Shown: piece by piece, positions 1-64,000 of the stretch
Layout of the letters: every line of letters begins with the position of its first letter
Position numbering within the stretch: position 1 is the stretch's first letter
From: Thermosynechococcaceae cyanobacterium MS004
GTDB lineage: Bacteria; Cyanobacteriota; Cyanobacteriia; Thermosynechococcales; Thermosynechococcaceae
Assembly (NCBI GenBank): GCA_022402525.1
Contig: JAKRSB010000095.1
Coordinates: forward strand, 62,001-126,000
Length of the DNA: 64,000 nucleotides
Direction of reading: 5' to 3'
The notes under the pieces: generated by a model
What the model was told of the DNA's origin: nothing
The model's input: only the letters and a program-made list of their open reading frames with translations
Databases searched by the model: none
Position numbers and translations under genes: made by a program

Positions 1-537
1 CCCACCGCACCCGCAGGTGGAGGCACCCTGCCGCCCGTACCATCCCCTAGCACCACGCCTGCTGCTCCCCCCGAAGTTCCTGCGTCGGGTCAACCTTCCT
101 CTGAGGTTCCAGCAAGTGGCGGTACTGTGGTTGAGGCGATCGCGTCTAACCCTAAACTCAAGACGCTTTCTGCTGCAATCAAGGAGTCTGGCTTAGAAGA
201 GACGCTTTCTGGGCAAGGGCCATTCACCCTCTTTGCCCCTACGGATGAAGCGTTTGCTGCGCTGCCGCCAGAAGCGGTGCAGGAGCTTCTCAATCCAGAG
301 AACAAGGCACGGCTGGCTCAATTGCTGACTTACCATGTTGTATCAGGCAAGGTTGAGTCCACTGCAATCAAAGCAGGACAAACTCAGACCGTCCAGGGAC
401 AGCCCATCACCCTAAAGGTTGAAGGCAGTCAAGTGACGGTCAATGATGCCAAAGTCACCCAGGCCGATATCCCAGCGTCTAATGGCGTGATTCATCTGAT
501 TGATAAGGTGATCCTCCCTCAAGATAAGGCCCCTTAA
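1..537 (+). CDS. Fasciclin (FAS1) domain protein, 5' end outside window
   Basis: The frame is open from base 1 to the TAA at 535-537, so the gene begins upstream of the window. The first ~40 visible codons encode a Pro/Ala/Ser/Thr-rich linker. From about base 127 a complete FAS1 domain follows, with the H1-like segment FTLFAPTDEAFAALP and the C-terminal block NGVIHLIDKVILP. FAS1 proteins are secreted or surface-anchored adhesion proteins, and the linker suggests a signal or anchor lies upstream. The GTG at 127 could be read as a start but falls in the linker, so a longer protein is more likely. A hairpin terminator follows at 629-660. Confidence 0.9.
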   Translation, partial: PTAPAGGGTLPPVPSPSTTPAAPPEVPASGQPSSEVPASGGTVVEAIASNPKLKTLSAAIKESGLEETLSGQGPFTLFAPTDEAFAALPPEAVQELLNPENKARLAQLLTYHVVSGKVESTAIKAGQTQTVQGQPITLKVEGSQVTVNDAKVTQADIPASNGVIHLIDKVILPQDKAP

Positions 538-628
538 GGCCCCTGAAGGGTTAGATGGGTTGGGGTTCGGAGCTTACTGGATTTAATTACTCCAATCTCA
601 ACCCCATTGGCCGGCTTTCTGAGCCTCC

Positions 629-660
629 AGGAGTCTGGTGCGATCGCGCCAGACTCCTTG
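629..660. terminator. Hairpin terminator between convergent genes
   Basis: GGAGTCTGG (630-638) pairs perfectly with CCAGACTCC (649-657). The loop contains a HIP1 palindrome. It lies between the fasciclin gene and the convergent gene at 711-1745 and could end both transcripts. The T-run is short. Confidence 0.5.
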
Positions 661-710
661 GTCTGTGATGACGGGCTGGATGGAGGAAGCTTCGATGCTT
701 AGGGGATAGG

Positions 711-1745
711 TTAATCCTGAATCATGAAGACTTCTGGGGAGAACGCTTCTCTAAACGATCGCAAGTAAGGCTCCACAATGGGATAGAGATCACTGTTGAG
801 GCGAGAATAGGCTTCACTGCCCAGGAGCTGAAGCATCTGCCGTACCAGTTCCCAATGCACTTTGAGTTTTGGATACAGCATGAGGCACAGGGGAAACAGT
901 TCCTGCTCGACAATGCTGAAGTTTCCCTCTAGCACGCAGACAAATAAATAAATCTGAAACATTTGGGTATCCCGCAGGCTTGATACTTTCACAGAGGGAT
1001 GACTCAGCAACCCACCGTGGGTTTGATAGTTTGGGTATAGTTCCGCGACGCGCTCCACAATGTTGACTGAAATTTCGTGACTACAGTCGATCAGCTGATG
1101 CACGACTTGAAGGCGAGGGTCGCTGTTGTCATGATTTGCCGCTGCATCATAGGCGCGGTGCAGCGGCATGTAGAGGTGGTCATCAATGACCTGAAAGCAG
1201 TTTCCTAATAGCGAATTTTCAATGGGTGAAAGCTGAGTCTTGAGCAAATCGCTCATGTAGTGAAACTGCATACTCACAAATCCGATGATGCGCGGATCGT
1301 TTTGAGTATACTTTTTGCGGATTTTTGCAATATCTGGCCCCATCAAAAAAGGGACTTGGCTATAGGATGTGCGCTGGGTATACAGCTCTAGCGCTTTTTC
1401 GTAAATCAAGAATGCATCTTGAGAAATTTCCCAGGCATTAATGAGGCTTTTATCAATTTGCTGACGATGAATTTCACTCCTGAGCAGCGCTTCTGTCTGA
1501 GACCAAGCCTTGGCACTAACTTGACGCAATGAGCTAAGCAGACGTTCAGCGGCGATCGCCCGGACACTTTTTCGAGAGGGGGCTAACTCTGCACCTACCG
1601 TTTCCGCACCTTCTGGGACGATTCTCTGGGACGACGAAGCGTTCTCCAGATATCTTTTCGCCCAATGCTGAGCCAACGAATAAGGTTGTGAGGAAATCAT
1701 TAGGATAGTGTCACTGCGGTAAAAATGCATCAAGCGTGAATGCAT
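711..1745 (-). CDS. Conserved hypothetical protein, about 330-344 aa
   Basis: I do not recognise the family. The protein is soluble and mostly helical in appearance, with no signal peptide or membrane segment. The C-terminal half is rich in Leu, His and aromatic residues (for example LLSHPSVKVSSLRDTQMFQ). The first 15 codons lie in DNA with repeated ATGCAT-containing units that continue upstream to about 1780, so an internal ATG at 1700 (protein start MISSQPYSL) is an equally good start. Neither start has a clear Shine-Dalgarno sequence. It stands alone, convergent with the fasciclin gene, and MITE copy A lies just upstream. Confidence 0.7.
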   Translation of the reverse strand: MHSRLMHFYRSDTILMISSQPYSLAQHWAKRYLENASSSQRIVPEGAETVGAELAPSRKSVRAIAAERLLSSLRQVSAKAWSQTEALLRSEIHRQQIDKSLINAWEISQDAFLIYEKALELYTQRTSYSQVPFLMGPDIAKIRKKYTQNDPRIIGFVSMQFHYMSDLLKTQLSPIENSLLGNCFQVIDDHLYMPLHRAYDAAANHDNSDPRLQVVHQLIDCSHEISVNIVERVAELYPNYQTHGGLLSHPSVKVSSLRDTQMFQIYLFVCVLEGNFSIVEQELFPLCLMLYPKLKVHWELVRQMLQLLGSEAYSRLNSDLYPIVEPYLRSFREAFSPEVFMIQD

Positions 1746-1818
1746 GAAGGATTAATGCATCAAAAACTAATGCATCAAGGGCTGGTGAGTGATTGATGAC
1801 TCTAAATGAACGGATGAG

Positions 1819-1976
1819 ACGTGAGTTTGATGATTCACTTGAAGCTCCTCACCCCAAACCCCTCGCCTTTGGGAGAGGGGCTTAAGAAGATGGATGTTTC
1901 ATTGCCCCTCTCCTTCTCCCTAGAGAGAAGGAGGAGGGGAGGATGAGGGGCGGTTGTTTTTTTGTCGAACTCACGT
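1819..1976 (+). repeat. MITE-like repeat, copy A
   Basis: Copy A of the six-copy ~156-bp family. The ends are ACGTGAGTTTGA and TCGAACTCACGT. Inside are a CCCCTCGCC-type hairpin and a CCTTCTCCCTAG-type palindrome. GATGAG lies directly on both sides (1813-1818 and 1977-1982), consistent with a 6-bp target-site duplication. The rest of the 1746-2137 gap shows nothing else I can name. Confidence 0.85.
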
Positions 1977-2137
1977 GATGAGTCTAAACTGATTATTAAA
2001 ACTTGTTGTAAGTATAAGCGATTAATTTGTGCTGTAGCACCACAGGAAAAACTAGGAATCCAGCGTCGTTTCAGAGCCAGATTCCTGGAATATGCCTTAT
2101 CTCAATCCGCAGGCCAAACGGGCGTTTTTAGGGCTAC

Positions 2138-3415
2138 TTATTCTGCTGCAGAACTCCGCTTTCTCCTTAAACCTGTCCTTGGGGTCACTTTTTTGGGGGG
2201 CTGCCCATCTGATTTCTGGGAATCAGGTTTTAGTTTGCGCCCAAATGATTTACGCCCAGGTGATTTTACGGTGGGCGTTGCTGCGCCTGCAGCAGTTTGG
2301 CCTATGGGGAGATCTGTCTGAGTGGTCTTGGGCTTTTCCGCAGGGTTATCGCCTTGAATGACATAGCTGGAAGGAACGCCAACGGCTCTTGTCCACAGCG
2401 ATCGCCTGATACCACGGGTCATGACGTCTTTCATTCTGACTTTTTCGGCCTTTAGGTCTTCTCCCGTCAATGTTCCGTAGAGGCGCTGAATCAGATCGTT
2501 GATATGCACAATGGTGCCGGGATGCTCACTGAGGATTGCTGCAACTGCATCAATTTTACTCAGTCCTTCATATTCTGCTGGAAGCGGTAGCACTTGGTCG
2601 CGTCCTCGGCTGGGGGACTTGACTGGGCCTGTGGCGTTTTCTGCTTTAGGCTTCCGCCCCGGTTTATTTTGGGTTCCATTTGAGCGAGAGGCGATCGCAT
2701 CTGCTTCAGACGTTTTGGACTGACGTTTCGTTTGTAGTTTTACCCCTGATTTCCCCCCTGATTTGACGATATAGCTGGAAGGTGCCTTCTCTGCTCTCTG
2801 CCATAGATTTTTTTTGACACCCTGGAATAGAGAAGCACGCATCCGTCGCCGCTCAAGACTAAGTGCTTCTGGGCTTAGGTCGCCATACAGCAGTTGAATA
2901 ATGCTGTCTTGGTGTAGGACGTGACCAGATTGCTCAGTCAACACTTTGGAGATCGCCTGGAGCTTGGTCAATCCAGCGTAGGATGGCAATAAAGAGAGAG
3001 AGTCTGAGCTGTTGGAGGCTGTAGGAATTGTGCTTTTAGGCGTTTCAGTTGCCTTAATCTTTTTAGTTTGAGTCTCTTTAGTTTGAGTCTCTTTAGTTTG
3101 AGTCTCTTTGGTTTTAGCTACTTTATTAGCGGCTTTGGTCTTGGAAGATGGAGGCTTTGGGTCTGCTGCTTTTGAACCCGAAGGTACTGGCGAGAGATCT
3201 GGAAAGTCTGAGATAGCGGCAGGAGCTAGAGCAGGCAGATCTGAATCAATAATGGCGTCTAATGTTGGTGTTTCACGCTGCAGTATGCCATTGAGCAGCA
3301 GTGCATCAATATGCTCTAGCTGCGCTTTTGCTTGGGTCGTTTGATATTCAGCTTGAGCGATAATTTGCTCGTAGTGTCGACGAAGTTCAATTAGGGTGGC
3401 GGTAGGATTACTCAT
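2138..3415 (-). CDS. Protein with two winged-helix-like repeats and N-terminal coiled coil
   Basis: About 425 residues. An N-terminal coiled-coil (IELRRHYEQIIAQAEY) is followed by a low-complexity linker with four TQTKE-type repeats. Then come two homologous ~75-residue domains, each running from a LP-x-YxGLxKxxA motif through ILxEHxG to PSSYVI. The layout resembles HARE-HTH/winged-helix modules, which suggests DNA or chromatin binding; this is inference. A Lys/Arg/Pro-rich C-terminus fits nucleic-acid binding. I chose the ATG at 3415 (MSNPTATLI) over a GTG at 3472. No functional neighbour is evident. Confidence 0.7.
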   Translation of the reverse strand: MSNPTATLIELRRHYEQIIAQAEYQTTQAKAQLEHIDALLLNGILQRETPTLDAIIDSDLPALAPAAISDFPDLSPVPSGSKAADPKPPSSKTKAANKVAKTKETQTKETQTKETQTKKIKATETPKSTIPTASNSSDSLSLLPSYAGLTKLQAISKVLTEQSGHVLHQDSIIQLLYGDLSPEALSLERRRMRASLFQGVKKNLWQRAEKAPSSYIVKSGGKSGVKLQTKRQSKTSEADAIASRSNGTQNKPGRKPKAENATGPVKSPSRGRDQVLPLPAEYEGLSKIDAVAAILSEHPGTIVHINDLIQRLYGTLTGEDLKAEKVRMKDVMTRGIRRSLWTRAVGVPSSYVIQGDNPAEKPKTTQTDLPIGQTAAGAATPTVKSPGRKSFGRKLKPDSQKSDGQPPKKVTPRTGLRRKRSSAAE

Positions 3416-3744
3416 TCGGGGAGGATAGATACTTTCTTCTTTTACTATCTCAGAATTGTTGCATAACCCCACAAAAATGAGATAGTTTCCTCTTTTTTAA
3501 TCCGTTTCTCTAGCAGGTTTCAAACGTCTACCGCCTTAATTTTTTGACGCTCTGAATGGAAAGGGTGAGTAATGATGACAGTTTTTTCTGTGAGTTATGG
3601 GCGATGATATCAATACAGTTAGAGGCCACAGCCTAAAATAACCTCAGAGCCTCAGTCACGTCCCTATTAGATGTCCTCATTGAATTGTGAGTATGAATGA
3701 TTTTGAGTATAAATACTGCTGTGTACAGTACTGCTTTGTATGGA

Positions 3745-4578
3745 CTACGCGATCGCCATAAGCCGAGTGGCGATCGCCACTAAAATCGAGAGGCCAAAGG
3801 CAAGACGATACCAGACAAAAACCCAGCTATTGTGAGTTTGCAGGAAGCGCAATAGCCATGCGATGGATAAGTACGAAAAAATAAAGGCAGAGATAATGCC
3901 CACCAGCAGCGGCCCTACTGCATCAGGATGCTTCAGTACATCTTTCGCTTGATAAAGGGTGGCGATCGTGAGGGTTGGAAAGCCCAGCAAAAACGAAAAC
4001 CGCGCCGCTGTCTGCCGCTGAAGCCCTAAGAATAGACCCGTCGTCAGCGTTGAGCCAGACCGCGAAACCCCCGGAATCAAGGCCAACATCTGACCGAACC
4101 CCACCAAAATTCCGTCCCGGATTTCTAGGGCATCAAACCCGCGCTGACGCCTGCCAAGTCGCTCTGCGAGGCCCAGCAGCGTCGCCATTACGATGGACAT
4201 GATGGCAATAACCAGCGCCCCCTCCAAAAACTGCTGGGTAGGCTCTGGCAAAAGAATTTTGAACAATAAGCCTCCGATAAGGGCTGGCAAGGTGCCAATG
4301 GCAATGCCGACCAAAATTTTCCACTCTTCCCGCTGCCAGTCTTTCTTTTGAAACGCGCTCCAACTTCCCGTCACAATGCTTCGCAGATCCGTCCAGAAGT
4401 AGATCAGCACCGCAATTACGCTGCCAAACTGGATGGCATCCACAAAATACTTTTCCCCCAGCAGCGACCAGCCCAGGGCTTTGGTAAACACCAGCAAGTG
4501 GGCCGTACTGCTAATGGGCAAAAACTCCGTAATGCCCTGCACAATGCCTAAGATAAACGCCTGAAGCCAAGTGGGCAC
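3745..4578 (-). CDS. uppP: Undecaprenyl-diphosphatase UppP (BacA)
   Basis: A 277-residue polytopic membrane protein of the BacA/UppP family, at normal family length. It dephosphorylates undecaprenyl diphosphate so that the lipid carrier can be reused in peptidoglycan and polysaccharide synthesis. Both family signatures are visible: GITEFLPISSTAHL near residue 15, with the catalytic Glu and Ser, and PGVSRSGSTLTTG near residue 168, with the conserved Arg. The gene is transcribed alone, divergently from the DUF3120 gene. The ~190-bp shared upstream region holds a perfect GGGGATAA palindrome. Confidence 0.96.
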   Translation of the reverse strand: MPTWLQAFILGIVQGITEFLPISSTAHLLVFTKALGWSLLGEKYFVDAIQFGSVIAVLIYFWTDLRSIVTGSWSAFQKKDWQREEWKILVGIAIGTLPALIGGLLFKILLPEPTQQFLEGALVIAIMSIVMATLLGLAERLGRRQRGFDALEIRDGILVGFGQMLALIPGVSRSGSTLTTGLFLGLQRQTAARFSFLLGFPTLTIATLYQAKDVLKHPDAVGPLLVGIISAFIFSYLSIAWLLRFLQTHNSWVFVWYRLAFGLSILVAIATRLMAIA

Positions 4579-4694
4579 GGTGGGTCACTCCTCAACGCGG
4601 TCAGCAACCCTAAAAGTGTATCCCCAATGCGCTCTGCTGCCTAACGCCACAACCCATCAGTGAGTCTGGTGGGGGCCATAAATAAAGTCTTAAG

Positions 4695-4715
4695 TTATCC
4701 CCCCGGAGGGGATAA
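4695..4715. promoter_or_regulatory. Perfect inverted repeat in a divergent promoter region
   Basis: TTATCCCC (4695-4702), a five-base spacer and GGGGATAA (4708-4715) form an 8-bp perfect inverted repeat. It lies between divergent uppP and the DUF3120 gene. It could be an operator or the 5' end of a structured leader; the sequence does not decide. Confidence 0.4.
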
Positions 4716-4768
4716 AGTCGTGTTACCTTAACATTGGTACACAAAATATTAAGATAGCCCTTAAACCC

Positions 4769-5515
4769 TTGTCAGCATATACTCCAACTCCCTACCCTCC
4801 ATCCCAAAACCCTGCTGTTTCGGCAACCATCATCCCGTCTGAGTGGGGTTTTGGTTCTCGGTTGAGCTGGAGCCTGTTTGGAGTTTCTGCTTTTTTGGTT
4901 TCTATTCCGGTTTTTGTTCAGGCTCCCTTGGTGCGACAGTGGCCCTGGGTGAGTTTGGTGATGACGTTGGGCTGGGTTGGACTAGGGTATGCCTTCTACC
5001 GTAAAGAATCGACCTCGGTTTTTGGAGACTTAATCCTAGGGTTTACCGGAAGCTGGTTGGCTGGGTCTATTTACTGGGGATGGTTTCGGGCTGAGCCTTT
5101 GATTCATTTACCCATTGAGGCTATTGGTCTTCCCGTGGCAGTTTGGGCGATCGCCCGTCGTCGCTACTTGGTGGGCACACTGTTTTATCTCGGTTCACTC
5201 TTCGGAACGGCCATTACGGATGTTTACTTTTACCTGATGGACTTGATTCCGTTTTGGCGTCAGATCATGCAGGTGGAGGTGCAGGACGCATTCCCGATTT
5301 TGCAGACTGCGCTCCATCAAATCCAGAATTCAACCGGGGCGATCTGGGCTAGCGTTTTAATTGGTGGGCTTTGCGTGAGCGGCTTGCTGCCCTTGGTGCG
5401 TTCTGAGGTACGCTGGGGAGGCCGCGCTAGCTTGGGCTGGTGGGCCTTTATGGGCGCAGTGCTGAGTACGCTGATTGTGGACGGCCTCTTTTGGGTTGTG
5501 GTTTCCTGGATCTAG
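4769..5515 (+). CDS. DUF3120 family membrane protein
   Basis: 248 residues with about six hydrophobic segments, matching the cyanobacterial/plastid DUF3120 family. Members are conserved in oxygenic phototrophs but have no firm function. The Pro/Ser-rich N-terminus is cytoplasmic-looking, and membrane segments begin near residue 35 (SLFGVSAFLVSIPVFVQAP). The reading start used is TTG at 4769; no in-frame ATG precedes the first membrane segment. It is divergent from uppP. The 5-formyl-THF cyclo-ligase gene follows 63 bp downstream in the same direction, so the two may be cotranscribed. Confidence 0.85.
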   Translation: MSAYTPTPYPPSQNPAVSATIIPSEWGFGSRLSWSLFGVSAFLVSIPVFVQAPLVRQWPWVSLVMTLGWVGLGYAFYRKESTSVFGDLILGFTGSWLAGSIYWGWFRAEPLIHLPIEAIGLPVAVWAIARRRYLVGTLFYLGSLFGTAITDVYFYLMDLIPFWRQIMQVEVQDAFPILQTALHQIQNSTGAIWASVLIGGLCVSGLLPLVRSEVRWGGRASLGWWAFMGAVLSTLIVDGLFWVVVSWI

Positions 5516-5578
5516 GCTTTTTGCCAGGGTTACTTTTTCTAGGGCAGCTTGTGTGATGCCTTGCTGTGATGTTCTATT

Positions 5579-6184
5579 GTGACTAGCCCGGACGGCTACC
5601 TTCAAGAAAAGGATTCTAGTGCGGCTTTAGGCAAAAAGGCGCTTAGAACTCAGCTTTTGCAGCGGCGGCGATCGCTTAGCTTTTTAGACTGGCAAACCAA
5701 AAGCACTTTAATTTGCGAGCATTTAGCTGCTTCCAGGGCATTTCAAGAGGCCAGGGTTGTCTTAGCCTACCTGAGTACACACCAAGAGCTAGATCTCAGT
5801 TCGCTCTGGCAGGCATCTTCCCCGCAACGCTGGGGGTTTCCGCGATGTGTTAGGCAAGACTTGGTCTGGCATCAGTGCGTGCCCTCTAGCCCTGAGCACT
5901 TCCAGCTTGGAGCCTACGGTATTCTGGAGCCGATCACCTCTCTTCCGGTGCTGCATCCGGAGGAGGTGGATTTAATCTTGGTGCCTGCGGTTGCTTGCGA
6001 TCGCCAGGGGTTTCGGTTGGGGTATGGGGGCGGGTTTTACGATCGCCTGCTGAGCCTGCCTGCCTGGGCCAAGAAACCCACGGTTGGCATTGTTTTTGAG
6101 TTCGCCTACCTTGATCGACTCCCCAGCGACCCTTGGGACTGCCCATTACAGTCGGTTTGTACGGAAACCGGCTGGAAAACATGA
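5579..6184 (+). CDS. 5-formyltetrahydrofolate cyclo-ligase
   Basis: 201 residues, normal length for the 5-FTHF cyclo-ligase (MTHFS/YgfA) family. The enzyme uses ATP to convert 5-formyl-THF to 5,10-methenyl-THF and so recovers folate from a storage form. The N-terminal substrate/ATP region (KKALRTQLLQRRRSLS) and the diagnostic C-terminal motif RLGYGGGFYDRLL are present. The preceding LILVPAVACDRQGFRLG also fits. The start is GTG at 5579 (MTSPDGYLQ). It lies 63 bp after the DUF3120 gene, with no terminator visible between. Confidence 0.93.
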   Translation: MTSPDGYLQEKDSSAALGKKALRTQLLQRRRSLSFLDWQTKSTLICEHLAASRAFQEARVVLAYLSTHQELDLSSLWQASSPQRWGFPRCVRQDLVWHQCVPSSPEHFQLGAYGILEPITSLPVLHPEEVDLILVPAVACDRQGFRLGYGGGFYDRLLSLPAWAKKPTVGIVFEFAYLDRLPSDPWDCPLQSVCTETGWKT

Positions 6185-6639
6185 GCTTGCTGAAAAGGGA
6201 TGTGATGTGACGACGTGAATGAACACGACCAAATTCCGCGACGATTGGCCTATCCACCCGACTAGGTAAGATCTTCCGAGTGAAGATCTAAGGGAGCGGA
6301 ATGACCAGATGAGTTGCATGACTTACCGCCGCAACGGTTGAGCGCTGAGCTGTGAGCGATCAATGATGGGCTTCCTTATACTTCTCTTTCCGCCACCTCC
6401 TGATCGGGTTTCCTGTTCTTCTTCTAGGGCTATATAGCCTTCGTCCTCCTCCTTCTTACCCTCTGTCCGTCTTCATTCATCCCTATCCCAAAATTCATCA
6501 CTATCCCAAACAGAAGTGGAGCAAATGCAGTCACTCATGACCCAGCACTTGCTCCACTAAGCTGTGACGGAGCAATCAAATCCTAACTTTTCTAGCCAGT
6601 GGTTCCTAGAATCTAGTAGACGGATCTAGTAGGCCTTTC
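6185..6639. other. Non-coding gap with two hairpins
   Basis: 455 bp between convergent genes with no convincing gene. It contains a perfect 8-bp stem AGATCTTC/GAAGATCT at about 6270-6290. It also contains a longer-loop inverted repeat GTGGAGCAA (6515-6523) / TTGCTCCAC (6550-6558). A pyrimidine-rich stretch lies between them. A small RNA is possible but nothing matches a family I know. Confidence 0.3.
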
Positions 6640-6888
6640 CTATGGCTCAGGGTTGCCAATGCCCGGTGTTTCAGAGGGTTCAATCTTTGGCACGATATCA
6701 GGCCGCTCTTTGCCTTCCCAACCTGCAGGACGCTTAGAGTTGAACCAGGCAATTGAGCCAAGGCTCACAGCCGCCAAAAATCCCACGATTCCGACAATGG
6801 GCAGCGAGATTTTGCCAATTTCTTGAGAGGTTTCAGCGGCTGCTTCAACTGCGGCCTGCGCTAGAGGCAGTAAGAAAAGAGATGTCAT
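6640..6888 (-). CDS. Small single-pass membrane protein, 82 aa
   Basis: I do not recognise a named family. After a hydrophobic N-terminus (MTSLFLLPLAQAAVEAAA) there is one clear membrane span near residues 29-49 (LPIVGIVGFLAAVSLGSIAW). A Pro/Glu-rich tail with the motif KRPAGWEGKERPDIVPK follows. The first hydrophobic stretch could be a signal peptide with an A-x-A cleavage site. The gene is followed on the same strand by upstream-lying stress-type genes (ChaB-domain protein, Dps) but is separated from them by more than 100 bp. Its size and tail suggest an accessory subunit of a membrane complex, which is inference only. Confidence 0.6.
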   Translation of the reverse strand: MTSLFLLPLAQAAVEAAAETSQEIGKISLPIVGIVGFLAAVSLGSIAWFNSKRPAGWEGKERPDIVPKIEPSETPGIGNPEP

Positions 6889-6920
6889 TGTTTTGTCTCC
6901 CTATCAGTGGATATCAGTCA

Positions 6921-6961
6921 ATGCAAAACTAATTGCAAAACTAATTGCAAAATTAATCAAT
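6921..6961. repeat. Short tandem repeat, GCAAAACTAATT type
   Basis: About three 12-bp units of GCAAAACTAATT, with the last diverged, between the small membrane protein gene and the ChaB-domain gene. It is one of several short tandem repeats at gene edges in this window. Confidence 0.6.
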
Positions 6962-7019
6962 GGATTGGACTCAAGGGAAGGATGAGGCTAACAGTGTCTC
7001 TGCCGAGTAAGCTCGTCCC

Positions 7020-7799
7020 CTAGACGATCGCTTTTGGCTTAGCCCAGACGCCCGTTTCATCCTCGTCAAACTGCCCGTGAATCGCTTGCCAAGCCACCTG
7101 TTCCGCTTTTTGTACGTCAGCATCTTTCTGGTAGACGGCGTTGTAGCGCTCAATAAAAAGAGTCTGTGCCTCAGGTGATAAATGCGATCGCACTTCGGGA
7201 GATAAATCCTCTGGCCCCTTACATTCCCCAGTACAGGGTCGAGGCAGAGTCGCTTCATTCAGGTGAATCTCTTGGCCACCCGCACTCTCTAGCAAAAGCT
7301 GAAACTCTCCGGTGCGCTCAGCGGGCACCTCAACCATCACTAAAAAATCTCCAGCCTGTAGGCGCGTTTGGTAAAGCGTTGCCTTCTCTTCAGGCATTCC
7401 TAGGGTTGCCAGCGCAGAAGCAATTCCAGCCCCCGCACTCCCCGCAAGGGCACCCGTTGCCGCACCGAGCAGCACCGCACCAATGGGCCCCGCCGCCACC
7501 ACAGACCCCACAAAGGGAATAAACAAAACGCCAACGCCGGTCAGCAAACTTAAAAACGAGCCAAAGAAGGAGCCGAACACCGCCCCATTGCGCAATCCCC
7601 CTAAAATCACGTCTTTCTTGGTGAGAAAGCCTGTAATGCGTGTTTTGGACTGAAAGTTTTGTCCCAGCACCGAAATCTGATCTTGCGGCACACCCCGCTC
7701 AATCAATCGGCGCACGACTGGATCAAGCTGGTCTTCATTTTGAAAGACGGCGGAAAGCGATCGCTCTGCTTTGTACGCTGCGATATTCTTTTCTGTCAT
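7020..7799 (-). CDS. Stress-type membrane protein with C-terminal ChaB domain
   Basis: 259 residues. The N-terminal ~65 residues ([19 protein letters not shown]) resemble the YflT/general-stress-17M module. A long Gly/Ala-rich hydrophobic hairpin spans about residues 85-145. The C-terminal ~60 residues form a ChaB domain ([19 protein letters not shown] ... AEQVAWQAI). ChaB is a small regulator associated with the ChaA cation antiporter in enterobacteria; its role in cyanobacterial fusions is not established. The start ATG is preceded by GAGAGG on the coding strand. The neighbouring Dps gene also suggests a stress theme. Confidence 0.8.
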
Positions 7800-7816
7800 A
7801 AAGTACCTCTCAACTC

Positions 7817-7869
7817 ATCTTTTGAAGCTAATCTTTTGAAGCTAATCTTTTGAAACTAATCTTTTGAAA
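7817..7869. repeat. Short tandem repeat, 14-bp unit
   Basis: About 3.6 units of a 14-bp repeat of type TCTTTTGAAGCTAA, just upstream of the ChaB-domain gene on its coding strand. It is non-coding. Confidence 0.75.
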
Positions 7870-8020
7870 ACAGCGGCCCCAACGGCGAAACATCGCCTGT
7901 GAGTCCCATTAGGGCTGCCTCAAGTGGGTGAGCGTTGATTCGGCGATCGCCTCAAGCGCAGCTCAATCATTGCGGATCTAATGGCGCTACTTTGACTCAC
8001 CTACGATTGGTGGAGCTACG

Positions 8021-8566
8021 CTATACGCCCACAGCGGCCTGTTTTATCAGGCTAGGTTTTGCTCCATTAGGCTCCACCGCTTCCCCCTCCAGGAAAGAGC
8101 GCAGCATCCAGGCAATGCCTTCATGGGCTTCCATTAGTCCGGTCAAGAAATCGGCTGTTCCTTCATCGTGGAACTGGTCACTGCACTGATCAATGTGGTC
8201 GCGCAGGTTCCGAATCACCTGTTCGTGGTCTTGCACAAGTCTGAGCACCATATCAGACGCAGTGGGCACATCACCTGGATGCTCTTGAAGTGATGTAAGT
8301 TCTAAAAAGCCCGCCATTGTGCCCACGGGATATCCCCCCAAAGCCCGCACGCGCTCTGCGGTTTTATCAATAGAGATAGTTAGGGCTTCATAGTGCTCTT
8401 CCCAGAGCTGATGCAGTGTACGAAACTGTGGCCCAACCACATCCCAGTGATATTTTTTGGTTTTGACCAGCAGAAGATATTGGTCAGACAGGTCTTGATT
8501 GAGTAAATCAACGACGCCCTTCCGCTGCTGGTCAGTAAGACCAATTTCAACCTTTTGCATAGTCAT
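8021..8566 (-). CDS. dps: Dps family ferritin-like protein
   Basis: 181 residues from the ATG at 8566, which has a strong AAGGGAG ribosome site two bases upstream on the coding strand; a longer frame to 8668 exists but lacks one. Dps proteins form dodecamers that oxidise and store iron with hydrogen peroxide and protect DNA. The ferroxidase signature is visible: KTKKYHWDVVGPQFRTLHQLWEEHYEAL, split here as KKYHWDVVGPQF and LHQLWEEHYE, carrying the conserved His, Asp and Glu. The C-terminal tail (EPNGAKPSLIKQAAVGV) is short. It is transcribed as a single gene. Confidence 0.93.
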   Translation of the reverse strand: MTMQKVEIGLTDQQRKGVVDLLNQDLSDQYLLLVKTKKYHWDVVGPQFRTLHQLWEEHYEALTISIDKTAERVRALGGYPVGTMAGFLELTSLQEHPGDVPTASDMVLRLVQDHEQVIRNLRDHIDQCSDQFHDEGTADFLTGLMEAHEGIAWMLRSFLEGEAVEPNGAKPSLIKQAAVGV

Positions 8567-8726
8567 GACTCCCTTATTTCTATCCCCAGTTGACCAGAAA
8601 TACAGGGTAGAGGGCATCTCTCTTAAAGCAGGGATTCCTAGAGCGGCCCTAGACACAACTCTCTCCAAGGACGCAGGTCATTGCGCCTCTGGGTAGAGTT
8701 CATGACTTCTCGCTGCTTAGGGTAGA

Positions 8727-9698
8727 TTAGGACTCAGAATTTTCACGTTCCGCCGTGGAAGAATCTGAGGAGGAGGCTTCCACGGTGACTAACTCTACTG
8801 CAACTGCGTGGCGATTTGGCTGAATGCGAGAGCCATAGCGATTGGCATAAACCTTAGTAAACTCTGCGCCAAAAAATAAAATTTGGGCGGAGTAATAAAA
8901 CCAGACCAGCAAAATAATTAAAGACCCTGCTGCGCCATAGGTGGAGCTAAAGGCTGTATTGCCCAGATAAAGCCCCAGTAAAGAACGCCCGATCATGAAC
9001 AAAAGGGCTGTAATACTGGCCCCCACCCACACATCTGACCAAGGAATGCGGACATCCGGCAGCAGCTTATAGATGGTGGCAAACAGCAGCACAATCACTC
9101 CAAAAGAAACTGCTAAATTGGTGATTTGCCAGAAGCGTCCTAGCTCAAAGAGGTTGGAGTCTGTAAAGCGGCTGAGGCTCGCAAGCACTGCACTCAGCAC
9201 GAGGGACGCCAGCAGCAAGAAGCCAATGCTTAAAACCATGACAAAGGACAGGGCACGGTTCCGCAGAAAGTTTTTGACACCGCGATTAGGCTTGGCCGTG
9301 ACGCCCCAAACCGTATTCAGCGCATCCTGAAGCTCTACAAATAAGCCCGTTGCGCCAAATAGTAAAAGAATAATCCCAATCACTGAGGCAAAGAGTCCAG
9401 ATCCGGCACCCCCACGCCCTGCATTTTCCAGAAGGCTTTGGATAAAGGCTGCGCCTTCCGGCCCGACGGAACCCTGAATTTGGGCAATAATTTGGCCACG
9501 GGCGGCGGCTTCTCCAAACAAAGACCCCGCGATCGCAATGATTACCACAATCAAGGGCGTGACCGAAAAAATGGCGTAGTAGGACAGTGCCGCCGCTAGC
9601 CGGGAGGCTTTATCCTGCTGCCAAGCGGCGATCGCTTCTTGAATTAAACGCCAAAGGACTTTTCGGGTCATGACTCGCTTTTTGCCTGGTCGACTCAT
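8727..9698 (-). CDS. YihY/BrkB family inner membrane protein
   Basis: About 323 residues from the ATG at 9698 (MSRPGKKRV). The frame extends to 9776 but the extra N-terminus is not family-like; an ATG at 9671 is also possible. The conserved core is clear: DKASRLAAALSYYAIFSVTP near the N-terminus, then about six membrane segments, with WGASITALLFMIGRSLLG-like and SLIILLVWFYYSAQILFFGA blocks. Often misannotated as ribonuclease BN, this family is a membrane protein of unsettled function. The C-terminus is a Ser/Glu-rich soluble tail. Confidence 0.88.
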   Translation of the reverse strand: MSRPGKKRVMTRKVLWRLIQEAIAAWQQDKASRLAAALSYYAIFSVTPLIVVIIAIAGSLFGEAAARGQIIAQIQGSVGPEGAAFIQSLLENAGRGGAGSGLFASVIGIILLLFGATGLFVELQDALNTVWGVTAKPNRGVKNFLRNRALSFVMVLSIGFLLLASLVLSAVLASLSRFTDSNLFELGRFWQITNLAVSFGVIVLLFATIYKLLPDVRIPWSDVWVGASITALLFMIGRSLLGLYLGNTAFSSTYGAAGSLIILLVWFYYSAQILFFGAEFTKVYANRYGSRIQPNRHAVAVELVTVEASSSDSSTAERENSES

Positions 9699-9835
9699 GG
9701 GGATGCTGATCCTAGGGCGCGTAATGAACGGTAGAAGGGTTAATTCAGCATGGACAGGTACGCACAGAAAAGTCAACGCCTCTTTGGACAGATGTATTCA
9801 GGGCAGTTTCATGTAGGTGATTGCAGAGCCTCCTA

Positions 9836-9918
9836 GTAACCGAGTCTTCTAGTAACCGAATCTTCTAGTAACCGAGTCTTCTAGTAACCGAGTCTTCTAC
9901 TTCTAGTAACAGCGTTTT
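9836..9918. repeat. 16-bp tandem repeat, about five units
   Basis: Four near-identical copies of CTAGTAACCGAGTCTT plus a fifth diverged unit lie between flv3 (3' end) and the YihY gene. It is non-coding, and the period is not a multiple of three. Confidence 0.85.
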
Positions 9919-9934
9919 TGAGTAGCAGGCTCTT

Positions 9935-11665
9935 TTAGTAGTAGGTGCCGACTTTCCGGTGATGGACAGCGGTGATACCTTCGGGGTTGGAGACGCGACC
10001 CGCCGTAACCTGGCTATAGACCACCCAGTGATCGCTACATTCCATGCGACTGGTGACTTGGCACTCTAGATAGGCGAGGGCGTCGGTCAGAATGGGTGCG
10101 CCGTTACGGGCGGTTTGGGTGTTGATGCCCGCAAAGCGATCAGCCCCAGGCGCAAACCGCTTCAGGAAGTGTTTCATCAGTCCTAGGTGCTTGCCTTCTT
10201 CCAGAACGTTCAGGACAAAGCGATCGCCTACCTGCATGAGAGACTCAATGGCCCGATCTTTGGCCACCGCAATGGAAAAGCCCAGGGGCTCCAGGCTGGC
10301 CTGCACCACCCAAGAGGCCAACATTGCCCCAGCCACATCTCCCTTCTGAGCCGTAATAATATATAGCCCACCGGAAAGTCTCCCCAGGGCTTTTTCGAGG
10401 TCGCTATTGAGGGACTTTTGCGCCTTAATTTTGCGATCGCGGTTGAGTAGCTGGCCTAAGTCGGTTCCGGCTTCTTCGCAGAGCTGATAAACTTGGTCCG
10501 TCGGCGTTTGCTTGATGCGAATGGGCTCAAAGCCCAAGGCTAGACCCAGATCGCGGAACCGATTCACAAGGGTATCAATGGGCTCATCATCGCCTCCGTA
10601 AGCTTCAAACAGCCCTACGACCTGCTTATCCTTGACTGCCGCCACCAGGGTTCCTAACGCAGCCTTGGTCAACGTTGCGGCGGCTCCAGCGGTGGGCGGT
10701 GTGCAGATCACCAGACCCTGAGCGCGACCCACCAGCTCATTCACTTCCTGAGGATCGGCAACCTTGAGATCCATCATTTCAACGGCCACCTCTGTTTTGG
10801 TGATTCCCCGCGCAATGGCTTGAGAGAGGCGATCGCTATAGCCATAGTCCGACACATAAAAGACGGCGACGGTCGTTTCGGCCTTGGCCTTACTCTGACT
10901 CCAGTCCCGATAGTTTTGGGTGAGGGTTTGCAAGTGATGGCGCAGCAGAGGGCCGTGGCCAGTGGCGATCGTGGTGACGGGGGGGAGTTCATCCATGCGC
11001 TTCATGGCGGACAGCACCGACCGAGCGTTGGGTGCCATCAGGCACTCGTAGTAAAAGCGATAGTCTGGCTCAATGGCCTGAAGGTTGGTATCAAAGGAAT
11101 CTTCGCTACAGTAATGCATCCCAAAGGCATCACAGGTGTAGAGGATGCCCGTCTTGGCATCGTAGGTAAAGAGGGTGTCTGGCCAGTGGAGGTTGGGTGC
11201 CATCACAAACTCCAAAACATGGCCGTTGCCTAAATCTAGCTTGTCGCTATTTTTAACAATCTGGCGCTCAAAGGGCTGATGTACCAGGTCTTCTAAAAAC
11301 TGAATGGCGACTTTAGACGCCACCACGATAGCCTGGGGCGCAAGTTTTAGCACGTCAGGAATTAGGCCGCTGTGGTCTGGCTCGGTGTGACTCACCACGA
11401 TGTAGTCAATCGTTGAAGGATCGATGGCTCCGGTGAGGGCATCCAGGTAAAGCTGGCGAAATTTTTCGTGGGAGGTATCCACTAGGGCTACTTTTTCGCC
11501 CCGAATGAGGTAGGAGTTATAGGTGGTGCCATTTTGGAGGCCAAACTCAATATCAAAGCGATCGCGATCCCAATCTAGCGATCGCAGCGCCGTGGTGTTG
11601 TCTGCAATCTCTAGGGTTTGCGTGGTTAAGCGCTTTTCTTGTGTGACGGGTGCTGCTACTACCAT
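9935..11665 (-). CDS. flv3: Flavodiiron protein Flv3 type (diflavin flavoprotein)
   Basis: 576 residues with the three-domain cyanobacterial layout: a metallo-beta-lactamase-like diiron domain (to ~265), a flavodoxin domain (~265-410) and a C-terminal flavin reductase domain. The canonical diiron ligands HTEPDHSG are intact, as are the MAPNLHWPD and ATGHGP motifs. This argues for the Flv3/Flv2 side rather than the Flv1/Flv4 side, where ligands are replaced. The segment SLDWDRDRFDIEFGLQNGT is Flv3-like. The protein acts with Flv1 in reducing O2 to water downstream of photosystem I, protecting it in fluctuating light. No flv1 is adjacent. Confidence 0.9.
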   Translation of the reverse strand: MVVAAPVTQEKRLTTQTLEIADNTTALRSLDWDRDRFDIEFGLQNGTTYNSYLIRGEKVALVDTSHEKFRQLYLDALTGAIDPSTIDYIVVSHTEPDHSGLIPDVLKLAPQAIVVASKVAIQFLEDLVHQPFERQIVKNSDKLDLGNGHVLEFVMAPNLHWPDTLFTYDAKTGILYTCDAFGMHYCSEDSFDTNLQAIEPDYRFYYECLMAPNARSVLSAMKRMDELPPVTTIATGHGPLLRHHLQTLTQNYRDWSQSKAKAETTVAVFYVSDYGYSDRLSQAIARGITKTEVAVEMMDLKVADPQEVNELVGRAQGLVICTPPTAGAAATLTKAALGTLVAAVKDKQVVGLFEAYGGDDEPIDTLVNRFRDLGLALGFEPIRIKQTPTDQVYQLCEEAGTDLGQLLNRDRKIKAQKSLNSDLEKALGRLSGGLYIITAQKGDVAGAMLASWVVQASLEPLGFSIAVAKDRAIESLMQVGDRFVLNVLEEGKHLGLMKHFLKRFAPGADRFAGINTQTARNGAPILTDALAYLECQVTSRMECSDHWVVYSQVTAGRVSNPEGITAVHHRKVGTYY

Positions 11666-11813
11666 AAAAACCCTCCATCCTGATCGGCTGAATCTGCTTT
11701 TATCCTAGTTCAGTTTGCAGTCCTTCACAGAACGACACAGATTAGAATCTCCAATGATTCCCTGCTATCCATCCTAATCTTCAGCCCTTTATCGCTTTAT
11801 CTCGCTTCATCGA

Positions 11814-13805
11814 TCAAGGGTTATCCTGCCAAGGGCTATTCTGAGCCTGCTGGCTTGAAGGTTCAAGTGCTGTCGGGGAGCTGATCGGTAAATCCACCGT
11901 AAAGGTGGAGCCAGCGCCCAATTCACTTTTAACGGAGATGGCACCACCCAGCAGGTGGCAAAAAGACTGACTTAAGGCCAGCCCTAGTCCGGTGCCGCCG
12001 TATCGACGTGCTGTAGAATCTTCGGCTTGCACAAACGGCTGAAAGATTCTTTGAAGCTGGTCTGGGGTCATGCCAATGCCTGTGTCTTGAACCTGAAAGC
12101 GAATCCAGGTGGGGGTTTTTATGCTTGAGTCGGGCATGCCTGAGTCGGGCATGTCTGGATCAGAGATACTTGGATCGGGTTTATTTGAGGCAGCGGAACC
12201 ACTGGAAACATCAAGGGGTTCTACACTTAAAATCACCGTTCCTTCGGTTGTAAACTTTGCGGCATTGGCCAAAAGATTCAGCAGCACCTGTCGAATTTTC
12301 ATAGGGTCTGAATAGAGTGGCGGGATGGCTTCGCTATAGCGAACCTGAGACTGGTTTCTATTTTTTTGCATGAGGGGCTCTACAGTGCGGGATGCCTCCA
12401 GGACGAGGGACACCGCATCGCAGGGCTCAAGGACAACGGAAAATTTACCCGCTTCAACCTTAGAAAAATCAAGAATGTTGTTGATGAGGGAGAGGAGGTT
12501 TCTGCCGGACTGGTGGATGGTTCTCAAATCTGCCAAGATCTCTGGGTTTCCGCTGATCTGACTCTCCTGCTGAAGCAGTTCGCTGTAGCCCAAAATTGCG
12601 TTGAGGGGGGTGCGCAGTTCGTGGCTCATGGTCGCTAAAAAGCGGCTTTTGGCTTGGCTGGCCGCTTCGGCTGCGTCCTTGATGCGCTCCAGCTCTCGCT
12701 CGATTCGTTTTTGCGGGGTGACGTCTCGCCAGATCAGAAGCTGTCCTAAGCGCTTTTGATGGGTGTTGTACAGCGGGGATAGACTAATTTCATACCAGGA
12801 AGTGCTGCCTTCGCAGGACTGCTCATGGGTGAGCAATCGCTGATGGTCAGAGGGCTCTTGGACTTGGCTGAGCAGCAGTGGCCAAGGGGAAAGAATTTGA
12901 GCGACTGGCTTGCCAAGGATTTTTGGGGTGGGCAACTGAAGGATATGTTGCAGCGCTGGATTGAGGTCAATGACGCGGTGTTGATGATCCAGCACGAGGA
13001 TGCCTTCGCGCATGCCTTCAATGAGGGTGTCTCTGGCGATCGGTACAATATCCCAGAGCCGAAACTGCCAGCGCCCCCATAGAACAGCAAGCCCTGAGAT
13101 CAGAAAGCCAAAGGGTGTCCAGTCAATGACGGTTGCCCATTCAGTGGGCGGAACTGTGCCGCTAGCAGGATCAAAATCGCTGTGGCTGAACAAAGACTGG
13201 TTGAGCAAATAGAAGATATTGCCCAGCCAGGGTGCGCCTGCTGAAATCAGCAGGGTGAGAGATTGCTTTCGGTAAAGCTGACGCGATCGCCATAGGTTTT
13301 TGAGCAGTAGAGCCGTTGCCCAAACGATGATTCCGTAGGTGTAGAGGGTATGGACGTAAAACAAAGGCCCATAGGTGATCCGCAATGTTGCCAGGGTGGG
13401 GCTCAGGGGCAGCAGCGTCATCTGTTGCCACAGGAGCCGATGGGATTCATTTGTCCAGGCGGCGGCCACGACTAAGATGGGTTCGATACAGAGTAGCCCT
13501 ACCCATTGAGGACGAATCGGGCGATCGCGCTGGGTATGGTGGAAGGTGTAGAGCAGCCAGCTGAGGGGGACAGTCACAATGCCCACATACTGCACTTTGC
13601 TGGCTAGGATTTTGCTGCCTAAGTCCAGCACGCTAAATTCCCAAGTGTATGCCAATAGCCAGAGGGCAATACCCGCCTGAAAAATCGGCAGCGCCAGCGG
13701 AAGCTGATCGCGTTTTCGGCTGATGATGGCCTGCCAGAGTAGCAAAAGACTGAGTCCGGTGGCCATGAGCAGCAGCCCCATCAGGAAGGCGGACGCTAGG
13801 CTCAT
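11814..13805 (-). CDS. Sensor histidine kinase with 7TM input and PAS domain
   Basis: 663 residues. The N-terminal ~230 residues form a seven-helix membrane sensor (His-kinase N-7TM type). A PAS-like domain (~250-370; ILVLDHQHRVIDLNPALQ) follows, then a short coiled coil. The HisKA domain has its phospho-His near residue 395 (MSHELRTPLNAILGYSELL), and the HATPase domain carries DTGIGMTPDQLQ and GGTGLGLALSQS. There is no receiver domain. A 15-bp tandem repeat inside the ATPase domain (about 12126-12178) encodes a Pro-Asp-Ser-Gly-Met insertion between strands. The start overlaps the Nudix stop in an ATGA junction, so the two are translationally coupled. No cognate regulator is nearby. Confidence 0.93.
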   Translation of the reverse strand: MSLASAFLMGLLLMATGLSLLLLWQAIISRKRDQLPLALPIFQAGIALWLLAYTWEFSVLDLGSKILASKVQYVGIVTVPLSWLLYTFHHTQRDRPIRPQWVGLLCIEPILVVAAAWTNESHRLLWQQMTLLPLSPTLATLRITYGPLFYVHTLYTYGIIVWATALLLKNLWRSRQLYRKQSLTLLISAGAPWLGNIFYLLNQSLFSHSDFDPASGTVPPTEWATVIDWTPFGFLISGLAVLWGRWQFRLWDIVPIARDTLIEGMREGILVLDHQHRVIDLNPALQHILQLPTPKILGKPVAQILSPWPLLLSQVQEPSDHQRLLTHEQSCEGSTSWYEISLSPLYNTHQKRLGQLLIWRDVTPQKRIERELERIKDAAEAASQAKSRFLATMSHELRTPLNAILGYSELLQQESQISGNPEILADLRTIHQSGRNLLSLINNILDFSKVEAGKFSVVLEPCDAVSLVLEASRTVEPLMQKNRNQSQVRYSEAIPPLYSDPMKIRQVLLNLLANAAKFTTEGTVILSVEPLDVSSGSAASNKPDPSISDPDMPDSGMPDSSIKTPTWIRFQVQDTGIGMTPDQLQRIFQPFVQAEDSTARRYGGTGLGLALSQSFCHLLGGAISVKSELGAGSTFTVDLPISSPTALEPSSQQAQNSPWQDNP

Positions 13806-14296
13806 GGCGATCGCTCCGCTGGTCGGGAAACCCCTAGAAATCCAGAGGAGCGCTGCTGGTGGAAATTCAGCAGAATCTGGCGATGCACATGCCCCAGGGG
13901 ACGCACCTGCTGGGCGATCGCAGAGTAGGCTTCTCCTGCGTCAATTTCATTGAGGGTCAGTAGGCCACAGTCCCAGCCTTCCTGGAGGTTTAGGGTTTCG
14001 ATGGGGACGGTGAGTTCTCCCCAAAAGACATGGCGCACCACCTCCGCATCTGTATATGGGGTGAAGGCCATCAGGTCGGGGGGTGCGTAGCCAATTTCCT
14101 CAGACAGCTCTCGCCAGATCGCATCCTCTGGGGTTTCATTGACCTCAAGGTGTCCTCCAAAGAGTCCCCACTGTCCAGGGTAAACAATGGTGGGTAGCGG
14201 ATCGCGAAGCTGCAAAAGATAGCGCTCAGCCTGATAGAGAATGGCGATCGCAACCTGTTTTGGAGCTACCATACGGATTTTTTTCTCATCTCGCAT
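13802..14296 (-). CDS. NUDIX hydrolase
   Basis: 164 residues. The Nudix box is complete: GHLEVNETPEDAIWRELSEE followed by IGY, preceded by QWGLFGG. The enzyme should hydrolyse a nucleoside diphosphate linked to another moiety, with Mg2+ bound by the REXXEE glutamates; the substrate cannot be told. A second possible start is the ATG at 14272 (MVAPKQVAIA). The gene overlaps the downstream histidine kinase by 4 bp and is first in this two-gene unit. Upstream there is an inverted repeat CCAGAGTG/CACTCTGG at 14377-14402. Confidence 0.92.
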   Translation of the reverse strand: MRDEKKIRMVAPKQVAIAILYQAERYLLQLRDPLPTIVYPGQWGLFGGHLEVNETPEDAIWRELSEEIGYAPPDLMAFTPYTDAEVVRHVFWGELTVPIETLNLQEGWDCGLLTLNEIDAGEAYSAIAQQVRPLGHVHRQILLNFHQQRSSGFLGVSRPAERSP

Positions 14297-14376
14297 CTCC
14301 CAAAACTGTATAGCAAACTCGCGAAAACTGAATAAACCTGAGTTAAAGAATGGGTGCGATTTTATTTAGAGAGATG

Positions 14377-14402
14377 CCAGAGTGGGTCATGATGCACTCT
14401 GG
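14377..14402. promoter_or_regulatory. Inverted repeat between divergent units
   Basis: CCAGAGTG and CACTCTGG form an 8-bp perfect stem in the 293-bp gap separating the Nudix/kinase unit from the filament-type operon. There is no T-run, so an operator is as likely as a terminator. Confidence 0.35.
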
Positions 14403-14589
14403 CTCCCGCAGCGTTGCCCTCCAGCGCTCCTAGAACGGCTTCACTCCTTCGTCCGAACTCAGGTTATATTAATAGTCGTTACTCGTAGGCTGATAGCAAT
14501 TCGGTCATCATTCAGTCAGAAATGAGCGCAAAAGATTTGCCCCAGCGCTAAATCTGAAAACCCTTGGAGATTGGGGGAAAGGTAACTTT

Positions 14590-15060
14590 ATGGTTTGGGA
14601 TATTCTTCGCATTTTAATTGTCAGCATCGTGGGCGCGATTGTGATGTTTTTAGTGCAGCCTTGGCTTTACCAGAGCGGCATCATCGCGATTACGGATGTC
14701 GAGCTAGAGGTCTGGATCGCAGAAAAATATACCTCTGGTGCGGCCATTGTGTTTAGTACGGCGCTGGTTGCGACTGTGATTTGGTATCTCAGTGCTCGGC
14801 GATCGCGCATTACATCCTTTAACCAAGCCTCCCCCATGCGATTGGTGTGGGCACTCCTGCTGCTGGTGCCCATTATTGGAATTTGTGTGGCGCTTTATTT
14901 CTTTAATGGTAGTAATCAAGCATTACTGTCTTTGACAGCATTTTACGTTCTAGATCTGCTGATTGTGTACTGGTTTGCGACTGTGATTAGCTCTCCGGGG
15001 CTGCTGAAATTTATTCCACCTGGCTCGTTTGGAATTCGTCATTTGATAGGTCTGAAGTAA
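14590..15060 (+). CDS. Four-TM membrane protein heading the tubulin/actin-like operon
   Basis: 156 residues with about four hydrophobic segments: near residues 5-25, 50-68, 88-108 and 115-140. No family is recognised. A Shine-Dalgarno-like GAAAGG precedes the ATG. The stop overlaps the next start (TAATG), which couples it tightly to the tubulin-like gene. The 50-60 region and the C-terminus (LKFIPPGSFGIRHLIGLK) are the main soluble parts. From context I infer a membrane anchor or scaffold for the filament-type proteins encoded downstream. The function is not known. Confidence 0.75.
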   Translation: MVWDILRILIVSIVGAIVMFLVQPWLYQSGIIAITDVELEVWIAEKYTSGAAIVFSTALVATVIWYLSARRSRITSFNQASPMRLVWALLLLVPIIGICVALYFFNGSNQALLSLTAFYVLDLLIVYWFATVISSPGLLKFIPPGSFGIRHLIGLK

Positions 15061-16550
15061 TGTCTTTATACATTGTCTCGATTGGGGGAACTGGCGCTAA
15101 GTGCGTAGAATCCATCATTCATTTGGCCGCAGCGGGGCTATTTGGCAATGAAAAAATTCAGATTCTCTTCATTGACCCCGATGAGAGCAACGGCAACCTA
15201 ACCCGCACGCGGGAAACGCTGACAACCTATCAAGCCTGCCGTCGTGCCGTTGTAGAGAGCGGGGCTGCTGCCGCCTCCTGGATGCAGCCCTCTATTGAGG
15301 CATTGGAGGTCTGGTCGCCTTTTAGCGGCAGCATTAATAAGTCCTTGGGGGCCTATTTCAACTACGAAAGCTATGCCTTTAACAGTCCAGGCTTGGGGCA
15401 CCTCTTCGATGTGCTGTATACGCCAGGAGAGCGCGAGGCGGAACTGGACGTGGGCTTTCGGGGGCGTCCGGCCATTGGGTCTGCCATTATGAGCCAGGTG
15501 AAGCTGGATAATACAAGCCAGGAGCCTTGGCGATCGCTACTGCAACGGATTGAGCTGGATCTAGGGGTAGGGGGCGGCACGCCTCGGATTTTTATCTGCG
15601 GCTCAATTTTTGGCGGGACGGGTGCATCGGGGTTTCCGACCATTGGGCGGCTGCTTAAAAATAAGCTAGAGCGCTCTGGCATGAGCAGCGTCAAGATTGG
15701 CGGACTGCTCATGCTGCCCTACTTTCAGTTCAGTGTGCCCGCCGACCAAGATCCAGGGGCAATTTACGCAAGGCCAGAGCAGTTCTTGCTCAATACAGAA
15801 GCCGCCCTGCGCTACTATCAGGCCCAACCCATCTTTGACAGCATTTACCTCCTGGGCGATCAAGAACCTGCCTCGGTGCCGCAGTTTAGCGTGGGCAAAA
15901 ACACCCAAAAAAATGACCCCCACTTTATCGAACTGTATGCGGCCTTAGCAGCCCGTCACTTTATTTCCCAGCAGGAACTCCAGCCCGTGGTGCTGCTGAG
16001 CCGCCAAAGCGACCAGCGGGTCACTTGGGACGACATCCCCGATAAAGCGGTGGTTAAGCCCAGCCTTGCGAATGCAGTTCGCTTTGCCTATCTCTGGGCA
16101 GCCAACCTTTCTCCAGAACTCAAGGACGGCAAGGGGAATATCAAAAATTTCCAAAAGGCCGCCCCCTGGTTTACCCGCTTCTTCAAACCCCAAGTGCTCT
16201 TTAACCGCAGCGCCCTACCAGACTTAAACGATGAGCTACAGCAGGACATCCTTCAGTGTATTGATAGCTGGGCCTTATCTTTTCTGCGCTGGGTGAGCTT
16301 GATTCACGGCACTGGGGGAACAAGCCGCAGTATTCAGCTCTTTCGCCACAGCTTTTTGCTGAATGGCAACGGGGAAGTGCCCAAGGTGACGGAAAACTTT
16401 CCCAAGCTGGTGCTGGGAGCCGACAACCTAGAACAGTCCAAGGACGTAACGCCCCAGGCCATTAAGGAAAAGCTCATGTCCGTCTCCCCCGACCCTGCCC
16501 CCGGCGTGGCAGGACTCGCCACGGCGCTCTATTCTCTCTGCAAACCCTAG
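15060..16550 (+). CDS. Tubulin/FtsZ-like protein (Tubulin_2 type)
   Basis: 496 residues. The N-terminus SLYIVSIGGTGAKCVESIIH is the Rossmann-type start of FtsZ-like GTPases. The phosphate-binding signature appears as CGSIFGGTGASGFPTIGRLL near residues 180-199, matching the GGTGAS form of the Tubulin_2 group rather than the GGGTGTG of FtsZ. The C-terminal third (LSFLRWVSLIHG onward) is helical and differs from FtsZ, so it is not a division FtsZ. GTP binding and polymerisation are inferred from family. The gene is translationally coupled to the 4-TM gene and 18 bp ahead of the actin-like gene. Confidence 0.85.
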   Translation: MSLYIVSIGGTGAKCVESIIHLAAAGLFGNEKIQILFIDPDESNGNLTRTRETLTTYQACRRAVVESGAAAASWMQPSIEALEVWSPFSGSINKSLGAYFNYESYAFNSPGLGHLFDVLYTPGEREAELDVGFRGRPAIGSAIMSQVKLDNTSQEPWRSLLQRIELDLGVGGGTPRIFICGSIFGGTGASGFPTIGRLLKNKLERSGMSSVKIGGLLMLPYFQFSVPADQDPGAIYARPEQFLLNTEAALRYYQAQPIFDSIYLLGDQEPASVPQFSVGKNTQKNDPHFIELYAALAARHFISQQELQPVVLLSRQSDQRVTWDDIPDKAVVKPSLANAVRFAYLWAANLSPELKDGKGNIKNFQKAAPWFTRFFKPQVLFNRSALPDLNDELQQDILQCIDSWALSFLRWVSLIHGTGGTSRSIQLFRHSFLLNGNGEVPKVTENFPKLVLGADNLEQSKDVTPQAIKEKLMSVSPDPAPGVAGLATALYSLCKP

Positions 16551-16568
16551 CCTGCTCTAGAGACCACC

Positions 16569-19500
16569 ATGACCGAAAGTAGCAAAATTCCTCAGTCTTC
16601 TTACTTTTTTCTGCCCAAGCTGAAGGAGGGTGGGGGTGCCCAAGAGGGGATTGACGTGAAGCCCGGTGCTGTGGGCACTTGGGATCAGCAGTCTAGGGTT
16701 GCTTTTCAGCATGTTGCCTCTAGTCTAGAGGTGCCCTCTGCGGGGCGGGATATCAAGAGCGTTAGCTCGATTCCTGATATGTGGGCGCGGCCGTTATCGA
16801 TGGAGATGGCGATTCACAATCGTCGCTACCCGATTCGCGCCCAGATGATTGAGCAGTGGCAGGGGATGCTGGCGGCGATCGCCTTGGCTGAAGTGCGAGG
16901 TTTCCCGCTCAAGGCGGTGCTGGTGGAGCTAGAGGCGGAGCGGGACAAGGGTGATGCCTTTGCGCGATCGCTCTACGAATTGCTGCCCTCCACCCAAAAT
17001 GCGCTGTACACCCTCAACGGAAAGCATCCTTGGCAGGATGTGTATGTCTTTCTGTGGAATGGGCGCTCTGTGGGGATGTCTTCTCCCAGTACATTGGTCT
17101 GTCCTTCAGAAGAAGGGAACTGGTCAGGGTTGCCCTGGTGGTCTGGCGGAAGACTGCGATCGCCTGTCTCGCCCGTGGATCATCTCAATGCCGACGAAAA
17201 GAGTCAGCTCCGGCAGTGGCTAGAGATTGTACGCCAAGAGCTAAACCCGCCGGGACAGACCGATAATAAAGCCGTCAATGAAGTGTCGGCACTGCTCAAG
17301 GACTTTCAAAATAGTTTAGGCAACGTCCCCAACCAAAGCCTCAAGCGCAGCACCGCCGCTCGCTTTTTTGGCGCAAATATTCTGTTAGGGCCGCTGCGGG
17401 TACTCAATACACCCATCCAGGCGATTCCCCAGGAGTCGAGCGTGCGGGTGGTGCCCAGCGTGGGTAAAAGTCCAGACAAAGACCTGCTGCTGATTCCAGA
17501 AGCCTATCAAATCCAGCGGGAATGGGGGGAGCAAGCCCAAAATATTTGGATTCATGACACAACCAACCTCGCGGCCCTCAACCCAGAAGACGTATCGCGC
17601 TCCGGCGATCTGCCCCGCTGGGGGGTGAAGGGTCTGAGAGAGGCAGATGTCTTTTTGTCGGAGCTTTCGTTTATTACCCAGGCTTCAGCTTTTCCTGGAG
17701 GGCTGGTGCCCAAGGGAATTGAGGCATTGGCAGAGTTTTATGAAGGCAAGAGCATTACGCCGCTGCTGCCCATCAACCCCATTTTGCTGGAGTACCTAAC
17801 CCCAGAAGATCTCAATGGGATGGTGCAGATTCAGCGCATTGACCAGGCTTCTGGGCCACAGGTGGAGTTTATTTTAGACCTGCGGCTCTCTGGAGTGCAG
17901 GGGAAAGATGGCACCTACCGGATCGCCAAAACCTATCCCCTCAAGAAAGAAAATGCGATCGCCGAGGTTCCGGTCTTAGAGCTATGGCCGAACTTCCACT
18001 CCAAAACCTGGAAAGAATACTACGCCTTCTACTACGATCCCAACCTCGAAACCTTTCAGGTACAGTTTGCTCAGGCCAAAGAAACCCATAGCTTTAAAGG
18101 CGTGGGTTCGTTCCACTACCCCAACTATTCCTTCCCCGATAATGAAAGCAACTGCCAGGTGCTTCAGTTGACGGAGTTTCCTGCTTTTATTGACTGTCGC
18201 GGCAAAAATCAGCAGCCCATCGGCCTGATTCTGATCAAAACGCCCAAGGAAGTCGGCACCACCACAGGCATTCCCTGGAAAGTGGGCGTTGACTTTGGCA
18301 CCTCGTTTACCAATATCTACGTGAAGCGCAGCGGCATTGTAGAGCCGCTCAGCATTGAGCCCCTGCATCACAAGGTCACAGAAAGCAGTGGTGAAATTCG
18401 TCAGACTGCGCTCTACGAATACTTCATTGCCAGCAGTATGGAGCTACCCCTCTCAACGGTACTGACCACCAGGGGCAGCAAGGGCGAAGAGTTGCCTGTC
18501 CTAGACGGACGGATTTATATCCCCCGCGACAGCACCACCTTTAAGCCCAATACCGATGACTGGATTCGCCCAAACCTCAAGTGGTCAGCGGAGAGCCTCA
18601 ATTTTAATCGTTTGTTCTTAAAGCACCTGATTTTACAAATCACGGCTCAGGCGGCTGCCAATAATGTGAAAGAAATTCAGTGGGCGCTTTCTTATCCCTC
18701 GGCGTTTTCTAAAACTGATCGCAATAAGTACGTCAAAAACTGGCGAGACTTAACCGTCGCCATTGAAGAAACCACGGGACTCACCCAGAATTGCCCCACC
18801 CTGGATAACCCCACCAACTACCGCACCGAAAGCTTGGCGATCGCCCAGTATTTTGCCGACTTTGAGCTACCCGGACGCAAAAGCCAGTTTGATTTGGTCA
18901 ACAGCACCTGCATTGACATCGGCGGCGGCACTTCAGATATTTCGATCTGGGAAGAAAATCGACTTGTGCATCAATGCTCCGTCCAGCTTGCCGGAAAGGA
19001 CTTATTTTCGCAGTTCATCCAGATGAACCCTGGCTTTTTAGAGCGGGTCTTCAAAATTAAAATTGACGAATGGCGGAAGCTCCAGGGCTTTCAGTTTTAC
19101 GTCAAGCTAGATGTTTTTATGCGCCGCGAAAGCGAAGGGTGGCTCCAAAATCGCCGCGATATGGTGGCAGAAGAACCCGAATTTCAGGGGTTAATTCAGC
19201 TCATGACTCTTGGGGTGGCGGGGCTGTACTACTACGTGGGGCTGTTGCTCAAGGCGCTTGCCGCCGAGGGCAAGTATAAAACCCCAGAAATTACGCCCGT
19301 CTTTACAGGAGGGAATGGCTCACGGCTGCTCAACTGGCTAGCAGAGGGCGGGGAATTTAACCGCCACTGTGAAGCGAACGATTTGTTTAGCGCCATGCTG
19401 AGCAGTGCTTCGGGGTTTGAAGATATTGATGTTGAAACCAAGCTCAGTCCGCTACCCAAGGACGAAGTGGCCTGTGGCCTAGTCTTAGACGAAAGCCATC

Positions 19501-19901
19501 TGAAAGGACTCGATAAGCGAGACGAAGACCTTCTCATTGCGGGAGAAGCCTTTACCCTCAACGGCGAACCCCTAGATTGGAATGCGCGGATGCGACTGAG
19601 CGGCACCATCGAGGATTTTGCAGTCCCTGAGCTTACGGCACTGAAGCATTTTTTGAATAGCTACCACCGCACCCTAGAGGCACAGCGTGTCGAGGGGATT
19701 GAACCCTTTAAGGGGTATGTCGTGAGTGATGACCCTGATGTCAACGCCAAACTTTGGCAAACGACGACGCGGGAGCTTAAAAAATCTCTGTTAAGACTGA
19801 GAGGGAATGCCGATGATATTAGAATCGAACCGCCCTTTATTTTGGAATTAAAGGCATTGTTACAGGTATTAGGAAATCAGTGGGCAGAGGAATGGAAATA
19901 A
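16569..19901 (+). CDS. Large protein with C-terminal actin/Hsp70-like ATPase
   Basis: 1110 residues. The first ~550 residues match nothing I recognise. The C-terminal half is an actin/Hsp70-fold ATPase: phosphate-1 loop GVDFGTSFTNIYVK at about 573, phosphate-2 loop CIDIGGGTSDISIW at about 781, and adenosine motif VFTGGNGSRLLNWL at about 910. An ATP-dependent conformational or polymer role is inferred. The ATG at 16569 lacks a strong ribosome site, but coupling to the gene 18 bp upstream is likely. The 3' end runs close to or into the next gene. Co-occurrence with a tubulin-like protein and a 4-TM protein suggests one assembly. Confidence 0.85.
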   Translation: MTESSKIPQSSYFFLPKLKEGGGAQEGIDVKPGAVGTWDQQSRVAFQHVASSLEVPSAGRDIKSVSSIPDMWARPLSMEMAIHNRRYPIRAQMIEQWQGMLAAIALAEVRGFPLKAVLVELEAERDKGDAFARSLYELLPSTQNALYTLNGKHPWQDVYVFLWNGRSVGMSSPSTLVCPSEEGNWSGLPWWSGGRLRSPVSPVDHLNADEKSQLRQWLEIVRQELNPPGQTDNKAVNEVSALLKDFQNSLGNVPNQSLKRSTAARFFGANILLGPLRVLNTPIQAIPQESSVRVVPSVGKSPDKDLLLIPEAYQIQREWGEQAQNIWIHDTTNLAALNPEDVSRSGDLPRWGVKGLREADVFLSELSFITQASAFPGGLVPKGIEALAEFYEGKSITPLLPINPILLEYLTPEDLNGMVQIQRIDQASGPQVEFILDLRLSGVQGKDGTYRIAKTYPLKKENAIAEVPVLELWPNFHSKTWKEYYAFYYDPNLETFQVQFAQAKETHSFKGVGSFHYPNYSFPDNESNCQVLQLTEFPAFIDCRGKNQQPIGLILIKTPKEVGTTTGIPWKVGVDFGTSFTNIYVKRSGIVEPLSIEPLHHKVTESSGEIRQTALYEYFIASSMELPLSTVLTTRGSKGEELPVLDGRIYIPRDSTTFKPNTDDWIRPNLKWSAESLNFNRLFLKHLILQITAQAAANNVKEIQWALSYPSAFSKTDRNKYVKNWRDLTVAIEETTGLTQNCPTLDNPTNYRTESLAIAQYFADFELPGRKSQFDLVNSTCIDIGGGTSDISIWEENRLVHQCSVQLAGKDLFSQFIQMNPGFLERVFKIKIDEWRKLQGFQFYVKLDVFMRRESEGWLQNRRDMVAEEPEFQGLIQLMTLGVAGLYYYVGLLLKALAAEGKYKTPEITPVFTGGNGSRLLNWLAEGGEFNRHCEANDLFSAMLSSASGFEDIDVETKLSPLPKDEVACGLVLDESHLKGLDKRDEDLLIAGEAFTLNGEPLDWNARMRLSGTIEDFAVPELTALKHFLNSYHRTLEAQRVEGIEPFKGYVVSDDPDVNAKLWQTTTRELKKSLLRLRGNADDIRIEPPFILELKALLQVLGNQWAEEWK

Positions 19902-19906
19902 AACCG

Positions 19907-20893
19907 ATGCGTAAAATTGCTTCCGTGAGCTTGGCTGCTTTTCTTTTGCTTGGCGGCAACTTTGGAGGAAAGATTTCTGATTTTGCCTGGGCGCAGAATA
20001 GTCAAGCTCCAAATTCTGTTCAGTCAGGAACAGCTTCTGTCAGCCCAGCACCTGATAGCTCTGATAACCAGCCTCCCGCAGATGATTCAACGCTGGAAGA
20101 CGCAAATAACGCAACAGCAAAAAGCTCAGTTCCTATTTGGTTGTGGGGGATTCTAGGGGTTCTTGGCTTATGGAATGGAGCATTGACCTTTATACTCTGG
20201 CAGAATTTTAATAAATCTAGAGCCATCAGATATGAAATCAGTCAAAGACTGAAAGGATTAGAAAAAACTGATGGTGAACTTAATCATAGAATTAGTCGTA
20301 AGTTTGAAGACTTAAGAAGTCAGCTCTCTTCTTATAAGAAGACACTGGAGTCTATTCAAGTTCAGGCTCAATCTAGATCGACTAAATCTGATATTTATAG
20401 CATTGAACCTAGAGTTAAACCCACTAATTATGGCAGCAGTGAACCGTTTGTGAATCAGGACTATGACTACACCCCACGTTCTAGTCATTCCAGTCAACCA
20501 GCTCCACCAGCCAGTGAGCCTTGGGACAGCATTGTTAAAAACTATAATATCTCGCCCCAATTATTAGAAACCTATGTTGTTGAGCGGGTTTCTGAAAGCG
20601 AAGAAAGTGTTAAAAATCGCCGTGAGAATAGTGCTGCATCTGTATTTTTAAAATCGGTCAATAATTATAATTACTGGATTTTTGCAGGAGAAGATCGTAA
20701 CTACTGGGTAACACCCAAGAGCGATCTTAAAATTACACCTATGGGGTTTGATACATTTCAGGCTTTATTTGAATGTCCAGAGTATCAGCCGGGGTCAAAA
20801 ATTCAGATCGTCAAACCAGCAAAAGTCGCTCAAAACAGCGCTTCCGGTGGATGGGATCTTCTGGAAAAGGGACAGGTGCTATTTGTTCAATAG
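19907..20893 (+). CDS. Exported, membrane-anchored protein of the filament operon
   Basis: About 328 residues from the ATG at 19907 (MRKIASVSLAAFLLLGG), which gives a typical signal peptide; starts at 19892 (ATG) and 19880 (GTG) overlap the previous gene. After a Ser/Gln/Asp-rich stretch there is one strong membrane span (PIWLWGILGVLGLWNGALTF). Next come a coiled coil (RLKGLEKTDGELNHRISRK), a Pro/Ser linker and a compact C-terminal domain with the YWIFAGEDRNYWVTPK motif. No family is recognised. The topology suggests an adaptor linking the membrane to the cytoplasmic tubulin/actin-like proteins, by inference. Its 3' end is echoed by a fragment at 22909-22924. Confidence 0.75.
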   Translation: MRKIASVSLAAFLLLGGNFGGKISDFAWAQNSQAPNSVQSGTASVSPAPDSSDNQPPADDSTLEDANNATAKSSVPIWLWGILGVLGLWNGALTFILWQNFNKSRAIRYEISQRLKGLEKTDGELNHRISRKFEDLRSQLSSYKKTLESIQVQAQSRSTKSDIYSIEPRVKPTNYGSSEPFVNQDYDYTPRSSHSSQPAPPASEPWDSIVKNYNISPQLLETYVVERVSESEESVKNRRENSAASVFLKSVNNYNYWIFAGEDRNYWVTPKSDLKITPMGFDTFQALFECPEYQPGSKIQIVKPAKVAQNSASGGWDLLEKGQVLFVQ

Positions 20894-20956
20894 CTGAGCG
20901 CTTGTTGGCGATGGACACCCTAAACTTCAGTATTTGTGCCAGGGGTCAGCTTCAGT

Positions 20957-22261
20957 ATGGATAGTAAAGAACTCAAGCGCCGTTATCAGCAGGGCGATCG
21001 CTCCTTCCACAAAGCACAACTGCAAAATGTAAACCTCACTTGGCTGACCCTCAGTGATGCTGACTTCACTGCGGCTAATTTTGAGAACGCAAATTTAATT
21101 AGCGTTACCCTAAAGGATGTCAACCTCAGTGGTGCTGTACTAAACTTCGCTAACCTCAGCCGAGCTGATCTCACCAACGCAAATCTGTGTGGAGCCAATC
21201 TAGAAGGAGCTAATCTGGATGGGGCGATATTGACCAATGCGGTCTATGACCTCCAGACCCAATTTCCCATCGGGTTTGACCCTAGCGTCTCAGGCGCTCA
21301 AGTGCAGGGGCTACAGCCCAGTCAATCTGAGGTGTCAAACCCAGATAACAAGCCTGAGCCGAAGAAGAGTCAAGATACTAAGGAAAATTTACCCAGTTCT
21401 AACGAACAAGATGTCCTCTACCGTCAGAAACTCCAGGACTCCTTAGCCCGCACAAAACCAGTGCTGGAACTCCAAGGTGGCTCCAACCCTCAGAAGCCTG
21501 AGTCAAGCCCGCCCCCCATCAAAAAGGTGGACAGCAGCAGCGGTGAGGTGTTGAAGCTGAATATCCCAGAAGCACCCGCCCTAGAGCTAGTGCAAATCCC
21601 CTCTGGCTCCTTTGAGATGGGTTCTAATGAACACGAAACTGAGAAACCCATCCATACCGTAACGCTTAAAAGCTTTTGGATGGGGAGATATCCAGTGACT
21701 CAGGAGCAATACAAAGCGGTTATGGGAAATAATCCCTCCCACTTTAAGGGTGATCTGAATCGCCCAGTAGAATACGTCAGGTGGCACGATGCCATCACCT
21801 TCTGTAAAAAGCTAAGTCAACAAATCGGACAGACGATCAGCCTACCCAGCGAAGCGCAGTGGGAATACGCTTGTCGAGCAGGGACAGCCAGCAGATACTG
21901 CTATGGAGATGAAGAAGGCCAACTGAAAGACTATGCCTGGTTTATCGGAAATTCCAACAGTCAAACTCATCCCGTTGGCGAAAGGAAGCCAAACCCCTGG
22001 GGCCTATACGATATGCACGGGAACGTCTGGGAGTGGTGCCAAGACCACTGGCACGGTGATTATAACGGAGCGCCAAGAGATGGAGACGCGTGGATAGACA
22101 GAGGCAAGAATAATAATCACCCTCGGCTCCTGCGCGGCGGTTCGTGGTACGGCACTTCGAGGAACTGTCGCTCTGCCAACCGCGTCAGGAACAGCGCCGA
22201 CAACCGGAGCGACTACTTTGGCTTTCGGGTTGCGCTGTCTTCCGGCCCAGGCTCTTCGTAA
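20957..22261 (+). CDS. Pentapeptide-repeat protein fused to SUMF1/FGE-sulfatase domain
   Basis: 434 residues from the ATG at 20957 (MDSKELKRRYQQGDRSFHK), chosen by match to the paralogue at 22980; a GTG at 20936 adds seven residues. Residues ~15-95 are A(N/D)LXX pentapeptide repeats forming a beta-helix. A charged linker follows. Residues ~205-430 are a formylglycine-generating-enzyme-like domain: IPSGSFEMGSNEHE, MGRYPVTQEQYKAVM, PSEAQWEYACRAGT, GLYDMHGNVWEWCQDHW and RGGSWY. SUMF1-like modules occur in signalling and effector proteins as well as in oxidases; no sulfatase is nearby, so a ligand-binding role is possible. Confidence 0.9.
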   Translation: MDSKELKRRYQQGDRSFHKAQLQNVNLTWLTLSDADFTAANFENANLISVTLKDVNLSGAVLNFANLSRADLTNANLCGANLEGANLDGAILTNAVYDLQTQFPIGFDPSVSGAQVQGLQPSQSEVSNPDNKPEPKKSQDTKENLPSSNEQDVLYRQKLQDSLARTKPVLELQGGSNPQKPESSPPPIKKVDSSSGEVLKLNIPEAPALELVQIPSGSFEMGSNEHETEKPIHTVTLKSFWMGRYPVTQEQYKAVMGNNPSHFKGDLNRPVEYVRWHDAITFCKKLSQQIGQTISLPSEAQWEYACRAGTASRYCYGDEEGQLKDYAWFIGNSNSQTHPVGERKPNPWGLYDMHGNVWEWCQDHWHGDYNGAPRDGDAWIDRGKNNNHPRLLRGGSWYGTSRNCRSANRVRNSADNRSDYFGFRVALSSGPGSS

Positions 22262-22299
22262 ACCTTTACCCGTTTGTTCTCTGCGCTTTTTTCTTTCTC

Positions 22300-22349
22300 A
22301 GCACGGACAGCAAGGAACTCAAGCGCCGCTATGGGCAGGGCGATCGCTG
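22300..22349 (+). pseudogene. Truncated pentapeptide-protein head
   Basis: About 50 bp nearly identical (roughly 47 of 50) to the first codons of the gene at 22980. Its start codon is changed to ACG and it breaks off just after a HIP1 octamer. Translated it reads DSKELKRRYGQGDR. It forms the left arm of a direct repeat around the YefM/YoeB pair. Confidence 0.75.
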
Positions 22350-22354
22350 CCCTT

Positions 22355-22612
22355 CTACTCATAGTGCGACCAAACAGAAACAACCCGAATCGTGTTCGTT
22401 TCCTCATCAACCGAATACACCAAACGATGTTTGATATTGATCCGCCTCGAATAATAGCCCTTTAGATTGCCAGATAGTTTTTCATAGGGCGGCTCGTAAG
22501 GATTTCTCTTAAGGATCTCGATTAAATCGCTAACATTGTCTGCTAAGCTCGCAGCCTTCAATTTTTTAGCATCCTTCAGTACCGTGCGGCTAAACTCAAT
22601 CTTCCAACCCAT
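22355..22612 (-). CDS. YoeB/Txe-type toxin
   Basis: 85 residues, the usual size of the Txe/YoeB branch of RelE-type mRNA interferases. The C-terminal catalytic block is recognisable: GYYSRRINIKHRLVYSV, then RVVSVWSHYE, with the Glu/Arg/His-Tyr residues of the family. When free of antitoxin these proteins cut mRNA on the ribosome. The start lies inside the end of the antitoxin gene (17-bp overlap), as is usual for yefM-yoeB pairs. The module is in the opposite orientation to the surrounding operon and separates two paralogous pentapeptide genes. Confidence 0.92.
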   Translation of the reverse strand: MGWKIEFSRTVLKDAKKLKAASLADNVSDLIEILKRNPYEPPYEKLSGNLKGYYSRRINIKHRLVYSVDEETNTIRVVSVWSHYE

Positions 22613-22859
22613 TGAGTACCTGCATAAATACCTCCTCAGAGTCCCATTCCTGCGATCGCTCTGCTTCTCTAATCGACTCTACTAACCCAGGAATGGATTG
22701 TAAATACAGGGTTTCCTGGATACTTTCCCAATCATCCTTAGACAGCAAAACCGCATCACCCTGCCGACTCGTAATAACCCGTGGTGAATGATCTCTATTC
22801 ACCTGCTCAACCAAACTAAAGAATTTGGCTCTAGCCTCACTCGCACTTAAGATTTCCAT
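22596..22859 (-). CDS. YefM/Phd-type antitoxin
   Basis: 87 residues. The N-terminal DNA-binding fold of the Phd/YefM family is clear: MEILSASEARAKFFSLVEQ, then VITSRQGDAVLLSKDDWESI. The acidic C-terminus (REAERSQEWDSEEVFMQVL) is the toxin-binding part. It should neutralise the overlapping YoeB toxin and autoregulate the pair. The gene is first in the minus-strand unit. Upstream, toward 22930, is a diverged copy of the end of the 337-aa gene of the filament operon. Confidence 0.92.
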   Translation of the reverse strand: MEILSASEARAKFFSLVEQVNRDHSPRVITSRQGDAVLLSKDDWESIQETLYLQSIPGLVESIREAERSQEWDSEEVFMQVLNGLED

Positions 22860-22908
22860 GGGCTCTCATACTTGTACCACTAATTGTACCACTTTTGTAA
22901 TTGAGAGA

Positions 22909-22979
22909 CCGTTTGCTCAATAGCTGAACAATCTTTGGCTTAGGGCACCCTAGATTGAACTGTTTGAGTCGGCTTCAGC
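22909..22979 (+). repeat. Duplicated gene-end and leader segment
   Basis: This stretch is a diverged copy of 20887-20956, the last codons of the exported-protein gene (reading TTTGYTCAATAG) plus the leader of the pentapeptide-SUMF1 gene. It shows that the leader and head were duplicated together, and the YefM/YoeB pair sits between the copies. Confidence 0.65.
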
Positions 22980-24017
22980 ATGGACAGCAAGGAACTTAAG
23001 CGCCGCTATGGACAGGGCGATCGCTCCTTCCACAAAGCACAACTGCAAAATGCAAACCTCACTTGGCTGACCCTCAGTGATGCTGACTTCACTGCGGCAA
23101 ACTTCCAGAACGCAAACTTAAGTGGTGCCGCCTTAAAAGCCGTAAACTTCAGCGGCGGGGCAAACTTAGCCTTTGCTAACCTCAGTCGAGTTGACCTATC
23201 TAAAGCAAACCTGTGTGGAGCAAATCTAGAGGGTGCCAACCTTGATGGAGCAAAGCTCTCTGGTGCAGTCTATGACCTGCAAACCCAATTTCCCCGTGGG
23301 TTTGACCCAAAGACATCAGGCGCTCGCAGACAAACATCACCCTCTGATTCAGAACCCGAACTTAACCCACTGCCACCCACTGCCGCTACGACAGAAGACG
23401 AAGATCAAGCCTCTGACGAGAGTTCTCAAACGTCTTTCATTCATCCATCCTCGCCCAAAGTATCCCAAAACTTCAGCTTAATGATGCTGGGATGGGTTGT
23501 ACTTGGTGCTGTATTAAGTGGACTGATTCTGGATTTTAGTTTTTTCAAAGAAGCAGACTTGAAATTTTCAGACCCGCGATCACCCGCAATCCCTGAGCTA
23601 AAGACAGGTGAAAACTTTAGCTCCAGCCCTAAAGAGATGACGGAAACCGAGGCCATTTCCATCATTCAGCAGTGGAATGTAGCCAAAGCTGCCGCTATGG
23701 GGCCACAGCATGACACCGCTAAACTCTATGACGTCTTAACCCTACCTGCCCTAGCTCAGTGGCAATACAGCGCCGACCAAGTAAAACAACTTGGGGGTCA
23801 CTGGATCTATACTCCCCATCAAGTTTTGGTTCAAACTATCAGCACAATCAGTCCCAATCAAATTCTTCTCAAGGCTACTATCGGCGAAAGCGCTCAGTAT
23901 TATGAGAAAGGCAAGGTGATCGCAGACCAGTCCTCAACGGACACCTACCCCATGGAATTTACTCTAGTGCGGCAAAATCAACGCTGGCTCATCCAAGATC
24001 TAAGAATCCTGAGGTAA
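22980..24017 (+). CDS. Pentapeptide-repeat, TM and ARC6-like IMS domain protein
   Basis: 345 residues. Residues ~1-100 are a paralogue of the pentapeptide part of the gene at 20957 (shared head MDSKELKRRY). An acidic linker and one membrane span (FSLMMLGWVVLGAVLSGLIL, ~165-185) follow. The C-terminal ~115 residues, from EAISIIQQWNVAKAAAMGP to RWLIQDLRIL, resemble the IMS/DUF4101 domain of ARC6/Ftn2-type division proteins, where it lies outside the membrane. This suggests a membrane protein with a cytoplasmic beta-helix and an extracytoplasmic IMS domain. It is likely part of the same operon, interrupted by the toxin-antitoxin pair. Confidence 0.85.
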   Translation: MDSKELKRRYGQGDRSFHKAQLQNANLTWLTLSDADFTAANFQNANLSGAALKAVNFSGGANLAFANLSRVDLSKANLCGANLEGANLDGAKLSGAVYDLQTQFPRGFDPKTSGARRQTSPSDSEPELNPLPPTAATTEDEDQASDESSQTSFIHPSSPKVSQNFSLMMLGWVVLGAVLSGLILDFSFFKEADLKFSDPRSPAIPELKTGENFSSSPKEMTETEAISIIQQWNVAKAAAMGPQHDTAKLYDVLTLPALAQWQYSADQVKQLGGHWIYTPHQVLVQTISTISPNQILLKATIGESAQYYEKGKVIADQSSTDTYPMEFTLVRQNQRWLIQDLRILR

Positions 24018-24244
24018 ACAGTTTAAAAAGCTGAGACCCTCCTTCAGAACATCAAAATCCATAAATAATTCAACTAAAACCCAAAGAAAATCCGTATATT
24101 CACGATTGTGTTCATTTTTATTTTTAATTCAATTTAGATTTAGCATTCATAAACATTTTTGATTTGGTTTTAGAGTCTTTCTGTCGAATCTGTCTTGAAA
24201 TTTGTCAAGAATAACAGCAAGCTTCCCAACATAAATCAAAGACT

Positions 24245-25564
24245 GTGCAAGACTCTAACCCAATTCCTTCGGATCCCGTAGCATTCCCCAAGACTGATAC
24301 AGCACCTTCCACACCAATAGATGATGTGCGGCTTCTGATTCAATGGATTGAAAGTCACCCTGAATATTCGTTTTTGGTGGATCAGGCGCGCCAAGATCAT
24401 CGAGTAATTCCTCAAAAGTCACAAGTCCCTGACCCAGCGTGGCGAAAAGCATTGCGGTGGTCAAAAGATCAAATATTAGCGCGGGGCGATGAGCTGCATG
24501 GCAATGCAATCATTACCCCAGGAGTACAGCAGGATGCGGAAGTGACGGCACGGGTCATCGCCGCTGGCAATCTCATTAACTTTGTCGGAACTTTTCCGCT
24601 GTTTTTATTTGCGCTAAAAAGTTTAGGATTTTTTAGCTTACCCCTCAGCATTATCACCAGTCTTCTTCTCCTGAAAATTTCTAACGACACGGCCACTGTC
24701 GTAGCACGGGGTAAGCGCGGATCTCGCCATTGGGCTTATACAGCAGCGCTTTGTGGGTTTATCCCCCTTAGTATCCTTCAGTCCCTTGTCTCTGGCATTG
24801 GTAGTGAGCTCTTTAATAACCGCACGGTCTTGGCACAACTTTGGGCAGAAGACCTTGTACAGCAGCGGTTTGAGATGAAGCAGCAACGGATTGAAGCCCT
24901 AAAAACCATTTCTACCCCTGCCTATCTTTCCACTGAGAAGACCTGCCGAGAAGGAGAAGCAGAGCTAAACAAGCTGTCAAAGTCTGACCCTCGATGGAAT
25001 GCTCAGTACGCTAAACTATACGGAACCTGGAGTGATCGCAGTCGCGTTTGGACAACACTCCCTGCTGAGATGCTGCCCGTCTGTAAGCGTCTGGATCGGT
25101 TTCAGCAAGATAACCAAGCCCAGATCGAAAAAGAACAGCAAGCCCTGCAAATCCTTCAAGAGAAACGCAGCCAGCTCGGCAATGATCTGAAATTTTTACG
25201 TCAAGATTTCGCAACAGTCTATGAGCAGCACTTTGATGCCTCAGAAGATTTTATCTCTGGAGTACAGGCGATCGCCATTGCCACCGATCACTTCATCGCC
25301 AATTTGGAACAAGGAAACGTTACCCAGCTAGGGCTTTCTCTCTTCTTCTTTACCTTATCTTGTCTCACCAGCTTAGTCGCCTGCGTCATGGTGTTTACCT
25401 TTGGGCGACGCGAAGACGTACAGATGTCGTGGTCTGAAGAACTACGCCGAGAGCGTGATCAATGGTTGACGAACAAGTTTGCTGAACTCATTCAGCATCA
25501 AGAAGCAGAAGAACAGCGCCTAGAAGCACTAGATGTGCCCAAAGACTTGCCTGATCAGGCGTAA
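24245..25564 (+). CDS. TM/coiled-coil/TM protein, unknown family
   Basis: 439 residues from GTG at 24245. I do not recognise the family. There is a soluble N-terminus with PEYSFLVDQARQDHRVIP, two to three membrane segments (~110-190), and a long charged helical region (~190-370). The helical region includes CREGEAELNKLSKSDPRWN and EKEQQALQILQEKRSQLG. A further membrane span (LGLSLFFFTLSCLTSLVACV) precedes a basic/acidic C-terminal helix. The helical loop would be on one face of the membrane. It is 227 bp downstream of the IMS-domain gene, across an AT-rich gap, and 45 bp ahead of the next gene. A partner role in the filament system is inferred from position. Confidence 0.75.
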   Translation: MQDSNPIPSDPVAFPKTDTAPSTPIDDVRLLIQWIESHPEYSFLVDQARQDHRVIPQKSQVPDPAWRKALRWSKDQILARGDELHGNAIITPGVQQDAEVTARVIAAGNLINFVGTFPLFLFALKSLGFFSLPLSIITSLLLLKISNDTATVVARGKRGSRHWAYTAALCGFIPLSILQSLVSGIGSELFNNRTVLAQLWAEDLVQQRFEMKQQRIEALKTISTPAYLSTEKTCREGEAELNKLSKSDPRWNAQYAKLYGTWSDRSRVWTTLPAEMLPVCKRLDRFQQDNQAQIEKEQQALQILQEKRSQLGNDLKFLRQDFATVYEQHFDASEDFISGVQAIAIATDHFIANLEQGNVTQLGLSLFFFTLSCLTSLVACVMVFTFGRREDVQMSWSEELRRERDQWLTNKFAELIQHQEAEEQRLEALDVPKDLPDQA

Positions 25565-25609
25565 CTGAATCCGTACTAAAAGAGTTTTAGAACCCAAGAC
25601 TTAAAAATT

Positions 25610-26251
25610 ATGGTAGCCGTTAAATGGACTTCAGATCCGAAGCAGCAGCATCGTAAAACCTTACAGCGCTTTAGCGAGCGAATTCAGAATAGCGGTGTAT
25701 GCGCTTACCCTCCCCTCGAAGCCCATCTGCACGAATTCTATCAAAAACAGAAAAACCCAACTGTCGAACCCAGTGCGCCCGAAAAAATCGATCTCCCACT
25801 AGATGAGCCAAACCCTGAGGCTGAGGCTAAGAACACAGAGACAGAGTCATTCCAAGATCCGGAGAATCAAATCCAGAAACATATTTCCGAAAATATGTCT
25901 TCAGATATTTCTGAAGGGAAAAAAGTATTGATCATTGGCACTCAGGAAGCCATCTCGAATGTCGTTCCCTTTCCAAATTCTGAGGACATTAAAAGTCCAA
26001 GTACCTCTCCGCCTCTTGCTCCGCCCTTGGCCAAGGTAGTGCAGCCTGCCCCTGCCCTTGCTGAAACTTTAGATCAACAGTGGCAACAGCTCCCTGCTCA
26101 AGTGCGCTATGAGCAAAATTTGTATCGGCTATTTATGCAAAAAGTAATGGAAAACGGAGATTGTTCTTATCCTGGCCTGCATCGGCATATTGTGCAGCGC
26201 TATGAGGCAATCCACCAAGACTACTCTGGACGCAAAATGCGCTGGCTGTAG
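25610..26251 (+). CDS. Small protein with duplicated Cys-Tyr-Pro motif
   Basis: 213 residues, no known family. The two ends are diverged copies of one ~40-residue motif: LQRFSERIQNSGVCAYPPLE near residue 20 and LYRLFMQKVMENGDCSYPGL near residue 180. Each continues with a His and an aromatic helix (HLHEFYQK; HRHIVQRYEAI). The middle is a Pro/Glu/Ser-rich linker. The duplicated motif may be a small helical dimerisation or binding module. The gene closes the plus-strand series begun at 14590. Confidence 0.7.
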   Translation: MVAVKWTSDPKQQHRKTLQRFSERIQNSGVCAYPPLEAHLHEFYQKQKNPTVEPSAPEKIDLPLDEPNPEAEAKNTETESFQDPENQIQKHISENMSSDISEGKKVLIIGTQEAISNVVPFPNSEDIKSPSTSPPLAPPLAKVVQPAPALAETLDQQWQQLPAQVRYEQNLYRLFMQKVMENGDCSYPGLHRHIVQRYEAIHQDYSGRKMRWL

Positions 26252-26310
26252 AAATATGCTTTAGAGAACACTGAATCTAACTGAACCTAATGGTTCAGGG
26301 CTCATTGATA

Positions 26311-26385
26311 TGGGTGGTAATGCACTTAAGCAACGCTATGCCCAAGGCGATCGCACTAAAAAATGGATCGCTGAAAAATGAATCG
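26311..26385 (+). pseudogene. Remnant of pentapeptide-protein head
   Basis: The ATG at 26311 opens a 22-24-codon frame reading MGGNALKQRYAQGDRTKKW before a stop. It is clearly related to the head MDSKELKRRYGQGDR. A second, more decayed head begins at about 27372 (SSHQLKQHYDHR). Both sit just outside the duplicated tilS ends. Confidence 0.6.
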
Positions 26386-26398
26386 TGTTGATGCTGGT

Positions 26399-26489
26399 TC
26401 AACCCTGACTCGCCAGATTCCGCAAGTACAGCCAAGGTCGCCTAACCTCAGCCACGATCGCCGCCTTAAATGGATCAGCGAGATCAGAA
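26399..26489 (-). repeat. Duplicated tilS 3' end, distal copy
   Basis: This copies the last ~90 bp of tilS (27419-27509) in direct orientation. The first ~54 bp, starting exactly at the tilS stop codon, are identical, then similarity decays. It brackets the FitA/VapC pair on its far side. Confidence 0.85.
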
Positions 26490-26631
26490 ATATTACTTGA
26501 GCGATCGCAGTTCCCAAAACCTCGATTTTAGTGGAGTTGACCTGAGCCAGCTATGTATCAATGGTGCCAGGAAGATAAATCTTGAAACCATTGCTCAAGA
26601 CAAGTCTGCTCTGCGGAGTTGCAATCAATGA
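26470..26631 (+). pseudogene. Fragment of a pentapeptide-repeat gene
   Basis: An ATG-initiated 53-codon frame contains QNLDFSGVDLSQLCINGA, about four pentapeptide units. Its head is replaced by the tilS-like segment and it has lost the rest of the beta-helix. It ends next to the antitoxin start and is probably a decayed gene. Confidence 0.5.
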
Positions 26632-26663
26632 CTACAATGAATGCATTGATTGCAAAAAAGCAC

Positions 26664-26912
26664 ATGGCGAGTATTACAATCCGCAATTTAGATGACTCGT
26701 TAAAAGCCCAGCTCCATATTCGTGCAGCGCATCATGGGCGTTCAATGGAAGAAGAAGCAAGAGAAATCCTACGGTCAGCGCTCTCTTCGAGTGCTCAACC
26801 CCCTTCTAATCTTGCTGAATCTATTCGGCTGCGATTTGCTGAAATCGTAGACTTTGAACTACCCCCTATATCTAGAGAGCCTTTGCGAGAGCCTCCAGAC
26901 TTTAACGCATGA
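26664..26912 (+). CDS. FitA-type ribbon-helix-helix antitoxin
   Basis: 82 residues from the ATG at 26664 (MASITIRNLDDSLKAQL); an upstream in-frame start at 26619 adds 15 residues that are not family-like. The N-terminal ribbon-helix-helix (ITIRN, then HGRSMEEEAREILRSAL) is typical of FitA/VapB antitoxins that bind their own promoter. The C-terminus, rich in Pro and Glu, should wrap the PIN toxin. It overlaps the toxin gene by 4 bp (ATGA), so the two are translationally coupled. Confidence 0.92.
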   Translation: MASITIRNLDDSLKAQLHIRAAHHGRSMEEEAREILRSALSSSAQPPSNLAESIRLRFAEIVDFELPPISREPLREPPDFNA

Positions 26913-27328
26913 TTGTTTTAGACACCAATGTGCTGTCGGAATTAATGAATCCCAAGGGTTCTAGAGTCGTGTATCGCTGGGTTGCGAATCAATCCATCAT
27001 GAGTCTGTTTACGACGACGGTGACTCAGGCAGAGGTTCTATACGGTATTGCATTGCTGCACAATGGTCAACGACGCGATGCTCTAACGCAAGCAGCTCAA
27101 CAAATGTTTGAAGAAGATTTTTCTAGGCGCATTCTCTCCTTTGATAGTGCGGCAGCCGCTGCTTTTGCGCAGGTTGCTGCTACTCGGCGACAAATCGGAA
27201 GCCCTATCTCACAACTTGATGCTCAAATTGCAGGGATCTGCCTTTCGCGGGGCGCTCAGCTTGCAACACGGAATGTCTCTGATTTTCAAGAGTGTGGAAT
27301 TGCAATGATTAATCCTTGGAATAGCTAA
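26909..27328 (+). CDS. PIN-domain toxin (VapC/FitB type)
   Basis: 139 residues, typical of FitB/VapC ribonucleases. The PIN acidic residues are visible: MIVLDTNVLSELMNP (Asp5), TVTQAEVLYGI (Glu about 42), SQLDAQIAGI (Asp about 104) and the later NVSDFQECGI. These chelate Mg2+/Mn2+ for RNA cleavage. It is coupled to the FitA-type antitoxin and lies inside a segment bracketed by two copies of the tilS 3' end. The neighbouring tilS is convergent. Confidence 0.93.
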   Translation: MIVLDTNVLSELMNPKGSRVVYRWVANQSIMSLFTTTVTQAEVLYGIALLHNGQRRDALTQAAQQMFEEDFSRRILSFDSAAAAAFAQVAATRRQIGSPISQLDAQIAGICLSRGAQLATRNVSDFQECGIAMINPWNS

Positions 27329-27418
27329 TCAAGTCACAAGTGTGGCGTGACTTTGTCCGGCAAGGGAATCTATGAGCAGCCATCAGCTCAAGCAGCATTA
27401 TGACCATCGGTTGCCTAC

Positions 27419-28450
27419 TCAACCCTGACTCGCCAGATTCCGCAAGTACAGCCAAGGTCGCCTAACCTCAGCTACGATCATTGCCTTAAACGGATCCGTA
27501 CGATCGCCATTAAAGCCGTGAATCAGCGCAACCGTTTTTTCGATCTGCTCAAAATTCGGTTGGATATTAAGATGCTGCGCGAGCCACTGCCGTAAAGCTC
27601 GGCGCTGAATTGCAAGCACCGACTGCTGCAAAATGCGCTGATCGAGCACCGCACGCGGACAAATAATCGCTAGATCAGAAATCGGTAAATCAGGCATTGC
27701 CAGATCAGGGCATTCAGCCCGCTGAAGTAGCTCACTGGCTTGCTGGTCGAGGTAGGCTGTTTCCGCCTGAAGAATCTCGGCGGTGCGGGCCAGTGCCCCA
27801 TCAATTTGCGGATTAAACTGTTGACGCAGTAAAGGCAATAAATTGAGACGAACTTGATTGCGGCGATAGACCAGATCATCATTCATGCTGTCTTGCCATA
27901 CCGGAAGCGCGAGCTGCTCACAAAAAGCTCCGGTCTGCTGGCGGGTGACGGCAAGCAAGGGTCGAATGAGCTGCACTTGAGCAGAAAGCGATCGCTGCCA
28001 GACCAGCGCCTGTAGCCCATCCATTCCGCTGCCGCGCAGTAGGTTTAGCAATAGCGTCTCCGCGCGATCGCTGGCGGTATGAGCCGTCAACACCGCACTA
28101 AACCCCTGCTCTTGGGCCAGGGTTGTTAAAATCTGGTAGCGCCAGTCTCGCCCCTCCGCCTCTCCCTGCAAGGGCTGAGGTGCGGTGAAGGGATAGAACG
28201 CGAGTCCCCACCGCTGGGCTAAATCAGCAACATATTCTGCGTTGGCGGTGGAATCCGGTGGCCAAAGATGATTGCAATGGGCGATCGCAAGCCTCCAACC
28301 CCACCTTGGCTGCAAATCCCGCAGAATTTGGAGTAAACATAGCGAATCCTGTCCGCCCGAAAACCCTAAAACAAAAGCTTGACCCTTCGACAAAAGATGA
28401 CGCTGCTGGAGCGTTTGCTGAACTGTGGCGTGAAGGGTTGTCCAGGCCAT
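27419..28450 (-). CDS. tilS: tRNA(Ile)-lysidine synthetase TilS
   Basis: 343 residues, the short cyanobacterial form. The PP-loop ATP-pyrophosphatase motif LGFSGGQDSLCLLQIL is near residue 28. The characteristic LTAHTASDRAETLLLNLLRG and DSMNDDLVYRRNQVR segments follow. The enzyme attaches lysine to C34 of the CAU-anticodon tRNA so that it reads AUA as Ile, and is essential. The stop codon is the exact edge of a ~90-bp segment repeated at 26399-26489, so an insertion event regenerated or copied the gene's 3' end. Confidence 0.95.
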   Translation of the reverse strand: MAWTTLHATVQQTLQQRHLLSKGQAFVLGFSGGQDSLCLLQILRDLQPRWGWRLAIAHCNHLWPPDSTANAEYVADLAQRWGLAFYPFTAPQPLQGEAEGRDWRYQILTTLAQEQGFSAVLTAHTASDRAETLLLNLLRGSGMDGLQALVWQRSLSAQVQLIRPLLAVTRQQTGAFCEQLALPVWQDSMNDDLVYRRNQVRLNLLPLLRQQFNPQIDGALARTAEILQAETAYLDQQASELLQRAECPDLAMPDLPISDLAIICPRAVLDQRILQQSVLAIQRRALRQWLAQHLNIQPNFEQIEKTVALIHGFNGDRTDPFKAMIVAEVRRPWLYLRNLASQG

Positions 28451-28628
28451 ACCGCGAGGTCGGCAGCTCCATCAGTATCTTTGCGATCGCTGCTTAAATT
28501 GCGTTACTTGAATCACGTTACTTGAATCGTGCTGCTCTAGCTTGATGAATTGAACCAGAGTGCGTTGCGCCAGAGTTGAATTGTGTCAGAAAGCTTAGCT
28601 TTGTTGAGCAAGCGAGGTTAACGCAAAC

Positions 28629-28730
28629 CTACAGACTTTCTTTTTGATCAGCGAGGGACAGAAAGCAGCCGCAAGCGCAGGCAATCACCCAAAAGCTCAA
28701 TAGTTGACCCGCAAACGTTTCCAGCATCAT
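28629..28730 (-). CDS. Possible 33-aa membrane microprotein
   Basis: A short ATG-initiated frame in the tilS-29104 gap translates to MMLETFAGQLLSFWVIACAC followed by GCFLSLADQKESL. One hydrophobic span with four Cys resembles the size class of small photosynthetic or membrane subunits, but no family is recognised. No strong ribosome site is seen. It could be chance. Confidence 0.3.
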   Translation of the reverse strand: MMLETFAGQLLSFWVIACACGCFLSLADQKESL

Positions 28731-28834
28731 CGGAACGGACTTGTAAACTTTCCTTAATACTATACACCAGTTCCAAGGCGTAAGGCGATCGCAACGCTGG
28801 GTTGAATGCGCTTAACGGGTATCTATGAACTGGT

Positions 28835-28989
28835 ACGTGAGTTCGATGGTGTACTTGAAGCCCCTCACCCCAAACCCCTCGCCCAAAGGCGAGGGGCTTA
28901 AGAAGCTTGATTTTTAATTGCCCCTCCTTCTCCCTAGGGAGAAGGATGAGGGGTGGATGAGGGGCGGTTGTTTTTTGTCGAACTCACGT
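28835..28989 (+). repeat. MITE-like repeat, copy B
   Basis: Forward copy with perfect ends ACGTGAGTTCGA / TCGAACTCACGT. The internal hairpin CCCCTCGCC/GGCGAGGGG is perfect here. The flanks are AACTGGT on the left and, one base after the end, AACTGGT on the right, consistent with a 7-bp target duplication. The rest of the 28451-29103 gap shows a possible microprotein and otherwise nothing. Confidence 0.9.
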
Positions 28990-29103
28990 TAACTGGTATC
29001 TCTCAACTGGCATCTAATGCCTCTTCGAGGATGTGTCATTGAAAACGCAATTCTAGGTAGCCTCTCCGATAGAATGAGATCGACTTAATCTCAATAAAAA
29101 CCT

Positions 29104-29424
29104 ATGAAATTTGCCGGAACTTGGCACATTTACGAGATGGATCAGTGGGAAGAAGAATACTTCAACATGGAGACGCAGGCGTTTATCACGCTGGATGAAT
29201 TGGGGGCAGGTGAATTTCAATTTGGCCTAGTTTCAGGGCAAATTGATGGATTTCTCGCCCCATCCGTTCCCAATGAGCGCTTCGAGTTCACCTGGGAAGG
29301 CAGCGATGAGTCGGATCTTGCCGCCGGAAACGGTTGGCTAGCGCTTAAGGATGCTGACACGATCCAGGGCGTCATTGCCTTTGACTATGGCGATCGCTCA
29401 ACCCTGTTGGCAAAGCGAGTATAA
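29104..29424 (+). CDS. Conserved hypothetical protein, 106 aa
   Basis: A small acidic soluble protein starting MKFAGTWHIYEMDQWEEEYFN. The pattern of Gly-Thr-Trp start, ITLDELGAGEFQFG, FEFTWEGSDESD and a closing DRSTLLAKRV looks like a single beta-barrel (lipocalin-like or immunity-type) fold, but no function is known. The ATG follows an AATAAAAACCT leader without a clear Shine-Dalgarno site. It stands alone between MITE copy B and ilvE. Confidence 0.75.
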   Translation: MKFAGTWHIYEMDQWEEEYFNMETQAFITLDELGAGEFQFGLVSGQIDGFLAPSVPNERFEFTWEGSDESDLAAGNGWLALKDADTIQGVIAFDYGDRSTLLAKRV

Positions 29425-29884
29425 GAAAAACGCTTCAGGCTCTGAGCCATCCCGAAACACGGTGTCATTCCAGAAAACTTTCGCTAATTGCGGTCGCTGC
29501 TGACCTGGCGTAAGCAGCATTTTTAAGCAGTATTTTTTGGCTGTGTTCCTATTGCTGCATTCTCATTAGCCCATTCAAGAGCCCATTGCAAGAGCCCATT
29601 CAAGAGCCCATTCAGGCTGGATGAGCCGCTAGCGATCGCCTCCAAGCTCCCCTGCTTTTCCGCTACGCATCAAGCTTGCCATGCAGCTCTGACTCCCCTA
29701 GGCTAGAAATACTGTCTGGCTTTAATCTTGCGGTTTGGCCTCAGATTTTTACCTCACAGTTTGGCCTGATAGATTGGCCTGACAGTGTGCTCTCACGGCT
29801 TCCCACCCGCACCATTCCTGCGCACCCCTGATCTGCATCACGCCCTAGCCACCACCACGCCCTAATCATTTGCCTGAGTTGCCC
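29425..29884. other. Non-coding gap with short tandem repeats
   Basis: 460 bp before ilvE. It includes several copies of an AGCCCATTCAAG-type repeat (about 29567-29616) and a run of related TTTGGCCT-containing units (about 29730-29780). No gene, RNA or clear promoter is seen. Confidence 0.5.
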
Positions 29885-30796
29885 ATGTATAGCTTTTTGC
29901 CAATCGCCTACTTTGAAAATCAATTCTTGCCCTTTCAAGATGCAAAGCTGTCAATCGCAACTCACGCGCTCCACTATGGTACCGGTGCTTTTGGTGGACT
30001 GCGGGGTATCCCTGACCCTAATAATCCCGAGTACATTCTGCTATTTCGGCTAGATCGTCACGCCCAGCGGCTCAGCCAGAGCGCTAAACTCTTGCAGTTT
30101 GACCTGCCTGCCGCTCAGATTCAGCAAACCATTATCGACTTTGTCCAGAAAAACCAGCCCAAAACACCGTTCTATATTCGGCCATTTGTTTATACCTCTG
30201 ACCTCGGCATTACCCCCAGACTTCACGATATTGAAAAAAGCTTCTTTGTGTACGGCATCGAGCTCGGTGACTATCTCTCCCCAGACGGGGTGCGCTGCCG
30301 CTTTAGCTCTTGGTATCGCCAAGAAGACCGCAGCCTTCCCCTGCGGGGCAAAATTAGCGGGGCCTACATTACCTCCTCTCTGGCCAAAACAGAAGCCATA
30401 GCCTCCGGCTTTGATGAATCCATTTTGCTCAACACCCAAGGCAAAATTAGTGAAGCCTCTGGAATGAATATTTTTGTCGTGCGCAACGGACGTATTTTTA
30501 CCCCAGGCTTTGACCAAGATATTTTAGAAGGCATCACCCGTGACAGCATTGTGCAGGTTGCACGAGATCTAGGCTACGAGGTCGTTGAACGCTCTGTGGA
30601 TAAGTCCGAGCTATTGATTGCCGACGAGGCATTTTTAAGCGGGACTGCTGCTAAAATTACGCCCATCAAACAGATTGAAAACTATACGCTGCCGCTAGAG
30701 CGCCCCGTCACCCATCGGCTCAAAGAAAAAATTACCGCCATTACCGAAAATCGCGAAGCCCAGTATCAAGACTGGGTTTATCGAATTGCGCTCTAG
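29885..30796 (+). CDS. ilvE: Branched-chain amino acid aminotransferase
   Basis: 303 residues from the ATG at 29885 (MYSFLPIAYFENQFLPF), preferred over a TTG 15 bp upstream. It is a class IV PLP aminotransferase: the HALHYGTGAFGGLRG segment, the PLP lysine in GKISGAYITSS, the EASGMNIFVV turn and the later LSGTAAKITPI loop are all present. It catalyses the last step of Ile, Leu and Val synthesis with glutamate as amino donor. No ilv neighbours are adjacent. Confidence 0.94.
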   Translation: MYSFLPIAYFENQFLPFQDAKLSIATHALHYGTGAFGGLRGIPDPNNPEYILLFRLDRHAQRLSQSAKLLQFDLPAAQIQQTIIDFVQKNQPKTPFYIRPFVYTSDLGITPRLHDIEKSFFVYGIELGDYLSPDGVRCRFSSWYRQEDRSLPLRGKISGAYITSSLAKTEAIASGFDESILLNTQGKISEASGMNIFVVRNGRIFTPGFDQDILEGITRDSIVQVARDLGYEVVERSVDKSELLIADEAFLSGTAAKITPIKQIENYTLPLERPVTHRLKEKITAITENREAQYQDWVYRIAL

Positions 30797-31471
<675 letters not shown>

Positions 31472-31522
31472 GGTTCCTAGTTCTAAGGTTCCTAGTTCGG
31501 CTAACTTTTTGACTGTTTGTAG

Positions 31523-31558
31523 GCGAGGGAATCTTGGCGGGTTCCCTCGCTTTGTTTT
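31523..31558 (+). terminator. Rho-independent terminator of petF
   Basis: GCGAGGGAA and TTCCCTCGC form a 9-bp stem with a ~10-base loop, followed by TTTGTTTT. Confidence 0.8.
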
Positions 31559-31651
31559 GGGTGCTTCTGCCTCTTCTTCATCTCTATCTTTCTGGCGCGA
31601 TCGCCCACCCGACTCTTTTTCAAGCCCTAATGTTTTGTCTATGAGCCATCT

Positions 31652-33799
31652 ATGATCGATATTCCGCAGCTTCTGGCTCAATCTTTGTCCCTTCAGCCCG
31701 TGCAGGTACAGAATGCACTGGAGCTGTTTGCAGAGGGGGCAACGGTTCCGTTTGTGGCGCGCTATCGCAAGGAGCGCACGGGCGGCCTAGACGAAATTCA
31801 GCTTCGGGAACTGGAGGAGCGCCATGCTTATTTGATTGAGCTGGAAGCCCGCAAGGCCACCATTTTGGCTGAAATTAACCAGCAGGGGAAGCTAACGGCA
31901 GCGCTGCGCGAAGCCATTGAAGGCTGTCTCCAAAAAACAGAGCTTGAGGATCTGTATCTACCCTATAAGCCCAAGCGCCGCACCCGCGCTATGATTGCCC
32001 GCGAACGGGGGCTGGAGCCGCTGGCTGTCTGGGTTCGATCGCTCAACCATCCCCAGGCTCCAGCGCAGAACTTAACCCTTGAGGCGGCTCGCTACGTCAC
32101 GGCTGAGGTGCCCACCCCCGATGCAGCCCTGAAGGGCGCTTCAGATATCTTGGCTGAGGCGATCGCAGAGCAGGCTGATTTACGCGCTATCCTGCGTCGA
32201 GAGCTGCTCAATACAGGGGTCTTTGTCTCTCGGATGAAGGGCGATCGCCCAGAGGGCAGCACCAAGTATGAGATGTACCGCGCCTTCCAGGCAAAGGTCA
32301 CGCAGATTGCCTCCCATAACCTGCTGGCGCTGTATCGCGGTGAGGCGGAGGGCATTTTGCAGGTAGACATTGAGTTTGAGAGCGATCGCCTGCTGTCAAA
32401 GATTGCCCAGCGCGAAATTAAGACACGCACACCAGAAATCTGTCGTTTCTATGAGGGGGTCATTCAGGACGCTTTCCATCGGCTGATCAAGCCCTCCCTG
32501 CTCAACGAGATTCGGACGGAACAAAAGCGCCTGGCAGACCTTGCCTCCATCGAAACCTTTGAAATCAACCTCCGCCACCTGCTCCTGTCCAGTCCAGCCG
32601 GAATGAAGCCAACCCTGGGCATAGATCCTGGCTTTCGCACAGGCTGTAAGGTGGCCGCCCTAGACCCCACGGGGAAGTTTTTAGAGTACCAGGCTGTTTT
32701 TCCCCATCAGTCTGCTGCCCAGCGGGAAGCTGCCGCTCGCACCCTAAGGCGCATGATTGAGCAGCACCGCATTGAGCTAATTGCGATCGGCAACGGCACC
32801 GCCAGCCGCGAAACCGATGCGTTTGTCGCGGAAGTCTTAAAAGCCCTAGATTCCAAACCCATTAAGGTGATTGTCAGCGAGGCTGGGGCTTCGGTCTATT
32901 CCGCTAGCCCCGTGGCGATCGCCGAGTTTCCAGACCTTGACGTAACGGTACGGGGCGCGATTAGTATTGCCAGACGGCTACAGGACCCCCTCGCCGAGCT
33001 GGTTAAAATTGACCCCAAGGCGATTGGTGTGGGCCAGTACCAGCACGATGTCGATCAAAAATTACTCAAACAAAAGCTCGAAGCCACGGTTGAAAGCTGC
33101 GTCAACTACGTGGGGGTTGACCTCAATACCGCCTCTAAGGAGCTATTGACCTTTGTATCCGGCATCACTGGGGCGATCGCCAATAATATTGTGGCCTACC
33201 GCAACGCCAATGGAGCCTTCACCCAGCGGCGCGAACTCTTAAAAGTAGCCAAACTTGGCCCCAAAGCCTTTGAGCAGTCAGCGGGCTTTTTACGCATTCG
33301 CAACGGCAAAAATCCCCTGGACAATACCGCCGTCCATCCGGAAAGCTACGCGATCGTGGAGCAGATGGCAAAAGACCTGGGCATCACGCGCACCGAAATC
33401 CAACGCATTCCTGAGCAAATTAAGGGCAAATCCCTCAAGCCCTACACCACAGACACCTTGGGAGAGCCTACCCTACGCGATATTTTGGCCGAGCTAGAAA
33501 AGCCAGGGCGCGACCCCCGCGAAGAATTTAAGTACGCTACGTTTCAAGAAAACATTACCGAACTCAAGGATCTCAAGGTCGGCATGTCCCTCGAAGGTGT
33601 CGTCACCAACGTCGCAAACTTTGGTGCCTTTGTGGATATTGGCGTCCATCAGGATGGGCTGGTGCATATTTCGCAAATGGCAGATCGCTTTGTGCAGGAT
33701 CCTAACCAGATTGTCAAAGTCGGGCAGGTCGTGAAGGTGACGGTACTAGAAGTAAACTCAGCGCTAAAGCGGATTAGTCTATCCATGCGTCAGCGCTAG
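31652..33799 (+). CDS. tex: Tex-family RNA-binding transcription accessory protein
   Basis: 715 residues. The N-terminal Tex domain carries the VPFVARYRKERTGGLDE signature. A YqgF/RNase H-like domain follows near residue 320 (PTLGIDPGFRTGCKVAAL), then helix-hairpin-helix repeats and a C-terminal S1 domain (GVVTNVANFGAFVDIGVHQ). Tex/Spt6-like proteins bind nucleic acid and influence transcription; the exact role in cyanobacteria is unsettled. It is transcribed alone, 93 bp beyond the petF terminator. Confidence 0.95.
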   Translation: MIDIPQLLAQSLSLQPVQVQNALELFAEGATVPFVARYRKERTGGLDEIQLRELEERHAYLIELEARKATILAEINQQGKLTAALREAIEGCLQKTELEDLYLPYKPKRRTRAMIARERGLEPLAVWVRSLNHPQAPAQNLTLEAARYVTAEVPTPDAALKGASDILAEAIAEQADLRAILRRELLNTGVFVSRMKGDRPEGSTKYEMYRAFQAKVTQIASHNLLALYRGEAEGILQVDIEFESDRLLSKIAQREIKTRTPEICRFYEGVIQDAFHRLIKPSLLNEIRTEQKRLADLASIETFEINLRHLLLSSPAGMKPTLGIDPGFRTGCKVAALDPTGKFLEYQAVFPHQSAAQREAAARTLRRMIEQHRIELIAIGNGTASRETDAFVAEVLKALDSKPIKVIVSEAGASVYSASPVAIAEFPDLDVTVRGAISIARRLQDPLAELVKIDPKAIGVGQYQHDVDQKLLKQKLEATVESCVNYVGVDLNTASKELLTFVSGITGAIANNIVAYRNANGAFTQRRELLKVAKLGPKAFEQSAGFLRIRNGKNPLDNTAVHPESYAIVEQMAKDLGITRTEIQRIPEQIKGKSLKPYTTDTLGEPTLRDILAELEKPGRDPREEFKYATFQENITELKDLKVGMSLEGVVTNVANFGAFVDIGVHQDGLVHISQMADRFVQDPNQIVKVGQVVKVTVLEVNSALKRISLSMRQR

Positions 33800-33836
33800 C
33801 TCACTCCTTTGAGCGAACCTGCTTTGGTCTTGTCGG

Positions 33837-35156
33837 TCAGGTCGGCAAGCTCAGGGAATTGGGAAGGGCGTTGTGGGATAAGGGACTGGGGAGCTTACTG
33901 GCAGATTGATTAAAGGGTTTACCGAAAGGCTTGCGGTAATCCAGCGCATTCAGGACTTTGATGCGTTCTGAGAAGGTTTCATGAAACTGTTCTAGACACT
34001 GGCACAGCCAGTCAATATAGGCTGGCCAGCGAGCGGTGCTGTCTAAGTCTGCGTCCTGTTCACCGTAGATGACACAATTCGGCGCATCGGTCTGGGCATC
34101 CCAGGCCAGCGGCGCGTCAATTTCTGCCTCAACCAGATCCTGACGCTCCCATAAAAGACCCAGGTAGGCTTGTGCATCTTCATCACAGAGGTGCAGCCCC
34201 ACCTGAAGACTATTGTCTGCCCGATGAATCGCTGCATAAAGCCGAAACCCAGCACGACCGATCGCAAATCCAATGCGATCGCCAGGAACCGGAGCGCTAG
34301 GTTTTACAATACTGCCGCGCTGCTCTAGGGCGTCACAGAGGCTTATCCAAAAGGCTAGATTTTGCTGCTCTTGTTCGCTGAGGGGTTCAGGCGGGGGTTC
34401 GGGCTGATGCTCTAGTTCTGCCTGCAATGCTTCAAGGAGCGTCGGTGCTGGCTCGTCAAGGGGGGGATTTGCTAAATCTTCAAGCGCTTCTAAATCCCCA
34501 AGCACTTCTGAATCTTCGATCTTCTCTGGATCGATCTCTCCTGGCTCTATCTCCTCTAGACCTATTTTCTCTGGATGCCAACCCATTGCCGCTGAGGTCG
34601 CCTGCCCAGAAGCTAAGGCGATCGCCTCCATCGGGTCTTGAACCTCTTTTGCAGGAGTTGCAGCGGGAGCCACAAGCTTAAAGTTAGCGGCCATCGCAGA
34701 GGAGCCAATGCGCCATAGCTCGATTTCTAAGCCAAAGAATTGAACCTCAGCCTGGGTGACTTGATTAAGCCAGATGAGGGCAGCGCGATGCTCCGGCAAA
34801 AACGTGCTGGCAATCCACACAATTGCTGAGGCGTTGATGTCTGCTGCATCGGTCAGCAACCGACCAAGATAATGCTCATCGGTTGGCTCTAGCTGATTGC
34901 CCACTAGCACCCATCGACCCGTTGCAACATCTCGACAGAGCAAGTCAGACTGAAGCGCTTCAGCTTGGGTTCCATCCAGCACCACTTCTAGCTCTAGCCC
35001 AACGGCTTCCCCCAAGAGCTGCATGTTGTCCTCCTGGGTCAGCCAGTGAATGAAATCCTGATCTTCGTTGCGCCAGTAGTAACGCGGATCTAGTTTTTCA
35101 AGGCGGCCTAAGGGTGGTTTTGCAGGTTGCTCAGACGGCAGTTGCTCAGATGGCAT
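33837..35156 (-). CDS. DUF4268 domain protein
   Basis: 439 residues. The N-terminal ~150 residues (DPRYYWRNEDQDFIHWL, then DLLCRDVATGRWVLVGNQLE and the ADINASAIVWIA strand) resemble the nuclease-like fold that accompanies DUF4268. A low-complexity acidic linker (residues ~180-260) has Glu-Ile-Asp-Pro repeats. The C-terminal DUF4268 region (~265-410) starts LAFWISLCDALEQRG and ends near FHETFSERI. Such proteins are sometimes linked to defence loci, but no partner is adjacent. The start MPSEQLPSEQ itself contains a five-residue repeat. Confidence 0.82.
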   Translation of the reverse strand: MPSEQLPSEQPAKPPLGRLEKLDPRYYWRNEDQDFIHWLTQEDNMQLLGEAVGLELEVVLDGTQAEALQSDLLCRDVATGRWVLVGNQLEPTDEHYLGRLLTDAADINASAIVWIASTFLPEHRAALIWLNQVTQAEVQFFGLEIELWRIGSSAMAANFKLVAPAATPAKEVQDPMEAIALASGQATSAAMGWHPEKIGLEEIEPGEIDPEKIEDSEVLGDLEALEDLANPPLDEPAPTLLEALQAELEHQPEPPPEPLSEQEQQNLAFWISLCDALEQRGSIVKPSAPVPGDRIGFAIGRAGFRLYAAIHRADNSLQVGLHLCDEDAQAYLGLLWERQDLVEAEIDAPLAWDAQTDAPNCVIYGEQDADLDSTARWPAYIDWLCQCLEQFHETFSERIKVLNALDYRKPFGKPFNQSASKLPSPLSHNALPNSLSLPT

Positions 35157-35307
35157 CAGGGCGATCGCTCTTGTCGGGGGTTCTCTTCTAGATCCTATAG
35201 CGCTATTCCCCTCCTTGGGACAATGCAGGGGATTGATCTAAACAGCCAGAAAATAATCCCCTGCATTAATCCCCGGCATTAATCCCCCGGCTGAGCACGG
35301 CATCGCA

Positions 35308-35883
35308 CTAGCGCATCGTTTCAGGAATCCACTTTTGAAAGGTTTCTAGATGCCCCCAATAGCCCAAGTAGCCAATAAACGCCCAGATAGCTGCAGCGCC
35401 CAGTAATACCGCTGCACCGATAATTCGCCAAGTGCGATTGGTTCTGAAATACAGCAGCGTGGGTGTGGCCGCCACGCCGCCCAGTCCTGTCAAAATAAAG
35501 CCCAACCCAGCCACCAAGGGCTGGCGGGTCAGCTCCAGATTGATAATCCGCGCCCCTACCACTATCGAAACAAGACCCGCAAAAAATGCGTAGATCCCCA
35601 GGGAGATGAGATCCCATCCCGTCGCAAGACAGACAGCGGCGCTGATCAGCAAAATTCCAAATAAAATACTCGTTTCACCAAAGGCGATGTTGTAGCTGCC
35701 GCCAATGGGCCAGGTAAAGGTCATGTGCAGCCCAGTGACGAAGGCGATCGCCCCGGATACCCCAAACCCAGGAACCCACTGTTTTGCAGAAGAATGTCCT
35801 ACCCCCTGATACACAAACCCAGCCAGCAGGACTAGCCCCGCAACCATATTGATCAGCATTAAGGTGATGTAGTCAATAAACAT
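35308..35883 (-). CDS. DUF981 family membrane protein
   Basis: 191 residues with six hydrophobic segments and no large soluble domain. It matches the DUF981 family (LMLINMVAGLVLLAGFV; SGAIAFVTGLHMTFTWPIGG; FGETSILFGILLISAAVCLA). The function is unknown; the conserved His/Thr/Trp near the second helix hints at ligand or metal contact. The start ATG follows a weak AGGGAGC on the coding strand. It is monocistronic. Confidence 0.85.
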   Translation of the reverse strand: MFIDYITLMLINMVAGLVLLAGFVYQGVGHSSAKQWVPGFGVSGAIAFVTGLHMTFTWPIGGSYNIAFGETSILFGILLISAAVCLATGWDLISLGIYAFFAGLVSIVVGARIINLELTRQPLVAGLGFILTGLGGVAATPTLLYFRTNRTWRIIGAAVLLGAAAIWAFIGYLGYWGHLETFQKWIPETMR

Positions 35884-35995
35884 GCAATGTGCTCCCTAGT
35901 GTCCAGACTTATGACTTTATATCGCTGCGACCTGTAGATTCAACGGACGCTGACGCTGAGTCTTTGCCTCAGCATTGCTAAATTAGTAATCTACT

Positions 35996-36055
35996 CACAT
36001 CATCCCTAGACACATCGTCCCTAGGCACATCGTCTCTAGACACATCGTCCCTAGG
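35996..36055. repeat. 15-bp tandem repeat, four units
   Basis: Four units of CACATCGTCCCTAGG type end right at the start region of the FAD-dependent oxidoreductase gene. They are non-coding unless translation begins upstream. Confidence 0.8.
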
Positions 36056-36093
36056 TAATGATGCGATCGCCCAGATTCTCCAGGATACCGACT

Positions 36094-37767
36094 ATGCTCC
36101 GACTGACCGAGGTAAAGCTGCCCCTTGATCATCCTGAAGACGCGATCCGGGCCGCGATCCTCAAAAAGCTGCAAATTTCCCCCGATGCCCTCATTCAGTT
36201 CACGATCTTTAAGCGCAGCTTTGATGCCCGTAAGCGTGAGCAGTCTCTGGTCTATATCTTAGATGTAGAAACCACTCAGGACAGTCGCCTGCTCCAGCGG
36301 TTTACGAAAGACCCCCACATCAAGCCCACGCCGGATATGGGCTATCGGGTTGTGGCGCAAGCCCCCGCTAACCTGACCCAGCGCCCCATCATTATTGGGA
36401 CAGGCCCCTGCGGCATGTTTGCAGGGTTAATGCTGGCGCAGATGGGATTTCGGCCTTTAATTCTAGAGCGGGGTAAAGCTGTGCGCGATCGCACGGTGGA
36501 TACTTTTGGGTTTTGGCGCAAAAAAGGACTGAATCCAGAATCCAATGCCCAGTTTGGAGAGGGCGGCGCGGGCACCTTTTCTGACGGGAAGCTCTATAGC
36601 CAAGTCAGTGACCCCCAATATTACGGGCGTAAGGTTTTGACCGAACTGGTTAATGCCGGAGCCTCTCCCGAAATTTTGTACATCAACAAGCCCCACATTG
36701 GCACCTTTAAGCTCGTCAAAATTGTCGAGAATATCCGCAATACCATTGAAGCCCTTGGGGGCGAAATTCGGTTTCAGAATCGGGTCGTAGACCTGCTCCT
36801 TGAAGACCATCAGGTACGGGGCGTTGTCCTAGCCAGTGGCGAAGAGATCCACAGCGACCATGTGGTCCTCGCGGTTGGCCACAGCGCCAGAGATACTTTT
36901 CAGATGCTGCACGAGCGCGGGGTCTATATTGAGGCCAAACCCTTTTCCATTGGCTTTCGGATTGAGCATCCCCAGTCTTTAATTGACCGCTGTCGCTTTG
37001 GCGTACATGCGGGGCATCCTCTGCTGGGGGCGGCGGACTACAAGCTTGTGCATCATTGCCAAAACGGGCGATCAGTCTATAGCTTCTGTATGTGTCCTGG
37101 CGGTCTAGTGGTGGCCGCCGCTTCCGAGCCAGGGCGAGTCGTCACCAATGGCATGAGCCAATACACCCGCAATGAGCCAAACGCCAACAGCGCTATTGTG
37201 GTTGGCATCACTCCCGCAGACTACCCCGGCCATCCCCTCGCCGGTATTGAACTCCAGCGGCACCTCGAAGAACGCGCCTTTACCCTGGGTGGGGGCACCT
37301 ATGAAGCCCCAGGGCAGCTTGTGGGAGATTTTTTGGCGGGCCGTCCCTCCACGGCCCTCGGCACTGTGCAGCCTTCTTATACGCCAGGGGTGCATCTGGG
37401 CGACCTGAGCCACAGCCTGCCAGACTACGCGATCGCCGCCCTCCGAGAAGCCATTCCCGCCTTTGATCAAAAGATCAATGGATTTGCCATGCATGACGCA
37501 GTTCTGACAGGCATTGAAACCCGCACCTCATCGCCCATTCGCATCAAACGAGGAGACGATGGGCACAGCATCAACACCAAGGGACTATATCCGGCAGGAG
37601 AAGGGGCTGGATATGCAGGGGGCATCCTCTCCGCAGGAATTGACGGCATTAAGACCGCTGAGGCCGTCGCGCTAAGTATCCTCAAAAGTTCAGGCTTCAA
37701 AAGCTCAGGCCTCAAAAGCTTAGCCACCCCAAATTCAGCCGTTCAGGACAACCTGTTTCTCCACTAG
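36094..37767 (+). CDS. FAD-dependent oxidoreductase (COG2509 type)
   Basis: 557 residues from the ATG at 36094 (MLRLTEVKLPLDHP), which has AGGA upstream; an ATG at 36058 extends it by 12. The N-terminal ~85 residues form a ferredoxin-like module. The FAD-binding Rossmann motif is RPIIIGTGPCGMFAGLMLAQ. Family blocks include NAQFGEGGAGTFSDGKLYS and YPAGEGAGYAGGI. Substrate and partner are unknown; this group is widespread in bacteria and plastids. A 15-bp tandem repeat encodes FKSSGLKSLA near the C-terminus (about 37680-37725), outside the fold. Confidence 0.9.
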   Translation: MLRLTEVKLPLDHPEDAIRAAILKKLQISPDALIQFTIFKRSFDARKREQSLVYILDVETTQDSRLLQRFTKDPHIKPTPDMGYRVVAQAPANLTQRPIIIGTGPCGMFAGLMLAQMGFRPLILERGKAVRDRTVDTFGFWRKKGLNPESNAQFGEGGAGTFSDGKLYSQVSDPQYYGRKVLTELVNAGASPEILYINKPHIGTFKLVKIVENIRNTIEALGGEIRFQNRVVDLLLEDHQVRGVVLASGEEIHSDHVVLAVGHSARDTFQMLHERGVYIEAKPFSIGFRIEHPQSLIDRCRFGVHAGHPLLGAADYKLVHHCQNGRSVYSFCMCPGGLVVAAASEPGRVVTNGMSQYTRNEPNANSAIVVGITPADYPGHPLAGIELQRHLEERAFTLGGGTYEAPGQLVGDFLAGRPSTALGTVQPSYTPGVHLGDLSHSLPDYAIAALREAIPAFDQKINGFAMHDAVLTGIETRTSSPIRIKRGDDGHSINTKGLYPAGEGAGYAGGILSAGIDGIKTAEAVALSILKSSGFKSSGLKSLATPNSAVQDNLFLH

Positions 37768-38000
37768 GGCTGACCTTGATGTGGCCTTGACGTGAATTGT
37801 TGCTGTCTATTACGAAATATCTAGCGATGTCCAGCGATCGCTTAAAGCCGCAGAACCTTTTCTCAAAGAGGCTTCGCCCGGTCTGGAGCAGACCCGTCAT
37901 AATCAAACTCTCAGATTCTTTAACAAAATTCGCATAACTTTTAGGTGCTTCATCAATGTCTGGGCTAAGATAGAGGTTCAATTACTCGGACTTTCCTAAT

Positions 38001-38300
38001 ATGTCGATTTACGTTGGTAACCTCTCCTATGAGGTTACGCAAGAAGACCTCACCTCTGTTTTTGCTGAATATGGCTCCGTCAAAAGAGTTCAGCTCCCCA
38101 CAGATCGTGAAACAGGTCGTATGCGTGGTTTTGGCTTTGTCGAAATGGGCAGCGATGCCGAAGAAGAAAAAGCCATTGAAGAATTAGACGGTGCTGAATG
38201 GATGGGTCGCAACCTCAAGGTTAACAAGGCGAAACCCCGTGAAGATAATCGTGGCGGCGGCAATAGCTTTGGTGGTGGCGGCGGCGGACGACGCTACTAA
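38001..38300 (+). CDS. RRM-type RNA-binding protein (Rbp)
   Basis: 99 residues. A single RNA recognition motif has RNP2 IYVGNLSY and RNP1 RGFGFVEM, followed by a Gly-rich tail (NSFGGGGGGRRY). This is the cyanobacterial cold-inducible Rbp class. These proteins bind RNA and have been linked to cold response and mRNA localisation. The upstream 230 bp is AT-rich with a likely cold-regulated leader, which is inference. A strong terminator follows at 38373-38406. Confidence 0.95.
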   Translation: MSIYVGNLSYEVTQEDLTSVFAEYGSVKRVQLPTDRETGRMRGFGFVEMGSDAEEEKAIEELDGAEWMGRNLKVNKAKPREDNRGGGNSFGGGGGGRRY

Positions 38301-38372
38301 GCCTCAGCCTAAATATTGATTAAGGCACTAGCTCACGGAGCAAACTTGAGCTAGCCGTTAAATTCTAAAACT

Positions 38373-38406
38373 GGCGGGTGACTTGTAGTCGCCCGCCATG
38401 TTTTTT
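38373..38406 (+). terminator. Rho-independent terminator after the RRM gene
   Basis: GGCGGGTGACT pairs with AGTCGCCCGCC (one G-T pair) around a three-base loop, followed by ATGTTTTTT. Confidence 0.88.
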
Positions 38407-38416
38407 GGCGTGGTAG

Positions 38417-38482
38417 GCCAGAACACGAGTTGAAAGCACGCGTTGAAAGCATGAGTTGAAGGCACGAGTTGAAAGCATGAGC
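38417..38482. repeat. 16-bp tandem repeat upstream of the rlmL-like gene
   Basis: Four to five units of the type GAGTTGAAAGCACGC lie directly before the rlmL-like start. They are non-coding. Confidence 0.75.
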
Positions 38483-38489
38483 TAAGGGA

Positions 38490-39614
38490 ATGAATCAATA
38501 CTTTGCAACAGCCGCCAGAGGGTTAGAAGCCCTAACGGCTCAAGAACTAGAAGGGCTGGGGGCCCATTCCGTGCGTCCAGGGTTTTGTGGCGTATCCTTT
38601 GAGGGCGATCGCGCGTTGCTCTATCGGGTCAACCTTTGGGCTAGGCTACCCTTCCGCATTTTGGTAAAGCTTAAAGCGTTTCCGGCCCAGGATGCAGAAG
38701 CGCTCTATCGCGGCATTCAGTCCATTGACTGGTCAGATCATCTCCAGCCAGATCTGACCCTGGCCGTCAACGCCACTGGCAAAAATGAGCGTCTTAACCA
38801 TACTCACTTCACGGCGCTCCAGGTCAAAAATGCGATCGTTGATCAGCAGCAGGTACAGTTTGGAGAGCGCTCAGACGTTGAGCTTCAGGAACCAGATGTG
38901 CGGATTAATGTCCATATTGGGAAAGACGATTGCACCGTCAGCCTGGACAGCTCCGGCAATAGCCTACACCGCCGAGGCTATCGCCCCGCAGTGGGTTCTG
39001 CCCCGCTTAAAGAATCTCTGGCGGCGGCGCTCATTCAGCTTTCGGGCTGGCAGCCCGACCAGCTTTTTTATGACCCCCTCTGCGGCTCTGGCACCTTACC
39101 CCTAGAGGCTAGCCTCAAGGCGCTAAATATTGCCCCCGGTCTCTTTCGCGATCGCTTTGGCTTTGAGACTTGGCCGGACTTTGATGCGTCCCTGCTCGAC
39201 CAGCTTCTCAAGGAAGCAGAAGCCAGCCAAAAGGAAACCCTGTCCGCTGCCATCTGGGGAAGCGATCGCGATGGAGCTGTGATTGAGCAGGCGATCGGCA
39301 ACGCTACCAAAAGCGGGGTGCAGGAGCATATCTGGTTTTCTCAGATGGAGCTGTCCGACGTGGTTGCACCAGGGGAGAGCGGCATCTTGCTATGCAACCC
39401 GCCCTACGGCGAACGGCTAGGGCGCGACAGTGACTTAGGGCAATTTTATAAACTACTGGGAGATGTCCTGAAGCAGCGTTTTAAGGGCTGGACTGCCTTT
39501 GTCCTTAGCGGCAACAAAGAGCTTTCCCAATTCATCGGCCTCAAATCTGCTCAACGGATTCCGGTCTACAATGGTGCGCTTCCCTGCCAGCTTATGAAGT
39601 ATGAGCTGTACTAA
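38490..39614 (+). CDS. THUMP-domain rRNA methyltransferase (RlmL-like)
   Basis: 374 residues, equal to the N-terminal methyltransferase half of E. coli RlmL. It has a ferredoxin-like/THUMP N-terminus (YFATAARGLEALTAQEL), the SAM motif DPLCGSGTLPLEASL near 193 and catalytic NPPYGERLGRD near 304. It should make m2G in 23S rRNA. The last 62 bp of the gene, with the following intergenic DNA, are repeated at 40833-40893, beyond a two-gene insertion. Confidence 0.92.
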   Translation: MNQYFATAARGLEALTAQELEGLGAHSVRPGFCGVSFEGDRALLYRVNLWARLPFRILVKLKAFPAQDAEALYRGIQSIDWSDHLQPDLTLAVNATGKNERLNHTHFTALQVKNAIVDQQQVQFGERSDVELQEPDVRINVHIGKDDCTVSLDSSGNSLHRRGYRPAVGSAPLKESLAAALIQLSGWQPDQLFYDPLCGSGTLPLEASLKALNIAPGLFRDRFGFETWPDFDASLLDQLLKEAEASQKETLSAAIWGSDRDGAVIEQAIGNATKSGVQEHIWFSQMELSDVVAPGESGILLCNPPYGERLGRDSDLGQFYKLLGDVLKQRFKGWTAFVLSGNKELSQFIGLKSAQRIPVYNGALPCQLMKYELY

Positions 39615-39731
39615 CCAGGTCTCAAAACGGTCAATACCTTATGAATGGGATGAATGGGCCATCAAATATTGGCCGTTTCCGTTATATTCGCCGTCGCAGG
39701 TTGCAAAAATGGTTCCCAGCAGCAAAAGGTA
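39553..39731. repeat. Direct repeat, left copy (rlmL end + cfa-like end)
   Basis: 179 bp comprising the last 62 bp of the rlmL-like gene, the spacer and a truncated copy of the 3' end of the CFA-like gene (minus strand, ending YLMAHSSHS). It is about 95% identical to 40833-41002. A 9-bp tandem duplication (ATGAATGGG) is present only in this copy. Confidence 0.92.
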
Positions 39732-39738
39732 GCGGCTT

Positions 39739-39813
39739 GGGCGTCAGCGGTGGCAAGTATTTTCGAGCCATTGCCAGAGTGTTGAGGCCATCCGCTGCAC
39801 GCCCTGCTTAGAC
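39739..39813. repeat. attC-like imperfect inverted repeat
   Basis: GGGCGTCAGCGGTGGC (39739-39754) pairs with GCCATCCGCTGCACGCCC (39787-39804), leaving single-base bulges. CTTAGAC, close to the GTTRRRY box, follows at 39807-39813. It sits just past the 3' end of the protease gene, as an attC would. The outer left box is not recognisable, so this is a weak candidate. Confidence 0.4.
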
Positions 39814-39835
39814 ACGCCTCCCCGACCATTTTGCT

Positions 39836-40204
39836 TTACTTCAAGGCTTCAATCGTAACCATTCCCCCCTCGATTGTTTGAATCCGAAGATCGTAGCCAC
39901 GCAATAACCGCATCCCAATCAGAGGAATGGTTTCTGACTCATTGACGTAAATCTCGCGATATTGCCCATCCCAGATCACGATCGCCATGTAGACCTCAAA
40001 AGTGCAAGAAGTCCCATCACCCAATGTCGCAACATCACGACCTTCCCAACTGAGTTCCAGAGCCGAGATAATATCGAATGGCAAGGTTAAGAACCCAGAA
40101 ACCCCTGTATCAATGACAGTATCTATAAGTTGTGTTGTCGCATTGTTCTTGATGACGATCGGCAACGTTGCTTCACAACTCTGATTCACAATTCCTTGCA
40201 TCAT
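39836..40204 (-). CDS. Retropepsin-like (clan AA) aspartic protease
   Basis: 122 residues. The active-site loop VIDTGVSGFLTLP near residue 32 has the Asp-Thr-Gly triad, and a hydrophobic-hydrophobic-Gly segment (PLIGMRLLRGYDL) follows near residue 92. This is the pattern of small dimeric retropepsin-like domains. It probably works as a homodimer with an unknown substrate. The start overlaps the stop of the preceding 102-aa gene by 4 bp. The pair is carried on a 1.1-kb insert flanked by 170-180-bp direct repeats. Confidence 0.82.
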   Translation of the reverse strand: MMQGIVNQSCEATLPIVIKNNATTQLIDTVIDTGVSGFLTLPFDIISALELSWEGRDVATLGDGTSCTFEVYMAIVIWDGQYREIYVNESETIPLIGMRLLRGYDLRIQTIEGGMVTIEALK

Positions 40205-40476
40205 CGCGCCGTTCTCAAACTCCGCGCACCAAAGTGATCAACGGCTGGATGCCCAATGCGAACAAACCATGTCTGAGCATCTGGCAAGCGCGCTGAGAGG
40301 TGTTTCGATGCCGCTAACAACTCATCCGCAACCTCAAAGGCTCTTGTCTCAATGTCGATCGCTACAATCTTGCCACGATTACCTTCCTCGACTTGGGCGC
40401 GCACCTGAGATTCATAAATCTCATCGCCACGACGGGCAAATTCTTCTTTGCTATAGCGGGGTTGCCGAACTGTCAT
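40201..40476 (-). CDS. Small partner of the aspartic protease
   Basis: 91 residues from the ATG at 40476 (MTVRQPRYSKEEFARRGDE); an in-frame start at 40509 adds eleven residues. A charged N-terminal helix is followed by a strand-rich part with KIVAIDIETRAFEV and a C-terminal VRIGHPAVDHFGARSL. I have seen this family next to small clan AA proteases in cyanobacteria, but it has no assigned function. The 4-bp overlap with the protease implies stoichiometric expression, as in toxin-antitoxin pairs. No DNA-binding motif is obvious. Confidence 0.75.
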   Translation of the reverse strand: MTVRQPRYSKEEFARRGDEIYESQVRAQVEEGNRGKIVAIDIETRAFEVADELLAASKHLSARLPDAQTWFVRIGHPAVDHFGARSLRTAR

Positions 40477-40622
40477 TGACTTATCCTCAGCGCGACTTAA
40501 CGCTTCCATTTTAGATTGGGGCGGCGATCGCTAAATTCAGAGCATGCGTTGGGCTTGGCGATGCTCCCCCTAAGCTAAAAGCTAGAATGCTCTCCCTTCA
40601 GATTGAACGTGGACTTGAATTA

Positions 40623-40778
40623 ACGTGAGTCCGGCAAAAAACAACCGCCCCTCATCCTCCCATCCTCTTTCTCCCTAGGGAGAAGGAGGGGCAATTAAAA
40701 ATCAACCTTCTTAAGCCCCTCGCCCTTTGGGAGAGGGGTTTGGGGTGAGGGGCTTTAAGTGCATCATCGAACTCACGT
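40623..40778 (-). repeat. MITE-like repeat, copy C
   Basis: Reverse-orientation copy. The flanks are TGAATTA on the left and TGCATTA on the right, a 7-bp duplication with one mismatch. The uninterrupted target (GGACTTGAATTAGTCGGCTT) exists at 42311-42330. The left terminal repeat is diverged (ACGTGAGTCCGG). Confidence 0.9.
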
Positions 40779-40784
40779 TGCATT

Positions 40785-40830
40785 AGTCGGCTTGGGCATG
40801 GGTTTCGTTCCTCAACCCAACCTAGGGTAC
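40785..40830. repeat. Palindromic intergenic repeat, copy 1
   Basis: AGTCGGCTTGGGCATGGG and onward, with the hairpin GGGTT...AACCC around a CGTTCCTC loop. It shares more than 40 bp with 42325-42366. This CTCAACCCAACCTA-type repeat is common in cyanobacterial genomes. Confidence 0.75.
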
Positions 40831-40832
40831 TT

Positions 40833-41002
40833 AACGGATTCCGGTCTACAATGGCGCGCTTCCCTGCCAGCTTATGAAGTATGAGCTGTACTAACCAGGT
40901 CTAAAAACGGTCAATACCTTATGAATGGGTCATCAGATATTGGCCGTTTCCGTTATATTCGCCGTCGCAGGTTGCAAAGATCGTTCCCAGCAGCAAAAGG
41001 TA
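40833..41002. repeat. Direct repeat, right copy (rlmL end + cfa-like end)
   Basis: 170 bp matching 39553-39731. Here the CFA-like 3' end is the real one and the rlmL-derived 62 bp is the displaced piece. Confidence 0.92.
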
Positions 41003-42052
41003 AAATCGCCAGATCCGGCGAAACCTTGCATAGTCCATACCGTAGTCTAGAGACTTGACGCTCTCCTGAGAAGCATCAAATCGCTCCAGCCATGCGGTCA
41101 ATGTTTTGTGGTAGTTAATCCCATTGATGTACCACCGATCAATCGTCTTTAGATCGCAGTTGTGGCTCGGAATTGCATCATGATTCCAGTAACGTCCGTG
41201 AGGGAAAATATATTTGTGGGTGAAGCCCGATGACATATTGTTCGGGATGCGAACCGTAATGATATGGATTAGAACCTTCCCGTCGCTTTTAAGAAAAGAC
41301 GCCAGCTTCTGAAACGCACTGGTCAGGTTTCCTACATGACAGAAAACGCCAACCGAGAGAATTTTGTCGAATTTCTCGGCAAAGTCAGCCTTATTGAGAT
41401 CGCCCTCGTGGAGCGTGAATCGGCCTGAGCTGAGATAGCTCTCCGGATCTTCCATCTTGCGGCGCATGTACTCGCATTGCTGGTGGCTTAAGTTTAGTCC
41501 CGTCATCCGCACGTTGGGAAATTTAGACAGAATATAGTTGGGCACGCAGCCCCAGCCACAGCCAAAATCCAAGATATGGTCGCCATCCTTAATGCCTAAC
41601 CGCTCAATCACCTGATCAATCATGTGCATTTGCGACTGCTCAAGGCTCACTGCCCCATGTTCCCAAAGTCCCATACTGTACTTGGGATAAATAACCTGCC
41701 AATCTCCTAGCATAGGATTCAGCATTGCCTGCGGCAGATCATACTGCACCTTCATCAGCTCTTTTGACGATTCAGCCAAATGATCGGCCTCCTGGAGTAC
41801 CCATTCATAGGGAGCCAGCAGACCCGGCGCATGCTGAAATAGGGCTGGCATCGTGGCGTGTAGAAGCGATCGAAAGATGGAATCCGGTATTTCTAGCCCG
41901 TTCACGTAAGCCTCAGCCAGCGCCATTTGGGTGAGGTTAACGGCTCCAGCCATTAATCGCGTTGCCTTGTAGGCGACTGGACTTTGATTCCCCATATCTC
42001 CAACGATGGGGATATGGTTTTGCAGACTTGGAACTACCCTTGTAGAAGTCAT
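40919..42052 (-). CDS. Cyclopropane-fatty-acid-synthase-like methyltransferase
   Basis: 377 residues from the first ATG; a start about 60 bp downstream (MGNQSPVAY) is also possible. The SAM-binding motif is HILDFGCGWGCVPNYIL. CFA-like features follow: YDLPQAMLNPMLGDWQVIYPKYS, QSQMHMIDQVIERLG and the FFFP-like KYIFPHG block. The family includes cyclopropane synthases and small-molecule N-methyltransferases; the substrate cannot be fixed. The 3' end was duplicated when the protease module inserted. Its upstream 300 bp holds a desaturase-derived fragment and a palindromic repeat. Confidence 0.88.
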   Translation of the reverse strand: MTSTRVVPSLQNHIPIVGDMGNQSPVAYKATRLMAGAVNLTQMALAEAYVNGLEIPDSIFRSLLHATMPALFQHAPGLLAPYEWVLQEADHLAESSKELMKVQYDLPQAMLNPMLGDWQVIYPKYSMGLWEHGAVSLEQSQMHMIDQVIERLGIKDGDHILDFGCGWGCVPNYILSKFPNVRMTGLNLSHQQCEYMRRKMEDPESYLSSGRFTLHEGDLNKADFAEKFDKILSVGVFCHVGNLTSAFQKLASFLKSDGKVLIHIITVRIPNNMSSGFTHKYIFPHGRYWNHDAIPSHNCDLKTIDRWYINGINYHKTLTAWLERFDASQESVKSLDYGMDYARFRRIWRFYLLLLGTIFATCDGEYNGNGQYLMTHS

Positions 42053-42242
42053 TTCTATTCCTTTCAGCTTAGAAGACCATCTAGCTATCAGCGCAGGAAA
42101 GATATCGGCTCTAAAATTTGGGGGTTACTATCCAGCAGGAACGCTGAATCAGGAACGATCAATTCGTAAAGATTTCCTGTTAAGCAATGATGGATAGATG
42201 TCACCCAAGCATACAGCAGCCCTCAAGGATTCAGTCGTTAAG

Positions 42243-42289
42243 ATTTCCCCGATGATTCTATTGCGGTGCGGAAACCTGCATTCTTCAAA
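42243..42289 (-). repeat. Displaced copy of the desaturase 3' end
   Basis: ~47 bp about 87% identical to 45896-45942, in the same orientation. Translated on the minus strand it reads LKNAGFRTAIESSGKS and stops, against LKNAGFRAAVESSGNS in the intact gene. It marks the distal border of the 42.3-45.9 kb accessory segment. Confidence 0.75.
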
Positions 42290-42310
42290 GGCTCCAGTTT
42301 CAATGTTGAT

Positions 42311-42366
42311 GGACTTGAATTAGTCGGCTTGGGAATGGGTTTCGTTTCTCAACCAAACCTACGATA
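42311..42366. repeat. Palindromic repeat, copy 2, with empty MITE site
   Basis: It begins GGACTTGAATTAGTCGGCTT, the uninterrupted version of the sequence split by MITE copy C, and continues into the GGGTTTCG...CTCAACC hairpin. The last bases overlap the end of the SDR gene. Confidence 0.8.
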
Positions 42367-43057
42367 CTTTCTGATACATATTTATCTCCCCAATATCCAC
42401 GGTATTTGAAAGTGTTAATATCCAGTCAATTGTAGAAATTACATCTGCAAGTGAAATTGGAATTTGTGCTGTAAATCTACCCTCTTTAATATCCTCAATG
42501 ACTTCTTCTGTAGCGATATTGCCTGGGTTAATGACCGTAATACCAATTTTGTAATCACGAAGCGCTAGTTTTAATGCCTGCGCTGCTCCCCTTAACCCAA
42601 ATTTAGAGGCTGTATTAGCTACCTCAATGGTTGGAGAGTTATCCAATCCTGATAGTGCGCCAATAAATATAGCTCTTGGGTTGTCGGATTTAGCAAGATT
42701 CTTAGCAAGCTGCTTGGTCAGTTCAATCGGTGCAATAGTATTTACAGCTATCACAAAGCGAGTTTCTTGATCAGAGCTTGTCATAAAGTCATATTGATCG
42801 GTAAATGCGCCGCTTTCCCAAACTCCCCCCATAAACAAGAGGGCATCAATGGATGATTCATTAATACTACTAACAATTAATTTGATTCCTTCTGGAGTGG
42901 AAATATCTGCTTGAATCCACTTTCCTGCAATAGGTTGACTTCTGGAAATCGAGAATACAGAATGACCTTTTTGGGCAAAGTGCTGCGCTACAGCCGCACC
43001 AATCCCTCGACTAGCTCCTACTACAACAATTTTTCTTTTCTCAGATTCCATATCCAA
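42359..43057 (-). CDS. Short-chain dehydrogenase/reductase, atypical active site
   Basis: 232 residues. The NAD(P)-binding motif VVGASRGIGAAVAQHF is at the N-terminus and the fold follows the classical SDR plan. The active-site segment reads EVANTASKFGLRG: the Lys is present but the position four residues before it, normally Tyr, is Asn. The upstream Ser (FIGALSGLD) is present. Dehydrogenase activity is therefore doubtful. The gene is AT-richer than the core genome and lies first to the left in a run of minus-strand genes separated by attC-like sites. Confidence 0.85.
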   Translation of the reverse strand: MDMESEKRKIVVVGASRGIGAAVAQHFAQKGHSVFSISRSQPIAGKWIQADISTPEGIKLIVSSINESSIDALLFMGGVWESGAFTDQYDFMTSSDQETRFVIAVNTIAPIELTKQLAKNLAKSDNPRAIFIGALSGLDNSPTIEVANTASKFGLRGAAQALKLALRDYKIGITVINPGNIATEEVIEDIKEGRFTAQIPISLADVISTIDWILTLSNTVDIGEINMYQKVS

Positions 43058-43081
43058 CTCTTGAAATATGCGTTTTCTGAG

Positions 43082-43170
43082 ATCTAACGACCCCGTTCAC
43101 CCGCCGCAAATTACCTTGAATTTCTAATAAATAATTTCTTGGCGGTCGATGTGCATTGGAATTTTTAGGC
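43082..43170. repeat. attC-like site between SDR and membrane protein genes
   Basis: 89 bp running from ATCTAAC (fits RYYYAAC) to TTTAGGC (one base off GTTRRRY). The arms contain TCACCCGCCGC and GGCGGTCGA, giving an imperfect inverted repeat with an AT-rich loop. It sits downstream of the 43179-43907 gene, as expected for a cassette recombination site. The assignment is by eye. Confidence 0.5.
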
Positions 43171-43178
43171 TGCCACTA

Positions 43179-43907
43179 TTACTGGTTGTCATGATTCAAT
43201 CCGTCTGATTGTTCATTTTTTGCCTCCCAATAGAACAAAAACAAAACAAGCGTGAGCAACGACAACAAAATATTGATGACACATTCACAAATTACGGCCA
43301 CTACAAAGTTTTCATTTTGTCCAGCTAATTCTAGCGGAAAATATAAGATAAAGGACACCAGAAAAGTAGCTACAATTAACAAAATAAAGGTCAAGATCAC
43401 TGCACCTAAGATGTTCCATCTTTTCCCTCGTGTCAATTGAACACTGAGGTTTCTAGCACTTGATCCTTCTATTCCTTCCAGCACAACAATCGCGTCAATG
43501 AGTGCAAAACGTAATGATAGAATCACACCCGGAATAATTAAAGCAATTAACCCTACAAATATGAGCAATCCAGTACCAATACGGGTTCCTAATAATTTGA
43601 AACTTCTCCGTGCTGCATGAGTCATAGATTCACTGTAAGTTGGATGCAACCCTTTTTTCAGTTGAGAAGCAGCATAAAGCATTGCACCCATGTAAAGTGG
43701 ACCAAATGCAAACTCAATAGCACTAGATATTCTAAATTCTTGAACGGCGAGACGAAACTCATCTCCCCCAGTTGCTTCTGGGAAAACATACAAGCGTAAA
43801 TACACCAGCAAAATTGACCCAGGCAGCCAAACTGTCAGCACAATCAAACTAAATAACGACCAGTTCGCAGCGAACAGCCCAATAGCTTCACGGATCTTTT
43901 GAATCAT
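43179..43907 (-). CDS. Polytopic membrane protein, unknown function
   Basis: 242 residues with about six hydrophobic segments (for example LIVLTVWLPGSILLVYL; GTGLLIFVGLIALIIPG; ILTFILLIVATFLVSFILYF). The GVILSLRFALIDAIVV segment and overall plan recall YciC/DUF-type membrane proteins whose helices insert as IPGxxLxxR hairpins. No catalytic motif is seen. The gene is AT-rich, lacks HIP1 sites and has attC-like sites on both sides, so it may be a cassette gene. Confidence 0.7.
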   Translation of the reverse strand: MIQKIREAIGLFAANWSLFSLIVLTVWLPGSILLVYLRLYVFPEATGGDEFRLAVQEFRISSAIEFAFGPLYMGAMLYAASQLKKGLHPTYSESMTHAARRSFKLLGTRIGTGLLIFVGLIALIIPGVILSLRFALIDAIVVLEGIEGSSARNLSVQLTRGKRWNILGAVILTFILLIVATFLVSFILYFPLELAGQNENFVVAVICECVINILLSLLTLVLFLFYWEAKNEQSDGLNHDNQ

Positions 43908-44014
43908 AGAAATAGAGATGCTAATAAACCAATTCTCATTTTATTCTTTAAAGCAGAGAATCTTGAAATCTGACGGACAACTTCTAAGATACTGTCCTTA
44001 ACCAAAATCTCGCG

Positions 44015-44103
44015 GCATAACGTCATCTGCATCAGCGGACGGCAATGCAGAATAAGCCTGAAGATAGTGTGACGCTCTGTTCCGTTGCATGCAGTAGTTA
44101 GAC
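44015..44103. repeat. attC-like site between membrane protein and HEPN-like genes
   Basis: 89 bp from GCATAAC (one base off RYYYAAC) to GTTAGAC (fits GTTRRRY). The left arm, ATCTGCATCAGCGGAC, pairs with the right arm, GTTCCGTTGCATGCAG, with mismatches and bulges. Length, boxes and position at the 3' end of the upstream gene fit an integron attC. Assignment is by eye. Confidence 0.58.
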
Positions 44104-44158
44104 AGGAAATATATATTGAATGACTTTACCTATGAAACAGTTTACTTCCAGAGTCTAA

Positions 44159-45199
44159 TTAACGAAAATATGACCAGCCTGCAACTAATTCAAACGGTGC
44201 ATCAATGAGAAACGTCCAAAGGTCACGAACAGTCGTCTGACAAGATCCAGAATCTTTAGGATCGATAGCTTCTCCTTTATGCAATAGATTATTCCTAATC
44301 TTTCTTGCTTCTTCAATTCTATTAAATAGGAAATAATCAATCAATTCTCCTTCATACAAAATTTTTACAAGTGGTTGTATGGACTTTTCTTTAAAATCTT
44401 TTTTTGTTATCTTTGAGACGTGATGTTTTTTGACTGCAAATGATTTAATTGAACTTTGATTTACTAATCCATAAGCCATAAAAATCTCAAGAATTAATGA
44501 TTCTATAACAGAAAAATTAAGAATAAAACTAGCTGCTGCATGCTGCTTATTATGCAAAATTGCTGCTTGATAATTTATGGTCATGCATCTTTGCATATTG
44601 GCGTATTCAAAACTCTCTTTTCGTAAGAGTACATGAGCGAGGTAAGAAATAGAATCATCAATCTCATGACTTGAGATAAGCATTATTTCAATTTTTCGAG
44701 TCCCAATATTTAAATAATTATTGATCTTTGTTTGTATTTCTTGAATCACAGAATATGACCATTTCAATAAACGTATTTTCCCTTCAATAAAATCAAACTC
44801 AGCCACTCGATCTTGTCCGTTATATGTAGCTCCAACAAGAGGCCTGTATCCTCTTCCGCATATCCTCCCAAAAATCACCGCGCACACGAAATTAATGAAC
44901 TCAATTCGAGCTTCTTGTAGGTCATGAATTTTTTTCTCATTTTTTACGACTTCATCAGGAATAAGACCTTCACCACTAAAAGCGAGTGCATCTATTGAGC
45001 CAAGATAACTTGAATCATGGAACTCAAAACCAAAAGCACCTAAAGAAGTAATATAAATGGTTGCTATTTCGCCACAGTCAAATTTATAAATTACTTCAAA
45101 GAGATCGCTCTCATGCTGAATATGAGTATCACTAAAAAAACAGCAAGTATTAGGTAAAACTAGGAGACGACTAGGGAATCTATACCGAATGATAGACAT
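44159..45199 (-). CDS. HEPN-like hypothetical protein, 346 aa
   Basis: No firm family. The N-terminal ~170 residues are strand-rich (ApeA-N-like in look, not proven). The C-terminal ~140 residues are helical and carry ARKIRNNLLHKGE, an Arg-X4-His motif of HEPN-type ribonuclease domains, preceded by FSVIESLILEIFMAYG. Composition is strongly AT-rich with many ATA/AAA codons, unlike neighbours, and no HIP1 occurs, so transfer is likely. A defence function is possible by analogy. The 40-bp iterated array lies just upstream of its start. Confidence 0.7.
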   Translation of the reverse strand: MSIIRYRFPSRLLVLPNTCCFFSDTHIQHESDLFEVIYKFDCGEIATIYITSLGAFGFEFHDSSYLGSIDALAFSGEGLIPDEVVKNEKKIHDLQEARIEFINFVCAVIFGRICGRGYRPLVGATYNGQDRVAEFDFIEGKIRLLKWSYSVIQEIQTKINNYLNIGTRKIEIMLISSHEIDDSISYLAHVLLRKESFEYANMQRCMTINYQAAILHNKQHAAASFILNFSVIESLILEIFMAYGLVNQSSIKSFAVKKHHVSKITKKDFKEKSIQPLVKILYEGELIDYFLFNRIEEARKIRNNLLHKGEAIDPKDSGSCQTTVRDLWTFLIDAPFELVAGWSYFR

Positions 45200-45231
45200 A
45201 TACTAATTTTCTTCTCGGTATTGCCTAACTA

Positions 45232-45490
45232 TATATAGACGGACAGCATCTACCTATATCGTTCCCTAAGGTATATAGACGGATAGCAGTCCAGCTATAT
45301 CGCCTAATTTGGCATATAGACTGATAGTTGTCCATCCATGTCGCTCTTTCCGACATATAGGCGGATAGCGTCCACCCATATAGCTTATTTGGTCATATAG
45401 ACGGACTCATCCGACCATATCCCCGTTTCCGGCCTATAGACGGATAGGTATCCGCCCATATCGCTTTCCTGACTGTTTAGACGGATAATT
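45232..45490. repeat. Iterated array, seven units of ~40 bp
   Basis: Units begin at about 45232, 45272, 45313, 45354, 45394, 45433 and 45474. Each has an ATATAGACGGATAG-type half, a short spacer and a TCCACCCATATCG-type half, so the two halves form a loose inverted repeat; a variable ~12 bp separates units. The array lies between the divergent HEPN-like gene and the integrase remnant. No coding capacity is seen in it. Confidence 0.88.
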
Positions 45491-45572
45491 GCAGTGTTTT
45501 TTAGATGTCGATTTTATCAACTCTTTTTACTATTACTGTCAATATATTTGTCTTTCTTTGAGTTTTGGCATA

Positions 45573-45695
45573 GTTGAGCAGCCCAAAAAGATTTTGGATC
45601 AGTTGCGTGATGTCATTCGCCTTAAGCATTATTCTTGCCGCACTGAACAATCCCATGGGGACTGGGTTTATTGCTTGATCGTGTTTCACAATAAA
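45573..45695 (+). pseudogene. Remnant of integron-type tyrosine recombinase
   Basis: 41 codons encode the SAM-like N-terminal segment of an integron/XerC-type integrase: QPKKILDQLRDVIRLKHYS, then CRTEQSHGDWVY and IVFHNK. The frame is open from 45489 to 45761, but the upstream part is not integrase-like and all catalytic Arg/His/Tyr residues are missing. The break point is where the truncated MITE copy D begins. It is oriented away from the array and from the minus-strand cassettes, as intI is in an integron. Confidence 0.75.
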
Positions 45696-45727
45696 CCTTT
45701 ATTCCGGTCGAACTTCCGTCGGCCAAA

Positions 45728-45833
45728 ACTCAAGCTTCTTAATCCCCTCATCTTTGGGTGAGGCCTTTGGGGCGAGGCGTTTGGGGTGAGGCGTTTGGGG
45801 CGAGGGGCTTCAAGTGCATCGTCGAACTCACGT
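45728..45833 (-). repeat. MITE-like repeat, copy D, truncated
   Basis: Only the right portion is intact (to TCGAACTCACGT). The internal CTTTGGGGTGAGG part is locally triplicated and the other terminal repeat is missing. It abuts the integrase remnant, so it may have inserted in the integrase gene. Confidence 0.75.
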
Positions 45834-45874
45834 TATTGCAGAGTAGCGCCCTCTCCAATCTTGCCCCGCCCACT

Positions 45875-46885
45875 CTATCCCGAAGCACTCCCAGAGTTTC
45901 CCGATGACTCTACTGCGGCGCGGAAGCCTGCATTCTTTAAAACTTTAGGCCTAGCCCGTGCCAATAAATCCGCTTCTGTAGGAACTCTCAGCCTTGATGC
46001 GAGCTTAAGAGATTCAAGGATCCTAATAAAGAAAAATGTAGGATCTGGCAGATAAACAACTTGACCAGCGCGCAGAGTGATGCCGTGTCGGCTAGATGCC
46101 TGAAAGGCGTGATGAAGATTATGCCAGCCTTCCCCCAAGGTTAGGAAAGCCACAAACCAATGGTTTCGGCTATGGTCATCGGTCATGAAGGGCTGGTCGC
46201 CCACCAGGTGGCTCAAAGAGTTGACGGTCTGCACGCCATGGAACAGCAGGGTTGTACTGAGAAAAAATGCACCCAAATATTCAAGGCCACCCATCCAGTA
46301 GGAAAGAACCCCAAGGGCAACCATCGGGACAAAGTGCAGCCGATCAATCACCCGAAGGACGCGATCGCGCTCAACGTCTGTTGGCAGGGTGTCTGGGAAA
46401 AAGCGCGGCGACAGAAGCCAACCCGCCTGGGCCCAGTAGAACCCTTGCAATCCACGGGCTGGAGTAAAAGGAGAATGGGGGTCAAGATATTCATCTGCGT
46501 GGAGATGATGGGCAATATGGTGTGCCTTCCACCAGCTAGGGCCCATTTGACCTGCCGCCGCTGCCACAATGCTGCCCACCCAAAGCACCATTGCAGGAGC
46601 CTGGTAGCTTCGATGGGTTAGAAGGCGATGATAGATGCCAGTCGTGGCCAGCATCCGGACAATATAGAGCAGCAGAATCCAGAGTGTAGATCCCCAGGAC
46701 AATCCCGTCGAGAAGACGAGCAAGGAGCCAAAGTGGCTCACAATAATTAGAATTGGGCCGAGAACATAGGAAACTGTGGTCAGTGTAGAGAAATTAGTGG
46801 GGAAGCTAGTGGTGAAGTTAGTGGTGAAGTTGGCGGGGAAATTAGTTAAGAAATGAATGGCGGAGCTGGCAGGTTTAATATGCAC
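45875..46885 (-). CDS. Acyl-lipid/acyl-CoA delta-9-type fatty acid desaturase
   Basis: 336 residues. Three His boxes hold the diiron site: YHRLLTHRSY, AHHIAHHLHADEY and EGWHNLHHAFQ. Membrane segments flank them. The enzyme introduces a cis double bond in fatty acyl chains; delta-9 specificity is likely from the HRLLTHRS form but not proven. The N-terminal ~35 residues are a four-residue repeat (NFTTNFTTSFPTNF) encoded by a 12-bp tandem repeat, and the true start may be internal. The 3' end has a displaced copy at 42243-42289. Confidence 0.92.
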   Translation of the reverse strand: MHIKPASSAIHFLTNFPANFTTNFTTSFPTNFSTLTTVSYVLGPILIIVSHFGSLLVFSTGLSWGSTLWILLLYIVRMLATTGIYHRLLTHRSYQAPAMVLWVGSIVAAAAGQMGPSWWKAHHIAHHLHADEYLDPHSPFTPARGLQGFYWAQAGWLLSPRFFPDTLPTDVERDRVLRVIDRLHFVPMVALGVLSYWMGGLEYLGAFFLSTTLLFHGVQTVNSLSHLVGDQPFMTDDHSRNHWFVAFLTLGEGWHNLHHAFQASSRHGITLRAGQVVYLPDPTFFFIRILESLKLASRLRVPTEADLLARARPKVLKNAGFRAAVESSGNSGSASG

Positions 46886-46981
46886 TAATGATCATGTCCT
46901 TACTCCATCTCAGTCGAGATTTTTTTGAATGTGCTTGGTTTTCTTAACTTTTGATGGGTCGTTTGTTAGCCTGTTGAATTG

Positions 46982-47626
46982 CTAGACCCGCTGGGCAATC
47001 ACCGCATAAAAGGGGTCGCCCGGTGATGCATTCCAGAATGATAAAAGCGATCGCTTTTCGGGCTGTTTGTAAATGGATTCTGGTGGCGTAAAGCCTGCTA
47101 TGGCGCTGAAATAGTGCTCCACTAGCTTCACGCGCAGCTCTTCGGAACTATCTCGCCAGACCTGAATTGCTTTTTCAAAAAACATGCGGTTCGAGAAGCT
47201 AATGATGGCAATGCCACCGGGCTTCAGGACGCGATGAATTTCGCTAAACACCGCTTCTGGATATTGAAGATACTGCACTGAAACAGTGTTTAGCACTCCA
47301 TCAAAAGACTGATCTGGAAGGGGCAAGGTGGGATTCTGATTGAGGTTTTGGACAAAGTAATGATCCAGGCGTGGGTTTTTGGCCAATTCCTCGGCATTCA
47401 TCCCGTGGCCTTCCACATGCTCAAATTCTAATTCTGGCGGCAGGTGAGACACCCAACTGCTCATGAGATCTAGGATGCGGGTTTGGGGCTGGAGGTGATC
47501 GCGGTAAAGCTGCGTGAGCGTCTCGATAAAACCCGCATCCACATGGGTCACGATGCGGGGCACGCTATAAAACAACAGATCGTTCTCATCATCGATCTTG
47601 GAACGATGCTCAGGCAGTAAGGGCAT
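46982..47626 (-). CDS. SAM-dependent methyltransferase
   Basis: About 214 residues from the ATG at 47626 (MPLLPEHRSKIDDEND). A longer frame reaches 47770 but runs through a tandem repeat and into MITE copy E, so the shorter start is preferred. Class I motifs: RILDLMSSWVSHLP (motif I), FDGVLNTVSVQYLQYPEAVF and HRVLKPGGIAIISFSNRMF. The family is of the UbiE/Methyltransf_11 type, with unknown substrate. A 14-bp repeat of type CAGGAAGTATTCATT (47667-47711) lies in the 5' region. Confidence 0.85.
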   Translation of the reverse strand: MPLLPEHRSKIDDENDLLFYSVPRIVTHVDAGFIETLTQLYRDHLQPQTRILDLMSSWVSHLPPELEFEHVEGHGMNAEELAKNPRLDHYFVQNLNQNPTLPLPDQSFDGVLNTVSVQYLQYPEAVFSEIHRVLKPGGIAIISFSNRMFFEKAIQVWRDSSEELRVKLVEHYFSAIAGFTPPESIYKQPEKRSLLSFWNASPGDPFYAVIAQRV

Positions 47627-47737
47627 AAAAAAAGGAAGACAGATCAGGAGAACACTATAAAAATTCAGGAAGTATTTATTCAGGAAGTATTCATTCAGGA
47701 AGTATTCAAGGCATGATCTGAATTCTTCCCCTGAATT

Positions 47738-47893
47738 ACGTGAGTTCGACAAAAAACAATTGCCCCTCATCCTCCCATCCTCCTTTTCCCTAGGGAGAAG
47801 GAGGAGCCATTAAAAATCAAGCTTCTTAAGCTCCTCGCCCCTTGGGATAGGGGTTTGGGGTGAGGGGCTTTAAGTGCATCATCGAGTTCACGT
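47738..47893 (-). repeat. MITE-like repeat, copy E
   Basis: Reverse-orientation complete copy. The flanks CTGAATT and CTGCATT make a 7-bp duplication with one mismatch. It separates the methyltransferase gene from the 3' end of the HhoA-type protease gene. Confidence 0.9.
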
Positions 47894-47954
47894 CTGCATT
47901 CTTACTCTAAATTCTGACAAAGCGAAAAGCTTTAGAGAAATTAGAACCATTCTA

Positions 47955-49202
47955 TTAAGCCGCAGACTTAAGCTCAGCGGTGCGGATCGCAATTTTTTGC
48001 AGGCGATCGCCCCGATTCACACTCAGGTTCAGGGTTTGCCCCACGGCGCTGTTTTCCACAATGGTCTGGAACTGGCTGGCGTTTTCGACTGTTTGACCAT
48101 CCACGGCAGTCACCACATCTCCCCACTTAATCCCAGCATTAGCGGCAGGCGTGTTGGGCAGTACCTTAATGACCAGCACCCCATTAATTTCGGGGAGCGT
48201 CACGGGGGAGTTGGGGTCTTTGTTATTTTCCTGAGCCATTTTGGGGGTCAGGGTCGTCATCTGGATGCCGACGTAGGGATGGAGAATACTTTCGCCCCGC
48301 ACCAGCCGATCCTTTAGCATTTTTGCCTTGTCGATGGGGATGGCAAACCCAATGCCCATCGCATCCGCACGAATCGCCGTATTGATGCCAATCACTTCCC
48401 CCTGCTCATTCAATAACGGGCCTCCCGAATTGCCAGGATTAATCGCGGCATCCGTCTGAATAAAGTCTAAACGCTTATTGGGGATTCCCACTTCGGCACT
48501 GGAACGATGGAGGGTACTCACAATCCCCAGGGTAACGGTGTTGTCCAGCCCCACGGGATTACCCACGGCGATCGCCCAGTCCCCAACCTGAACATCTGTA
48601 GAGTTGCCTAAGGGGATGACAGGCAGTTTGCCCTGCACGCCCTTGAGCTTCACCACCGCCAAGTCTGATACATCGTCCACGCCCTGTACCGTTCCTTCAA
48701 AGATCCGTCCATCTTTGAGCGTCACGGTCACGGTGTCTGCGTCATTGACCACATGGGCATTGGTCAGCACAATACCAGAACTATCAATAATGAACCCTGA
48801 CCCCTGGCCGCGCATCCGATCTTCGCGGGGGGCGGGCATGTAGCTATCCCCAAAAAAGTCGCGGAAGAGCGGGTCGTTAAAGAACGGATCGGGCGATCGC
48901 CGCATCACCGTGCGCTCCGTATCAATACGAACCACGGTATTCCCAACCTTCTGGACGGCCTCTGCAATAAAGTTATGGCCGCTGCGGCTGGCGATCGCTT
49001 TGGTCGCAAGAGAATTTGCCCCAGCAGAAGCCTGCTGTACGCCAGTCTGCTGTACGCCAACGATGGGGGCTGGATCTGCGGGAATGGACGGACGAACCGG
49101 AGCGTCACTCCCGGCATAGACAGGCAGACTTAGCCCAAGCCACAGCAGCACCGCTACAATAATCCGAGAGAGCGATCGCCCAGAAAAAAAAGATTGACGC
49201 AT
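47955..49202 (-). CDS. HtrA/Deg-family serine protease (HhoA/HhoB type)
   Basis: 415 residues. A signal peptide spans about 1-31 (LSRIIVAVLLWLGLSLPVYA), so it acts in the periplasm or lumen. The trypsin-like domain has catalytic His in LTNAHVV, Asp in DVSDLAVVKL and Ser in NPGNSGGPLLNEQG. One PDZ domain follows (VIKVLPNTPAANAGIKWGD). A Q-linker precedes the protease. HhoA/HhoB/HtrA proteins handle misfolded proteins in light and heat stress; which of the three this is cannot be decided here. A repeat of VGVQQTG type lies in the linker. Confidence 0.93.
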   Translation of the reverse strand: MRQSFFSGRSLSRIIVAVLLWLGLSLPVYAGSDAPVRPSIPADPAPIVGVQQTGVQQASAGANSLATKAIASRSGHNFIAEAVQKVGNTVVRIDTERTVMRRSPDPFFNDPLFRDFFGDSYMPAPREDRMRGQGSGFIIDSSGIVLTNAHVVNDADTVTVTLKDGRIFEGTVQGVDDVSDLAVVKLKGVQGKLPVIPLGNSTDVQVGDWAIAVGNPVGLDNTVTLGIVSTLHRSSAEVGIPNKRLDFIQTDAAINPGNSGGPLLNEQGEVIGINTAIRADAMGIGFAIPIDKAKMLKDRLVRGESILHPYVGIQMTTLTPKMAQENNKDPNSPVTLPEINGVLVIKVLPNTPAANAGIKWGDVVTAVDGQTVENASQFQTIVENSAVGQTLNLSVNRGDRLQKIAIRTAELKSAA

Positions 49203-49413
49203 TGGATTAACGCTTCAGGTATACCTAAAACAGTGTAGTGACTGTCGTTCAAGAGCGCTATTCGTAAAACCCGAAACCACCAGTGCTGATTTGTGCTCCT
49301 GCCGTCAGGCGCAATCAATGCGCAAAAACATGCGCAAAAATATATGCATAAGTAAATGCACAAGAAAAACTCAAAAGTCCAGGAAACCCAAAGTCGAGGC
49401 TAAGAATAGAGTC

Positions 49414-49845
49414 GTGACCGATTTAAGCGTGACAGATTTAAGCGTGAAAGAAACTACAGCAGTGGACACTACCGTTAAGTATGGTGAGCGACTGATCGAG
49501 GAAGGTGATCTTATTACCTTTCCCAATCCGCGCGTGGGACGCCGCTACGAAATTCAGGTGACGCTGCCAGAATTTACCTGCAAGTGCCCCTTTTCTGGCT
49601 ACCCAGACTTTGCCACCATCTACATCACCTATATTCCCGACCAGCGGGTTGTTGAGCTAAAGGCGCTCAAGCTCTATATCAATAGCTACCGCGATCGCTA
49701 TATCTCTCACGAAGAATCCATCAATCAGGTCTTAGATGATTTTGTCTCCGCCTGTGATCCCCTAGAGCTAACCGTGCGCGGTGATTTTCTGCCCCGTGGC
49801 AACGTCCACACCGTCATCGAAGTCAAACATCAAAAACAAAGCTAG
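49414..49845 (+). CDS. queF: NADPH-dependent preQ0 reductase QueF
   Basis: 143 residues from GTG at 49414; the frame is open to 49291, but the extra N-terminus is basic and repeat-derived (RKNMRKN). It is the short unimodular QueF: PEFTCKCPFSGYPDFATI holds the catalytic Cys, VVELKALKLYINSYRD the substrate Glu, and the C-terminus GDFLPRGNVHTVIEVKH. It reduces 7-cyano-7-deazaguanine to preQ1 in queuosine synthesis. A VTDLSVTDLSV repeat lies at the chosen N-terminus. Confidence 0.94.
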   Translation: MTDLSVTDLSVKETTAVDTTVKYGERLIEEGDLITFPNPRVGRRYEIQVTLPEFTCKCPFSGYPDFATIYITYIPDQRVVELKALKLYINSYRDRYISHEESINQVLDDFVSACDPLELTVRGDFLPRGNVHTVIEVKHQKQS

Positions 49846-49901
49846 ACAATTCTGTTACTGCTGCCGTAGAATGAGATCTTGCGGCTTTTTTAAGGGAACC
49901 T

Positions 49902-50264
49902 ATGCACGCCCAGGAGATCATCCGCTCCATTGAAGCGGAGTATCAAAAACAAGACTTGCCTGAAATCCATGTTGGAGACACCGTTAAAGTCGGTGTTCGC
50001 ATTCAAGAAGGCAATAAAGAACGGATTCAGCCCTACGAAGGCACAGTCATTGCAAAGCGCAATGGCGGGCTGAACGAAACAATCACCGTCCGTAAAATAT
50101 TTCAGGGCGTTGGTGTAGAGCGCGTCTTTTTGCTTCACTCTCCTCGCGTGGAGAGCGTTAAGGTCATTCGTCGCGGTAAAGTGCGCCGTGCAAAGCTCTA
50201 CTACCTGCGCGATCGCGTTGGCAAGGCAACCCGCGTGAAGCAGCGCTTTGATCGTCCTCTCTAG
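49902..50264 (+). CDS. rplS: 50S ribosomal protein L19
   Basis: 120 residues, with family motifs [30 protein letters not shown] and [20 protein letters not shown]19 lies at the subunit interface. The ATG follows a weak AGGGAACC ribosome site. It precedes trnW and secE-nusG, a typical cyanobacterial order. The three-residue CysLeu-type leader is absent. No terminator is evident before trnW. Confidence 0.97.
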
Positions 50265-50475
50265 CTCTCTTTATGGGTTGAGTTGATTGAGTCATATTGG
50301 CTAAATCACCACAGACTGCAAGATAGCTGTCCGCAGACTTTCCAGGTTCCAAAACTTAGATACCTGCTTCAAAGCGTGATGTCTTACAATAGGTCTTGGT
50401 AACGTTGAACGCAGCAGGCATGCTTTGAGCAGTATGGGTCATGATGCTGAGCTGTAAGTTTGAGATGAGAGTTTT

Positions 50476-50548
50476 GCGCTCTTAGTTCAGTTGGTAGAAC
50501 GCAGGTCTCCAAAACCTGATGTCGGGGGTTCAAGTCCTCCAGGGCGCG
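50476..50548 (+). tRNA. trnW: tRNA-Trp (anticodon CCA)
   Basis: 73 nt. The acceptor stem GCGCTCT pairs with AGGGCGC, with discriminator G. The D arm is TTCAGTTGGTAGAA, the anticodon loop is TCTCCAAAA with CCA, and the T arm is GGGGGTTCAAGTCCTCC. CCA is not encoded. It sits between rplS and secE, as in many bacteria. Confidence 0.95.
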
Positions 50549-50634
50549 CTCTTCATCTCAATCAAGGCAAAAGCAGCACACAAGATCCAGTTGGTGCAGG
50601 ATCAGTTAGTGCAGGTCACGTCAGCGAAAGCCCC

Positions 50635-50666
50635 TCTGTAAAATCTCCTAAGGCAAATTTTACAGA
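50635..50666. promoter_or_regulatory. AT-rich hairpin between trnW and secE
   Basis: TCTGTAAAAT and ATTTTACAGA form a 10-bp perfect stem with a 12-base loop. There is no T-run, so it may be a leader structure or processing site. Confidence 0.4.
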
Positions 50667-50805
50667 GCGCTTTGAGAAATCAGGCCAAAAGAATCAAATT
50701 GAGCAATCAAAGATTTAGTAAAGTTGGCCATCTCCTACACGTAGCGTCGCTGCTCGCTGCAACTTCAAGGCAAGGCTATTGGCTGGGCAATCTGGGTTAA
50801 AAACA

Positions 50806-51027
50806 ATGACCAAAAATAACATCGAAGAGAAGTCTGCTTCCTCCGGCTTCAACCCCGCCAAGTTTTTGGGCGAAACTAAAGACGAATTTGCAAAAGTCGT
50901 CTGGCCAGATCGCCAGCAAATTATTAGCGAGTCTGCTGCCGTCATTTTGATGGTTGGGCTATCGGCGGTTTCTATTTCTCTAATCGATAATTTGTTTCAG
51001 TGGCTATCTGGGAAACTGTTTTCCTAA
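50806..51027 (+). CDS. secE: Preprotein translocase subunit SecE
   Basis: 73 residues from the ATG at 50806 (MTKNNIEEKSASSG); in-frame codons upstream lack a better start. The short single-span form has the conserved amphipathic KDEFAKVVWPDRQQIISESA segment (given here in two parts: KDEFAKVVWP and DRQQIISES) and one membrane helix. SecE clamps SecY in the translocon. nusG follows 61 bp later. Confidence 0.93.
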   Translation: MTKNNIEEKSASSGFNPAKFLGETKDEFAKVVWPDRQQIISESAAVILMVGLSAVSISLIDNLFQWLSGKLFS

Positions 51028-51088
51028 ACTCCGAAACCCCAAGCTTTGAAACCTCCGGCCATGAGTTTTTTGCAATGAATTTTATGTT

Positions 51089-51721
51089 ATGAACGCTCCA
51101 GACGACCATACCGAAGTTTACAACACCCCCCCGGAAGTCTCAGCAAGTCCATCTGCTGAGTCTAAACATTGGTATGCAGTACAGGTTGCCTCCGGCTGCG
51201 AAAAAAAAGTAAAGCACAACCTGGAACAGCGTCTACAGACCTTAGATGTAGCAGACCGTATTTTTCAAATTGAAATTCCCCAAACGCCAATCGTTAAGCT
51301 GCGTAAAGATGGGTCTCGCCTAGCGGGCGAAGAAAAAGTTTTCCCTGGCTACGTCCTAGTCCGCATGGCTTTAGATGATGAAACTTGGCAAGTTGTGAAA
51401 AATACGCCAAACGTCATCAACTTCGTCGGTGCTGAGCAAAAGCGGCGGTATGGCCGGGGGAGAGGGCACGTTAAACCGATGCCTTTAGGCCTCTCTGAAG
51501 TGGATCGGATTTTCCGAGCAGCCCATGAGCAGGAGCCTATAGTCAAAATCGACATGGCTATGGGAGATAAAGTTAAAGTCCTCAGTGGCCCCTTCAAAGA
51601 TTTTGATGGGGAAGTCATTGAGGTCAGTCCCGAACGCAGCAAGCTTAAAGCATTGCTGTCCATTTTTGGTCGGGATACGCCCGTCGAATTAGAGTTCAAT
51701 CAGGTTCGTAAAGAGAATTAA
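51089..51721 (+). CDS. nusG: Transcription elongation/antitermination factor NusG
   Basis: 210 residues. The NGN domain (KHWYAVQVASGCEKKVKHNL) and the C-terminal KOW domain (MGDKVKVLSGPFKDFDGEVI) are intact. The N-terminal ~25 residues are a disordered extension. NusG binds RNA polymerase to promote elongation and links to Rho and ribosomes. It lies in the operon with secE and rplK, the latter starting 3 bp after the stop. Confidence 0.97.
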   Translation: MNAPDDHTEVYNTPPEVSASPSAESKHWYAVQVASGCEKKVKHNLEQRLQTLDVADRIFQIEIPQTPIVKLRKDGSRLAGEEKVFPGYVLVRMALDDETWQVVKNTPNVINFVGAEQKRRYGRGRGHVKPMPLGLSEVDRIFRAAHEQEPIVKIDMAMGDKVKVLSGPFKDFDGEVIEVSPERSKLKALLSIFGRDTPVELEFNQVRKEN

Positions 51722-51724
51722 GCA

Positions 51725-52150
51725 GTGGCAAAGAAGGTTGTTGCATTGATCAAGCTCGCCATCACGGCGGGCAAGGCGAACCCAGCGCCTCCCATTGGCC
51801 CAGCCTTGGGTCAGCATGGGGTCAATATCATGATGTTCTGTAAGGAATATAACGCCCGTACCGCAGACCAAGCAGGGTTGGTAATTCCGGTAGAAATTTC
51901 GGTCTTTGAAGATCGGAGCTTTACCTTTATTCTCAAGACGCCCCCAGCTTCAGTTCTGATCCAGAAGGCGGCAGGTATTGAGCGGGGTTCTGGAGAGCCC
52001 AATAAAAAGAAAGTAGGCAAAATTACCACAGCGCAACTGCGCGAAATTGCCCAAACCAAATTACCAGACCTCAACGCAAACGATATTGATGCTGCCATGC
52101 GCATTGTTGCAGGGACCGCACGCAATATGGGCGTCACCATTAACGATTAA
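51725..52150 (+). CDS. rplK: 50S ribosomal protein L11
   Basis: 141 residues from GTG at 51725. The N-terminal [20 protein letters not shown] and C-terminal rRNA-binding [12 protein letters not shown] are typical. L11 forms the GTPase-centre stalk base. It is tightly coupled to nusG. 143 bp separate it from rplA, with no obvious terminator. Confidence 0.97.
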
Positions 52151-52293
52151 TCGTCGCTTAGGGCACAGGTCGCTGGTTTAAAGGAAGCGATTTCAGCCGC
52201 TAACTTCAGTTGTCGTTCGTTCAACCGTTTAACTGTTCACATTATTGGGGGAGAGGCTTAAGGCTTCGTCAAGACCCCAGGAGTTGAAAATTC

Positions 52294-53004
52294 ATGAAAA
52301 AGATATCTCGTCGTCTTCAAGCGCTGAATGAGCTGGTTGAAGATCGGCCTTATGAGCCAACAGAAGCTCTAGAGCTTCTAAAGAAGACAGCTACAGCAAA
52401 ATTTCCAGAGTCGGCTGAGGCGCATATCCGCCTGGGGATTGACCCCAAATATACCGATCAGCAGCTCCGGACGACCGTTGCTCTCCCGAAAGGAACGGGT
52501 CAGCTAGTGCGTGTCGCGGTTATTGCCCGTGGGGAAAAGGTGGCCGAAGCCACCAATGCAGGGGCAGATATCGCTGGCTCTGAGGAGCTGATTGACGATA
52601 TTCAAAAGGGCAGCATCGATTTTGACTTGCTGATTGCAACGCCGGACATGATGCCCCAGGTTGCTAAGGTGGGTCGGATTTTAGGACCACGGGGGTTGAT
52701 GCCCTCACCCAAGGCTGGCACCGTTACCTTCGACTTGGCTCAAGCGATCGCAGAGTTCAAGGCTGGGAAGCTAGAGTTCCGTGCTGACAAAACTGGGATT
52801 GTTCATGTTATGTTTGGCAAGGCGTCTTTTACTGCCGCAGACTTACTGGTCAACCTCAAGGCACTTCAAGATACGATTGACCGCAACCGTCCCTCTGGAG
52901 CCAAAGGTCGCTACTGGCGCAGCCTGTATGTGTCTTCCACAATGGGGCCATCCATTGAAGTTGAGATTAACACCCTTCGCGACCTCAAGGTAGATGTGGC
53001 TTAA
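52294..53004 (+). CDS. rplA: 50S ribosomal protein L1
   Basis: 236 residues. The hallmark [19 protein letters not shown] and [20 protein letters not shown] blocks are present. L1 forms the mobile E-site stalk and in many bacteria represses its own mRNA. The 143-bp leader after rplK could hold an L1 site, but I could not define one. Confidence 0.97.
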
Positions 53005-53123
53005 TGCTGCTACAACCAGTGGTGTTCTAGCCGAAGCTCGTCCATCCTATTCAGCTTAAACGCTGTTTTTAGCTCTATTCGCTTCAACCACACCCAAGAC
53101 AGCAGGTGCGTTTCGCTTAATTT

Positions 53124-53214
53124 CCTGCCGAGGTTCGGTTTCAAAGCTTATGGATTTGGATCTTAACTGATCCAAATTCTGAGTCCTGAACCTCGGCAAA
53201 AGCCGAGGTTTTTT
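53124..53214 (+). ncRNA. L10-type leader with terminator/anti-terminator
   Basis: TGCCGAGGTTCG (53126-53137) can pair with TGAACCTCGGCA (53187-53198). The latter's CCTCGGC (53191-53197) can instead pair with GCCGAGG (53202-53208), followed by six T's. The two structures are mutually exclusive and lie just before rplJ. This fits an rplJL leader controlled by L10 or L7/L12 complexes, or attenuation between rplA and rplJ. Confidence 0.72.
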
Positions 53215-53270
53215 GGTGTGTTTGGCCAGAATAGACCTTTATCGAATCCCAATGTAAGGAGGTGAAATGA

Positions 53271-53807
53271 ATGGGTAGATCGCCAGAAAATAAAAAGGCC
53301 ATCGTCGCAACCCTCAAGGCCGAACTTGAGACCACTCAAATGAGCTTTGTGATTGATTATCAGGGGCTCACCGTTTCTGAAATCAGCGACCTGCGCAGTC
53401 GCCTTCGTCCCCTAGGTGCAAGCTGTAAGGTGACGAAAAACACCCTGATGCGGCGCGCCGTTGATGGGAATGACGCATGGCAGCCTTTAACCGAATATAT
53501 GGCCGGAGCATCCGCTTTTGTCTTGGTTAAAGAAGATAGCGCCGATTTGAGTGCCGCCATTAAGGCGTATTACGACTTCCAAAAAGTAACCAAGAAGACT
53601 GAACTTCGCGGGGGTGTTTTTGAAGGCCGCACGCTTTCCCAAGCTGAGGTCAAGGCGCTTGGAGACTTGCCGCCGAAGGAAGTGCTTTTGGCTCAAATTG
53701 CCGGCGCCATCAATGCGGTAGCAACCAAGGTTGCAGTGGGAATCAAGGAAGTTCCTACTTCAATTGGCCGTGGTATCAAAGCCTATGCCGAGAAAGACGC
53801 AGCGTAG
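53271..53807 (+). CDS. rplJ: 50S ribosomal protein L10
   Basis: 178 residues. The start ATG at 53271 is set by an almost perfect AAGGAGGTGA ribosome site; an ATG four bases earlier is out of frame and stops at once. MGRSPENKKAIVATLKAEL, then FVIDYQGLTVSEIS and TKNTLMRRAV are family motifs. L10 carries L7/L12 dimers at the stalk. Expression is probably tied to the leader at 53124-53214. Confidence 0.97.
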   Translation: MGRSPENKKAIVATLKAELETTQMSFVIDYQGLTVSEISDLRSRLRPLGASCKVTKNTLMRRAVDGNDAWQPLTEYMAGASAFVLVKEDSADLSAAIKAYYDFQKVTKKTELRGGVFEGRTLSQAEVKALGDLPPKEVLLAQIAGAINAVATKVAVGIKEVPTSIGRGIKAYAEKDAA

Positions 53808-53909
53808 TTGTTTCGCTGCCGTTATCTTGCTATGGCCATCTTGCTGTAGCGATCTTGCTAAAGATTCTGCGCTTCACGATTTTAATGATGTATTGTTCAG
53901 GAGAACAAA

Positions 53910-54293
53910 ATGACTGCTGCAACCGATCAAATTTTAGAACAGCTCAAAACCCTTTCTTTGCTTGAAGCTGCTGAGCTTGTCAAGCAAATTGAAGAAGCCT
54001 TTGGAGTCAGCGCTGCTGCACCTGTGGGTGGCTTTGCCATGGCAGCCCCCGCCGCCGCCGCTGAACCCGAAGAAGAAAAGACCGCCTTTGATGTGGTGCT
54101 AGAAGAAGTGCCCGCTGATAAGAAAATTGCCGTCTTGAAGGTTGTCCGTACCCTTACTGGCTTAGGTCTGAAGGAAGCCAAGGATTTGGTTGAATCCACA
54201 CCGAAGGCTGTCAAGGAAGGTGCATCTAAGGATGATGCTGAGGCCGCTAAGAAAGAGCTTGAAGAAGCCGGCGGTAAGGTCGCAATCAAATAG
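53910..54293 (+). CDS. rplL: 50S ribosomal protein L7/L12
   Basis: 127 residues. The N-terminal dimerisation part ([18 protein letters not shown]), the Ala/Pro hinge and the C-terminal factor-binding domain ([20 protein letters not shown]) are all intact. It recruits translation GTPases. An AGGAG site precedes the ATG. MITE copy F lies between the stop and the operon terminator. Confidence 0.97.
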
Positions 54294-54327
54294 TAATCAA
54301 TCAAGATTCGCTATGAATTAGCAATCA

Positions 54328-54483
54328 ACGTGAAGTTCGATGATGCACTTGAATCCCCTCATCCCAAACCCCTCTCCCAAAAGCGAGGGGCTTAAGAAGC
54401 CTGATTTTTAATTGCTCCGCCTTCTCCCTAGGGAGAAGGAGGATGGGAGGATGAGGGGCGGTTGCTTCTTGTCGAACTCACGT
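54328..54483 (+). repeat. MITE-like repeat, copy F
   Basis: Forward complete copy between the rplL stop and its terminator. The flanks are AATCA on the left and, one base in, AATCA on the right. The element would be transcribed as part of the rplL 3' end and could fold as a branched hairpin there. Confidence 0.9.
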
Positions 54484-54504
54484 TAATCAAGCTAGCACCA
54501 ACAA

Positions 54505-54541
54505 AAAACCGGAGTTAAGACGCGTCTTAACTCCGGTTTTT
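54505..54541 (+). terminator. Perfect-palindrome terminator of the rplJL operon
   Basis: AAAACCGGAGTTAAGACG joined to its exact complement gives an 18-bp stem with no loop bases to spare, flanked by A's and T's. It can serve both rplL and the convergent TonB-like gene. Confidence 0.92.
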
Positions 54542-54559
54542 GCTTGGATTTGAGCTGGG

Positions 54560-56011
54560 TTAAGGGGATGGGTTATCCTGTGGCACTGCGGCAGAGGGTG
54601 AGGGTTGTGGCTCTGGGGTATCGGATGCTTTAGGCGCTTCTGGGGGTGTGGAGGGTTCAGGCTCTGGAGAATTTGATGCGGATGGCTCCGGCACAGGAGA
54701 CTGAAGAGGCGTGCTGGAGGGGGCTCCTGAGGAACCTTCTGAGGGACTTACTGAGGGGGAGCTTGAAGGCGAGTTTGTTTCCGTAGAAGGGGGCTTCGGG
54801 GTGGTGGTCGGGCTACTCGCCGGTTGTCGTGATGATGGGCGCTCTGGTGGGGTTGATGGCGTACCGGAGGGTGTTGCAGACGGCTTAGGGCTGGCGGATG
54901 AGCCACTCGGAGCCTGTGGTGTTTTGTCGGAAGAAGGCTCGGACTGCTCGCCGCAGACTGCTGCTGAGTATGGAATGTCTACGGTAAAGATAATGGCCTG
55001 ATTGGCACCTGCGGCTGCAACGGAATGGGCTTTAACGGCTGCTCTCGCCGCCTGGTTGAGGCTCAAACTCGGTGCTCCCGCAACCACCTCAGCTATCTTA
55101 TTCGATCCATCTGGGCCAAATACCCCATAAACCTCAGCAGAGCCTTCCTGTTTACTGTCGCAAGCGGCGGCAGGGTAAGACGCAGCCAATCTTGGGCCAC
55201 GTTGAATGGGCATGTTTTGGCCAAGTAGCTTCTCATTGGCGCTGTGAGCGACCTTTACTCGGCCCCGTACTTCTGGAGAAATGGTTTCAGAAGGAGGAAC
55301 CTCTGGCGTTACAGCGTTAGGAGAAGCCAGGGAGACCGGAGAATTGGGATCAGCGGTATTAGGGCCAGCAGCATTGGAGCCTGCTGAATTTGGCTCTCCG
55401 GCGTAAAGGGCAATTAAGTCCTGGTTGCTGAGGGGTGCAGGCGCAATCGGCCCTACGGGAGCGGTACCATCTGCTGAAAGTTGAGAGGGATCAGTCCCGG
55501 AACCTGATGCCTGGAAATTACCTCCCGCAATAGAGGGAAGCTGAGCCGTATTTGGAGGCTGAAGCGGGAAAGGGGCCGTACCGTTGGAAAAGTTTGAGCC
55601 GCCGCCGAACTGAGCTGGGTCAAAGGATCGCTGGGGAACATCCAGGGTACGGATCCCATCCAGGTTAATGCTGCCAGGGGAAGTCCCTGCAAAAAAAGAT
55701 TGGGAAGAGGATGGAAGCGCAAAGGTAGACGGATCCGGCAGTGCACCAAGCTGCGGCACGTTACCAAGGTTGATGGGGGGAAGGTCACTGGGGACGGACA
55801 GGTTGTTATTGGCCCCTGGAGCGGTGGGTAATCCTTGGGTGGCCGGATTGGGTGCAATGCTGAGAATTTGTAAACGATTGGGCTGGCTTTCCGCAGGATT
55901 TAAGGCTGAAGCCGCGACTAAGATGATGTGAAAGCCTGCGGAGCCAAGCATTGCCAAAATTGTAGGGGTTTGCAGTGCTTTAATAAGTGACTCGGAGCCT
56001 GAAGGTTGCAT
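54560..56011 (-). CDS. TonB-C-like domain protein with Pro/Ser-rich tail
   Basis: 483 residues. One N-terminal membrane anchor (PTILAMLGSAGFHIILVAAS) is followed by a long Pro/Asn/Ser-rich periplasmic stretch. A ~70-residue TonB C-terminal-like domain spans about residues 275-350 (SYPAAACDSKQEGSAEVYGV; LSLNQAARAAVKAHS). Unusually, another ~130 residues of Pro/Ser/Thr-rich sequence follow. TonB proteins couple inner-membrane energy to outer-membrane transporters; ExbB/ExbD are not adjacent. The tail may instead bind the cell wall. Confidence 0.75.
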   Translation of the reverse strand: MQPSGSESLIKALQTPTILAMLGSAGFHIILVAASALNPAESQPNRLQILSIAPNPATQGLPTAPGANNNLSVPSDLPPINLGNVPQLGALPDPSTFALPSSSQSFFAGTSPGSINLDGIRTLDVPQRSFDPAQFGGGSNFSNGTAPFPLQPPNTAQLPSIAGGNFQASGSGTDPSQLSADGTAPVGPIAPAPLSNQDLIALYAGEPNSAGSNAAGPNTADPNSPVSLASPNAVTPEVPPSETISPEVRGRVKVAHSANEKLLGQNMPIQRGPRLAASYPAAACDSKQEGSAEVYGVFGPDGSNKIAEVVAGAPSLSLNQAARAAVKAHSVAAAGANQAIIFTVDIPYSAAVCGEQSEPSSDKTPQAPSGSSASPKPSATPSGTPSTPPERPSSRQPASSPTTTPKPPSTETNSPSSSPSVSPSEGSSGAPSSTPLQSPVPEPSASNSPEPEPSTPPEAPKASDTPEPQPSPSAAVPQDNPSP

Positions 56012-56363
56012 GGCTTTTCTGCGTTCTGGGACGTTGTGTTCTGGGACGTTAAATTCTTGAGAATTAAATTTTTTTGAACGGTGAATCAGTCTTATCCTAA
56101 TACATCAACCGTTTGAGGTGAATGGTGCTGTTGGGTGAGGGGTACTGAACCTAACGCGATCGCGGTGAGCTGGAATGGCCGAATGATATGGGGCGAAATG
56201 ATATGAGGCTATCTTAAGGCAGTGACGGCGGGACGAGTCTTTTCGTTTCCAATGTGGTAACGGGGCGGATGCGGTCTGAGGGGCTGTTCCTTAGTATGAT
56301 GGGCTTAGGAGCTACAGGATTTATATTTTCCAGTACTAATTTCCATTACTAAGGAGTTTTGAA
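56012..56363. other. Upstream region of petG
   Basis: 352 bp between divergent genes. A repeated GAATGATATGG/GAAATGATATGAGG pair is seen at about 56176-56210. It probably holds the petG promoter. No gene is visible. Confidence 0.4.
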
Positions 56364-56477
56364 GTGGTTGAACCGTTATTATCCGGAATTGTGCTGGGGC
56401 TGATTCCGATTACGCTGGCAGGCCTATTTGTGACCGCCTATCTCCAGTACAAGCGCGGAAATGAGCTTGGGCAGTAG
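56364..56477 (+). CDS. petG: Cytochrome b6-f complex subunit 5 (PetG)
   Basis: 37 residues from GTG at 56364, with AAGGAG 8 bp upstream. The translation [20 protein letters not shown], continuing [17 protein letters not shown], is a textbook PetG. The single membrane span is needed for assembly and stability of the b6-f complex. The gene is monocistronic, as usual, and a terminator follows at 56552-56580. Confidence 0.96.
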
Positions 56478-56551
56478 CATCTCCTAGCTTGAAGCTCTAG
56501 TCTGCGATTCTAGCTTGAAGGGAATTAAGCTAATTTTCTGACTGTTTGGCA

Positions 56552-56580
56552 AAGCCGCATCTTGTAGGTGCGGCTTTTTT
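56552..56580. terminator. Terminator between petG and the convergent gene
   Basis: AAGCCGCA pairs with TGCGGCTT around a short loop, ending in six T's on the plus strand. Confidence 0.85.
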
Positions 56581-56641
56581 GTGGGGAGTAATAGTCCGTG
56601 ACCAAAGAGGTGAGCTATTTGCAGAAGCTGGCCGCGATCGC

Positions 56642-57649
56642 CTAGCAAACCACGCCGACGAAGGGCTGCAAAGTCTGCTTAAAGAGCTGTTCTTGCCGCA
56701 GAATGTCACCACAGGCGGAAATCCAGACGGAGTGAACTTGGGTGACCTGATGGGCAATGAGCTGCACAACTGAAAAATTGCGGTACAGAACAGAATTTTG
56801 CTCAATGACTCTGGGAACACAGGCGGCGTTCAGGTAAAGCGTACCGCTGGTATCCAGGAAGATGCGCTGACGGAGGCAGTCTTTGCGGTGGCGCAGCGTG
56901 TGGTGCATGTGCCCAAAGGTGACGAGAGGAATCCGTTTGCCAAAGGCTTTTGCCGCCTGGATTGCGGTCTGAAGGTCAGGGTCGCCATAGTCGCCACCGA
57001 TGGGTTGCCAGTCTCGACCACAGGGCGCTTCTGGCTGTTTGCCTAGGCCAGCGGGGCCGTTGTGGCTCAAAAAGATGAGGGTATTGTGCTGGGTTTGCTG
57101 AGCGGCTTCAATAATGCGATCGCCAGAGTGCTGCATAGAATCCACGCCAAACCGCTCGGCGTAAAAATCGGCATACTTCCAGTCCGGGCCACCCCAGCTA
57201 AAGGGTCGTCCACCCACCACGCTAATCTGCGGAGCGTGAAAGTCTTGTTTTCTATAGCCGACGTGGGTTTCGCCTAGGGCATCTAGCTGCTGCTGCACCC
57301 GATCTTCACGGCTGCGATCATAGGGACATTTCTGGCGGCCCCACGGGGTTGCGCTATGCCATGCGTCGTGATTGCCCAAGGCGATCGCCCGTGGCATTGA
57401 GAGCTGCGCGACCTGCGTAACAATCTCAACCGCTTCATTGCCAAAATCCCCCACAAACAAAACCAGGTCAACCCCTAAAGCATATAGCGCTGCTTCATCT
57501 TGGGTATCCCACTGATTATGGACATCTCCCACCACGGCAATGCGTAGGCTGGGATGCAATGAGGTAGAAGAGTCTGGACTGGATGGGTCTAAATTTGGGT
57601 TGCTCAAATCTGGAATGGTCAAATCTGGAATAGTCAAATCTGGGGGCAT
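56642..57649 (-). CDS. Metallophosphoesterase, TIGR04168-like
   Basis: About 335 residues from the ATG at 57649 (MPPDLTIPDL). The frame is open to 57943 but would then overlap lnt by 180 bp. Metal-binding motifs: IAVVGDVHNQW (GDxH), LFVGDFGNEA (GDxx), IALGNHDAWHS (GNHD) and TFGHMHHTLR (GHxH). This calcineurin-type family is largely limited to cyanobacteria and plastids and has no settled substrate. A 15-bp tandem repeat encodes LTIPD at the N-terminus. Confidence 0.88.
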   Translation of the reverse strand: MPPDLTIPDLTIPDLSNPNLDPSSPDSSTSLHPSLRIAVVGDVHNQWDTQDEAALYALGVDLVLFVGDFGNEAVEIVTQVAQLSMPRAIALGNHDAWHSATPWGRQKCPYDRSREDRVQQQLDALGETHVGYRKQDFHAPQISVVGGRPFSWGGPDWKYADFYAERFGVDSMQHSGDRIIEAAQQTQHNTLIFLSHNGPAGLGKQPEAPCGRDWQPIGGDYGDPDLQTAIQAAKAFGKRIPLVTFGHMHHTLRHRKDCLRQRIFLDTSGTLYLNAACVPRVIEQNSVLYRNFSVVQLIAHQVTQVHSVWISACGDILRQEQLFKQTLQPFVGVVC

Positions 57650-57762
57650 TCCATCAATATAAACTGGATAAACTGGCTGAGGCGATACGGGCTGGATGGC
57701 TAAATTAGTCTTAAAGGCCCAATCTTGAAAGCCCAATCTTGAAATCCCAGACTTTGATAGAT

Positions 57763-59448
57763 CTATCTTTGTCCGTGAGCGGTTGGAGTCTGAGATCGAC
57801 TGAGACCAATCAGGCATAAAACCAAGCAGCTGAGCCCCAACATCGGCAAGAGCCAGTTCCCGTAGCGGACATAGAGGGTTTGGGTGGTACGGCGCTGGAT
57901 TTGAGCAATGTGGGTGGTTTGAATGCGTGGCTGCGACTGCCATTGGGTCTTACCCTGCGGGGTGATAATGGCGGATAGTCCTGTATTGGTTGCCCGCAGA
58001 AGCCAGCGATCGCTTTCGATTGCCCGCAGTACGTCCAGGGCATGGTGTTGGGCGAGCATCTGGTCGTTATAGGGATCGTTATTGGCAATACTCAAGATAA
58101 ACTGCCCCCCCCGTGCGGTTTGGGTGCGAAACAGTTCGGGAAAAGCTGAGTCGTAGCAGATGCCCACGGTCGCTTGCCCTAGAGCAGTCTTGAAGGTTTG
58201 CCCCTGGGTGCCCGGTATCATACTCATCTGGATGGGCGAGAGCCTTGTGATAAATCGTCCGAGCTGTTCACTGAACGGTAGGTATTCTCCCAAGGGCACC
58301 AGCTTTACCTTGTTGTACTGGCTCTGGATGGTGCCATCTTGACCAGAAAGCTCAATGAGGCTCTGGTGATAGGCTTGCTGCGGCTGGCGCGTGGAGGCTG
58401 ATGGGGGCTGGGCTGGCGCTGGCACAAAGATTCCAGCCCAGAGCGGCACCTGAGCGGACTGGATGCTGTCACGCAGGGTTTGGTCGTAGGGCGACTTACC
58501 CCAGAGGAACGGCAGCGCCCCCTCTGGCAGCAGCACCGCATCAACGCCCTGACGCGCTAGCGCTTGATAAGCGGTTTGATAGACCTCAACGGAGGTTTGC
58601 ACCCCCAAGGGAGACAGCTTAACCCGCGTGGGAATGTTGCCCTGAATTAAGCCCACGGAGATCATGCCTGAACTGTTCGGCTCCTGGATTGCCGATGGGT
58701 TGGATTTCGACGGGTTGGATTCCGATGGGTTAGATAGAGATGGTTTGGATAGAGATGAGTTGAGGGTGGATGGGGAGAAAGCTGGCGACATGAGGCTCCA
58801 GCCCAGCCCATGTAGCCCCAGTCCGACCAAAACTGCTAATCCAAAGTATTTTCGCTGACGGATCAGTATCGCTTCTGCCAGCAGCCCATTGACCAGCAGC
58901 AGCGCGACGGTGAGCGTCGTCAAGCCAGAGAGCTGGCCTAAGTGGGCGATCGCCAGATTATTGGGGCTCTGGCTATTGGCAATATCGGGCCACCAGAGAG
59001 GAGACTGAGACCATAGGCCTTCTAGCAAACACCACAGCGTGACCCCCACCAAGAGCCGAGGGCCAATCCCTAGGGCAGCGCTGAGGCTCCGAAACCCTAA
59101 CGCCCACAGTCCGGGGATGCAGGCGGCAAAGAAGGTCACAAACAGCCAGATGAGAATGGCGATCGCCAGACTTGTGCTCCAGGACATCCCTAGCCACGTG
59201 AGGGGATGTAGCCCCAGCACCCAGCTCAACACCACCCCGTAGTAGCCCACCCCCCAACAGAACCCGATCCCTGCCGCTTCCTGAACGCCTTGAGTCCGCC
59301 GAGTCCAGACCCAGAGCGGCACTAGACCTACCCAAGCCAGCCACCAGAACGGAAAAGGCGCAGTGGTCAATGCCATGAGGCTCCCCAGGGCGATCGCGAT
59401 GAGGCTTGTGGAGACTGCCTTAGCGCGGCTGGATTTTGAAAAGTGCAA
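57763..59448 (-). CDS. lnt: Apolipoprotein N-acyltransferase Lnt
   Basis: 561 residues. The N-terminal ~215 residues have six to seven membrane spans, then the nitrilase-like domain (~255-520) with the catalytic triad: Glu in LLPEGALPFLWG, Lys in YNKVKLVPLGEYLP and Cys in GICYDSAFPELFR. It adds the third acyl chain to lipoproteins. A Ser-Asn-Pro repeat (NPSESNPSKSNPS) from a 15-bp tandem repeat at 58694-58759 lies in the linker between the domains. Confidence 0.95.
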   Translation of the reverse strand: MHFSKSSRAKAVSTSLIAIALGSLMALTTAPFPFWWLAWVGLVPLWVWTRRTQGVQEAAGIGFCWGVGYYGVVLSWVLGLHPLTWLGMSWSTSLAIAILIWLFVTFFAACIPGLWALGFRSLSAALGIGPRLLVGVTLWCLLEGLWSQSPLWWPDIANSQSPNNLAIAHLGQLSGLTTLTVALLLVNGLLAEAILIRQRKYFGLAVLVGLGLHGLGWSLMSPAFSPSTLNSSLSKPSLSNPSESNPSKSNPSAIQEPNSSGMISVGLIQGNIPTRVKLSPLGVQTSVEVYQTAYQALARQGVDAVLLPEGALPFLWGKSPYDQTLRDSIQSAQVPLWAGIFVPAPAQPPSASTRQPQQAYHQSLIELSGQDGTIQSQYNKVKLVPLGEYLPFSEQLGRFITRLSPIQMSMIPGTQGQTFKTALGQATVGICYDSAFPELFRTQTARGGQFILSIANNDPYNDQMLAQHHALDVLRAIESDRWLLRATNTGLSAIITPQGKTQWQSQPRIQTTHIAQIQRRTTQTLYVRYGNWLLPMLGLSCLVLCLIGLSRSQTPTAHGQR

Positions 59449-59981
59449 CGTGGGTAGCTTCAGAAAGTGACGACTCAGGTAAAAAAGAAGGGTGTTTTTC
59501 TAAGGATACATAAGTTAAGGATTAATGCCACTGAAATAAGCTGAATCAATTGACTAGAGAGGCTTTGAGAACATCACGAGACTTGGTCATTCGCGGAAAT
59601 GACTCCGGTTTGCGTTTTACAGCTCTCCGTCATAAGACCCGTGCGCTGAATCGTTGCCGAGCTTTGCTGCAAGCTCCGGTATTCGGGGATGGGACTTCTC
59701 CACCAGCCCCTGCGATCCAGGCACTGATCCGTTTGACCGCGTTTGAAAGACTTTTGTCTGGCTCTAAAACCTGAGCCATCATCGTCCAGAGCGTCACGAT
59801 GGGACTATAAATACAGTTACGATACTGGACTTTCTCTTGTGCCAAGACTCTTCAATTCGGGATGCTGGTAACGAGTGCATGTCCTCACGGCTGCACATTG
59901 TGCTGATAATGGAACAATGCAATTTCAGCTCCGTTACCTTTTGGCAGAAAATACCTTTTCCCAATCGAGCAGCTTTTCGCT
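59449..59981. other. Upstream region of ktrB, no gene seen
   Basis: 533 bp between divergent lnt and ktrB. It includes an inverted pair GTCCAG/CTGGAC (59787-59829) and short GC-rich potential stems near 59650-59720. Short frames here lack family resemblance. A leader regulating ktrB is possible but no known riboswitch core is recognised. Confidence 0.4.
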
Positions 59982-61316
59982 ATGACGGTTTCCCGCAGTA
60001 TTTGCTTAGGCTTTATTTCAGTCATCTTGGCCGGCACACTCTTGCTCATGATGCCGTTTTCAACCAGTAGTGGCCAATGGAACGACCCGATTGTGGCGCT
60101 GTTTACCTCAACCTCTGCGGTGTGCGTGACGGGGCATGTGGTGGTTGATACCGCCACTCACTTTTCGAGAATTGGGCAGCTTTTTATTATGCTGCTGATT
60201 CAAGTCGGCGGGCTAGGGTACATGACAGCAACGACGTTTCTACTTTTGTTGTTGGGCCGTCGGTTTGGCCTAAAAGACAAGATTGCCATTCAGCAGTCGC
60301 TGGATCGCCGCGCACTTCAGGGTAGTGCTCAAATCCTTCAGTCCATTATTGCAACGACGCTCTTGTTTGAGCTGACAGGTGCTTTTTTGCTGTTGCTGGT
60401 GTTTGTCCCTGACGTGGGATGGCCAAAAGGGCTTTGGTTTGCGATTTTTCACAGCGTGAGCGCCTGGAATAATGCGGGATTTGGCCTATTCTCGGATAAT
60501 TTGGTGGGCTACCAAGGGTCTTTCTTGGTCAATGTCGTCATTACCGGACTGATCATCATTGGCGGCATTGGCTATGAGGTGATTTTAGAGTTTTATCTCA
60601 TGCTGCGGGAGCGGATGCTACGCCAAAAAATGAGAACTGTGCGATCGCTTAACTTTCGGGTAGCGGTCAGTACAACGCTTTTTTTGCTGATAGGCGGCAC
60701 CCTAGCAATCTGGCTCATTGAGGTTAGGAATGTAAAGACCTTAGGGACACTCAGCCTTCCACAACAGCTTTTAGCAGCCTGGTTTCAGTCCGTCACGAGC
60801 CGCACCGCTGGCTTTAACACCATAGATATTTCTCAAATGACCACTGCTGGGCTATTTATCACCATCGCTCTGATGCTGATTGGGGGCAGTCCGGGGGGAA
60901 CAGCGGGAGGAATTAAAACCACCACCGCACGGGTGATGGCAAGCTGCACCTATGCCGTCCTTCAAGGCAAAGAGTCTGTGGTGGTCTACCGCCGCCAGGT
61001 GCCCAATACCCTGCTCTTAAAGGCCATTGGCGTTACCTTCGGCTCTGCGGTCACGGTGGTAGTCGCCACCGTTTTTATTGCAATCTCTGACCCTGAACTG
61101 GACTTTATTCGCATTCTCTTTGAAGTGGTTTCGGCCTTTGGCACCGTTGGACTCTCCACAGGCATTACCGCAGAACTGACCGCTTTCAGTAAGCTTGTGC
61201 TGGTCGCCACAATGTATATTGGGCGAGTTGGGATTTTGCTGTTAATTTCTGCCCTATTAGGCGACCCCCGACCCAGTGTGATTAACTACCCAGAAGAATC
61301 GTTATTGGTTGGATAG
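59982..61316 (+). CDS. ktrB: KtrB-type potassium uptake channel subunit
   Basis: 444 residues with four membrane-pore-membrane repeats. Selectivity loops are visible: STSAVCVTGHVV, SAWNNAGFGLFSDN, TSRTAGFNTIDIS and AFGTVGLSTG. The hydrophobic gating loop appears as IGGSPGGTAGGIKTTT. It forms the Na+-dependent K+ uptake system with the KtrA ring, used in osmotic and high-light adaptation. ktrA begins 93 bp downstream. Confidence 0.95.
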   Translation: MTVSRSICLGFISVILAGTLLLMMPFSTSSGQWNDPIVALFTSTSAVCVTGHVVVDTATHFSRIGQLFIMLLIQVGGLGYMTATTFLLLLLGRRFGLKDKIAIQQSLDRRALQGSAQILQSIIATTLLFELTGAFLLLLVFVPDVGWPKGLWFAIFHSVSAWNNAGFGLFSDNLVGYQGSFLVNVVITGLIIIGGIGYEVILEFYLMLRERMLRQKMRTVRSLNFRVAVSTTLFLLIGGTLAIWLIEVRNVKTLGTLSLPQQLLAAWFQSVTSRTAGFNTIDISQMTTAGLFITIALMLIGGSPGGTAGGIKTTTARVMASCTYAVLQGKESVVVYRRQVPNTLLLKAIGVTFGSAVTVVVATVFIAISDPELDFIRILFEVVSAFGTVGLSTGITAELTAFSKLVLVATMYIGRVGILLLISALLGDPRPSVINYPEESLLVG

Positions 61317-61409
61317 TGTATGGGTCGGGTAGAGCCGGAACTATACCCTTCATGGGTTAAGCCTTATTTTCGCTAGTGCTGCTTCGTTGTTGTATGGCGT
61401 CAAAGAACC

Positions 61410-62120
61410 ATGTCAAATCCTGTTAATCGGCCTTACTTGAGCTTTTTTCGCAATTTGAACGCGGGTGGTGCACGTCAATTTGCAGTCATTGGGCTAGGCC
61501 GGTTTGGACGCGCCGTTTGCGAAACGCTGCACCGCAGCGGCTATGAAGTTCTGGGCACCGACGTTGATGAAAAGAGGGTTGCAGATATTCTTGCTTCCGG
61601 GATGTGTGCCCACGCCATAGAGCTAGACTCTACCGACCCGCTGGCGCTCAAAGAGGCAGGGGTGTTTGAGTTTGATACGGTGATTGTGGCGATTGGAAAC
61701 TACCTCCAAGAGAGCATCATTACAACGCTCAATGTTAAAGAAGCGGGGGTTGCGCATGTCGTTGCTAAAGCTTCCTCAGACGTTCATGCCAAGTTGCTGC
61801 AAAAGGTTGGAGCTGACCAGGTTGTGCTGCCGGAGTATGAGGCTGGCTGTACCTTAGCGCGGACGCTCACCAAGCCAGGAATTTTAGATCGCTTTGATTT
61901 AGACCCTGAGCACAGCATTGTGGAGCTGAAGGTGCCAGACTCTTTTCATGGCAAGACCATTGTGGAGTTAAGGCTGCGCAGTGACTATGGTCTGAATGTT
62001 TTGGCGATCGGTCAGGCTCAAAATTTTGACATCAATCCAAAACCTGAGCGGAAGCTTTGTAAGGGCGATATGCTGGTCGTGATTGGCAATACGGTGGATA
62101 TTGATCGGCTGCCGCTGTGA
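61410..62120 (+). CDS. ktrA: KtrA-type RCK regulatory subunit
   Basis: 236 residues. The RCK Rossmann motif FAVIGLGRFGRAVCETLHRS (N-domain) is followed by EYEAGCTLARTLTKPGILDR and a C-terminal RCK_C domain (IVELRLRSDYGLNVLAIG). It binds ATP/ADP and NAD(H) and gates KtrB. It is cotranscribed with ktrB by position. The ~25-residue basic N-terminal extension is slightly longer than in Bacillus KtrA. Confidence 0.95.
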   Translation: MSNPVNRPYLSFFRNLNAGGARQFAVIGLGRFGRAVCETLHRSGYEVLGTDVDEKRVADILASGMCAHAIELDSTDPLALKEAGVFEFDTVIVAIGNYLQESIITTLNVKEAGVAHVVAKASSDVHAKLLQKVGADQVVLPEYEAGCTLARTLTKPGILDRFDLDPEHSIVELKVPDSFHGKTIVELRLRSDYGLNVLAIGQAQNFDINPKPERKLCKGDMLVVIGNTVDIDRLPL

Positions 62121-62180
62121 CCGCTGAGCCTCTGGGTTCAAATCACGTTTTGTCTTCCCCTATTCTTCATTTGAGGCTTC

Positions 62181-63104
62181 ATGATTCCAGAGTCTCCCCC
62201 TGGTTTTCGGTCTGGGTTTATTGCGCTGATTGGCCGGCCCAATGTGGGTAAGTCTACGCTGATGAATCAGTTGATTGGCCAAAAGGTTTCCATTACCTCC
62301 CCCCTGGCCCAAACCACGCGCAATCGCCTGCGGGGAATTTTGACGCGCCCCGATGCCCAAATTATTTTTGTAGATACTCCCGGCATCCATAAGCCCCATC
62401 ATTCCCTGGGCGAAATTCTGGTCAAGAACGCGATCGCCTCTATTAATGCCGTAGACCTCGTGCTGTTTGTGGTAGATGGGTCTACCCCCTTGGGCAAAGG
62501 CGATCAGTTTATTGAAACCATTCTGGCCAAGTCTAAAACCCCCGTCATTCTGGGGGTCAATAAAGCCGACCTCATGCCAGAAGATCCGCAAAAGAGAGTC
62601 GCCATCGAAAACGGTTATGGCGCGATCGCTGCTGCCAACCGATGGCCAATACACACCTTTTCCGCCGTCACAGAAGTGGGACTCGACCCTCTCCTGACGC
62701 AGCTTATCCAGTCTCTAGACCTGGGGCCTTACTACTATCCGCCCGACCTGATTACAGACCAGCCAGAGCGCTTCATTATGGGCGAGCTGATTCGGGAACA
62801 GATTCTGGCGCTCACCCGTGAAGAAGTGCCCCACTCCGTCGCCATTACCCTTGATCGGGTGGAAGAAGAAGACAAAATCACTAGAATTTTGGCCACGGTG
62901 CATGTGGAGCGTCCGTCTCAGAAGGCGATTCTGATTGGCAAAAACGGCTCCATGATGAAGGAAATTGGCACCCAAGCCCGTCAGCAAATTCAAAAGCTGG
63001 TGATGGGGAAGGTCTATTTAGAACTATTTGTCAAAGTACAGGCCAACTGGCGGCAGTCTAATCTACGGCTTTTAGAGCTAGGCTACCGAGTCGAGCGAGA
63101 CTAG
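62181..63104 (+). CDS. era: GTPase Era
   Basis: 307 residues. G1 GRPNVGKSTLMNQL, G3 VDTPGIHKPHH and G4 LGVNKADLM are intact, and the C-terminal KH domain (AILIGKNGSMMKEIGTQAR) is present. It binds 16S rRNA near the 3' end and is needed for 30S assembly. The gene follows ktrA by 61 bp. A bidirectional hairpin follows at 63132-63161. Confidence 0.97.
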   Translation: MIPESPPGFRSGFIALIGRPNVGKSTLMNQLIGQKVSITSPLAQTTRNRLRGILTRPDAQIIFVDTPGIHKPHHSLGEILVKNAIASINAVDLVLFVVDGSTPLGKGDQFIETILAKSKTPVILGVNKADLMPEDPQKRVAIENGYGAIAAANRWPIHTFSAVTEVGLDPLLTQLIQSLDLGPYYYPPDLITDQPERFIMGELIREQILALTREEVPHSVAITLDRVEEEDKITRILATVHVERPSQKAILIGKNGSMMKEIGTQARQQIQKLVMGKVYLELFVKVQANWRQSNLRLLELGYRVERD

Positions 63105-63131
63105 AATGCGCAATGCATCCAGCAAAACTAA

Positions 63132-63161
63132 AGCCCCCAAGATCTCAAAGTCTTGGAGGCT
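63132..63161. terminator. Bidirectional terminator between era and the haloperoxidase-like gene
   Basis: AGCCCCCAAGA pairs with TCTTGGAGGCT (one mismatch). On the minus strand it is followed by TTTAGTTTT, so it best serves the haloperoxidase-like gene. Confidence 0.65.
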
Positions 63162-63201
63162 CAAAAGGGCGACTAATGGCAGACGTTGCTCATAGCCAGC
63201 G

Positions 63202-64000
63202 CTAGGGCAGCTCTTGCAACCTATTTGCAAACACATAATCTGCTAGATTTGTGCCGGAAATATAGCCGTGATCTGCATCCCACTGGAAATGAACCCCCAA
63301 ATAGACTCGGCTTCTGCCATTTTCTAGAGCAGCGGAAGAGAAGCTATTAAAAGCGCGTTTGACGCCCACTACACTGGGGTCATCCGTATCTAACTCAAAG
63401 CTCACGTTATCGGTTTTAAAGAAGTTCCGCATAATGCCTGCATGAGCTGCACCAAAGGTGGCATGCCCAGACACATAGGCCGGAAAAGGCGGGCTAAAAC
63501 GTTTCCCAGCAGGATTCACGGAAAGAGGTTCCCATGCTGCATCTTTTTGGGTGAGCAAATTATCGTCCGTATCGGCTAAGCGAATAGCTGATTCTGGACG
63601 CCATAGATCAATCTCCGTTGAATACTTCGCGTCCCAGGCAACAACGCCAGCATCAGCCAGCGCCAACCCCACCAACGCAAAAAGCCTTGCTTTTTCCGCT
63701 AAAGACTGATTCCGCTGAAGGGCTACAATTTGAGTCAAGCGGAAAAGGTGTCCAGGAGGCTTGTAGGTGCCGTCCAAATCATTTGCCCAGAAAAAGGCAA
63801 TCTGACGCTGCTCTGAGGTGCGCGTTGCTGAATTGGCAGATCCTAATCGCTTCACATCATTAAACTGTGCGGCATATTCGGCACTTTTTAGAAGATCTCG
63901 CTTTTTCAAGTAGCCACCGGGTAAGGGCGGACGAAACTGATCTTTGGCCAAAATGACAAAAGGCTTTACATTAGGCCACTCAGGGGTAAGCGCATCTCCA
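63202..64000 (-). CDS. Vanadium-dependent haloperoxidase/PAP2 family protein, 5' end outside window
   Basis: The frame stays open through base 64000 (upstream residues read PEWPNVKPFVILAKDQF), so the N-terminus is missing; the TTG at 63951 is not a real start. Vanadate/phosphate-binding blocks are present: LWRPESAIRLADTD, PAYVSGHATFGAAHA and RVYLGVHFQWDADHG, with the Arg, Ser-Gly-His and Arg-His residues. It could be a bromoperoxidase-like enzyme or an acid phosphatase of the same fold; sequence alone does not separate them. The C-terminus is complete. Confidence 0.88.
   Translation of the reverse strand, partial: GDALTPEWPNVKPFVILAKDQFRPPLPGGYLKKRDLLKSAEYAAQFNDVKRLGSANSATRTSEQRQIAFFWANDLDGTYKPPGHLFRLTQIVALQRNQSLAEKARLFALVGLALADAGVVAWDAKYSTEIDLWRPESAIRLADTDDNLLTQKDAAWEPLSVNPAGKRFSPPFPAYVSGHATFGAAHAGIMRNFFKTDNVSFELDTDDPSVVGVKRAFNSFSSAALENGRSRVYLGVHFQWDADHGYISGTNLADYVFANRLQELP

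Follow-up and report, generated by a model that had tools for sequence, protein, structure and literature searches.

Two small, overlapping genes, one for a retropepsin-like aspartic protease and one for a partner protein of an unnamed family, probably form a toxin-antitoxin-like addiction cassette in which the protease would be the toxin and the upstream partner its antidote. We put the probability of this reading, which rests on comparative sequence evidence, at roughly 0.6. To the fuller claim we give about even weight: that the pair represents a new toxin-antitoxin class, in which a retrovirus-type aspartic protease cleaves a host protein, is neutralised by an unnamed small protein and has been recruited, as a cassette bracketed by direct repeats, into BREX/defence islands. 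The features of the locus are given in Table 1, with positions counted in the window, the whole stretch of 64,000 nucleotides that was analysed.

Table 1. Features of the gene pair and its surroundings in the window
Feature	Position	Strand	Remarks
Retropepsin-like clan AA aspartic protease gene, proposed toxin	39836..40204	-	122 aa, VIDTGVSGFLTLP
Partner gene, unnamed family, proposed antidote	40201..40476	-	91 aa
Partner ribosome-binding region	40477..40500	-	TGAGGATAAGTCA before ATG
Direct repeat copy 1	39550..39731		True 3' end of rlmL (38490-39614)
Direct repeat copy 2	40830..41002		rlmL 3'-end remnant plus true 3' end of the convergent methyltransferase gene 40919-42052
~165-bp interspersed repeat, one copy inside the insert	about 40620-40788		At least 39 genome copies, 90-96% identical

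The gene pair and its products

The initial annotation had called both reading frames and their 4-bp overlap, and we confirmed them on the minus strand, the stop codon of the partner and the start codon of the protease sharing the bases ATGA. Exactly this -4 overlap, with the same gene order, recurred in 87 of 103 homologous pairs and is therefore not attributable to chance; an SD-like motif preceded the partner in 61/91 pairs. The likeness to a toxin-antitoxin operon proposed in that annotation gains support from this recurrence, and from the finding that an intact protease is almost never without a partner. At the 79 named loci found through the partner alone, and at further whole-genome loci, the protease mostly came next on the same strand, with a remnant in the others. 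A survey of 386 cyanobacterial genomes did not find the two genes usually apart: the pair was present, sporadically, in about 80 of them (approximately a fifth), the highest numbers of matches in any one genome being 9 for the protease and 12 for the partner. The genome of the window itself has a second pair elsewhere, whose protease is 53% identical. In the literature searched, which left out most subscription papers, we found no description of the pair, in agreement with the earlier statement that no described function was known for it.

Some divergent cases were also seen. A third, diverged subfamily of the pair was seen at L029:416-1812 and L028:1498-2180, with the same 4-bp overlaps and, in L029, in a tandem array. 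Four matches came from non-cyanobacterial MAGs (Armatimonadota, Chloroflexi, Gracilibacteria and Deltaproteobacteria), which may be misbinned. Locus L062 was considered as a natural partner-protease fusion and rejected, being a frameshifted partner that reads through into an intact protease; the same genome has intact partners elsewhere, so that rescue in trans is possible. Directly downstream of this decayed copy (L062:2176-2585) lies a small gene pair that resembles HicB/HicA by eye.

By sequence and predicted structure, the 122-aa protein is a retropepsin-fold protease. Its active site is Asp32-Thr33-Gly34 (DTG at 32-34, one per chain), and this motif was kept in 101 of 102 distinct full-length proteases, the sole exception (L182) having NTT instead. 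All 28 aligned relatives matched the NCBIfam profile TIGR03698 (best 1.8e-27), whereas the window protein scored just under its curated cutoff (E 3.9e-14; 52.8 bits against 57.35). This family is named merely as a protease, and no paper naming it was found in the literature searched. An AlphaFold2 model of the protease (pLDDT 93.8) had the retropepsin fold over ~120 residues; compared with the PDB by Foldseek, it was closest to the Rickettsia retropepsin APRc (5c9b; E 1.7e-4, TM 0.64), followed by HIV-1 protease. The retropepsin-like identity first read from the Asp-Thr-Gly loop finds support in motif and predicted fold. Copies on RefSeq plasmids are annotated 'clan AA aspartic protease', and the gene beside them is a 'hypothetical protein' in the records examined. 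Among five close pairs, pN/pS was 0.13 for the protease and 0.13 for the partner, and by this sequence measure both genes are under purifying selection.

The partner was predicted (model pLDDT 78) to consist of a helix at residues 10-29, a strand-strand-helix-strand arrangement and a disordered C-terminal tail; both this model and that of the protease are of monomers. It matched no Pfam, NCBIfam or PDB family and gave no significant PADLOC match. Its predicted fold had no convincing counterpart in the PDB (Foldseek best E 1.3; VIA-align on 168 chains, best Z 4.2), an absence that does not establish a new fold. Neither a DNA-binding Pfam family nor a PDB fold match pointed to a DNA-binding domain in it. 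Most type II antitoxins have such a domain, and some antitoxins do not bind DNA.

Homology of the partner to DUF5678 (PF18929) was considered because the partner has a similar shape and because DUF5678-retropepsin fusions exist; it was rejected, as Pfam scans of partner alignments gave no PF18929 match and hhalign probabilities were 0.4-2%. The fusions, with DUF5678 N-terminal to retropepsin-like domains, occur in cyanobacteria (L218, L221, L224 and L227-L231; open frames of about 205-250 aa). They resemble our pair in that a retropepsin domain is joined, on its N-terminal side, to a small domain whose predicted layout is similar, but differ from it in that no homology between DUF5678 and the partner is detectable.

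Asymmetric decay of the two genes

The 386 cyanobacterial genomes were searched with a protease profile and, independently, with a partner profile, and the coordinates of the matches were then compared. Genes were scored as intact by profile coverage and stops, the cut being slightly stricter for the protease (90%) than for the partner (81%); one 139-aa protease with an in-frame duplication (G002 4503537), which the script had called broken, was scored intact. Of the 139 partners scored intact, 89 preceded an intact protease and 14 a broken one, and the other 36 had no protease behind them. Orphan partners were spread over about 19 genera. Thirty orphan loci were examined, and in at least 14 a truncated piece from the start or end of the protease gene followed the intact partner immediately; the orphans look recent since many still carry such fragments.

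Single survivors in these genomes were strongly skewed, with 50 partner-only loci vs one protease-only locus that had its active site. That one intact DTG protease with a ruined partner (G116:C98) is in a genome with other intact partners, and the sole intact protease lacking any partner is L182, the protease with NTT at its active site. Against an expectation of ~43% under neutral loss, derived from gene length alone, the observed protease-only share was 1/51 (binomial p~2e-11; the genomes behind this and the other decay statistics share ancestry). Such a pattern is what would be expected if the protease harms cells in the absence of its partner, and this asymmetry suggests a toxin role for the protease and an antidote role for the partner. 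Of the two roles thought conceivable in the initial annotation, a protease-based toxin or a maturation system, the decay pattern therefore favours the first, and the second found no support.

We regard it as unlikely that the two proteins are subunits of a harmless regulatory enzyme, with the partner as chaperone, propeptide-like factor or specificity adaptor of an accessory protease like RimB or Rlo. Tight coupling and fixed order would suit such an enzyme, for which the cyanobacterial DUF5678-retropepsin fusions offer the precedent of a helper domain in cis, and the bacterial retropepsins known so far have regulatory roles (PMC11957791, PMC12239564). However, if each gene were simply useless alone, first losses should follow gene length and leave ~43% of single survivors as protease-only loci rather than the single case in 51, and a sporadic, multi-copy presence with BREX and plasmid settings is ill-suited to a housekeeping regulator.

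A partner with a use of its own, to which the protease is an optional extra that functions solely in its presence, could produce the decay asymmetry as well. This possibility, which we consider improbable, likewise predicts that partner-only loci are far commoner than protease-only ones. Yet the partner was broken at 11 of 61 loci where no intact protease was present vs 1 of 90 where one was (p=2e-4), and so does not look, from these counts, as if it were kept for itself. One Microcystis locus, in its different states, illustrates this course of events: the pair is intact in L116, the protease has suffered a 281-bp deletion beside an intact partner in L118 and L162, and in L121 the partner has acquired a stop after the protease deletion. 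The frequent protease fragments at orphan loci, which make these look recent, also speak against a partner retained for its own sake.

It is very doubtful that the partner is activated through processing by the protease, in the manner of Gag-protease maturation. The retropepsin fold and the disordered tail of the partner would accord with processing, but the pair had no match in a phage collection and none was confirmed in IMG/VR, no assembly or reverse-transcriptase gene adjoins it in the window region examined, and maturation does not predict asymmetric decay. Least credible of all is a reversal of roles, with a harmful partner degraded by the protease as its antidote: the protease could in principle destroy the partner, but no result favours this, and the protease-only survivors that it predicts are outnumbered 50 to 1.

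Proposed mechanism and relation to known systems

Under the toxin-antitoxin-like reading, the 91-aa partner, whose gene lies upstream, would be translated first and the protease made alongside it by translational coupling at the ATGA overlap. The partner would bind the protease and keep it inactive or away from its cellular target. Were the partner lost or lagging, the putatively homodimeric aspartic protease would cleave some cellular protein and thereby harm the cell. The cassette would then persist by addiction, probably with an added benefit in defence or plasmid maintenance, and would spread as a unit of two genes with direct repeats on either side.

Such behaviour would be close to that of type II toxin-antitoxin modules, which the pair resembles in its two small overlapping genes with the smaller one first, in its sporadic, multi-copy and plasmid-borne distribution near defence and toxin-antitoxin genes, and in the earlier decay of the gene on the toxin side. 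It differs from them in that the toxin would be an aspartic protease and in that no domain for DNA binding could be recognised in the partner. In operon form, distribution and decay the pair looks like a type II module with a protease as toxin, and it may belong to that type. None of the nine characterised type II toxin superfamilies listed in a 2021 paper is a protease (PMC7935541), and aspartic proteases go unmentioned in a comprehensive toxin-antitoxin prediction of 2009 (PMC2701414).

Comparison with other proteases gave partial parallels. APRc, RimB and RloA share the retropepsin fold, APRc being the best PDB match of the window protease; RimB and RloA are regulators acting with ATP-grasp or membrane proteins (PMC11957791, PMC12239564), and no antidote-like partner for any of the three is described in the literature examined. 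The ParDE module adjacent to MaOC1 in Microcystis is a cyanobacterial toxin-antitoxin pair, likewise fenced by direct repeats, here of 152 bp, and lying next to a protease gene (PMC7935541). MaOC1, in contrast, is homologous to caspases and cuts the antitoxin (PMC7935541), whereas in our pair the protease itself would be the toxin.

If the proposed reading is true, protein cleavage by a retropepsin would be a further toxin activity among those known from bacterial addiction modules. The 'clan AA aspartic protease plus hypothetical protein' pair, which is widespread and was present in about one in five of the cyanobacterial genomes surveyed, would also acquire a function, and the partner would be a natural protein inhibitor of a retropepsin, i.e., of the HIV-protease fold.

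Plasmids, defence loci and direct repeats

The protease was found on eight cyanobacterial plasmid records. On a Nostoc plasmid the pair (L235:5983-6620) is nested within a BREX-1 locus, with pglZ on one side and pglX on the other. A conjugative plasmid has the pair among RelE, Uma2, PIN, DUF1156 and helicase genes, and pairs on Trichormus plasmids abut ParDE and a nuclease with its inhibitor. PIN, Uma2, Mrr and AbiEii-like genes adjoin some pairs, as individual sightings for which we claim no enrichment.

In the window, the pair lies on an insert between two direct repeats of ~175 bp, 95-97% identical in two ungapped blocks, with a 9-bp indel in addition. Within the repeats lie the final 22 codons of rlmL, together with the 3' end of the methyltransferase gene that converges on it. 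As judged from this sequence, they duplicate the rlmL/methyltransferase junction and are copies of the 3'-terminal parts of two host genes. Neither a transposase nor an inverted repeat was found in the insert. Its ~165-bp interspersed repeat is a candidate MITE-like element. Among relatives with flanking sequence the gene neighbouring rlmL differs, and the ancestral junction was not recovered as an empty site.

Comparison with L083, the most similar pair from another species (87%), delimits the unit that is shared: homology covers the two open reading frames almost to the base, plus a 39-bp piece just downstream. That pair is bracketed by an unrelated 108-bp repeat of its own, whose sequence looks like the 3' end of a different gene. 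More generally, repeats of at least 60 bp were found near the pair, on both sides, at 10 of 74 loci vs 1 of 263 shifted controls (p=1.4e-6), and outside Microcystis the bracketing repeats are unrelated between loci. Since close direct repeats recur in this way, the two-gene unit appears to move as a cassette that repeatedly sits between locus-specific duplications. The description in the initial annotation of a mobile pair on a repeat-flanked insert accordingly holds as far as a repeat-bracketed cassette at unrelated sites and on plasmids is concerned; no transposition enzyme is present. Direct repeats of such length, different from locus to locus, suggest a process that inserts two-gene cassettes, and this process merits an explanation. 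Just upstream of rlmL (window 38424-38493), we also observed four copies of a 13-bp-spaced tandem repeat.
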